NCBI GenBank assembly: GCA_003224755.1
Contig: QHZR01000083.1
Span: forward strand, 1-33,724
Direction of reading: 5' to 3'
Source of the DNA: Acidobacteriota bacterium
GTDB taxonomy: Bacteria; Acidobacteriota; Terriglobia; Terriglobales; Acidobacteriaceae
DNA: 33,724 nt
The stretch's first letter is position 1. Every line of letters starts with the position of its first letter. Made by a program: the position numbers and the translations under genes. This document shows positions 1 through 33,724 of this stretch, piece by piece. The notes beneath the pieces are model-generated. The model searched no databases, was not told the origin of the DNA, and worked only from the letters and a program-made list of their open reading frames with translations.

Positions 1-270
1 TTTGGGACCAAGGCCAGCCTTCTTGCGACGCGCAATGATCTTTTGTTCCGGTCTGGCGGGCAAAGCCCGGTAGGGATGGACGGGGAGTCCGTCAGGCTCG
101 GGCCGATCGTCCGTGACACGAGCAATCCTATTTCTTATCTGATTGAACGAATCCGTAACGACAAGCCAATTGAAGATCCGTTATCAGCGAGGTTGAACGT
201 CCAGGTTATGGAGATCTTGGACGCGGCACGGGAGTCGGCGGGAAGAGGGAGGGCGATCGAGTTGAAGTAA
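1..270 (+). CDS. Gfo/Idh/MocA-type oxidoreductase, C-terminal end (partial)
   Basis: The reading frame is open from base 1 to a TAA at 268-270, so this is the 3' end of a gene that begins before the window. The 89 visible residues start FGTKASLLATRNDLLFRSGG and then carry NPISYLIERIRNDKPIEDPL followed by SARLNVQVMEILDAARESA. That pattern (an FGTKA-like strand, then a 'Y-L-I-x-x-I-R-x-x-x-P-I-E' helix, then a helix ending in a basic tail) is typical of the C-terminal substrate domain of NAD(P)-dependent sugar and inositol dehydrogenases of the Gfo/Idh/MocA family. The Rossmann domain lies outside the window, so substrate and cofactor cannot be judged. A TTG at 43 could be mistaken for a start, but homology-like sequence continues upstream of it. 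Confidence 0.7.
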   Translation, partial: FGTKASLLATRNDLLFRSGGQSPVGMDGESVRLGPIVRDTSNPISYLIERIRNDKPIEDPLSARLNVQVMEILDAARESAGRGRAIELK

Positions 271-276
271 CCACGT

Positions 277-542
277 TCATCCGATCCTCCTGGTACCCTG
301 ATGTGTAATTACGAGTTTCAAGCGGTCAAGCTGTTCGAAAACACTATGTTCGTCAAACAACTGTCTCCATTGCCAATTCGGCAATTCGTTCCCGTCTGAG
401 GTTGTCAACACAACATCACCGCCTGATAACAGGCCCATGACAGCCCGTTCAAAGCCTTCCTGAGAAGGAGAGAGTTGGCAATCAGTTTTAACTGAAGATC
501 GCCACCCTGCAACTGATCCAGAATTTCAAGTTCTAAGGACAT
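277..542 (-). pseudogene. Small acidic protein gene interrupted by a frameshift
   Basis: On the minus strand an ATG at 542 opens a protein-like frame starting MSLELEILDQLQGGDLQLKL. It runs out of sense near 470. From there a second frame continues without a stop to a TGA at 277-279, with residues such as SQEGFERAVMGLLSGGDVVL and NWQWRQLFDEHSVFEQLD. Both halves have the composition of one compact alpha-helical protein of about 88 residues. The change of frame falls in a CT-rich run (rc of 464-476), a typical place for an indel, and is equivalent to one missing base. The gene lies just downstream of, and in the same direction as, the DRE-TIM enzyme gene, so it may once have been its partner. 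I do not recognise the family. A sequencing error or a programmed -1 shift are alternatives, though no heptameric slippery site is visible. Confidence 0.45.
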
Positions 543-569
543 GTAAGGCAAAATGCCACTGTTTCCATT

Positions 570-1808
570 TCATCTTACGACCTCCACGCACTCCCTAATC
601 TCAGTTTCACTCAGCGTATGGTCCGACGATTTTGCGCGGGCATAAATTCGCTCTACAACCCCATCCTCTGCCGGAATTCCACGGCGCTCCAACCAAAAAA
701 GCACATTCGACTTACCGCTCATCGGACCAATATCAATCACCTGCTCCATACCAAAAAGCTGCGCCGGCACGCCGGAATAAACTGCATTGGCCAACTCGAC
801 ATCGTTTTTCTTGATGGCCTTGATCACCGCGGCAGCGTGAACTCCCGTCGCGGTGCGGAATGCGTCTTCACCGACGACCGGATAGTTTGGCGGAATCGGT
901 ACACCAGTGGCGCATGCCACCGCATTGCAATATTCACGGAGCTTGGTCAAATCCTGTTTGTCCCACGGCGAAATTCCCATCAAGTTAAGATTGACTAACA
1001 TCTGATCCATTTGCGTGTTGCCCACTCGCTCTCCAGTGCCAAGCGCACATCCGTGAACACAATCGGCGCCAGCCGCGAGTGCCGCCATCGAGTTGGCAAC
1101 GGCGAAGCCGCGGTCGCAGTGTCCGTGCCAGTCAACCCGAATTTTTTCGCCCGACGGCTTCACGACCTCGTCCAACACAAACTTCACCAAGGCGTACGCA
1201 CCCATCGGAGTTGCATATCCCGCTGTATCGCAAATCACCACCGCCCGCGCGCCGCAACTGATGGCCGCGGAATATAACCGCTTCACCGTCTCAGGATCGC
1301 AGCGGCTGGTGTCTTCAGTGACGTACATGGAATCGAGACCGAGGCTGACCGCGAACTTCACAGCTTTCTCTGTCGTTTGCAGCAAAAAGTCTTCAGTCCA
1401 GTTTTCGGTGTAGCGGCGGAGCGGACTCGAACCAATAAATGTTGCCGCTTCGATCTTGAGTCCGGTGCGCTGTACGATCTCCGCAATCGGACGAATATCG
1501 CTCTCAAGAGTACGGGCGGCGCAATTTGCTGTAATGCGCATGCGGCTGCCCACAATCTCTCGCGCCAGAGCCTCGACGTGCTCGACTGCGCGCGCCCCAG
1601 CGCCAGGCAGCCCAAGATCAAGCGAGTTGATGCCGAGCGCTTCCATCAAATGAAGGATCTGAATTTTCTGTTCGATCGAAGGATCGCGCACGGAAGGCGA
1701 TTGTAGGCCGTCGCGCAGAGTTTCATCGTTGAGCAGAACGGGGCCCTTAGGAAGGGAGCTCGTCGACTGCGCGGTGTTCCAGTCGTAGATCAGTTCGGTT
1801 GGCTTCAT
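570..1808 (-). CDS. DRE-TIM metallolyase family acyltransferase (2-isopropylmalate/homocitrate synthase-like)
   Basis: A 412-residue protein of the HMGL-like/pyruvate carboxyltransferase family, which condenses or cleaves acyl-CoA and 2-oxoacids on a divalent metal. The DRE-type motif is at residues 28-34 (DETLRDG), the metal-binding HGH at 228-230 (WHGHCDRG), and the strand VHGCALGTGERVGN at 251-264 resembles isopropylmalate and homocitrate synthases more than HMG-CoA lyase. A conserved TGVHAAA follows at 321. After the TIM barrel there is only a helical tail of about 70 residues, so the regulatory LeuA dimer domain is missing. That fits homocitrate-synthase or citramalate-like enzymes without leucine feedback. 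There are no leu or lys genes nearby, so the exact reaction is unresolved. The ATG at 1808 has only a weak ribosome binding site. Confidence 0.75.
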   Translation of the reverse strand: MKPTELIYDWNTAQSTSSLPKGPVLLNDETLRDGLQSPSVRDPSIEQKIQILHLMEALGINSLDLGLPGAGARAVEHVEALAREIVGSRMRITANCAARTLESDIRPIAEIVQRTGLKIEAATFIGSSPLRRYTENWTEDFLLQTTEKAVKFAVSLGLDSMYVTEDTSRCDPETVKRLYSAAISCGARAVVICDTAGYATPMGAYALVKFVLDEVVKPSGEKIRVDWHGHCDRGFAVANSMAALAAGADCVHGCALGTGERVGNTQMDQMLVNLNLMGISPWDKQDLTKLREYCNAVACATGVPIPPNYPVVGEDAFRTATGVHAAAVIKAIKKNDVELANAVYSGVPAQLFGMEQVIDIGPMSGKSNVLFWLERRGIPAEDGVVERIYARAKSSDHTLSETEIRECVEVVR

Positions 1809-1901
1809 CTGTCGGACATTATTCTACGCTGCCAATATCTTGCTGCGGGCCGGCACACGTTCACGGAACCAGAGCTATTTGCTATGCTCGACCCTGGCAA
1901 T

Positions 1902-2492
1902 ATGCGCATTTTTGTGGCGCTTGATCTTGACGAGGAAGTCCGAAAGCGAATTCAGCTGTTCGTTGACGAGCTGCGCGGTTTTGCGCCCAGTGCTCGATGG
2001 ATAACGCCTGAATCGCTACACATTACTCTGAAGTTCATCGGCGAAAAACCCGAACCATTAGTGAAGCAAATCGATGGCGCCCTGGGCCAGCTCGCAGTTC
2101 CACCGTTTCGCGTCACCTTCAGCGGCACTGGATTTTTCCCTACGCCCAGGGCCGCGCGAGTCTTTTGGGTGGGCATCGAAACCGAATCCGGCTTAGCAGA
2201 ATTGGCCCACAAAATAGAAGACTCACTGGTGCAGCTTGGCATCCCCAAAGAACAGCGCGCCTTCAGTCCTCATCTGACTCTGGCGCGAGCCAGCGGAGAC
2301 TCAGGCACGCCCGGCTGGCGAAAGGGAGACAAGCCGAACCGCCGGTTTGCCAGCCTCCAGCAAAGGGTCGAGCATTCTCCGCCGCCCAACTTTGGTACCA
2401 TGACGGCCCAGGAGTTCTTTCTTTATCGAAGTCAACTTTCACCCAAGGGATCGCGATACACGAAGATTGCGCACTATCGTCTCATTGGCTAA
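1902..2492 (+). CDS. thpR: RNA 2',3'-cyclic phosphodiesterase (2H family)
   Basis: A 2H phosphoesterase of the LigT/ThpR type, which hydrolyses 2',3'-cyclic phosphate RNA ends to 2'-phosphates in vitro. Both catalytic H-x-T/S motifs are present: H40-I-T42 in SLHITLKFIGE and H124-L-T126 in SPHLTLAR, at the spacing typical of the family. The protein starts MRIFVALDLDE, the usual N-terminal strand. I therefore chose ATG 1902 (196 aa) over the in-frame ATG at 1884, which would add six unconserved residues. The gene is transcribed divergently from the DRE-TIM enzyme gene with about 90 bases between them. The biological role of the family remains uncertain in most bacteria. Confidence 0.85.
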   Translation: MRIFVALDLDEEVRKRIQLFVDELRGFAPSARWITPESLHITLKFIGEKPEPLVKQIDGALGQLAVPPFRVTFSGTGFFPTPRAARVFWVGIETESGLAELAHKIEDSLVQLGIPKEQRAFSPHLTLARASGDSGTPGWRKGDKPNRRFASLQQRVEHSPPPNFGTMTAQEFFLYRSQLSPKGSRYTKIAHYRLIG

Positions 2493-2558
2493 CGCTGTCC
2501 ATCTTGCCGCCCTTTTGCAGCTGGCCGAAGAGGTGGAAAAGAAGGCCGATTTTGGGTG

Positions 2559-2613
2559 GCGCAGCTTTAGCGCTGCGATAAGAGTTTTGTTTTTATTAGC
2601 GGCTTTAGCCGCT
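2559..2613. repeat. Pair of short hairpins with GC stems and TTTAGC loops
   Basis: Two palindromes lie 20 bases apart in the thpR-plsY gap. The first, at 2560-2577, reads cgcagc-tttag-cgctgcg. The second, at 2598-2613, is agcggc-ttta-gccgct, a 6-bp stem with a 4-base loop. They are separated by a T-rich stretch. They resemble, in stem and loop style, the GCTT-loop hairpins at 23482 and 28214. They could be REP-like elements or act as a terminator after thpR. The rest of 2493-2723 shows no gene. Confidence 0.5.
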
Positions 2614-2723
2614 GAGGTCAGCGATTCGGCTCTTTAACACATCAGCTGAATCCGTGCCCTTTTTAAACAGGGGCACACAGATGTCGCTCGGCGTGATTTA
2701 CTTACGGCTCTTGGAGTAGTGAC

Positions 2724-3317
2724 ATGCACGCCATTCTAATCACCGCCGCTATCGGATATTTCTTGGGCTCCGTCCCGTTCGGATATTTGCTTGTGCGGGC
2801 CTTTCGCGGGGCAGACGTTCGCACGACGGGTAGCGGTAACATCGGCGCAACGAATGTTGCCCGCATGTCACCGGTGCTCGGAGTCATCACGCTGTTGCTG
2901 GACGCGATGAAGGGATTTGGAGCTGTGTGGGCAGCTTCTGTTCTCTTCCCAGGTCAGCCGATGATCCCTTTTGTCGCGGGTTTCGCCGCCGTCGCCGGAC
3001 ATATTTTTCCACTATGGCTCCGTTTCAAGGGGGGAAAAGGTGTCGCCACAGGGCTCGGGTCTTTCTTGATGCTGACTCCCAAGGGCATTGTGTTGGCGCT
3101 TGTGGTTTTTCTACTCGTCCTCGCTGTGTTTCGGCTCGTTGCCCTCGGTTCAATCGTGGCAAGTGCATCGCTTCCCGTGTCCGCATTTTTGCTCAGAGAA
3201 GGTCAAAGGCCCACGGGAATTGCGATGTTATCGGCATCCGCTTTGCTCATCATTGTGAAGCACCATCAGAACATTGCACGCATGTTGCGTCACATCGAGC
3301 CCAAGTTTTTGGACTGA
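2724..3317 (+). CDS. plsY: Glycerol-3-phosphate acyltransferase PlsY
   Basis: An integral membrane enzyme that transfers an acyl group from acyl-phosphate to glycerol-3-phosphate, giving lysophosphatidic acid, the first step of bacterial phospholipid synthesis. It is 197 residues long with about five hydrophobic segments. The conserved loops are present: GSVPFGYL at 15-22, GSGNIGATN at 36-44, GHIFP at 92-96 and KGGKGVATG at 102-110. These cover the three known PlsY motifs. The ATG at 2724 is preceded by ggag at suitable distance. The stop codon lies 7 bases before gpsA, which makes the acceptor substrate, so the two genes are very likely co-transcribed. Confidence 0.95.
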   Translation: MHAILITAAIGYFLGSVPFGYLLVRAFRGADVRTTGSGNIGATNVARMSPVLGVITLLLDAMKGFGAVWAASVLFPGQPMIPFVAGFAAVAGHIFPLWLRFKGGKGVATGLGSFLMLTPKGIVLALVVFLLVLAVFRLVALGSIVASASLPVSAFLLREGQRPTGIAMLSASALLIIVKHHQNIARMLRHIEPKFLD

Positions 3318-3324
3318 AGCCCAC

Positions 3325-4350
3325 ATGAGCCAGATTGCAATCATCGGTGCGGGTGCGTGGGGCACAGCAATTTCAATCGTGCTCGGACGCAAGCAGCGCC
3401 ATCAGGTGCGCCTTTGGGCTTACGAAAAGGAAGTCCGGGAAGCCATCGTCGCCAGCCGCGTCAATGAACTCTTTCTGCCCGGTCACAAAATTCCTGAGTG
3501 TGTCCAAGTAACGGCCTCTCTCGCAGAAGCCGTGGCCGGCGCAGACATGGTCGTTAGCGCCATGCCATCGCAGCATTGCGGCCGGCTCTTCGAACAGATG
3601 TTGCCACTCCTGAAAGCCGAAACACTTATAGTAAGCGCCACCAAGGGGCTGGAACAGACCACTCTGCTTCGCATGACGGAAGTGATCGAATTTAAAACGA
3701 AAGCACAAAACAAGAATGCCTTTATCGGCGCCCTCAGTGGCCCCAGCTTTGCTGCCGAAGTGGCGCGTGGCGATCCGACTGCGATCACCATCGCCTCAAG
3801 ACATTCAGAGCTCGCCGCGACCGTTCAGCGCGAATTCAGCGATATGGCTTTCCGTGTCTATACCAACGATGACGTGGTTGGGGTCGAGCTTGGCGGTGCA
3901 CTGAAAAACACAATTGCAATCGCCGCCGGCGTTTGCGACGGCCTGGGTCTGGGGCACAACTCCATTGCCGGACTCATCACGCGTGGCTTGGCCGAGATGA
4001 CGCGATTGGCGACTGCATGCGGCGGCCGCGCCCAAACTATGTCAGGACTGGCGGGTTTGGGCGATCTTGTGCTCACCTGCACCGGCGGCCTCTCCCGCAA
4101 CCGCACCGTTGGCGTCGAACTCGGGCGGGGCCGCAAACTGCCAGAAATCATCGCTGGCATGCACGGCATGGTTGCCGAGGGTGTTTACACCACTGATGCC
4201 GCCGTGCAACTTGCGCGTCAACACGGAGTAGAAATGCCGATCACCGAGCAGATGCACGCCATTCTTAGCCACGGCAAATCGCCGCGCGATGCCATTCATG
4301 ACCTGATGACACGGAGTGGGAAGAGCGAGGTCCACCTCACCGGTGGATAA
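3325..4350 (+). CDS. gpsA: Glycerol-3-phosphate dehydrogenase [NAD(P)+]
   Basis: A cytosolic enzyme reducing dihydroxyacetone phosphate to sn-glycerol-3-phosphate, the substrate of the PlsY encoded just upstream. The dinucleotide-binding GxGxxG is at residues 8-13 (IIGAGAWGTA). Other signatures are SATKGLE, GALSGPSFAAEVARGDPTA and GALKNTIAIAAG, whose Lys belongs to the catalytic site, then GLGHNSIAGLITRGLAEM. I chose ATG 3325 (341 aa), directly before the nucleotide-binding strand. A longer frame to 3274 would overlap plsY and add an unconserved extension. The order plsY-gpsA with a 7-base gap is a common operon. Confidence 0.95.
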   Translation: MSQIAIIGAGAWGTAISIVLGRKQRHQVRLWAYEKEVREAIVASRVNELFLPGHKIPECVQVTASLAEAVAGADMVVSAMPSQHCGRLFEQMLPLLKAETLIVSATKGLEQTTLLRMTEVIEFKTKAQNKNAFIGALSGPSFAAEVARGDPTAITIASRHSELAATVQREFSDMAFRVYTNDDVVGVELGGALKNTIAIAAGVCDGLGLGHNSIAGLITRGLAEMTRLATACGGRAQTMSGLAGLGDLVLTCTGGLSRNRTVGVELGRGRKLPEIIAGMHGMVAEGVYTTDAAVQLARQHGVEMPITEQMHAILSHGKSPRDAIHDLMTRSGKSEVHLTGG

Positions 4351-4437
4351 GAACGATAAGAACAATCCTGGAAGCCTCTGATCAAGGACTTTAGAAGCGC
4401 CTGCTCCAATGGTACTTTCGTAATCAAACCTGCAATC

Positions 4438-4461
4438 CAACCAGCATCTACGGGCTGGTTG
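4438..4461 (+). terminator. Hairpin downstream of plsY-gpsA
   Basis: The sequence caaccagc-atctacgg-gctggttg forms an 8-bp perfect stem about 90 bases after the gpsA stop. No T-run follows, so it is not a classical intrinsic terminator. It may end or stabilise the plsY-gpsA transcript, or lie in the leader of the next gene. Confidence 0.3.
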
Positions 4462-4526
4462 CAAACTAGAATCCCTAAGGACTGTACTCGCGGTTCTCCG
4501 TAAGCAGGGGATGGAGCAAAGCCACT

Positions 4527-6353
4527 TTGGTCCGCAAATTTCTGCCAACCCGCATTCCGATTCTGTATGTAATCCTCAGTGTGCTGGTGCTCATCAGCGT
4601 AGTGCCGATGTTTTTTTACTCGTCGCAGGTGCAGTCCATCAACCGCGACCGCCTCATCACCAATGAGCGCCTACTCCAGAACACAGTAACCCGCTCGGTT
4701 GCGGACGACATTTCGCAGCATCAGGAGTCCTTCCGATTGATGCAGACCAACCTGGCATCGGCTCTGCAAGTTGCCAGCGGCGGAGACTTGACCGGCGATC
4801 ATGTGCAGGCGCCGGAACTCCGCGCACTTCTCGAGAATTTCGTCTCGTCTTCGGAAGACCTGGATTATGCAACCCTATTGAACTCCGAAGCAAAAGGCAT
4901 TTCTGCCGGACGGATTGAGCCCGACGCATTTCTCCAGCGCGAGTTGGAGCAGGCATACGCTGCCGCTCGCGACACGCGGGCTTACAACGGTCAACCTCTG
5001 GTGGTTGGAAATGGAAAATCTTCGCACACTGTCATGCTGGTCAGCACACCGGTGAAATATCGGGACCGGTTCCTGGGAATGATTGCGTCAGTCGTTGACC
5101 TCGATTTTTTGATCCGCCGGCTGCACGAAATTGATGGTGGCGGCCTGACGCCTTACGTGGTCGACAGCCAGGGACGTCTGGTTGCCGGCGCCACCTCCGA
5201 GTATGCGACTGGCCAGGACATGACCAACCTTGAGATCGTCCACAACTTTGTGGAGCAAGGGGGCAAAGCGCAAATGGTGGCCGCCACCCGTGAGTTCACC
5301 GCGGGTAGCGGAAGAAAAAGCGTGGCCATGCTTGGCACCTACAGTCCAGTAACCAATTTGAACTGGGCAGTGGTTGTGCAAAAACCGCGTAGCGAAGCCT
5401 ACAGCAGCGTCTTTGAGATGCAGAGGACTGCGCGAATTCTCGCATTGTTCGCAATCGCGCTGAGCATAGGCGTCGGAATCATTGCCGCGCGCCGCATCAC
5501 CAATCCTCTTGAAGTTTTGACCGAGTCCAGCCACGCCATTGCTCGTGGAGACTTCTCACAGCGCGTGCAATTGAAGAGCCGCACCGAGATTGGCGAACTT
5601 GCCCAGACTTTCAACTTCATGTCGGAGGAACTCGAGCACTATGTCGAAGACTTGAAGCGCGCCGCTGCCGAGAACCGCGAGCTATTCATGAGTTCTATTC
5701 AGATGCTCGCCGGCGCGGTTGACGAAAAAGACCCGTACACTCGTGGACACTCCGATCGTGTGACCAAGTATTCCGTCCTGATCGCAAAAGAAATGGGAAT
5801 GCCTGAGGATTTTCTGGAGACTGTCCGTGTTTCAGCGCAACTGCATGATGTGGGCAAGATAGGAATTGAGGACCGCATTCTCAAGAAACCCGGCGCTCTG
5901 ACCGCCGAAGAATTCGAGATCATGAAAACGCACACCACCAAGGGCGCAAATATTCTGCGGCCGGTTGCGCAATTAAAGGAAATGATTCCCGGTATCGAAC
6001 TGCACCACGAATCCCTTGATGGACGCGGCTATCCGCATGCGCTCAAAGGAGACGAAGTTCCCATGCTCGCCCGAATCATCGCGGTCGCTGACACCTTCGA
6101 TGCGCTAACCACGAACCGCCCCTATCAGCAGGCCCACGACTGTGAAGATGCACTGCGGATCATTCACTCTATTTCTGGCAAGCGGCTCGATCCAACCGCA
6201 GTCGCTGCTCTTCAAGACATCTATCAGCGCGGAGAAATCCGTGTCCCACGCACCGTTCCAATGGCAGCCAAGGCGGCTGCCGCTTCCAATGTACCCGCCA
6301 GTGTCGCCTTTCAGCGTCCTAACGATGCCGGCCTCGATTTGGACCGCACGTAA
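4527..6353 (+). CDS. Membrane sensor with HAMP and HD-GYP domains (putative c-di-GMP phosphodiesterase)
   Basis: A 608-residue inner-membrane signalling protein. A first transmembrane helix at about 10-30 is followed by a periplasmic region to about 300 that resembles a Cache/PAS-like double sensor (strands such as LTPYVVDSQGRLVAGA). A second helix lies at 302-320, then a HAMP domain at 322-372 and a C-terminal HD-GYP domain from about 385. HD-GYP motifs are intact: HDVGK at 440-444, HHESLDGRGYP at 493-503 and ADTFDALT at 521-528. An active c-di-GMP-degrading enzyme is therefore expected. The start is inferred as TTG 4527 because no ATG in frame precedes the first helix; a purine-rich ggggatggag lies 10-20 bases upstream. 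The tail after about 570 is Ala/Pro-rich and unconserved. A PilZ-type receptor is encoded at 20557. Confidence 0.88.
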   Translation: MVRKFLPTRIPILYVILSVLVLISVVPMFFYSSQVQSINRDRLITNERLLQNTVTRSVADDISQHQESFRLMQTNLASALQVASGGDLTGDHVQAPELRALLENFVSSSEDLDYATLLNSEAKGISAGRIEPDAFLQRELEQAYAAARDTRAYNGQPLVVGNGKSSHTVMLVSTPVKYRDRFLGMIASVVDLDFLIRRLHEIDGGGLTPYVVDSQGRLVAGATSEYATGQDMTNLEIVHNFVEQGGKAQMVAATREFTAGSGRKSVAMLGTYSPVTNLNWAVVVQKPRSEAYSSVFEMQRTARILALFAIALSIGVGIIAARRITNPLEVLTESSHAIARGDFSQRVQLKSRTEIGELAQTFNFMSEELEHYVEDLKRAAAENRELFMSSIQMLAGAVDEKDPYTRGHSDRVTKYSVLIAKEMGMPEDFLETVRVSAQLHDVGKIGIEDRILKKPGALTAEEFEIMKTHTTKGANILRPVAQLKEMIPGIELHHESLDGRGYPHALKGDEVPMLARIIAVADTFDALTTNRPYQQAHDCEDALRIIHSISGKRLDPTAVAALQDIYQRGEIRVPRTVPMAAKAAAASNVPASVAFQRPNDAGLDLDRT

Positions 6354-6466
6354 AAACCAGCATCAGTCGTCAGCCATCAGCCATCAGAAAAACCAAACCT
6401 TACGACCGATGGCCGACTCGTCTTGTGACACTCAAGCCCAGTGCCCAAATTCGCTTGCGGTTTTCC

Positions 6467-6515
6467 TGATAGCTGAGAGCTGAGAGCTACAGCTGACAGC
6501 TGATAGCTGATAGCT
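6467..6515. repeat. Short tandem AGCTGA(N) array
   Basis: Seven consecutive near-copies of the heptamer agctga plus one base lie in the 193-base gap before ftsY (tgatagctgagagctgag, then agctac, agctgac, agctgat, agctgat, agct). A looser run of cagccatcag units sits about 90 bases upstream. The array ends four bases before the putative -10 box of ftsY. Because agct is self-complementary, the array can fold in several registers. Confidence 0.7.
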
Positions 6516-6518
6516 CGC

Positions 6519-6524
6519 TATAAT
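6519..6524 (+). promoter_or_regulatory. Candidate -10 box for ftsY
   Basis: A perfect TATAAT sits 22 bases before the ftsY ATG, directly after the AGCTGA array. The best -35 match is ctgaca at 6493-6498, inside the array, but the spacing of 20 is longer than usual. The assignment rests mainly on the -10 box and its position. Confidence 0.4.
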
Positions 6525-6546
6525 CAATTGAGGGCTTCACTCATTC

Positions 6547-7497
6547 ATGATCCAGACGCTTTTTGGCACTCCCGAGAAGAAAGCCGGCTTGTTCGATCGC
6601 CTTAAAGAGGCGGTTTCGCGTACTCGCGAAAACCTGAGTGATCGGATCGAAGAAGCGGTCGCCTTCAGCAAGGAAATTGATCGTAATACGCTCGATGATC
6701 TGGAAGGCACGCTGCTTGGCGCCGATCTGGGATCAACAACGACTCATCTGGTACTGGAAAAACTTCGCGAGCGAGCCGACCGCAGGCAGATCAAAGACGT
6801 CGAAGAGCTCAAACGTTTACTCAAAGATGAACTGCTGGCGATTCTCAACGCAGCGAATACTCCACCCGTAGAGAGGCCGGAAGGAGTTCCCGAAGTCGTT
6901 CTGGTCGTTGGAGTCAATGGAACCGGAAAGACCACAACTATTGGCAAGCTGGCTCAAACGGTCCGTTCGGATGGCAAAACTGTGTTGCTATGCGCCGCCG
7001 ATACCTTCCGCGCCGCCGCCATCGAACAGCTCGAAGTCTGGGGGCAGCGCACCGGCACGGAAGTAATTCGCACCAAACCCGGCGGCGACCCCGCGGCCGT
7101 GCTCTACGATGCCCTCGAAGCTGCAAACGCGCGCCACATTGATTGCGTGATCGTGGACACTGCCGGTCGCTTACACACGAAAGCTAATTTGATGGCAGAG
7201 CTGGAAAAGATGCGGCGCACCGCCCAGCGCCTGATTCCCGGAGCGCCACATGAGGTGCTGCTGGTCATTGACGCGACTACCGGACAAAATGGCCTGCAGC
7301 AGGCGAAGCAATTCACCGACGCCGCCGCAGCGACCGGAGTTGTGCTCACGAAGCTCGACGGCACGGCAAAGGGCGGCGTTGTAGTTGCGATCGCGCGCGA
7401 GCTTGGATTGCCCGTCCGCTACGTGGGAGTAGGAGAGAAGGCGGGTGACCTGCTGCCATTCGAGCCGAAAGAATTTGTGGAGTCATTGTTCGGGTAG
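6547..7497 (+). CDS. ftsY: Signal recognition particle receptor FtsY
   Basis: The SRP-family GTPase that docks ribosome-SRP complexes at the inner membrane. It has 316 residues: a helical N domain at about 15-100 and a G domain from about 116. GTPase motifs are GVNGTGKTTT at 122-131, DTFRAAAIEQL at 152-162, DTAGRLHTKANL at 204-215 and TKLDGTAKGG at 268-277, with the closing GVGEKAGDLLPFE near the C-terminus. That last motif distinguishes FtsY from Ffh, and no M domain is present. The acidic A domain of E. coli FtsY is absent and only a short amphipathic N-terminus (MIQTLFGTPEKKAGLFDRLK) precedes the N domain, as in many bacteria. The following gap, 7498-7670, has no recognisable feature. Confidence 0.96.
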   Translation: MIQTLFGTPEKKAGLFDRLKEAVSRTRENLSDRIEEAVAFSKEIDRNTLDDLEGTLLGADLGSTTTHLVLEKLRERADRRQIKDVEELKRLLKDELLAILNAANTPPVERPEGVPEVVLVVGVNGTGKTTTIGKLAQTVRSDGKTVLLCAADTFRAAAIEQLEVWGQRTGTEVIRTKPGGDPAAVLYDALEAANARHIDCVIVDTAGRLHTKANLMAELEKMRRTAQRLIPGAPHEVLLVIDATTGQNGLQQAKQFTDAAAATGVVLTKLDGTAKGGVVVAIARELGLPVRYVGVGEKAGDLLPFEPKEFVESLFG

Positions 7498-7670
7498 CCC
7501 CATTGTGTCATCCCGAACTCGCACGCTGGAAGCGGGCGAGAGAGCGACCTTACGATGCGCACGCACCACCACGGACGGTCAGTCCCACCTGTCGTTAGGT
7601 CTTCCGCCATTGCCGGACGCGCGCGCGGTGCCACTTTGGATGAACTGCAGGAAGGGCATGAAATAACAGC

Positions 7671-8828
7671 GTGACTTCATCGCGACAATCCGATGAGCTT
7701 TTCCTTCGGCGTGCTCTGGAACTCGCTCAAAACAGCTTCGGCCAGGCGTCCCCGAACCCGAACGTAGGTGCTGTGTTAGTGCACAGCGACCAGATCATCG
7801 GCGAAGGCTTCCACACCTACGACGGCCTGAAGCACGCGGAGATACTTGCGATCGAGCAGGCTCGCGACAAGGCGCGCGGCGCAATCCTCTACATCAACCT
7901 GGAGCCGTGCTCACACCATGGACGTACGGGGCCGTGCACAGAAGCTTTGATCGCCGCCGGAATAAGGCGCGTTGTTGCCTGCACGGCCGATCCCAATCCG
8001 ACCGTCAGCGGTCGCGGCTTTGCGCGCTTGCGCCAGGCCGGGGTGCAGGTGGCATCAGGCATTCTGGAGGAAGAGGCGCGTCCGCTGAACGATGCATTTG
8101 CGAAATACATTCGATATCGTCTTCCCCTTGTGACTCTAAAAGCCGGAATGACCTTGGACGGCAAGATCGCTCCGCCGCCAGAAGACCTGCCCGCGGAACT
8201 AGACGTCGGCGGCCCGACCGGCGGATGGATTACCAGTGACGAAGCTAGAGCGCACGTGCAGCAGTTGCGGCATCAGCACGATGCAATTCTAGTCGGTGTC
8301 GGCACCGTCATCGCAGATAATCCTTTACTCACCGACCGCAGCGGTCTTCCGCGGCGGAGGCCCCTTCTGCGGGTAATCGTCGATTCCCACCTACGCATGC
8401 CACTCGATTCACGTGTCGCGCAGACCGCCAAAAACGATGTTCTGGTGTTCTGTTCTTTCGCGGAAGAAAAGAAAAAGCAGAATCTACGCGACCATGGAAT
8501 CGAAGTCGAACAGGTCGCGCCAGCAGGAGCGGATGGGCGCCCAGACTTGCAGGCCATCTGCCGGCGCCTGGCAGAACGGGAAATTACCAGCATCATGATT
8601 GAAGGTGGAGCGCTGGTGAATTGGACGGCGCTGGAATCCCGCGTAGCAGATAAAGTCTTTCTATACTATGCGCCCAGAATCTTAGCCGGGACAGGTTCCG
8701 TGCCCTTCGCCGCCGGCCCAGGGTTTCGCAAAATGAGCGAGGCTGCACATCTCAAGGGCTTCCGGCTGCACCGCTTCGGAGAAGATTTCGCAGTCGAGGG
8801 ATACTTGCGCGATCCTTACCTTGATTGA
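7671..8828 (+). CDS. ribD: Bifunctional riboflavin biosynthesis protein RibD (deaminase/reductase)
   Basis: Catalyses two successive steps of riboflavin synthesis: deamination of the diaminopyrimidinone and NADPH-dependent reduction of the ribosyl chain. The N-terminal deaminase domain has the zinc site H55-A-E57 and PCSHHGRTGPC at 79-89. The C-terminal reductase domain, from about 155, shows VTLKAGMTLDGKIA, ITSDEAR and the nucleotide-binding SIMIEGGALVNW. The 385-residue length is normal for the fused enzyme. The start is GTG 7671; an aggaaggg lies somewhat far upstream (about 15 bases). The riboflavin synthase gene is not adjacent but at 22794 on the other strand. Confidence 0.95.
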   Translation: MTSSRQSDELFLRRALELAQNSFGQASPNPNVGAVLVHSDQIIGEGFHTYDGLKHAEILAIEQARDKARGAILYINLEPCSHHGRTGPCTEALIAAGIRRVVACTADPNPTVSGRGFARLRQAGVQVASGILEEEARPLNDAFAKYIRYRLPLVTLKAGMTLDGKIAPPPEDLPAELDVGGPTGGWITSDEARAHVQQLRHQHDAILVGVGTVIADNPLLTDRSGLPRRRPLLRVIVDSHLRMPLDSRVAQTAKNDVLVFCSFAEEKKKQNLRDHGIEVEQVAPAGADGRPDLQAICRRLAEREITSIMIEGGALVNWTALESRVADKVFLYYAPRILAGTGSVPFAAGPGFRKMSEAAHLKGFRLHRFGEDFAVEGYLRDPYLD

Positions 8829-8843
8829 ACTTTTTTCCGAAAC

Positions 8844-9440
8844 TTACTTTTCATTGCGGATGAACTGTCCCGTACTGGCGTCCACGTCGCCGACTAATTT
8901 GGCATCATTGCGGCCGGTCCCATAAATCACGTGCCACACCAGGTTGTTTCCGCTGCGGTTCCAATCCAGAAAGTAAGCAACGGGCGTATCGGCACTGCCC
9001 TGGAGCACCTTTTCCCCGCCATGCTTCTGCGCGACATCAAACGCCTGGTCAGAATCCACTTTCAGGAACGCGATGTCAAAAGCGTTACCCGGCATGTACG
9101 AATCCTGCGTGCCGGGCGTCACGCCGCGGGAAGAATCCTGGGATTCAACTCCCGACCAAACGTATGTCCGCGAACTGCTTTGGGCTGCCGACGCGAACGC
9201 TGCGCGCCACAGCGTCGCCTTCCCGTCCTTGCCTTTGCTCTCGGCGTTTGGCTGGGATTGAAGCTGATAAGGACGCGCGTCAGGTGCCCAGCCCCGTGCC
9301 GAGACAAAAAGCTGCTGGAAAGCACTTCGCCCCGTCAGAAGTTCCGGCGGCTTGGGTTTGGCTTCCTCCGATGGATTGGGTCCCGATGTGCACCCCGTAA
9401 CTACGGCCAGAGACATAAGAATCAGCGCGAGCCGTTTCAT
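8844..9440 (-). CDS. Predicted lipoprotein of unknown function
   Basis: A 198-residue protein with a lipoprotein signal, MKRLALILMSLAVVTGCTSG; the lipobox VTGC puts the modified cysteine at residue 17. After a Pro/Lys-rich linker there is one domain of about 150 residues with QQLFVSARGWAPDARPYQLQ and a C-terminal part ending GDVDASTGQFIRNEK. I do not recognise the family. The start at 9440 is chosen over an upstream in-frame ATG at 9491 because aaaggg lies just before it and the signal peptide begins there. The gene is convergent with ribD (15 bases between stops) and divergent from the DinB-like gene. Confidence 0.75.
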   Translation of the reverse strand: MKRLALILMSLAVVTGCTSGPNPSEEAKPKPPELLTGRSAFQQLFVSARGWAPDARPYQLQSQPNAESKGKDGKATLWRAAFASAAQSSSRTYVWSGVESQDSSRGVTPGTQDSYMPGNAFDIAFLKVDSDQAFDVAQKHGGEKVLQGSADTPVAYFLDWNRSGNNLVWHVIYGTGRNDAKLVGDVDASTGQFIRNEK

Positions 9441-9506
9441 CAAAACCCTTTCGTGAAAAGAAATTTTGCGACCGGGAGTATCTGGCGACATTCTACTAAA
9501 TCAACA

Positions 9507-10007
9507 ATGAATGCCAACCTGGAGCCACTCCGCGCCGCAATTGCCGAAGCAATTCACGGCATGACCGTAGAAGACCTTTCACGCCATCCCGAAGGCAAGT
9601 GGTGTGCAGCGGAAATTCTCGATCATCTGAATCTTACTTATATCGGCACAGTCAAAAATCTGGAACGCTGCCTCAGATCAGGTCAAACTGTCGCCAGCTC
9701 TGACCGAAGCACCAAGCGTTGGCAGCGGCTTGTTATTACCGGGCTAGGAATCTTCCCGCCAGGCCGGAAGTCGCCCGATCGCGTCCTCCCCCGCGGCACC
9801 CCGCCGCAACAGGTCACCGCCGAAATCGTGCAAAACTTGGCCCGCATGGAAGAAATAATCCGGGCATGCGAAGCGCGCTTTGGCACTACCAAGCCAATCG
9901 CGGATCACCCGGCACTTGGCCCGCTCACCGTTCCTGAATGGCGCAAATTTCATCTTGTGCACGGAAAGCACCACGCCAAACAGATTCTGCGCTTGAGGCA
10001 GAACTAA
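9507..10007 (+). CDS. DinB/YfiT-like four-helix metalloprotein
   Basis: A 166-residue protein with the layout of the DinB superfamily: four helices with histidines at metal-ligand positions. A first His lies in AEILDHLNLTY, and a C-terminal cluster is HLVHGKHHAKQI. Such proteins bind a divalent metal and include thiol-dependent transferases (bacillithiol or mycothiol S-transferases) as well as proteins of unknown role. Nothing here identifies the substrate. ATG 9507 gives a protein beginning at the first predicted helix (NLEPLRAAIAEAIHGM). A much longer in-frame ORF reaching back to 8931 is antisense to the lipoprotein gene and was not used. Confidence 0.72.
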   Translation: MNANLEPLRAAIAEAIHGMTVEDLSRHPEGKWCAAEILDHLNLTYIGTVKNLERCLRSGQTVASSDRSTKRWQRLVITGLGIFPPGRKSPDRVLPRGTPPQQVTAEIVQNLARMEEIIRACEARFGTTKPIADHPALGPLTVPEWRKFHLVHGKHHAKQILRLRQN

Positions 10008-10010
10008 CGC

Positions 10011-10658
10011 CTACTCTGCCGCCGAACTCGGTACGCCGTCTTTTCGCGCCTGCTCTTGCAACTCGTTCAGCTTTCCTTTTGCATCGTCGAGGATCTTCTG
10101 CTTGTCTGCAATCTGCTGTTTGTATTTCGCATCTTCCTCGTCGAATCCGCGAGGGTTTTGTATGGTTCTGGCAGTGCTCGAATTGAAGTCAGCTTGCTTG
10201 ACCTGACGCTCGCGCTGCAGCACGTCAAGTTCGCGCGACAACAAATCAACTTTGCCCTTCTGGTCGTCAATCTTTTGTTTCCAGTCATCAATTGCCTTTT
10301 TCCGGTCCTCGCTGGACTGGCCAGCCTTGACCTCGCTTGAGTTTTCCGCTGCCTTCGAAGAATCATCCTTGTGGTCGGGATCCTTCGTTGCCGTCGAGTC
10401 CTTGTCCTGGTCTTTGTTGTCCTTGTCCGCCGCAGCCTCGGTCGGAGCCGCGCCGACAACGCTCAATTTGGTATTATTCGGCAGATTGTCGTTGTCATAA
10501 GTCTTCGATGCCTTTCTAGACTCCGGCTTGGTCTTCTTCACCGCGCGCGCATAATCGCCCAGAGATGAGTTTTGTGCCTGCGCCGCCGCGCCCACGGCTG
10601 CAATCGCAATCCCCATCAGCATCACAAGAAAGAGGAGTCGTTTCATAGCTTGTTCCAT
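10011..10658 (-). CDS. Secreted charged coiled-coil protein
   Basis: A 215-residue exported protein. It has a signal peptide (KRLLFLVMLMGIAIAAVGAA, then AQAQ, with cleavage likely after an Ala), followed by a low-complexity segment rich in Asp, Lys, Ser and Ala (about 60-125). From about 125 to the end it is a continuous heptad-like coiled coil (DWKQKIDDQKGKVDLLSREL, LQRERQVKQADF, KQQIADKQKILDDAKGKLNE). No enzymatic motif is visible, and a periplasmic structural or spacer role is only a guess. The start at 10658 is preceded by ggagg with a 7-base spacer; a second ATG at 10646 is possible. It lies 28 bases downstream of the PAS gene and probably belongs to the same minus-strand operon. Confidence 0.7.
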   Translation of the reverse strand: MEQAMKRLLFLVMLMGIAIAAVGAAAQAQNSSLGDYARAVKKTKPESRKASKTYDNDNLPNNTKLSVVGAAPTEAAADKDNKDQDKDSTATKDPDHKDDSSKAAENSSEVKAGQSSEDRKKAIDDWKQKIDDQKGKVDLLSRELDVLQRERQVKQADFNSSTARTIQNPRGFDEEDAKYKQQIADKQKILDDAKGKLNELQEQARKDGVPSSAAE

Positions 10659-10686
10659 TGAGTTTGCCTCCATCGAACTACTTGAT

Positions 10687-11535
10687 CTAAGCGTGTGCAC
10701 CTTTCGCCTTTTCGTTTCCCGCCAAGAACTGCCCCACAACCTTTTCCAGGTTCCCGGCCTCAGCCGATATGTCACCAGCAAGACCTCGCGTGCCGCCATT
10801 GCCGTCAGCTTTCATCTGCTCCGCCCATTCGCGGATGGTCGAAAGCGAAGTGCGCACCTTCAGCACCAGTTCAGCCGATTCTTCAGCACGAATGAGTTGC
10901 GCTTGCCTCAAAGCAGCCGCTTCACCGCGATCCACGAAGACCGAAGCCAATCCTAGAATTTCTCCTCCCGGCATGCGCACCGGAATCAGCGTGACCTCAA
11001 GCGAGCGTTCTTCCCCGTTTGGAGTGGCATGCCACGTTTGAAAAACATCATCGTGCGGCTTGCCATGCAGTGCGTCGGCAAAAGCGTCCGTCACCTTGAT
11101 CTCGTTTCCACCCTCGGGAAAAGTCTTCGAGTCGTGGAAAATCTGCGCCACGCTCATTCCCATGGGCGACGCGAAGCCGAGAATTCGGCGCGCCGCTGCG
11201 TTCGCCTGCCGCACCAATCCGTGCGGTGCAACAAACATCATTCCGACCGGAAGATTAGCGATGATCGCCGCGGTGATGTGCTCAGAAGTCTTGCTGCGCC
11301 GGCGTTGTTGCTGCTGCTCGTTCTGCAAGGCAAACTTCTGCTGCTTCAATTGCTGAATTACCGTGTAGGCCTGCAGCGGCAGCGATTGTTTCGCGCCTGA
11401 CGTATCAGGCATTTCGCCGTCCACCATCCGGTGCCTCAGCATCCGCATGGCGACCGCTCCTACAACGAAAGCTGCCGCCGAACATAAGAACAGCGCTATC
11501 GCGCGAATAAAAAGGGGATTGGTCAGCAGCCTCAC
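10687..11535 (-). CDS. Membrane-anchored PAS protein with degenerate histidine-kinase dimerisation stub
   Basis: A 282-residue protein with an N-terminal transmembrane helix (FIRAIALFLCSAAAFVVGAV), a coiled linker (VIQQLKQQKFALQNEQQQQR) and a PAS domain at about 85-205 (ANLPVGMMFVAPHGLVRQAN, then an R-ILGFASPMGMS segment). A final helical region reads AEESAELVLKVRTSLSTIRE. That helix has the shape of a HisKA dimerisation helix (family pattern 'xxHExRNPLxxI'), but the phospho-accepting His is absent and no ATPase domain follows. The GTG start at 11535 overlaps the prepilin peptidase stop (GTGA), with ggagg five bases before it, so translation is coupled. An ORF extension upstream is antisense-frame noise inside the peptidase gene. 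A role in sensing linked to type IV pili or secretion is inference. Confidence 0.72.
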   Translation of the reverse strand: MRLLTNPLFIRAIALFLCSAAAFVVGAVAMRMLRHRMVDGEMPDTSGAKQSLPLQAYTVIQQLKQQKFALQNEQQQQRRRSKTSEHITAAIIANLPVGMMFVAPHGLVRQANAAARRILGFASPMGMSVAQIFHDSKTFPEGGNEIKVTDAFADALHGKPHDDVFQTWHATPNGEERSLEVTLIPVRMPGGEILGLASVFVDRGEAAALRQAQLIRAEESAELVLKVRTSLSTIREWAEQMKADGNGGTRGLAGDISAEAGNLEKVVGQFLAGNEKAKGAHA

Positions 11536-12455
11536 CCCAGCCTCCAATACCAGTGGAGAAACTGCTGACCAAAGAAAAACGCCACCAGCCCCATGCTGCC
11601 CAGGAAAACCCCGAACGGCATCTGATGGCGCCGCAACGCGACCATCGCGGAAGCCCAAGCGTTTCTCCGGGCGGCCGCCCCGGACTCGTGAAACACGTGC
11701 CTCCTGCGCTGCGTACGCTTGATCCAAACCGCGAAAACTGTCCACAGCCCAAAAAACGAGCCGGCAATCGAAGCCGCGAATATCGTCAGAATCGTCAGCC
11801 GCAGCCCCACAAACGACCCGATCATCGCCATCAGCTTCACATCGCCAAATCCCATTCCTTCCACGCCGCGCCAGCGCAGATAAACGACTCCCACTCCGTA
11901 CAAAAACGACGCCCCGGCTGCCGCGCCAAGCAGCGCGTCGAATAGCGAAAACAATCTCCAGGAAAGTTCAAAGCTGACCGGCAATTGAACCACTCCCGGC
12001 AGAACCAGCGAAAGCAGATCGCTCACCGGCACGAACAGGCTGAACATCAGACCCGCCGCCAGTCCGGTTAGGGTCAATTTGTCCGGAAGAAGATGGGTCT
12101 CAGCATCGGTAAATATCAGCCCTAGCAGCAGAAACCCAAACACCGCGCACTTCAGCATTGCCGGTATCAGCCCGAAATGCCAGTAACAGACCAGGAACAG
12201 ACCGCCAGTCAGGAGTTCTACCACCGCATATCTTGGTGTAATCTGTGCGGAACAGTTGCGACACTGACCGCGAAGCAGCACCCAGCTCAACACTGGAACG
12301 TTGTCATAGAACCGGATGGCTTTGCCGCAATTCGGGCAAGCCGAGCCTGGCCGGACCACTGACAGCCCGCGTGGCATCCGGTAAATGCACACGTTCAGGA
12401 AGCTGCCAAACGCCAGCCCCAGCGCGAATACTCCTCCGGCAATAACGGGATCCAC
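11532..12455 (-). CDS. pilD: Prepilin peptidase / N-methyltransferase (A24 family)
   Basis: An inner-membrane aspartyl protease that cleaves type IV prepilin or pseudopilin leader peptides and N-methylates the new N-terminus. The 307 residues contain the N-terminal GSFLNVCIYRMPRG, the cytoplasmic zinc loop with CPNC at 40-43 and CRNC at 65-68, and about eight membrane segments. The two catalytic aspartates are D117 (FTDAET) and D205 (GFGDVK). The start is GTG 12455 with ggagg four bases upstream. No pilin or pil assembly gene lies in the window, so this is a detached pilD. It is the first gene of a likely operon with the PAS protein and perhaps the coiled-coil protein. Confidence 0.93.
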   Translation of the reverse strand: MDPVIAGGVFALGLAFGSFLNVCIYRMPRGLSVVRPGSACPNCGKAIRFYDNVPVLSWVLLRGQCRNCSAQITPRYAVVELLTGGLFLVCYWHFGLIPAMLKCAVFGFLLLGLIFTDAETHLLPDKLTLTGLAAGLMFSLFVPVSDLLSLVLPGVVQLPVSFELSWRLFSLFDALLGAAAGASFLYGVGVVYLRWRGVEGMGFGDVKLMAMIGSFVGLRLTILTIFAASIAGSFFGLWTVFAVWIKRTQRRRHVFHESGAAARRNAWASAMVALRRHQMPFGVFLGSMGLVAFFFGQQFLHWYWRLG

Positions 12456-12776
12456 CCTGCCTCCAGCGACACCTTCGCCTCAAACCAGCAGGCGCAATTG
12501 GCCTGATTATATGTCGCAGGGGCCAGCGCTAATTAGGTACAAAGGTCATTGACCGAAAGGACAAGGGAAACTCTCTCATACAACAGGATTGGGGAGTTGT
12601 GGGTATGCTAAACGCAGGTCAACTTCTGGGTTGCTCGTGATTCGCCCGGAGCCTGCAGGATTGCAGGCCTAAAGCTAGCAGTGCGCTTGTCCAACGGTGG
12701 CTTCCAACGCGCTAGAGATTGACAGATCGAGAGATGCGGCGACGGGCTGCAATTGTTTTCGTTTCAGGACTTTCTC
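12456..12776. other. Intergenic region between the MoaD-like gene and pilD
   Basis: A gap of 321 bases upstream of pilD. On the minus strand a TATAAT at 12511-12506 could be the -10 box of pilD, but no good -35 was found. A tight inverted repeat gcctgca-ggat-tgcaggc spans 12651-12668 and may terminate the MoaD-side or antisense transcript. I see no convincing coding frame in this stretch. Confidence 0.35.
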
Positions 12777-13058
12777 TTAGCCGCCACTGATAGCCGGCAC
12801 GATCGAAATCTGAGATCCGTCTGAGATCGGACTCATAAGCCCGCCGGTATAGCGAATATCCTCGTTCCCAACGAAGATGTTGATGTGTTCCCGGATTTGT
12901 CCTTGCTCAGTTGCGATGCGATCTCGGACCCCAGGGTAAAGTACCCACAGTGTAGCCAACGCATCGGCAACTGTTGAGGGCGAGGCTTCTATTTCAACGC
13001 TGCTGTGCCCACCGGCGAATTCGCGCAAGGCACCAGGGATGTGAAAAGTCACCGACAC
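12777..13058 (-). CDS. MoaD/ThiS-family ubiquitin-like sulfur carrier protein
   Basis: A protein of 93-95 residues with the beta-grasp pattern of MoaD and ThiS: VTFHIPGALREFAGG, then SSVEIEASPSTVADALATLW, and a C-terminal strand SQISIVPAISGG ending exactly in Gly-Gly. In this family that tail is adenylated by a MoeB/ThiF-type E1 enzyme and thiocarboxylated to donate sulfur, for example to molybdopterin. No moaE, moeB or thiF lies in the window. The start at GTG 13058 is favoured because gagg, formed partly by the end of the kinase gene, lies five bases upstream. A GTG at 13064 overlaps the kinase stop as GTGA. The direct adjacency to the kinase-propeller gene implies joint translation and a shared function. 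Confidence 0.85.
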   Translation of the reverse strand: MSVTFHIPGALREFAGGHSSVEIEASPSTVADALATLWVLYPGVRDRIATEQGQIREHINIFVGNEDIRYTGGLMSPISDGSQISIVPAISGG

Positions 13059-13060
13059 GA

Positions 13061-15205
13061 TCACCTCTTACTCGGACGCGATTTGTAGGTGGCCGATTTG
13101 CTCGACTTGTCTGTAGACACCCGGCGGGATTTGCCGGTAACAGATTTCGTTCCGCCTGAAGTCGAGACCGGCGCTCTTCGCGACGTTGCAGTTGAATCGC
13201 CAGATGCCTGTTCGAAAACAGCACTCCGTACGCAAACAACTGATGGCAGCCCATCGAGAATCTTTTGCCAATTCTTGCCTTCATCCCGCGAGCCAAAGAT
13301 CTGGCCGCTCCGTGTACCAAAATAGATTCCCGGCGGGTCAATCGAATCCGCTGTCATGGCATCGCGCAAGACAGTCTCGTAAGCCTTTTTTTGCGGCAAG
13401 CCGCGCATGAGCGGTTCCCATGAGGCGCCACCGTTGCGCGTTCGATACACGCGCAAACGGCCATCGCATGCGCAGCGAAATTGGTCGGACTCAACCGGAA
13501 GGGCATACACCCAGTCCGGGTTTTTGGGGTGCACGATCAAGGCAAAACCAAAATCTGATGGCACGCCATTCGCGATGTCCACCCAGTTTTCGCCACCGTC
13601 ATCCGAGCGATACAGGCCCCAATGATTTTGCAAGAAAAGACGTTCGGGGCGAGCAGGATGCATTGCGATCTTGTGTACACACTGTCCAAACTCGGGATAT
13701 TTATTCGGCACGAACATAGCCCGAATGCCACGGTTTTGTGCTGTCCATGTGCGTCCGCCATTGTCGGTGCGGTAAACGCCGCCGGCTGAGATTGCGACGT
13801 ACATGCGCTGGCTGTTCGCCGGGTCGAGCAGGATTGTATGCAGCGCCAGCCCGCCGTTGCCTGGAACCCACCGGGGACGATGAGGATGATCAAACAGACC
13901 GCGCACGAGCGACCATGATTCCCCGCCATCCCGTGACTCAAACAGCGCGGCCGGCTCTACGCCACAGTAGAGAACGTCAGGTTCATCCGGGCGGCCGAGC
14001 GATATCTGCCAAATGTTCTTCAGGGAGAGACCGGTATCGGCTGGAAAACGAATGGCGGCCTCCTGTGGATTCGTCCAGCTCTTTCCGAAATCGTCGCTGG
14101 AACGCAGCATGGTCCCCCAGTAACTCTGAGTCGAAGCCCATATCCGATGTTGACCACAGCGGCCGTCGTAAGCCATCGCATAAATCGCATGCCCGTGGAA
14201 ATAGGGGCCACCCAGCTCCCAACGTGAGCGCTGAGCGTTCGAGCGTAGCAGGAATGCACCTTTAGTCGTTCCCACCAACAGAAGAAAATCTCCCTTCCGG
14301 ACATTGATGTGCTGGACGTTGTGCAAAACCGTAGTTTTGGGTGCGCTGCGATCGGCGTCAGGGGTAACGATGGCTCCGGACTGAACTGCTTCCAAAGCTG
14401 CCTGCACTTCGCCTGCGCGTTGATATCTCTGGGTTGGCTCTTTCGTCAGACAGCGTTGGATGATGGCCCACAGGCCAGGTGGTACTGGAGGACCAAGTGG
14501 CTTCGGCAGTTCGCGCATGATGGCCGAGCCCATATCAAAAGCGGTACGCCCTTCAAAGGGCAGACGTCCAGAAGCCGCCTCATAGAGGATCACTCCTAGG
14601 GCCCATAGATCGCTGCGGTAGTCGGCCACCTCGCCGCGCAAGACTTCAGGCGGCATATACGGCAGAGTGCCGCTCACACTCGATGCGCTATGCATCGTTT
14701 CAAGGGACCGAGTGGCGCCCTCGAAAACCTCACTGCCAACGCGCCTTGCCAGACCGAAATCCAGAACTTTTGCCAAACCATCGGGAGTGACAACAATATT
14801 CGCAGTCTTCAAGTCCCGATGAACGATGCCTTTGTCGTGAGCGCGACCGAGAGCGCTGGCGATCTGAATGCCATAACGGAGGACCGATTCCACCGGCAGT
14901 CCCCCGCCTTCGCTCATCGCGCGCAGGGACTTGCCTTCGACCAGTTCCATCACGATGTAGAGGTCGCCTTCAGTCTCTCCGACTTCGTAGATAGTGCAGA
15001 TGTTCGGGTGAGCAAGCGAGGAGGATGCCCGCGCTTCGTGCAGCAGACTCTGACTCGCCGATGCGTCCAGTCCGGCGCTTTTGTTCACGACTTTCACCGC
15101 CACGTCGCGATGCAACACCTCGTCGTGCGCGCGATAGACGGTTCCCATTCCTCCTTCGCCAATTTGCGCCACGACACGGCAATGACCGAGAACCTGGCCG
15201 ATCAC
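13061..15205 (-). CDS. Serine/threonine protein kinase fused to an Asp-box (BNR) beta-propeller
   Basis: A 714-residue fusion. Residues 6-275 are a complete Hanks-type kinase: GEGGMGTVYRA glycine loop at 16-26, catalytic Lys 38 (VAVKVV), HRDLKTAN at 129-136, DFGLAR at 149-154, and GTLPYMPPEVL after the activation loop. Residues from about 300 to 650 form a propeller with six Asp-box motifs S/R-x-D-x-G-x-x-W: SSDDFGKSW, SRDGGESW, RTDNGGRTW, RSDDGGENW, RTRNGGASW and SRDEGKNW. The last 40-50 residues are a basic Ser/Thr/Lys tail. No transmembrane helix separates kinase and propeller, unlike PknB-type receptors, so both are probably cytoplasmic. GTG 15205 is chosen because ggaaggga precedes it with good spacing; ATG 15229 is an alternative. 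Asp-box repeats occur in sialidases and sortilin-like proteins, but no sialidase active site is visible. Confidence 0.88.
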   Translation of the reverse strand: MIGQVLGHCRVVAQIGEGGMGTVYRAHDEVLHRDVAVKVVNKSAGLDASASQSLLHEARASSSLAHPNICTIYEVGETEGDLYIVMELVEGKSLRAMSEGGGLPVESVLRYGIQIASALGRAHDKGIVHRDLKTANIVVTPDGLAKVLDFGLARRVGSEVFEGATRSLETMHSASSVSGTLPYMPPEVLRGEVADYRSDLWALGVILYEAASGRLPFEGRTAFDMGSAIMRELPKPLGPPVPPGLWAIIQRCLTKEPTQRYQRAGEVQAALEAVQSGAIVTPDADRSAPKTTVLHNVQHINVRKGDFLLLVGTTKGAFLLRSNAQRSRWELGGPYFHGHAIYAMAYDGRCGQHRIWASTQSYWGTMLRSSDDFGKSWTNPQEAAIRFPADTGLSLKNIWQISLGRPDEPDVLYCGVEPAALFESRDGGESWSLVRGLFDHPHRPRWVPGNGGLALHTILLDPANSQRMYVAISAGGVYRTDNGGRTWTAQNRGIRAMFVPNKYPEFGQCVHKIAMHPARPERLFLQNHWGLYRSDDGGENWVDIANGVPSDFGFALIVHPKNPDWVYALPVESDQFRCACDGRLRVYRTRNGGASWEPLMRGLPQKKAYETVLRDAMTADSIDPPGIYFGTRSGQIFGSRDEGKNWQKILDGLPSVVCVRSAVFEQASGDSTATSRRAPVSTSGGTKSVTGKSRRVSTDKSSKSATYKSRPSKR

Positions 15206-15337
15206 AACACACTCCCTTCCCCGGCACATACTAGGCTGCGCTTCGGGCGTCCGTCAACGAACCCGCGCTTTTATGTGAGCGCCTGATGCACTTTCAAGAC
15301 GCACCGGGATATGGGATTGCTGGCGGTTTGTCGCTAG

Positions 15338-15371
15338 CCTTATCTTGGGATTACTTCAGGCTTGCCCGTCG
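15338..15371. repeat. Imperfect direct repeat, copy 1 (encodes a C-terminal tail on the minus strand)
   Basis: This 34-base stretch matches 15884-15917 at about 28 positions (ccttatcttgggattacttc against tcttaccttgggatcacttc, and so on). Read on the minus strand, both copies give T-G-x-P-E-V-I-P-R followed by TAA. Copy 1 reads TGKPEVIPR after QIEKPLA. The two copies flank the Ig-like fragment, so the stretch between them looks like debris of duplicated gene ends. A GC-rich imperfect inverted repeat (ggcacacgggacggc...gccggtttccgtgcc, about 15391-15441) lies between this copy and the Ig-like fragment. Confidence 0.6.
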
Positions 15372-15469
15372 CTAAAGGTTTTTCTATTTGGCACACGGGA
15401 CGGCTGCCGCCGCTTGCGGCTTAGGCCGGTTTCCGTGCCCCATGTGCTGCGACTCCCCGCAACGGGTTG

Positions 15470-15826
15470 CTAGGGCTTCACCATCTGAGTAAGGGATTTC
15501 GTGCTGCTGGCAAAAGTCGCGTCCCCGGGGTAAGTCGCTTTGATGACGTGACTGGCCACGCTCAGCGACGAAGTCGTATAGCTCGCGACACCTCCAGTGA
15601 GCGGCACGGATGCCAGTGTTGTAGTCCCATCAAAGAAGGTGACTAGGTCACCATCTGGAATCGCGCCGTACGTCGAGGTCACCGTCGCCGTAAACGTCAC
15701 CGATTGCCCGAAGTGTGACGGGTTGAGGCTTGAACTCAGTGCCGTTGTGGTTGGGTCCGCCGTCACCACCTGGTTTCGGCGACATAGTAAGTTGCGGTTC
15801 CAGACTAATTCGCGAAGAAATCGCAT
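15470..15826 (-). pseudogene. Remnant of a surface protein: single bacterial Ig-like repeat
   Basis: From about 15765 down to 15470 the minus strand encodes one Ig-like repeat of the Big_3 style. It begins TTTALSSSLNPSHFGQSVTF and continues TATVTSTYGAIPDGDLVTFF, then ends HVIKATYPGDATFASSTKSL-TQMVKP and TAG. Such domains usually occur as tandem repeats in very large exported adhesin-like proteins. Here there is no signal peptide, and the first 20 residues of the open frame (MRFLRELVWNRNLL...) bear no resemblance to the repeat. I read it as the 3' remnant of a degraded gene. It could be a short real ORF, but the flanking duplicated tails argue against that. Confidence 0.6.
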
Positions 15827-15883
15827 AGCAGCTCATAACCTGCAAAATCGGCACCTCAGTGGACAGTTAGTCCTCGTCGGCAA

Positions 15884-15995
15884 CTCTTACCTTGGGATCA
15901 CTTCAGGATCGCCCGTCAACCACGACCGCACACTCGCGGCGCATCTCTGATCCAAGTCGTAGTGCGACCAGGTCGAGCCACAACCATCATCTTGA
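15884..15995 (-). pseudogene. C-terminal tail fragment of an unidentified protein (repeat copy 2)
   Basis: On the minus strand, from about 15995 to a TAA at 15887-15889, one frame reads DDGCGSTWSHYDLDQRCAAS and then VRSWLTGDPEVIPR. It looks like the end of a secreted or alpha/beta-type protein. It overlaps the last codons of the cyclase-like gene in a different frame and has no start of its own. Its last nine codons match copy 1 of the repeat at 15338. I take it as a gene fragment left by rearrangement. The parent family is not recognised. Confidence 0.45.
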
Positions 15996-16943
15996 GTTGT
16001 CGTACCACCGCAGGACGCGGAGAGCGCGCAGCGTGTTCCAGCGGCTTGCACTTCCGACAGCGGTTTCCATCTCCAATGGAATACGTTCGCGATGAAGCAG
16101 GTTGAGCGGCCAGCGCCCGTTCTGGTGGCGGCGCTCGATCACGACTTCTATCGCTTCGCGGACGCGACGATCGGGCTTGATTCCCGCATTCCGCAAATAA
16201 TCGAGCCCTCGCAAAACGTCGTAGTGCCAGAAGGTCGGGAAGGAGAAGCGCAGCCAGCGTTCGTCGATGACTTCGCCGGTTCCAAGCGAGCGGAACATGC
16301 GGCGCTCGAGCAGATAATTTTCGCCTCTCTTCCGGGCGCTCGTGATGGCGGTCGATTTGCGCCCTGCTCGTTCGTATGCGAGCAGCCCTTCGAGCACGCA
16401 GATGGTGGTATGGAAAGAAGAGCGGCGGCTTAGTGGACGTTTTGGTGAAGGTTCAACCGCCTCGCAGTTCCATCCGCCATCTTCGAGTTGCTCACGCAGA
16501 AGTTGACGAGCCAGCGCATCGTTCGGCTTTGTGAAATACGCACCGAGGGCGAGGATCCTGCCGTTGATGCAGGGCTCGGTTTCGCCGTGAAGGAAAGGCC
16601 GGTTGTTGAGCGGCTTAAACACCAGTCGCTTCTCGACGCGCTCGATCATTCTGCGTGTCTGTTTGCTGGCGGGGTCGAGACCGAGATCCATCAAAACGAC
16701 AAGACTGTAGAGCGTAGTGAGCAAGCCTCGGTCTTCGCTCGGCCCGCCCCAGTTACCGGTGCGAGATTGGCGAGCGAGAAGTTGTCCTCCCCAGCCTTCG
16801 GTTGCGACCCGAGATCGCTCATCTGCAATCGCGTTGGGGGCTTCGTACGTGAGGTCCCTCATTACCTGCCAGCGGATCGCAGCATCGGAATCGAGGAGCC
16901 ATTTGAGGTGCGCGGGTCGAGGTGCGTACTGTTGCAGGCGCAT
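15987..16943 (-). CDS. Terpenoid-cyclase-like alpha/alpha-toroid protein
   Basis: A 318-residue protein of repeated helical pairs resembling the squalene/oxidosqualene cyclase and prenyltransferase toroid. Recognisable elements are WLLDSDAAIRWQVMRDLTYE, a QW-like repeat LLARQSRTGNWGG at about 55-67, LREQLEDGGWNCE, and RRHQNGRWPL near the C-terminus. The DxDD protonation motif of true squalene-hopene cyclases is not seen, and the length is half of theirs, so cyclase activity is doubtful. The start at ATG 16943 is chosen because a longer frame to 17225 overlaps the histidine kinase gene antiparallel to conserved sequence. The gene lies 143 bases downstream of that kinase on the same strand and could be co-transcribed with it. 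Confidence 0.7.
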   Translation of the reverse strand: MRLQQYAPRPAHLKWLLDSDAAIRWQVMRDLTYEAPNAIADERSRVATEGWGGQLLARQSRTGNWGGPSEDRGLLTTLYSLVVLMDLGLDPASKQTRRMIERVEKRLVFKPLNNRPFLHGETEPCINGRILALGAYFTKPNDALARQLLREQLEDGGWNCEAVEPSPKRPLSRRSSFHTTICVLEGLLAYERAGRKSTAITSARKRGENYLLERRMFRSLGTGEVIDERWLRFSFPTFWHYDVLRGLDYLRNAGIKPDRRVREAIEVVIERRHQNGRWPLNLLHRERIPLEMETAVGSASRWNTLRALRVLRWYDNSR

Positions 16944-17086
16944 TGGTCTCTTATAGCAAATGGTCTGTGATTTTGGCTCACCGAACCGCGTCGGGTGGCA
17001 GGAACAACGGAAGAAGGCCTTCCGGGAGTGTCGGCAACTCGTAAGTAATCCTAAGAAATGCAGTCGAAGGCTGCTGCAGGGAAGCT

Positions 17087-18541
17087 CTACGCCGCCTGGG
17101 AGTTTGCCATTGCCGGGGACTCTGGCAGAAACACGGCAAACACGGTTCCACTGCTGCCCGAATTCGTGCGGCTGGCAACACGTATCCATCCGCCGTGTTT
17201 TTGCACGGTGCCGTAAGCCAACCAAAGGCCGAGTCCGGTGCCATGGTCTTTCTTGGTGGTATAAAACGGCTCGAATATGTGGGGCAGATCAATGGGCTTG
17301 ATGCCATTTCCGGTGTCCGCAATCGTGATACGCACGCCCGATCTCTGAGCACCTGAATACTCGTGGGTTCGTACCACTCTCAGCCGGAGCCTTCCGCCAC
17401 CTCGCATTGCGTCCATGGCATTGAGAATGAGATTAGAAATCAATTGCCGGAGTTCTCCCGGATATCCGCGGATTTCCAAACCTTCGCCGCAGTGCCTGTC
17501 CACCGCGACGCGATTCGCCTGCAGCTTGCGCAAGTAGAGCTGCACAACTTCTTCCAGTATCTTTCCTGCATCCAAAGGCTCGGGCGACGCACCTTCGCGG
17601 ACAAATCCCAGCGCCTGCTGCGCAATTGAATCGAGCCTGCCAATTTCCTGCTCCGCCAGCCGCAAATATTCGTCGCGTCCGGAAGCGTCGCGGCGCGCCA
17701 GATACACCAGATTGGTCAGCGCCTCCAGAGGATTTTTGATCTCATGTGCTATCGCCGCAGTCAGCCTTCCCGCAGTCGCCAGGCGTTCATTGCGGCGCAG
17801 CGCCTGCTCCGTGCGTTTTTGGGCGCTCACATCACGCGCAATTGCCGACGCGCCAACCAACTTGCCTTCCTCATTGCGCAAAGGTGAAACCGAAAGAAGC
17901 ACAGTCAGTCGCGTTCCGTTCTTGTCGAGCCGTTCTGTCTGGTAGCTTCCGACGCGCTCTTCCCGATTCAGGCGCGCCATGTTATTCCCGAATTCTTCAA
18001 GTTTGTCTGGAGGCACGAGCACAGAGATCGGTCTGCCAATAATTTCGGAAGCCGTGTAGCCATACAGAGTTTCCGCGCCGCGGTTCCAACTCGTGACGAT
18101 TCCATCCACCGTGAAACTGACGATGGCGTCCTCAGACGAAGTCACAATTGCCGCCAGTTGCTGCCGCACTTCGTCGGCTTTCTCTTCTGCTCGTGAACGT
18201 TGCCGTGCAAGGCCGGCCACCAGCACCGAAATTAAAACGAAGATTCCCACCCGCTGGAGTTCGGTCTGCGACATTTCGAACCCGACCTTGGGGCCGAATA
18301 CAAAATAATCAAGCACAACGGCCGAACTGAACGTGCACAGCACTGCGGGTCCAAAACCAAAAAAACGCGCAACAAAAACTACTGCGAGAATAAAGATGAC
18401 AAAAGGATCTTGATGCATTACCGGCGAAAGCCACCAGATGCACCAGGAGAGCGCGGTGGCGGCAAGCGCAGAGCCATACCACGCGACGCGGTCTGACCAT
18501 CGCGGCTCAAATCTGTGAATCGGACTATAGCGGTTGTGCAT
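17087..18541 (-). CDS. Sensor histidine kinase with DUF4118-type membrane domain and PAS domain
   Basis: A 484-residue two-component sensor. Residues 20-112 contain three or four closely packed membrane helices of the KdpD-like DUF4118 type (VVFVARFFGFGPAVLCTFSS, VVLDYFVFGP). A PAS domain covers about 125-245 (AIVTSSEDAIVSFTVDGIVT, then WNRGAETLYGYTASEIIGRP). The HisKA domain has the phospho-acceptor His266 in AHEIKNPLEAL. The ATPase domain carries an N box with NLILNAMDAM, DTGNGI, FEPFYTTKKDHGTGLGL. All catalytic motifs look intact. No response regulator gene is adjacent, so it is an orphan kinase. The ATG at 18541 begins just before the membrane domain. Confidence 0.9.
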   Translation of the reverse strand: MHNRYSPIHRFEPRWSDRVAWYGSALAATALSWCIWWLSPVMHQDPFVIFILAVVFVARFFGFGPAVLCTFSSAVVLDYFVFGPKVGFEMSQTELQRVGIFVLISVLVAGLARQRSRAEEKADEVRQQLAAIVTSSEDAIVSFTVDGIVTSWNRGAETLYGYTASEIIGRPISVLVPPDKLEEFGNNMARLNREERVGSYQTERLDKNGTRLTVLLSVSPLRNEEGKLVGASAIARDVSAQKRTEQALRRNERLATAGRLTAAIAHEIKNPLEALTNLVYLARRDASGRDEYLRLAEQEIGRLDSIAQQALGFVREGASPEPLDAGKILEEVVQLYLRKLQANRVAVDRHCGEGLEIRGYPGELRQLISNLILNAMDAMRGGGRLRLRVVRTHEYSGAQRSGVRITIADTGNGIKPIDLPHIFEPFYTTKKDHGTGLGLWLAYGTVQKHGGWIRVASRTNSGSSGTVFAVFLPESPAMANSQAA

Positions 18542-18645
18542 GACCCGAGTAACGAGTGGCGAAGTTGAAGAAGCGGCGGGCGGTACGGCGCGAATCTGTA
18601 ACAGAATCTAGCACGAATTTCTGATTTCGCTACACGCAATAGTAC

Positions 18646-18673
18646 AAAAAAAGAGCGCAGCATGGCCGCGCTC
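18646..18673 (-). terminator. Rho-independent terminator of the BON-domain gene
   Basis: Read on the minus strand, gagcgc-ggccatgct-gcgctc forms a 6-bp GC stem followed immediately by a run of seven T. It lies 18 bases after the stop codon of the BON-domain lipoprotein gene. This is the clearest intrinsic terminator in the window. Confidence 0.85.
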
Positions 18674-18690
18674 CTTAACTGCAAAAACTT

Positions 18691-19803
18691 TCACTGCTGA
18701 TCGGTGCTCGCCGGCATCTTCTGGGCTTCGCGCGCCGGCTTCGTCGTGGGTACTATAGTAACCGGCGCCTGCAGAGTGAAGGTCAATACCTTCTCCGATG
18801 AAAGCTTGATGTCCGGTTTCTTGCTTGCGGCCTGGACTCCGCCTCCGGCTCCAGCGCCTGCCACCGAGCCGATGGCGGCCCCCTTACCCCCACCAAAAAT
18901 TCCCCCAAGAATTGCTCCCGCTATGGCTCCGCCGCCAACTTTTTCGGCAGTGTTCTTTCCGCGGGCACCGGTCTCCTGCTTGAAGTGATCGGTTTCAACG
19001 TTGTAGTACTTCTCGCCAACCTTGATGCGGTCGAGTTGTAATTCCAGAAGAGCGCGTCCCGCGAATTTTCCTGAAGCCTGTGCGGTCACCACGTGACCTT
19101 CCACGTCGTAGTGCGCGGGAATTACAACGTCACCATCCACCGCCACCGGCGCGTCGAGGGTTGCGTGGAAGGTGTCTCCGGCCTGTGCGGTTGCGCTGTC
19201 AATCGCGTCCACAAGGCGGACAGGAATGACCGCGCCTGAAGGCACGGTAACTTTCTTGACCTCGGGCGGAGGAGGAGCCGCTGCCGCAGGCTGAGTTGGA
19301 ACTGGATCTTGACTCTGCACCGGAGGCGTCGGCGGTGCTGGAGGTGCAGCTTGCGCCATCTGGTTCTCTGGCTGCGCAGTTTGATGACTTGGCTTACGGG
19401 ATGGTGACGGTTTCGATGACCTCGCCCGTGGAGCTGGTGCTTCCGCCGGAGCCCGCGAACCTGTTTCCATCGCGGGAGTCGGCGCGGGCGTATTGTTTGC
19501 TGACGGTTGTGCCGATGCCACCTGCAGATTGTTGATTACGGTCTTAACGCCAGGTTCCGAAGCTGCATACTTCGCCGCGGCCTCGCGCTGTGTGTCATTG
19601 TCAACCGTTCCTGAAAGAGTGACTGTGCCCTTTTCAGATTGCACGCTGAGTACTTTCCCCTGCAATCCGGAGTCGGCGGAAATTTTCGATTGAATGTCAG
19701 AAGCGACCTGATTGTCGTTCGCGGTTTTGACACAGGCCACGCCAAAGGCAAGTCCGAGAGCGAGCGCAGCTGTGCAACATACACGGGAAGTGTGCAGCTT
19801 CAT
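18691..19803 (-). CDS. BON-domain lipoprotein with Pro-rich linker and glycine-zipper region
   Basis: A 370-residue envelope protein. The signal peptide ends in a lipobox (FGVAC), which suggests a lipid-anchored Cys24. A BON domain follows at about 31-95 (VASDIQSKISADSGLQGKVL, TVTLSGTVDNDTQREAA, PGVKTVINNLQV), a fold associated with membrane or phospholipid binding. Then comes a Pro/Ala-rich linker of about 90 residues. The C-terminal half has strands starting VTVPSGAVIPVRLVDAIDSA and a glycine-zipper stretch (GGGAIAGAILGGIFGGGKGA). The function is unknown; a role in envelope integrity is inferred from the domains. The ATG at 19803 has aggag upstream, and an intrinsic terminator follows the gene, so it is probably monocistronic. 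Confidence 0.82.
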   Translation of the reverse strand: MKLHTSRVCCTAALALGLAFGVACVKTANDNQVASDIQSKISADSGLQGKVLSVQSEKGTVTLSGTVDNDTQREAAAKYAASEPGVKTVINNLQVASAQPSANNTPAPTPAMETGSRAPAEAPAPRARSSKPSPSRKPSHQTAQPENQMAQAAPPAPPTPPVQSQDPVPTQPAAAAPPPPEVKKVTVPSGAVIPVRLVDAIDSATAQAGDTFHATLDAPVAVDGDVVIPAHYDVEGHVVTAQASGKFAGRALLELQLDRIKVGEKYYNVETDHFKQETGARGKNTAEKVGGGAIAGAILGGIFGGGKGAAIGSVAGAGAGGGVQAASKKPDIKLSSEKVLTFTLQAPVTIVPTTKPAREAQKMPASTDQQ

Positions 19804-19889
19804 ATGATAACAACTCCTAGTTCTACCAGCGGGATTGTTCCTAGTTTACCTCTACCCGCATATTTACGCGCACGGTAGGAAGACGCAGT

Positions 19890-20435
19890 TCAAAACCGCA
19901 ACACCACTCCGGTCGAGATATGCGCGTGCCCTTCCGGCTGTCCCGAAAAATGCGTGTGAATGTAATCGCCCTGGAAGCGCCAACCGAGGATTGGTGCAAT
20001 TTTGAAATCCACACCGCCCCCAAATGCCGAAGCTAGTGAGAAATCGGAGCTCGATCCGCTGACGTCGGCTGCTCCAGTCAGGACGTGAGCAAAAGGCCTG
20101 AGCCTACCGAACGACGCTGATACTCGCGGGCCAAACAATGCCGTATACAGGTTGCCGTTCACAGCGCCTGCACAACCGTCGCCTGCGGGTAAAGGACACG
20201 TGAAAAATTGTGTAGTTCCGTAATGTCCGCTGCCATCGGCGACGATCGAGAGAAATGGAAGCACTTTTCCTTCAAGCGACCCTTCCCACCCATTCAAATT
20301 CTGGCGAGCGGCAGTATTCGGGACATCCGCGCTCATGTAGGAGTACCCGATGAACACATTTCCCTTCGGCACTTGCGCGAACGCGTTACCGAGAAATACG
20401 GACATCAAGAACACGGCAAAGCCGACTACACGCAT
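19890..20435 (-). CDS. Outer-membrane beta-barrel protein
   Basis: A 181-residue exported protein: signal peptide MRVVGFAVFLMSVFLGNAFA, then VPKGNVFIGYSYMSADVP and alternating amphipathic strands. Examples are LSIVADGSGHYGTTQF, RVSASFGRLRPFAHVLTG and FGGGVDFKIAPILGWRFQGD. It ends HISTGVVLRF, with the terminal aromatic residue typical of Bam-assembled barrels. This fits a small 8-stranded OmpA/OmpW-like porin fold. The SD ggggagg lies nine bases before ATG 20435. There is no hint of its ligand. Confidence 0.8.
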   Translation of the reverse strand: MRVVGFAVFLMSVFLGNAFAQVPKGNVFIGYSYMSADVPNTAARQNLNGWEGSLEGKVLPFLSIVADGSGHYGTTQFFTCPLPAGDGCAGAVNGNLYTALFGPRVSASFGRLRPFAHVLTGAADVSGSSSDFSLASAFGGGVDFKIAPILGWRFQGDYIHTHFSGQPEGHAHISTGVVLRF

Positions 20436-20556
20436 TGCAAAAGCCTCCCCTTACGGTTCTGATTTTAAGGAAATTCAACACGGTTAGATGCTTACTAGGA
20501 TGGTATTCCCAAAAAATTAGCAGCCGATGATAAGAATTTTCGCCGACCTTACTTGC

Positions 20557-21123
20557 TCAGTGGATGAACTTGTAATCGAGTATCGATGCAGCAAACTCGT
20601 GCTGCCCGGTCTTTTCGTGGACTTTTTTCATGCGCGTGATTCGTCCCTGGCACAGGACCTTGCTGTTCTTCTGCCCGGAAATCTCCTCGGGCATCTCGAA
20701 TACCATTTCGACCAGAGTATTTTCCGGAAACGGCTGCGGCCCTAGTAGCAGCACACCCGATTGGCTCAGGTTTTGGATCGTCCCTTCGCTCCATGTCCCG
20801 AGGTTCTTCACGCGATAGCGGACCGGCGCATCCAGCCTGATTCTTCGTGCGCGTGGCACCCACGTAGGTTTGCGGGCATGTGGCCGGCGCTTCGAGGAAG
20901 CCGCAGCCTCCTCCGCCTCGTGCTGCAGGCGCTCGGTGCGCCGCATTGTCGCCCAGTCATATTTAAACTCAACGGCGCACAACAGACACACCTGGTAATA
21001 CTGGCCATCTGCCGCCCGGCGCGGCCAGGAAAATTCGTGTGAACAACGGCCTAGGAGGAGCACATCGAGCAACTTCTGGGGCATAGAGTCAGCCTGACTG
21101 GCAAGCGTCGGCGAATTCATCAT
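20557..21123 (-). CDS. PilZ-domain protein with N-terminal cysteine/histidine motif
   Basis: A 188-residue protein. The C-terminal part, about 90-180, is a PilZ domain with an Arg-rich entry segment (PRARRIRLDAPVRYRV), the N-L-S-Q-S-G motif and LVEMVFEMPEEISGQ, the usual c-di-GMP binding layout. The N-terminal 60 residues carry C-S-H then C-L-L-C (GRCSHEFSWPRR ... YYQVCLLCAVEFKYDW), a possible one-metal zinc site not normally part of PilZ. A basic linker (SSKRRPHARKPTW) joins them. It could be a c-di-GMP-responsive adaptor in pili, motility or transcription. An HD-GYP phosphodiesterase is encoded at 4527. The start ATG 21123 has a weak SD; ATG 21120 or 21084 are possible. Confidence 0.82.
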   Translation of the reverse strand: MMNSPTLASQADSMPQKLLDVLLLGRCSHEFSWPRRAADGQYYQVCLLCAVEFKYDWATMRRTERLQHEAEEAAASSKRRPHARKPTWVPRARRIRLDAPVRYRVKNLGTWSEGTIQNLSQSGVLLLGPQPFPENTLVEMVFEMPEEISGQKNSKVLCQGRITRMKKVHEKTGQHEFAASILDYKFIH

Positions 21124-21239
21124 CCGATGGATTCGCCAATTTCGGTAGGTTACTTTCGTGTACCTGCGCTATAGCTCCCGCGCGGCCGCCGCTCAGAAGT
21201 CGATACTTGAATTCACAGGCAGCGCTTTATCATGTGCAA

Positions 21240-21827
21240 ATGGAAGGCGTTACAGGTTGGGTACTCGCCGGCGGCAAGAGTTCACGCATGGGTTGCGACA
21301 AAGCTCTTCTTGACTTCGCTGGACGTCCTCTGCTGCGGCACGCGCTTGAACTGGCGAGCTCAGTCATAGCCGACGTAAGAATCGTAGGCGATCCCGTTAA
21401 GTATGCTGCTTTCGGCGCTGTTATCGCTGACGTCTATTCAGAGCGCGGACCACTCGGCGGTATCCACGCCGCTCTCGTGAACTCCGGCACACATCTTAAT
21501 CTGATTCTAGCCACCGATCTTCCGTTCCTCGAACCACGATTTCTGCGCTATCTGATTGCCGCGGCTCAAGCGACTGACGCCCTCGTGACCGTCCCTCGGA
21601 TCGGCAGTTATTTCGAACCTCTCTGTGCCGTTTATCACAAACGGTTCGGCGAACTCGTCGAGGCGGCGCTCTCCAAGGGCAAGAATAAAGTTGATGCGCT
21701 GTTTGCAGAAACGCCCACCCGCACCATCACGGAAGAAGAGATCGTTAACGCCGCTTTCGGCCCGGCCATGTTCCGCAATCTGAATTCACCCGACGACCTG
21801 CGACAAGCACAACAGCAATTGCCTTAA
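21240..21827 (+). CDS. mobA: Molybdenum cofactor guanylyltransferase
   Basis: Transfers GMP from GTP to molybdopterin to form the MGD cofactor of bacterial molybdoenzymes. The nucleotide-binding signature is VTGWVLAGGKSSRMG followed by DKALLDFAGRPLL at the N-terminus. Further motifs are ADVYSERGPLGGIHAAL and LATDLPFLEPRFL, and LNSPDDL is near the end. The length from ATG 21240 is 195 residues, normal for the family. An in-frame TTG at 21207 would add 11 unconserved residues, and no clear SD is seen for either. No other moa or mob gene is adjacent; the MoaD-like protein lies 8 kb away. Confidence 0.88.
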   Translation: MEGVTGWVLAGGKSSRMGCDKALLDFAGRPLLRHALELASSVIADVRIVGDPVKYAAFGAVIADVYSERGPLGGIHAALVNSGTHLNLILATDLPFLEPRFLRYLIAAAQATDALVTVPRIGSYFEPLCAVYHKRFGELVEAALSKGKNKVDALFAETPTRTITEEEIVNAAFGPAMFRNLNSPDDLRQAQQQLP

Positions 21828-21932
21828 TGAATGGTGTCTCGCTGTGTCCTCTGTTATCGCGTTAAGGCCCTTCAAAACTTGGCTTGAGCGCAGTGCGGTT
21901 ATCATAGTCAGACAAAACGAACTCCGATAACC

Positions 21933-22730
21933 ATGGGTATTCCGACCGAACCCGCGCTCACCGACGCCACCACCGACCGCTCAGGACCTTATATCCAGTT
22001 CAGCCACGTCTCGAAAGCATTCGGTGAAAACTGCGTTCTCGACGATGTCAGCTTCGAAGTCAATCCTGCCGAAACCGTGTGCATCCTTGGCCGCAGCGGC
22101 GTGGGAAAATCCGTTTCCCTGCAACACATTCTCGGTTTCTTGAAACCGGATTCCGGACGAATCACCGTCGCGCACGAAGACATCACCGATTATCCGGAGC
22201 AGGAACTCGAGCGCATCCGCAAGAAGGTCACCATGGTCTTTCAGAGCGGGGCATTGTTCGACTCACTTACTGTCGGCGAAAACGTCGCGTTCCCGCTCCG
22301 CGAACGCAAAGACCTGAGCGAAGACCAGATTTTCCAGATCGTGAATGGCCTGCTCGAAATGGTAGGCGTAAAGGAAATGGCAGAGCAGTTCCCTTCCGAG
22401 CTTTCGACTGGCATGAAACGTTCCGTTGCGATCGCGCGGGCCTTATCTTCGCAGCCTGAGTGCGTGCTCTATGACGAACCCACCACCATGGTTGATCCGC
22501 TCATGGCCCAGCTGCTTGGCGATCTGATGAAGCGCCTGAAATTGCAATTGCACCTGACCAGCGTTGTCGTCACTCACGACATGCGCCTGGCAAAAAAACT
22601 CGCCGATCGCGTCGTCTTCTTGCACGAAAGCCGAGTGCTATTTTTTGGTTCTTACCCTGAGATGGAAAGATGCAGCGAACCGATTGTGCAGGAATTTCTA
22701 GAGTTGGACCAATTGGATTTGGGAGCGTGA
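21933..22730 (+). CDS. ABC transporter ATP-binding protein, MlaF-like, with atypical signature
   Basis: A 265-residue ATPase subunit. Walker A is GRSGVGKS at 53-60, the Q-loop is MVFQSGALFDSLTVGENVAF at 101-120, Walker B is VLYDEP at 178-183, and the H-loop is VVVTHDM. The sequence around the Q-loop and IRKKVTMVFQ matches MlaF/Ttg2A ATPases that drive phospholipid or toluene-tolerance type transport. The signature is LSTGM at 157-161 instead of LSGGM, and the D-loop reads TTMVDPL instead of TTGLDPV. Both are departures at usually strict positions. No MlaE-type permease, MlaD or substrate-binding gene is next to it, so the partner must be elsewhere. The ATG at 21933 is preceded by a gap of 105 bases after mobA. 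Confidence 0.85.
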   Translation: MGIPTEPALTDATTDRSGPYIQFSHVSKAFGENCVLDDVSFEVNPAETVCILGRSGVGKSVSLQHILGFLKPDSGRITVAHEDITDYPEQELERIRKKVTMVFQSGALFDSLTVGENVAFPLRERKDLSEDQIFQIVNGLLEMVGVKEMAEQFPSELSTGMKRSVAIARALSSQPECVLYDEPTTMVDPLMAQLLGDLMKRLKLQLHLTSVVVTHDMRLAKKLADRVVFLHESRVLFFGSYPEMERCSEPIVQEFLELDQLDLGA

Positions 22731-22793
22731 GGGAGTTCTAAAATCCAGATGTAGAGACGTTGCTCGCGACCTCTCAAAACGTTTGACGTTCGC

Positions 22794-23438
22794 TCAGAAC
22801 CCTGCCCTTACTAGTTTTTCCACCGTAATCGAACTCGTTGCCCTTTCGGGCGCGATCATCTTCTCCACATACTTCGCCATGACATCCACTTCCAGATTCA
22901 CCGCATCACCGACCTTGAGCGCTCGCAGATTCGTGACTTCGGCCGTGTGTGGAATGATGGCGACCCGCACCTGCGTCCCTTCAGTCTCGGCCACGGTCAG
23001 GCTGATGCCTTCAATCGCGAGTGATCCCTTAGCAACAATGTAGCGTGTCAACTCTGAGGGGATACCAAGAATCAGCAAATAATCGTTCCCATCTGGAATG
23101 CGTTCGAACGAAATTACGGAACCCGTTCCATCTACGTGGCCCTGCACAACATGCCCGTCGAAGCGCCCATTGGCCCGCATCGGCAGTTCCAGATTCACGT
23201 GCGCTCCGCTTTTCAAACGCGAGAACGAAGTCCGTAGCCAGGTTTCCTGCGCCAGATCAGCGGTGAAAGTGCGGTTGGTAATTTCGACGGCCGTCAAGCA
23301 GACGCCACTCACCGCGATGCTGTCGCCGACCTTGAGTTCGGGCAGGAGCTTTGCGCAGGAGATAGTCAGACGGCGTTTCTCGCCTTGTGACTTGACCGCG
23401 GCGATTCGCCCAACTTCTTCAATGATTCCAGTGAACAC
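22794..23438 (-). CDS. ribE: Riboflavin synthase, alpha chain
   Basis: Dismutates two 6,7-dimethyl-8-ribityllumazines to riboflavin. The 214 residues form two homologous barrels. The first has the N-terminal MFTGIIEEVGRI and SIAVSGVCLTAV. The second begins near GHVVQGHVDGTGSV and repeats the pattern as GSLAIEGISLTV. The N-terminal MFTGI and the paired G-x-S/C-L-T motifs are diagnostic. The gene stands alone, convergent with the ABC ATPase gene, and distant from ribD at 7671. Confidence 0.95.
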   Translation of the reverse strand: MFTGIIEEVGRIAAVKSQGEKRRLTISCAKLLPELKVGDSIAVSGVCLTAVEITNRTFTADLAQETWLRTSFSRLKSGAHVNLELPMRANGRFDGHVVQGHVDGTGSVISFERIPDGNDYLLILGIPSELTRYIVAKGSLAIEGISLTVAETEGTQVRVAIIPHTAEVTNLRALKVGDAVNLEVDVMAKYVEKMIAPERATSSITVEKLVRAGF

Positions 23439-23481
23439 AGTCCTGTGTCGTCCCTCCGGGACTCGCTCGCCTTCTCGTTTA

Positions 23482-23507
23482 CCCAGGGCTTACGCCCTGG
23501 GCTAAGC
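23482..23507. repeat. Palindromic GCTT-loop hairpin element, copy A
   Basis: The 20-base palindrome cccagggcttacgccctggg is followed by ctaagc. It has the same plan as the element at 28214-28239 (CCCA-NN-GCTT-NN-GC-NN-TGGG then YTAAGC), with stem positions 5-6 and 15-16 changed in a paired way. It lies in the 236-base gap between ribE and the bacilliredoxin gene. A second GC-rich phrase (cgccctccggggctgacg) follows directly. Confidence 0.7.
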
Positions 23508-23597
23508 TTTTTCGCCCTCCGGGGCTGACGTTTGCTTGGGCTAACTTTTCCCCTCGTTCAGCCTGCGTTTATAGATTCTGCACCGTTGGGTTCACCA

Positions 23598-23690
23598 CTC
23601 GAAAATGAGCAGTGCTGATCATATGAAACATCAGCAGTTTTGATCGATGCCCAGCAGCGTTGATCAATCGAAAATCAGCAGTGCTGATCG
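23598..23690. repeat. Four degenerate tandem repeats running into the bacilliredoxin stop codon
   Basis: Units of about 20-25 bases, each containing a variant of agcagtgctgatc, lie at about 23598-23622, 23623-23646, 23647-23666 and 23667-23690. The unit nearest the gene (23667-23690) contains its last codons and stop (FDQHC then TGA, minus strand). The others are copies of that gene end placed downstream. The core tcagcagtgctga is itself palindromic. Confidence 0.7.
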
Positions 23691-24088
23691 AAAATCCGCT
23701 TGAGCTCATTCGCGATATCCGCAGAGTCGCGATGCTCAATATCACTACGCTGCATCATGTGGACCAGCTTACCTTCGCGAAATAGCGCCAGCGACGGGGA
23801 CGATGGCCGGTATCCCGTAAAGTAGGTGCGGGCGCGCTCGGTTGCTTCAACATCCTGTCCGGCGAATACCGAGAATACCCGGTCCGGCTTGGATCGATGT
23901 TGCAGCGCCGCACGGACCGCCGGACGCATGCGGCCGGCAGCACATCCACAAATCGAGTTCACAATGACCATCGCCGTTCCCTGCTGCGCGCTCAATTCGC
24001 TATTAACTTCAGCGGCAGTTTTCAATTCCTGAACTCCCAACTGCGTGAGTTCTTCGCGCATGGGAATAACCATTAGCTCTGGATACAT
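23675..24088 (-). CDS. Bacilliredoxin (BrxA/BrxB, YphP/YqiW family)
   Basis: A 137-residue thioredoxin-fold protein of the family that removes bacillithiol from protein cysteines. The active-site motif is C-G-C in NSICGCAAGRMRPAV, as in BrxA/BrxB. The N-terminal YPELMVIPMREELTQLGV and VFAGQDVEATERARTYFTGY are characteristic, with PSSPSLALFREGKLVHMMQR as the substrate strand. The start at ATG 24088 has aaggag five bases upstream; the longer frame to 24118 adds an unconserved basic stretch. The C-terminal codons belong to a local tandem repeat. No bacillithiol synthesis gene is present in the window. Confidence 0.9.
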   Translation of the reverse strand: MYPELMVIPMREELTQLGVQELKTAAEVNSELSAQQGTAMVIVNSICGCAAGRMRPAVRAALQHRSKPDRVFSVFAGQDVEATERARTYFTGYRPSSPSLALFREGKLVHMMQRSDIEHRDSADIANELKRIFDQHC

Positions 24089-24199
24089 TTCTCTCCTTCT
24101 TTGCTTCGAGCTGCTCAAATTCTAGCGTGAATATCTTCTCGCGTCATAGCGCTGCCGCCGAGGTTACCTCGAGAATTCCGTATATATTGATTGCGGCTT

Positions 24200-25252
24200 A
24201 TGGAAATGCCGCGGATGGAAGTCAAAGAGAACGCGCCGCTCGCGCCGCTGACCACGCTGGGAGTGGGCGGCAACGCGCGCCTTTTTGTGAGGACTGAGAG
24301 CATCCACGACGTCGAGGCTGCTGTCGCATTCTCACGCGAAAAGGGACTGGCGCTGTTTGTGCTGGGCGGCGGCAGCAATGTGGTGATTTCCGATTGGGGG
24401 TGGGACGGACTGGTTCTGCAGATTGGAATTCCGGGGATCGACGAACACGCCACGGGTCGGTTCAATGTTGGCGCGGGCGTCAATTGGGACGCGTTCGTTG
24501 CTCACGCCGTTTCCCGAAATTATTCCGGAATCGAATGCCTGAGCGGAATTCCTGGGAGCGTCGGCGGCACCCCTGTGCAGAATGTCGGCGCTTACGGGCA
24601 GGAAGTTTCGCAGACCATTACTTCCCTACTGGCGTTTGATCTCGCTGAAAACCGTGTGCGCGAACTCAGTGCCGCCGAGTGCGGATTCAGTTATCGCACC
24701 AGCATCTTCAATACCAGCCAGCGTGGACGATACGTCATTCTGCGCGTGAGTTACGCTCTTGAACAGGATGGCAAACCGCGACTGCAATATGCCGATCTGC
24801 AAAAATATTTCGCCGGATCCGATGGCTCGCCTTCCTTAGCGGAAACCCGGAAAGCAGTGCGGAACATACGCGCCAGCAAAGGTATGCTGATCACTCCTGG
24901 CGATCCCGACAGCCGAAGCGCCGGATCGTTCTTCAAAAACCCGGTGCTTACCTCCGCTGAGTTAGAGGAACTAACACGGTGTGCGGCCGAGCGAAATTTG
25001 CGAGTCCCGCGTTTCCCGGCACTTGCGCAACAACATAAAATTTCCGCCGCCTGGCTGGTTGAGAATTCTGGATTCAGCAAGGGATACGAGCGAGGCGCAA
25101 CAGGAATTTCTTCTAAGCATGCACTCGCCATAGTGAATCGGGATGGCGCCACCGCGGCAGAGATAATTGCTCTCAAAGAGGAAATTCAAGCACGAGTAGA
25201 GCAGGTTTGGGGAATTCATATCGAGCCCGAGCCCGTATTTGTAGGATTCTAA
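24200..25252 (+). CDS. murB: UDP-N-acetylenolpyruvoylglucosamine reductase
   Basis: An FAD enzyme that reduces the enolpyruvyl group to give UDP-MurNAc, the second committed step of peptidoglycan synthesis. The FAD-binding half includes NAPLAPLTTLGVGGNARLF, VLGGGSNVVISD and GIPGSVGGTPVQNVGAYGQE. The catalytic Ser lies in GSFFKNPV (about residue 240). The C-terminal part (WLVENSGFSKGYERGATGIS, KHALAIVN) is as in type I MurB. The length is about 350 residues, like the E. coli type. Start candidates are TTG 24191 and ATG 24200, 24206 and 24215; none has a clear SD, so 24200 is a compromise. Confidence 0.94.
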   Translation: MEMPRMEVKENAPLAPLTTLGVGGNARLFVRTESIHDVEAAVAFSREKGLALFVLGGGSNVVISDWGWDGLVLQIGIPGIDEHATGRFNVGAGVNWDAFVAHAVSRNYSGIECLSGIPGSVGGTPVQNVGAYGQEVSQTITSLLAFDLAENRVRELSAAECGFSYRTSIFNTSQRGRYVILRVSYALEQDGKPRLQYADLQKYFAGSDGSPSLAETRKAVRNIRASKGMLITPGDPDSRSAGSFFKNPVLTSAELEELTRCAAERNLRVPRFPALAQQHKISAAWLVENSGFSKGYERGATGISSKHALAIVNRDGATAAEIIALKEEIQARVEQVWGIHIEPEPVFVGF

Positions 25253-25284
25253 GTGAAAGCCTTTGGCACGCACCGCTCACGTAG

Positions 25285-25306
25285 GGGCGGGTGCCCTCAC
25301 CCGCCC
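25285..25306. repeat. Strong GC hairpin after murB
   Basis: gggcgggtg-ccct-cacccgccc is a 9-bp perfect stem with a 4-base loop, 33 bases after the murB stop. It lacks a T-run. It could stop or stabilise the murB transcript, or be one copy of a dispersed palindrome family. The remaining gap to the sigma factor gene at 25461 shows no other feature. Confidence 0.55.
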
Positions 25307-25460
25307 GGCCGCGCCATGCGCCACGACAAGCCGAGCAAAGCCGCCGGCCCGGATGGGCGTCCGTCATGCACTACCCGCGGAGGTAGCGTTCGCGAAACAG
25401 CGATAATAATTCCGAGCAAGAAACCTGGGACTTCAGTCTTCATAGAGTGAGGGCAGCAGC

Positions 25461-26036
25461 GTGGCAGAAGCGGTGATCTCAAACGGGGCCATTCCGCTGG
25501 CAGACGCACATGAAGACACACTCGAAGCTGCCGTCCGCGAGCATGCGCGGCTGGTGTATCGGATCGCGTATTCCGTTTTGCGAAATCATCACGATGCCGA
25601 GGACACCACCCAGGAAACGTTCGTACGGGTGCTGCAATACCGGCGCAAGTTGGAAGGCGTGCAGGATCCGAAGACATGGCTGGCACGAATTGCGTGGCGG
25701 GTGGCCATTGAGCGCAGCAAGCGCCGACCGGAGATTTCGTTGGGCGAGAGTGAAATTGGCAAAGCTGTCGGAGAGCTCCGCTCGCAACTTGCCTCCGCCG
25801 AAGAGAGGACCTTAGGGCGAGAGATGACAGAATTGCTGGAATCACTGATTGCGGCCTTACCGGAAACGCTGCGTGACGCAATTAGGCTTTCAAGCGTGGA
25901 AGAGCTCTCACCCGATGAAATTGCTCAAGTGTTGGAAACAAGCGAATCTTCCGTACGTTCGCGGCTGTTTCGCGCTAGACAGGTTCTGAAGCAAAAGTTG
26001 GCGAAATTGGAAGGCAGATATGAATCCCAGGGATAA
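25461..26036 (+). CDS. ECF-type RNA polymerase sigma factor
   Basis: A 191-residue group 4 sigma factor. Region 2 runs from about 25 to 95, with ARLVYRIAYSVLRNHHDAED and TTQETFVRVLQYRRKL, then the -10 recognising WLARIAWRVAIERSKRR. Region 4, about 125-185, has LPETLRDAIRLSSVEELSPD and the helix-turn-helix EIAQVLETSESSVRSRLFRA. The start is GTG 25461 with gaggg upstream. The gene overlaps the next by 17 bases, an arrangement typical of sigma/anti-sigma pairs. The signal it responds to is not evident. Confidence 0.92.
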   Translation: MAEAVISNGAIPLADAHEDTLEAAVREHARLVYRIAYSVLRNHHDAEDTTQETFVRVLQYRRKLEGVQDPKTWLARIAWRVAIERSKRRPEISLGESEIGKAVGELRSQLASAEERTLGREMTELLESLIAALPETLRDAIRLSSVEELSPDEIAQVLETSESSVRSRLFRARQVLKQKLAKLEGRYESQG

Positions 26037-26598
26037 CGACCGACTCGATCAGTGGCTGGACAGTGCTCTGCAGCAGTACCGAAGTGCGGAGCCTCGAGCC
26101 GGGTTAGAAGGCCGCATTCTTGCGAACATGGCTGCAGAAAAGCAGCCGTTCGCTTTGCGGTTGCGATGGGGATTTGCGGTGGCGACTGCAGCGGTGATCT
26201 GCGGGACTGTGGTGTTCTGGTTCGAGACCTCGTCGCATGTTCAACACACAAATAAGGCCGTCGCCGTTCAAGCACCGATTGAACACCGTAATACAAGCCA
26301 CTTGTCCCAGCAAACGCCGGAACATGTTGCAGGCAAACTGCGGATGAAAAACGTAACCGCGAGGCCGCGAAGCGCGCCGAAGATCAAGGCAGTTGATTTG
26401 GCGAGCGAGCCCCGGCTGGAACAGTTCCCTTCTCCGAGTCCTCTCAGCGAGGAAGAGAAATTGTTAAAGAAGTTTGTCAGGAATTCACCGCAAGAAGCAG
26501 TGCTGGTTGCGCAGGCACAGGCCGAGAGACAGAAGGAACTGGATAGGTTGATGGCAGATCGAGCTTCCAAGAGTGAATCAGATCAACAGGAAAGATGA
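26020..26598 (+). CDS. Single-pass membrane protein, putative anti-sigma factor
   Basis: A 192-residue protein. Its N-terminal cytoplasmic 45 residues (DRLDQWLDSALQQYRSAEPR) are followed by a transmembrane helix (GFAVATAAVICGTVVFWF, about 49-66) and a charged extracytoplasmic tail with a helical end (LRTQ-like EEEKLLKKFVRN ... AQAQAERQKELDRLM). Topology and a 17-base overlap with the sigma factor gene suggest an anti-sigma factor. The zinc motif H-x3-C-x2-C of ZAS proteins is absent, so it would be a non-ZAS type. No family is recognised from sequence alone. Confidence 0.65.
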   Translation: MNPRDNDRLDQWLDSALQQYRSAEPRAGLEGRILANMAAEKQPFALRLRWGFAVATAAVICGTVVFWFETSSHVQHTNKAVAVQAPIEHRNTSHLSQQTPEHVAGKLRMKNVTARPRSAPKIKAVDLASEPRLEQFPSPSPLSEEEKLLKKFVRNSPQEAVLVAQAQAERQKELDRLMADRASKSESDQQER

Positions 26599-26608
26599 GG
26601 CAGATCTC

Positions 26609-27187
26609 ATGCGAAAACTGATTGGCATCTGTTTAATTGCGATATCTGTGGTGCTGTTGGGCAGTTTGATGAGCTTGCATGCCCAAGAGGAAAAGCCTGC
26701 TTCCGAAGACAACAACGCAAAAGCGGAACCTCGAGCCGATTCCGGACAGCAAAGTGCTCCGCCCGCAGAAAAGCCGATGCACCCGTATCGGGCGGATTTC
26801 GTCATTTCGGAACTCGAGGACGGCAAGCGAATCAACGCCAGGCACTACTCGATGTTGCTGAACGTAGGTGGCTGGAATCAGATCAAGATCGGCACTCGCG
26901 TTCCTGTCTCCACTGGACAGAACATGTTTCAATACATGGACATCGGTACCGGAATCAAGTGCCGGTTGATCGAATCAGGGAGCGATCTGGCTATAGACGT
27001 CCAGACCGATTTCAGCAGTCTTTCGGCTCCGGAGGAGCAGCACAGTCCTCAGCCCGTAACTCGGCAAGTCAGTATCAACGGCAATACCCTGGTTACAAGC
27101 GGAAAGCCGGTTGTGATCGGCATAGTGGACGAATCCACGTCCAAGCGCCAGTTCCAGCTGGAGGCGACGGTCACAAAGTTGAAATAA
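26609..27187 (+). CDS. Exported protein of unknown function in the sigma-factor operon
   Basis: A 192-residue secreted protein. The signal peptide MRKLIGICLIAISVVLLGSL ends near SLHA-QEE, followed by a Pro/Glu/Ala linker. A beta-rich domain runs to the end (YRADFVISELEDGKRINARH, GWNQIKIGTRVPVSTGQN, IGTGIKCRLIESGSDLAIDV, then VSINGNTLVTSGKPVVIGIV and QLEATVTKLK). The strand pattern GTRVPV...G and CRLIESG...LAIDV resembles the C-terminal strands of secretin-like proteins, but I cannot assign the family. The start at 26609 has gagg upstream. It lies 10 bases after the membrane protein, so the three genes form one operon. Confidence 0.65.
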   Translation: MRKLIGICLIAISVVLLGSLMSLHAQEEKPASEDNNAKAEPRADSGQQSAPPAEKPMHPYRADFVISELEDGKRINARHYSMLLNVGGWNQIKIGTRVPVSTGQNMFQYMDIGTGIKCRLIESGSDLAIDVQTDFSSLSAPEEQHSPQPVTRQVSINGNTLVTSGKPVVIGIVDESTSKRQFQLEATVTKLK

Positions 27188-27264
27188 ACGCGGGCGGCCT
27201 CGCCCCGGACGCGATGATCATTCCCCTCGAGGTGAGGCGATCCGGCACTAACGAAGCCGCCGTA

Positions 27265-27966
27265 TTATTCATCGGCAAGACGTCGCGCTTCTTTAAAGAC
27301 TTGCATGAACATTGCGCGAGTAAGCTTGCCAGTTTGCGTGTTTTGATTCGAGGGATGATACGAAGCCAGCAGCGTGCGCCCATCGAGTATTTTGTACTTT
27401 GCGCCGTGCTGGAACAGAAACGCCCGGCGGCGCTCGATGATGCCGAGTTGTTTGAGATGACTCAGGTAGGCGTCGAAGGCAATCTTGCCCAAAGCCACTA
27501 CTACTTTCGCCTTTTTCAGACCGCGAAACTCTCGGTCAAGGTACGGCGCACAATTCGCCAATTCCGAGGGTAACGGCTTGTTATCTGGAGGCGCGCAACG
27601 GACTGCAGCCGTGATGTAAAGGTCTTTCAACACCATGCCATCGTTCAGGTCGGTGGCTAGCGGCTGGCTGGCGAAGCCAATCTCGTGCAGCACGGGATAC
27701 ATAAAGTTGCCAGAGGCGTCTCCGGTGAACGGACGCCCAGTACGGTTCGATCCGTGAGCACCGGGAGCGAGGCCCAGGACGATGACACGTGCGTTTGGAT
27801 CGCCGAACCCCGGCACGGGTTTGCCCCAGTACTCCCAATCGCGGTAAGCGCGACGCTTTTCACGCGCAACTTGCTCACGATAGACAACGAGTCGAGGACA
27901 ACGAACGCAGGATGTGACCTCAGCGTTCAGCGCTCGGAGCCATGCCGGCAGGATTGATGATGTCAA
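27265..27966 (-). CDS. Uracil-DNA glycosylase, family 5-like (UDGb type)
   Basis: Removes uracil and possibly other deaminated bases from DNA. The 233 residues contain the family 4/5 fold: motif GLAPGAHGSNRTGRPFTGD near 75-93 and the C-terminal motif SYHPSNQNTQTG. Iron-sulfur cysteines are C20 and C23 (SCVRC), with further ones in AAVRCAPPDNKP and ANCAPYL. The 'GLAPGAHG' form, lacking the polar Asp/Glu of family 4, is typical of family 5. The N-terminal PAWLRALNAEV-x-SCVRCPRLV matches known family 5 enzymes. The start at ATG 27966 is accepted without a clear SD. It is convergent with the sigma operon. Confidence 0.88.
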   Translation of the reverse strand: MTSSILPAWLRALNAEVTSCVRCPRLVVYREQVAREKRRAYRDWEYWGKPVPGFGDPNARVIVLGLAPGAHGSNRTGRPFTGDASGNFMYPVLHEIGFASQPLATDLNDGMVLKDLYITAAVRCAPPDNKPLPSELANCAPYLDREFRGLKKAKVVVALGKIAFDAYLSHLKQLGIIERRRAFLFQHGAKYKILDGRTLLASYHPSNQNTQTGKLTRAMFMQVFKEARRLADE

Positions 27967-28128
27967 GGCGATGAAAGGATTTTAAATGGGCTCGGAACTC
28001 CGTGCGGCAAGCCTTCGTCTCGGCCCCGAGGGGCAATTGGATTCTTTGTTCGCACCAGGCTTCGGTCAGGCTTCAGAGCACCTCAAAGACTTCCGATGCT
28101 TGGTGACAAGCGCCATCTCTCAAATTAC

Positions 28129-28203
28129 CTGACTGGATTCTCGTACGGATACGTTGACTGGAAATTCCGTACGGATACCTGACTGGAAGTCCCGTAGGGA
28201 CAC
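28129..28203. repeat. Three tandem 25-bp repeats
   Basis: Exact 25-base periodicity: units at 28129-28153, 28154-28178 and 28179-28203, each a variant of ctgactggaagttccgtacg-gatac. A fourth unit starts (ctgac) and then passes into the hairpin at 28214. There is no spacer between units, so this is not a CRISPR array. The 319-base gap 27967-28285, which holds this array and the hairpin, has no gene. Confidence 0.85.
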
Positions 28204-28213
28204 CTGACAATAG

Positions 28214-28239
28214 CCCACCGCTTCAGCGGTGGGTTAAGC
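28214..28239. repeat. Palindromic GCTT-loop hairpin element, copy B
   Basis: The palindrome cccaccgcttcagcggtggg is followed by ttaagc, joined to the 25-bp repeats by tgacaatag. Compared with copy A at 23482, the stem has CC/GG in place of GG/CC at two paired positions, so base pairing is kept. It lies about 50 bases past the stop of the VWA protein gene on the minus strand and may end that transcript. Confidence 0.7.
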
Positions 28240-28285
28240 CATTAGGAGAATGAAGCGCGAGGCACGAGCAGAAAGGCAACGGCGG

Positions 28286-29356
28286 TCAATTCGCTGCCAC
28301 CGAGTAATATCCGGCGCGAGACTGGATCTTACTGCCTTCTTTTGATCGGATTTCAATTTTCCTGAAGCTGCCATCCTTGGTGAGGTTGGTTGGGATAAAG
28401 CCCACACTGTATTGGCTTCGTAGTTCCGCCGCGATCTGGTCAAAGGCAGCTTTGAGCTTTTCCATCTTGCTGCCTACTTCGATAACCCGGCCGCCGGTCT
28501 CCACGGTAAGTTTTTTCATTTCACTATCGCCGCTGTACGCTCCGAAGGTATAGGCCGAGCGGTCTGCCACCAGCAGCACATAAATGATGGTGTCGGCCTT
28601 CTGTGCCGCTTCGACGGCATCTTTGATCGTGTTCTGGCTGCCGTAATCCTGCCCGTCAGTCAGCAAGATCATGGCTTTCCGGTCCACCTGCTGCGCCATT
28701 TCGTCGTGCGAGGCAAGTTGTACGGCGTCGTAAAGCAGAGTTCCCTTCTGTTTGCCCATGCAGGGCACGGGCCCGCCGCCCATCCCCGGAATTCCTCCGC
28801 AGTCGGCTCCGCCAGTATTGATCTTGGCGCTATTGAGCGCGGTTTTTAGTGCGCGAACATTGCTGGTGAAGTCATGCAGCAACTCCACCCGAACATCGAA
28901 GCTGATAACGAACGCAGTATCCTTCTCTGTAATAATGTCCTGCAAAAACGCGCCGCCCACCTGTTTCTCCATATCGAGCACATTCTGCTGGCTGCCGCTG
29001 GAATCAATCAATATCCCGAGCGTCAAGGGCAAGTTCGAGTTTGCGGAAAAATACTTAATCACCTGCGGCCTGCCATTCTCGAGCACATCAAAATTTTCCT
29101 TGGGCAGATTGGGGATCAATCCACCCTTCTTGTCCTTAACGTTGAAGAAGAGCTGCACTACATCGGCGCGAGCTTTGAACGTGGTAACCGGCTCGTCGTT
29201 GTCGCCCTTATGGGTTTGTGCCCGCTCGGCGGATTCGCGGTCCTGTTTATCCGGCACCATTTGCACGTCCTGGGCCGGCAGCAGACGAGGAGAAGTCGTC
29301 CAAATTAGAAGAACTGTGCAAACACAAAGCAAGCGCGAGCGAAGAAGTAGCAGCAT
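28286..29356 (-). CDS. VWFA-related Acidobacterial domain protein (exported)
   Basis: A 356-residue secreted protein. It has an N-terminal signal segment (LLLLRSRLLCVCTVLLIWTT), a short charged linker, then the strand pair VQLFFNVKDKKGGLIPNLPK and ENFDVLENGRPQVIKYFSAN that always precedes the VWA domain in this Acidobacteria-specific family. The VWA domain runs from about 110. Its MIDAS motif is intact (LIDSSGSQQN, D-x-S-x-S), with VISFD and MILLTDGQD following. Such domains bind metal and partners, often at the cell surface. It is divergently transcribed from the GNAT gene, 50 to 80 bases away, and 540 bases from a second VWA gene. Confidence 0.88.
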   Translation of the reverse strand: MLLLLRSRLLCVCTVLLIWTTSPRLLPAQDVQMVPDKQDRESAERAQTHKGDNDEPVTTFKARADVVQLFFNVKDKKGGLIPNLPKENFDVLENGRPQVIKYFSANSNLPLTLGILIDSSGSQQNVLDMEKQVGGAFLQDIITEKDTAFVISFDVRVELLHDFTSNVRALKTALNSAKINTGGADCGGIPGMGGGPVPCMGKQKGTLLYDAVQLASHDEMAQQVDRKAMILLTDGQDYGSQNTIKDAVEAAQKADTIIYVLLVADRSAYTFGAYSGDSEMKKLTVETGGRVIEVGSKMEKLKAAFDQIAAELRSQYSVGFIPTNLTKDGSFRKIEIRSKEGSKIQSRAGYYSVAAN

Positions 29357-29439
29357 GAGTCCTTTGGCACCTGTTATTTCTGGTAGTCTAAATCCTCTAC
29401 GATTAGATGCACCAACTTTGCCCGCCCTGGCATCCCAAT

Positions 29440-29919
29440 ATGCAGAACTTGGGACAATTTCTCATCCGTCCCGCGAAAAATGGGGATGAGCATGGGATTT
29501 TGCGCTGCCTGGCGGCGGCATTTGAGCCTTATCGGGTGAGTTATACGCCAGAAGCTTATGCTGACACGGTGCTCGATGAGGCCTCGCTTGCTAAACGATT
29601 GCAGCGCATGCACGTGCTGGTAGCGTCTTCCGCCGAGGAGATTGCAGGCACGGTGGCCGCGTCGCAGGCCAATGGCGAAGGGCATTTGCGTGGAATGGCG
29701 GTCCTGCCCAAATACTGCGGAAACGGATTGGCAGTGGCATTACTTATAGCAATCGAAAGCTGGTTGAACGACTATGGCTGCAAGCGGGTCACGCTAAACA
29801 CAACGCTACCCCTGCAGCCGGCGATCAAATTTTATGAAAAAAATGGGTACACGAGATCGGGACGAATCGCGGATTTCTTCGGTATGCCGCTGGTTGAGTA
29901 TGTCAAAGAACTTGTCTAG
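29440..29919 (+). CDS. GNAT-family N-acetyltransferase
   Basis: A 159-residue acetyl-CoA-dependent transferase. The protein begins with the usual first strand (QFLIRPAKNGDEHGILRCLA). The acetyl-CoA binding segment is LRGMAVLPKYCGNGLAVALL, where Gly-x-Gly follows the beta strand. The C-terminal element is PAIKFYEKNGYTRSG, a typical GNAT ending. The substrate is unknown. ATG 29440 fits the domain start; ATG 29407 would add 11 residues. The last 20 bases overlap the start of the second VWA gene, so the two are probably co-transcribed and translationally coupled. Confidence 0.88.
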   Translation: MQNLGQFLIRPAKNGDEHGILRCLAAAFEPYRVSYTPEAYADTVLDEASLAKRLQRMHVLVASSAEEIAGTVAASQANGEGHLRGMAVLPKYCGNGLAVALLIAIESWLNDYGCKRVTLNTTLPLQPAIKFYEKNGYTRSGRIADFFGMPLVEYVKELV

Positions 29920-31288
29920 ACGGGTCATAGTGGCGTGTACAGTGGGTGCGGCCTTGTTCCTTGCCGCTGCATTGCTGGCGCAAACCGGCGGTATTCAGCA
30001 GCAGACTTCCCCCGACCAGAAACAAGACCAGAACATTCCAGACGCACCTTCAGCCGTGCAGCCGCCAAAACCCGTGCCGGAGACTGCGCCTCCTCAAGAG
30101 CCCGCTCTGCAAGATCAACCGGCACCAACCCCATCGGCGAGCGAACCTCCGCCCCAGAACACCGCACCTGCATCAAATGAACCTCCATCACAAGCCGCGC
30201 CTGACACGAGTCCAAATCCAGTTCAGAAGCCTCCCATCAATATTCGAACCGTCCCTGAGGGAGGCGCCACCAAAAACACAGGCGATCAGGAAGATTTCTT
30301 CAAGATCACAGTGCAGGCCAATCAGGTGATGGTGCCGGTCACCGTAAAAGACGAGTCGGGCCGCCTGGTAAGCGGTCTTCTAGCAAAAGATTTCAACGTT
30401 CTCGAAAACGGAAAGAAACAGAAGCTGAATTTTTTTACCAGCGACCCCTTCGCCATCTCCGCTGCCGTGATTGTCGACCTCGGGATGAAAGATGTTGACG
30501 TACAACGGGTAAATCACACCTTCCCTGCGCTCGAAGGAGTATTCAGCCAGTTTGATGAGGTCTCGATTTACAGCTACAGCAATGCTGTCAGCCAGCAGGC
30601 GAATTGGCAGGCGATGAATCAGAAATTGTCCGACACATTCACCAGCCTGGCCCAGGCCCGCGGCCGAAACAACGGGCCGCCAGTCACGAGCGGCCCGCTC
30701 GGTCCACAAGGGCCGACCATCAACAACATGCCGGCGGATCCCGCCGCGCCGATCGTTTATACGCCTGCCCAGGAATCGCACGTGATGAACGATGCCATTC
30801 TGAAGGCGGCCATTGATCTCGCCAAGCGCGACAAAACTCGCCGCAAGGTGATCTTCGTGATCAGCGACGGCCGCGAGTACCGCAGCGACGCCAGCTACAA
30901 GGACGTGCTCAGGGTGCTGCTCTCGAACAACATCATGGTCTATGCAGTCGGAGTGGGCGGATCGGCGATCCCCGTTTACAACAAAATTGAGAAGCTCCAC
31001 ATTCCAAGATTCGGCTATAGCGATATCCTCCCCAAATACGCGAATGCGACCGGCGGCGAAGTATCAAACCAGCTCACGCGGGGAGGAATTGAAGACGCAT
31101 ACGCCAAGTTCATCGGCGACGCACGCAATCAGTACACACTCGGATATCAAACTCACGAGCCGCCGATTGGGGGTTACCGAAGTATCGAAGTCTTAGTGGA
31201 TCGCCCAAGCTGCCGGCGTTCCTCGATCCGTCCATGTGTAGACTTAACCGCTAAAGACGGATATTATCCAGCGCCACCAGCAAGGTGA
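29900..31288 (+). CDS. VWFA-related Acidobacterial domain protein with degenerate MIDAS
   Basis: A 462-residue exported protein: signal peptide (VIVACTVGAALFLAAALLAQ), then about 100 residues rich in Pro, Gln and Ala, then the family-specific strands KDESGRLVSGLLAKDFNVLE and NGKKQKLNFFTSD. The VWA domain follows. In place of the D-x-S-x-S metal site it has IVDLGMKDVD, so the two serines are missing. The DGREYRSDASYKDVL region and the C-terminal YTLGYQTHEPPIGGYRSIEV are as in the family. The protein may therefore bind without a metal or act only as scaffold. The start is chosen as ATG 29900 (MSKNLSRRVIV), just before the signal peptide, inside the end of the GNAT gene. Confidence 0.85.
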   Translation: MSKNLSRRVIVACTVGAALFLAAALLAQTGGIQQQTSPDQKQDQNIPDAPSAVQPPKPVPETAPPQEPALQDQPAPTPSASEPPPQNTAPASNEPPSQAAPDTSPNPVQKPPINIRTVPEGGATKNTGDQEDFFKITVQANQVMVPVTVKDESGRLVSGLLAKDFNVLENGKKQKLNFFTSDPFAISAAVIVDLGMKDVDVQRVNHTFPALEGVFSQFDEVSIYSYSNAVSQQANWQAMNQKLSDTFTSLAQARGRNNGPPVTSGPLGPQGPTINNMPADPAAPIVYTPAQESHVMNDAILKAAIDLAKRDKTRRKVIFVISDGREYRSDASYKDVLRVLLSNNIMVYAVGVGGSAIPVYNKIEKLHIPRFGYSDILPKYANATGGEVSNQLTRGGIEDAYAKFIGDARNQYTLGYQTHEPPIGGYRSIEVLVDRPSCRRSSIRPCVDLTAKDGYYPAPPAR

Positions 31289-31310
31289 AACGAGCTTCTA
31301 CTTTTCAGAC

Positions 31311-31402
31311 ATTAGCTTTTAGCTTTCGACTAAAGCAGATTAGGTTTAGCTAATGGCTGAGAGCTAACGGCTAAAAGCTTCCTAGTAACGGGGGTAACCC
31401 CC
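31311..31402. repeat. Inverted and tandem AGCTNN repeats plus a tight hairpin upstream of mglA
   Basis: agcttttagc at 31314-31323 pairs exactly with gctaaaagct at 31370-31379. Between them are further tagct/agcta units (gtttagctaatggctgagag), similar in style to the array before ftsY at 6467. A short hairpin, gggggtaaccccc, follows at 31390-31402. The stretch lies between a VWA gene and mglA and could end the former or control the latter. Confidence 0.55.
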
Positions 31403-31498
31403 ACTGCTAACCCATGCCTGTGGTATAAAAATTCAAGGTACAAGCCAAAATTCAGCGGACTAATTTGAGGTGCGAATGTCCGCCCTCTGGGGAAAGTC

Positions 31499-32086
31499 TT
31501 GAGTTTTATCAACTTCGCAGCCCGCGAGATCAACTGCAAAATCGTGTACTACGGCGCGGGCCTTGGCGGCAAGACCACGAACCTGCAGCATATTTTTCAG
31601 AAGACCGCCGAGCAGCAGAAGGGCAAGATGATCTCGCTCGCCACCGAGACCGAGCGAACTCTGTTTTTTGACTTCCTCCCTTTGGACTTAGGCTCGGTTC
31701 GCGGATTCAAGACCCGCATTCACCTCTACACCGTCCCTGGACAGGTCTTCTACGATGCCAGCCGAAAGTTGATCCTTCGCGGCGTGGATGGAATCGTTTT
31801 CGTGGCTGATTCGCAACAGGAGCGCATGGACGCCAACGCCGAAGCACTCGACAACCTCATGGCTAACCTGAAAGAGCATGGCTACGACTTCAATAAGATT
31901 CCCTACGTGCTGCAGCTCAACAAACGCGACCTTCCCAACGTCCTGCCGGTTGAAACCCTCACCAAAGAACTTCAACGCAAGAATGAACCGGTGCTCGAAG
32001 CCGTGGCCTTCCAAGGCCAAGGAGTTTTCGAAACTTTGAAAGAGATCGCCCGCCAAGTCCTGGTCGAGTTGAAAAAGGGCAGCTAG
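31499..32086 (+). CDS. mglA: MglA-type small Ras-like GTPase
   Basis: A 195-residue cytoplasmic GTPase of the MglA family, which sets cell polarity and controls gliding or type IV pilus motility in Myxococcus. The P-loop is GAGLGGKT at 19-26. The switch region has TVPGQ at 78-82, where the usual Asp of DxxGQ is replaced by Thr exactly as in MglA. The base-specificity motif is LNKRDLPN. Length and spacing match MglA throughout. The TTG start at 31499 is preceded by ggggaaag at close range, which supports it. No mglB (the GAP partner) is adjacent. In other Acidobacteria mglA can also stand apart, so this is not unusual on its own. Confidence 0.92.
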
Positions 32087-32091
32087 ATTCC

Positions 32092-32120
32092 TTGACTTGT
32101 ATATACAAATGCGTTATCAT
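32092..32120 (+). promoter_or_regulatory. vapBC promoter (TTGACT-17-TATCAT)
   Basis: A near-consensus sigma-70 promoter: -35 TTGACT at 32092-32097 and -10 TATCAT at 32115-32120, with an ideal 17-base spacer. Transcription would begin near 32127-32129, which coincides with the vapB ATG at 32129, so the mRNA would be leaderless or almost so. Confidence 0.75.
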
Positions 32121-32131
32121 GTATATACATG
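32097..32131. promoter_or_regulatory. Twin palindromic operator for VapB/VapBC autoregulation
   Basis: Two palindromes with the same core tgtatataca lie at 32097-32108 (ttgtatatacaa) and 32118-32131 (catgtatatacatg). Their centres are 22 bases apart, about two helical turns, so both face the same side. One lies in the promoter spacer and the other covers the -10 edge, transcription start and start codon. This is what a VapBC repressor site would look like, since VapB antitoxins bind paired palindromes. Confidence 0.8.
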
Positions 32132-32317
32132 TCAGTAACGATGACATCAATCCGCCTGGACACGGACTTGGCCGACGAGGCCGTGAAAGTCCTGGGGGTA
32201 AAATCTCGCACTGAGGCTGTGCACGTGGCCCTCAAGGAGATCGTTGCTCTTCAGCGCTTCAAAGATCTAATGACGAAGAATGCGGGCAGACTTCGTTTCG
32301 AAGGCGCTGGTGAGTAG
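32129..32317 (+). CDS. vapB: VapB-family antitoxin
   Basis: A 62-residue DNA-binding antitoxin of a type II system. The sequence TSIRLDTDLADEAVKVLGVK, then SRTEAVHVALKEIVALQRFK, has the strand-helix-helix pattern of the VapB pfam09957 group, where the N-terminus binds DNA and the basic/acidic tail (NAGRLRFEGAGE) wraps the toxin. It overlaps the toxin gene by eight bases. ATG 32129 leaves no room for an SD sequence; an internal ATG at 32141 also fits the family start (MTSIRLD) and is equally possible. Confidence 0.88.
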   Translation: MSVTMTSIRLDTDLADEAVKVLGVKSRTEAVHVALKEIVALQRFKDLMTKNAGRLRFEGAGE

Positions 32318-32720
32318 TCTCGTCATTTTTGACACATCCATCTTCATCGATCAACTTCGTTCGGGACGCCATGGGGAGCGAATTCGGGCTGTAGCTGGAC
32401 TCGTACGAACTTCCGCAGTAGTTATTTCTGAGCTGTGGCGCGGCGCTTCGTCTCCTGCGGAACGGAAGTTCCTGCGGGCCCTTGAGAGAAATCACCCGGT
32501 GCTGGTTCCCACTATGAAGAACTGGCTCGACTCGGGCCAAATCTTGAGCAAAATTCGCACCGACAAAGGCTTCCTGCCCGAAAAGCTGCGAGACCTTCAT
32601 TTTGATGTGCTGATCGCGCTGACTGCCCGCTCTTACGAGGCCCGACTAATCACATCCAATCGCGCAGATTTCGAACTGATCGCAGGCTATGCTCTCCTCA
32701 AATTTGAGATCTGGTCTTAG
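32310..32720 (+). CDS. vapC: VapC-type PIN-domain ribonuclease toxin
   Basis: A 136-residue PIN nuclease that cleaves RNA, typically tRNA or rRNA, when not held by VapB. The acidic residues of the active site are present: D in VIFDTSIFIDQLR near the N-terminus, E in VISELWRG, and D in HFDVLIALTARSYEARLITS, with N-R-A-D-F following. The start is taken as GTG 32310, directly before the SLVIFDTS strand and overlapping the vapB stop. An ORF back to 32280 would add ten residues inside vapB. The operon structure (antitoxin first, overlapping) is typical. Confidence 0.9.
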   Translation: MSSLVIFDTSIFIDQLRSGRHGERIRAVAGLVRTSAVVISELWRGASSPAERKFLRALERNHPVLVPTMKNWLDSGQILSKIRTDKGFLPEKLRDLHFDVLIALTARSYEARLITSNRADFELIAGYALLKFEIWS

Positions 32721-32786
32721 CCGCGAGTTGGTTCCCTGTTCTCCCACCTGCGAGTTTCTCGATAACGCCTGCGCTTCCGTGTCCAT

Positions 32787-32987
32787 TTGGATCTCCATTT
32801 GAGTTTTTACGAACTGCGGTACCCGCCGGTTCCAAACGTCGTCCACGAACGCTACGAGTCTATTCGAAACGCTCGCGGCGATATGGAACCATTGGTCTCG
32901 GCGGTCGCTCGGGACTTTTCGAATACCCTAGACAGCGAGCGGATCGTCGCAACCACAGCGTCCCGTATAATCAATGAGTCCGAATGA
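32787..32987 (+). CDS. Small unidentified protein coupled to trpC
   Basis: A 66-residue open frame (LHLSFYELRYPPVPNVVHER, then YESIRNARGDMEPLVSAVAR and DFSNTLDSERIVATTASRII). It ends in ATGA, where its stop overlaps the trpC start, so translation would be coupled. Composition is protein-like, with two or three helices. I do not recognise the family; a faint resemblance to small three-helix dimerisation domains is not enough to name it. The only starts in frame are TTG (32787 or 32799) and an internal ATG at 32883, none with an SD, so it may be an untranslated leader stretch instead. Confidence 0.4.
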   Translation: MDLHLSFYELRYPPVPNVVHERYESIRNARGDMEPLVSAVARDFSNTLDSERIVATTASRIINESE

Positions 32988-33724
32988 CTGTGCTGACAGA
33001 CATTATCGTTGCCACCCGGCGACGAGTGAGTGAGTCTCGCTCGGGCGCGGACCTGAGAGACCTCGAGATCCAGGCGACCACGCACGTTCCACGCGGCTTT
33101 CGGAAGGCACTGGAATCAGTCAGCAGCGCAGGAATTGCAGTCATTGGCGAACTTAAGAAAGCGTCACCTTCGCGCGGTTTGATACGAAGCGATTTTGATC
33201 CTGCGCGCTTAGCACGCGAATTGGAAACGGCTGGTGCAGCAGCCCTTTCAGTCCTGACCGATGAAGGTTTTTTTCAGGGATCGCTGGCCCACTTGCGTGC
33301 AGCTTCAGAAAATAGCGCCCTCCCCTGCCTGCGCAAGGACTTCATCATCGATGAATTCCAGCTCTTGGAGGCACGGGCGAATTACGCAGATGCGGTCCTA
33401 CTGATCACCGCGGCGCTCTCGCAAGAAGAATTGGTGGCGCTGGTGAAACATTCTGCCGAACTTGGGCTAGACGTACTTTGCGAAGTTCACGACGAAGAGG
33501 AGCTAGGCCGCGCGCTGGATGCAGGATGTGATTTGATCGGCGTCAACAGCCGTGACTTGCGGACCTTCAAAGTGGGTTTGGAAACAGCGTTTAGAATCGC
33601 AGACATTCTGCCGCATGGAGTAATAGCAGTGGCCGAGAGTGGAATTGAGAGCGGCGGCGACATTGCACGGTTGCGTTCTGCCGGATATGACGCGTTCCTC
33701 ATCGGTGAGGCTCTGATGAAAGCG
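32984..33724 (+). CDS. trpC: Indole-3-glycerol-phosphate synthase (partial, runs off the window)
   Basis: Open from ATG 32984 to the end of the window (247 codons, no stop). It converts carboxyphenylaminodeoxyribulose phosphate to indole-3-glycerol phosphate in tryptophan synthesis. The (beta/alpha)8 barrel shows the catalytic Lys in VIGELKKASPSRG, then LSVLTDEGFFQGSL, LPCLRKDFIIDEFQ with the second Lys, DLIGVNSRDLRTF and VAESGIESGGDI, and the closing DAFLIGEALMKA. All are standard TrpC motifs, so only the last ten or so residues are missing. The neighbouring trp genes are presumably downstream. Confidence 0.95.
   Translation, partial: MTVLTDIIVATRRRVSESRSGADLRDLEIQATTHVPRGFRKALESVSSAGIAVIGELKKASPSRGLIRSDFDPARLARELETAGAAALSVLTDEGFFQGSLAHLRAASENSALPCLRKDFIIDEFQLLEARANYADAVLLITAALSQEELVALVKHSAELGLDVLCEVHDEEELGRALDAGCDLIGVNSRDLRTFKVGLETAFRIADILPHGVIAVAESGIESGGDIARLRSAGYDAFLIGEALMKA

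Follow-up and report, generated by a model that had tools for sequence, protein, structure and literature searches.

Organization of the locus

The window, that is the whole stretch of 33,724 nucleotides of acidobacterial DNA analysed here, carries on its minus strand a gene that joins a Hanks-type kinase to an Asp-box propeller and, directly downstream, a gene for a small ThiS/MoaD-type protein (Table 1). The frame of the kinase-propeller gene is open to an ATG at 15229 (13061-15229, minus strand; 722 aa), and the product has 714-722 residues depending on the start; the GTG at 15205 is preferred because homologues begin at the matching residues MIGQ. The kinase domain scores 170.7 bits on the Pfam Pkinase model against a cut-off of 31.7, which places it in the Hanks-type family. 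It does not reach the PASTA kinase model (NF033483; 265.5 against the required 450) and is without PASTA repeats. In an alignment of the full-length fused proteins, K46, E65, D139, N144, D157, the Glu of the APE motif and the activation-loop residue T173 are identical in 17 of 17, and these invariant catalytic residues fit an active kinase. A hydropathy scan of the fusion protein gives a highest 19-residue mean of no more than 1.12 and thus no transmembrane helix, which rules out a membrane sensor kinase.

Table 1. Features of the kinase-propeller/MoaD-like locus in the window
Feature	Position	Strand	Remarks
Kinase-propeller fusion gene	13061-15205	-	GTG start
Hanks-type Ser/Thr kinase domain	14420-15175	-	Residues 19-270 of the 722-aa reading; Pfam PF00069
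Asp-box (BNR) propeller, seven-bladed	13214-14299	-	Pfam, predicted model, match to 3b7f
Basic Ser/Thr/Lys/Arg-rich C-terminal tail, 50 aa	13064-13213	-	Composition; low predicted order
Probable ribosome-binding site (AAGAGG) for the MoaD-like gene	13064-13069	-	Lies in the last codons of the preceding gene
Ubiquitin-fold protein of ThiS/MoaD type, 93 aa, ending in Gly-Gly	12777-13058	-	GTG start; alternative GTG at 13064; PF02597

The propeller half matches the Pfam models Sortilin-Vps10 (52.3 bits, cut-off 33) and BNR (34.4, cut-off 27), and six Asp-boxes can be read by eye (SSDDFGKSW, SRDGGESW, TDNGGRTW, SDDGGENW, TRNGGASW and SRDEGKNW). It is followed by a tail whose 50 residues include 13 Ser, 7 Thr, 6 Lys and 6 Arg. 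The AAGAGG in the last codons of the gene stands 5 nt upstream of the GTG at 13058, and an AAGAGG/AAAAGG-TGA arrangement of the same kind is present at three further loci (L011, L012 and L015). The locus was therefore drawn correctly in the preliminary description of this DNA, which had reported a complete Hanks kinase joined without a transmembrane helix to a propeller with six Asp-box motifs and a basic Ser/Thr/Lys tail, and a 93-residue MoaD-like protein with a Gly-Gly end and a ribosome-binding site within the final bases of the preceding gene: the Pfam matches and intact catalytic residues, the hydropathy scan, the directly legible motifs, the tail composition, the frame from the GTG at 13058 and the AAGAGG bear out each of these points.

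On one side the carrier gene adjoins the propeller gene; on the other, an intergenic gap separates it from a prepilin-peptidase-like gene. There is no moaE adjacent to it, and no cysteine synthase, JAMM protease or E1 gene shares its operon. The downstream genes, on the same strand, encode a prepilin peptidase (A24) and a PAS-domain protein (11532-12455 and 10687-11745), with no obvious link to the module.

Fold and conserved residues of the propeller

Modelled alone with AlphaFold, the propeller is predicted as a seven-bladed ring (blade count from strand order) with a mean pLDDT of 81; in a model of the full fusion the kinase half is poor (mean pLDDT 59). The nearest solved structure is 3b7f (Z 46.1, rmsd 2.2, 349 residues aligned, 38% identity), to which the propeller is also related in sequence over the whole domain (phmmer E=1e-76). 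The entry 3b7f comes from structural genomics and is a 'putative glycosyl hydrolase with BNR repeats' of the Reut_B4987 type from Ralstonia eutropha JMP134; to our knowledge no function has been established for it. Database records name relatives of the propeller 'exo-alpha-sialidase' or 'sialidase family protein'; none of the sialidase-specific families among the Pfam and NCBIfam models is reached at its cut-off.

Residues common to all propeller groups include K323, W407, W454, H464, S481, H519, Q534, H536, H567 and R622. By strand order in the predicted model, successive blades have W407, H464 and H519 on their innermost strand; R622 lies just ahead of an innermost strand, and S481, Q534 and H536 occupy end positions of the strands that follow. 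Because of these strand positions, the conserved His, Trp, Arg and Gln residues suggest one putative site at the channel mouth, possibly metal-binding or catalytic.

The basic tail composition is kept in all fused and in several unfused propellers of the type found in the window (type A, see below). Propellers of type B and of proteobacteria, and many of type A, have a Gly-Gly-ended partner and no such tail, and a family-wide acceptor role for the tail is therefore rejected. This limits the earlier proposal of the Lys/Ser-rich tail as a candidate modification site, which no longer holds as a general rule.

The MoaD-like carrier

The carrier ends in PAISGG and belongs to the Pfam ThiS family (PF02597; 42.7 bits against 22.5). 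Its highest-scoring NCBIfam model is that of SAMP1 (NF041918), on which it reaches 59.4 bits, below the cut-off of 60; all 9 members match this model. The closest solved relative is CysO (PDB 3dwg, E=2e-15). Across the 96 acidobacterial and proteobacterial partners the domain invariably ends in Gly-Gly (21/21 of type A, 65/65 of type B, and 6/6 and 4/4 of those types whose gene precedes the propeller), and one Nonomuraea partner has an aligned domain without this end. An activated C-terminus fits this pattern, because Gly-Gly is kept while little else is common to the partner types.

Some carrier frames are longer. At L015 (5001-6551) the frame runs past Gly-Gly into MutY-like sequence, and at L017 (4998-5633) into PPOX/F420-like sequence, both as read by eye; these are either true fusions that need protease trimming or draft-assembly artefacts. 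In many Terriglobia, MoaD-like domains also form part of open frames some 480-560 aa long (e.g., G025:C61, G105:C15 and G137:C82), which are possible carrier-enzyme fusions.

Linkage of propeller and carrier genes across genomes

The fused kinase-propeller has 9 relatives among the contigs of GTDB species, all in Acidobacteriota, and occurs in 11 of 199 other sampled Terriglobia genomes with a MoaD-like gene directly downstream. Removal of duplicates leaves 19 distinct fused genes, and in 19 of 19 a MoaD-like gene follows on the same strand 0-190 nt after the stop codon. The fused gene has split or shifted ORFs at L014 and L016, which look like draft-assembly frameshifts, and a phylum-wide sample contributed a further fused case (L178) with a partial carrier match.

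The pair is also found without the kinase. Here and in the wider samples below, the loci come from ranked match lists rather than random draws. At 55 of 60 further Terriglobia propeller loci, a profile scan places a same-strand MoaD-like gene no farther than 800 nt away, and in the unfused Terriglobia pairs the carrier mostly starts about 6 nt past the propeller; the five loci with no adjacent MoaD-like gene are L131, L133, L139, L153 and L164. The carrier is likewise present at 11 of 11 loci in L071-L081 and absent beside the propellers of L067-L070. A wider search of Acidobacteriota (L178-L202) gives a partner at about 22 of 25 loci, two of them some 800-900 nt away. In G023, an A-type propeller at the end of contig C2 and an A-type carrier at the end of C33 (L095, L096) are probably one pair split by assembly.

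In Actinomycetota and Proteobacteria, covered here by plasmid and megaplasmid records, the MoaD-like gene lies downstream of the propeller in Arthrobacter and Nonomuraea, and upstream of it in the beta- and gammaproteobacteria P. aeruginosa, Burkholderia stagnalis, Cupriavidus metallidurans and Mitsuaria. Three alphaproteobacterial records (L104, L107 and L111) and one Streptomyces record have a propeller with no adjacent MoaD gene; in L104 this propeller lies near ergothioneine genes (egtB/egtD), among others, and in L107 near a glutamine-synthetase-like gene. Because of these records and the 5 of 60 Terriglobia loci, the propeller may function without the MoaD-like protein.

Chance adjacency is rejected by the linkage across phyla. 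The outcome that the preliminary description named as speaking against its proposal, that the two families have no conserved linkage beyond this genome, is overturned by the 19 of 19 fused and 55 of 60 unfused loci and by the pairs in other phyla. The search for MoaD-like genes next to BNR propellers that it had proposed, with a count of those bearing a kinase, returns 19 distinct fusions among far commoner unfused pairs; the existence of the latter, which it had raised as a possibility, is confirmed, and they are ancestral to the fusion.

Partner types and origin of the kinase fusion

The carriers fall into type A, to which that of the window belongs, the divergent type B, and further types whose gene precedes that of the propeller. 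In three genomes A and B modules stand in tandem, and each propeller is then followed by its own carrier type (L085, L088 and L019/L089). Distance matrices from the propeller and carrier trees correlate with r=0.93 over 98 pairs (0.97 for A only, 0.63 for B only), values that include shared species history; in within-type permutations, 0 of 1000 were as high as observed in either A or B. The fused genes form one clade in both the propeller tree (support 0.998) and the carrier tree (0.976), with the unfused A pairs of G006 and G143 as closest relatives, and this placement indicates that the kinase was joined once, in soil Acidobacteria, onto an already existing pair.

The genome of the window has a second module on contig C402 (L020, 3258-5661), with a B-type propeller and a divergent Gly-Gly-ended carrier that Pfam ThiS does not recognise. 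Between the two lies a gene whose match to TfoX_N is weak and stays under the cut-off, and similar gaps of about 700 nt separate propeller and carrier in L155 and L161.

Taken together, a functional link between the propeller and the MoaD-like protein is highly probable and far surer than any chemistry. The earlier proposal that both gene products belong to one module is well supported by the cross-phylum linkage, the specificity of partner types and the mirrored trees. Its emphasis on the kinase fusion as the striking part was half right: the fusion arose only once, late and within one class, whereas the pair is old and widespread.

Activation machinery in the genome

No E1 or JAB match lies on the window contig (C331); two ThiF matches and one Prok-JAB match are on C609 and C198. 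The operon on C609 (L022/L174) contains a MoeBR-type E1 with rhodanese, a JAMM protease, a cysteine-synthase-like (CysM-like PALP) enzyme and a CysO-like carrier, the last with a C-terminal extension beyond Gly-Gly, and thus amounts to a classical CysO-type operon in an acidobacterium. The second ThiF-type E1 is encoded on C198 and a MoaD-MoaE fusion on C155, and the genome has another MoaD. The window carrier was rejected as the MoaD of molybdopterin synthase, a role filled by the separate fusion on C155, and as CysO, a role filled by the paralogue on C609.

In the window, the carrier gene is not accompanied by the E1 and JAB genes that mark a Ubl conjugation operon. The genes recognised beside the module include no E1, E2, sulfurtransferase or enzyme that would make a substrate, and we infer its chemistry from the carrier family alone.

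Discussion

By analogy with known sulfur carriers, we tentatively prefer a function in which a dedicated carrier would deliver sulfur through a thiocarboxylated Gly-Gly to the propeller site, with the kinase as a lineage-specific control, and rate this just short of evenly balanced. Because the module is without an E1 of its own, a shared E1-rhodanese from elsewhere (the MoeBR on C609, or the second ThiF-type E1 on C198) is proposed to adenylate and thiocarboxylate the Gly-Gly end. A precedent for a shared E1 is given by mycobacterial MoeZR, which charges both CysO and MoaD (PMC3227635). The charged carrier tail would then dock on the conserved channel mouth of the propeller (W407, H464, H519, Q534, H536 and R622). 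As CysM takes sulfur from CysO and MoaE takes it from MoaD, the propeller, as enzyme or scaffold, could take sulfur from its carrier. By phosphorylating the propeller, the Ser/Thr-rich tail or a client, the fused kinase might finally set the timing of module activity.

Two alternatives, both of which we consider unlikely, keep the partnership and change what the Gly-Gly end does. The carrier could be conjugated, in the manner of SAMP or Urm1, to lysines on the propeller, on the propeller's tail or on recruited clients, with the propeller as adaptor and the kinase gating or reading the modification. The near-threshold SAMP1 score and the match of all 9 members to that model speak for such conjugation, as do the E1-like proteins and JAMM protease of the genome and the residues after Gly-Gly in some partners, which would need trimming; Urm1, moreover, is both a sulfur carrier and a lysine modifier (PMC8561144). 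However, the module itself has neither E1 nor JAMM, most propellers with a Gly-Gly partner are without a basic tail, and the window carrier stays below the SAMP1 cut-off. The carrier could instead bind the propeller non-covalently, as a structural or regulatory subunit, with its Gly-Gly inserted rather than activated. The absence of an own E1 from the two-gene module, the strong co-evolution of the partners and a B-type divergence so great that Pfam ThiS misses the copy in the window's own genome (L020) would be accommodated by such a subunit, yet nearly every partner keeps Gly-Gly, although the types otherwise share hardly anything.

Two further readings compete with sulfur delivery to the propeller. 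That the fusion is an ordinary cytoplasmic sensor kinase, with the propeller as ligand-binding domain and the MoaD-like protein as ligand or substrate, agrees with the identity of the catalytic residues and activation-loop Thr in 17 of 17 fused proteins; as most genomes and phyla have the pair with no kinase attached, and the fusion is a single derived event, we hold this to be quite improbable. Mere neighbourhood with no functional link, to which we attach almost no probability, could draw on the partnerless propellers at five Terriglobia loci and in alphaproteobacteria. It is already refuted at the genomic level by linkage in three phyla, in both gene orders and at more than 90% of sampled Terriglobia loci, and by tandem modules that keep type-matched partners.

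In its general form, the proposal is of a widespread two-gene unit in which a propeller with a conserved catalytic channel either receives a ubiquitin-like Gly-Gly protein or is acted on by it, as a new kind of sulfur transfer or Ubl modification, and which has been joined to a kinase in Terriglobia; taken as a whole, this is possible and on balance doubtful. If true, it would directly link a Ubl or sulfur carrier to kinase signalling in Terriglobia. A propeller family tied to a ubiquitin-fold carrier across phyla provides a testable function for both genes, and the kinase fusion is a natural handle on the control of a carrier or Ubl step in bacteria.

The constituent parts, namely ThiS/MoaD carriers, Hanks kinases and BNR propellers, are of known kinds, as is the scheme of a carrier with a dedicated partner. 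The propeller as carrier partner is new as far as the open-licence literature was searched: the pairing of MoaD with BNR repeats is not described there, and the combination of MoaD, sialidase and operon leads only to unrelated work. Open-licence literature on COG4447 concerns a context of aromatic and terpene efflux, with MoaD absent from the portions covered, and the survey of ThiS/MoaD neighbourhoods by Iyer et al. 2006 mentions no propeller, BNR or sialidase.

Comparison with known systems

The module is most readily compared with the mycobacterial CysO-CysM-Mec+-MoeZ system, which it resembles in its ThiS/MoaD-type Gly-Gly carrier with CysO as closest solved relative, in the gene of a dedicated (here presumed) acceptor beside the carrier, and in an E1 that can be shared between carriers. 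It differs in that the presumed acceptor is a propeller rather than a PLP enzyme and that the window module is without JAMM or E1, while a separate, typical CysO-like operon is present on C609. The MoaD-MoaE molybdopterin synthase shares the carrier fold, the Gly-Gly end and a dedicated partner; the window, in contrast, has no moaE, and the MoaD-MoaE fusion is encoded separately on C155. Among protein modifiers of the SAMP1/Urm1 kind, SAMP1 gives the top NCBIfam model for the carrier, but the carrier misses its cut-off. The propeller is of the same fold and family as 3b7f/Reut_B4987, a type that includes a C. metallidurans relative (L108) with a MoaD-like gene directly upstream, whereas 3b7f itself has neither kinase nor basic tail. 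Finally, the catalytic domain of the fusion protein is like that of the PknB/PknA-type Ser/Thr kinases, from which the fusion differs in having no transmembrane helix or PASTA repeats and in that the domain attached to its kinase is a member of a carrier-linked propeller family.
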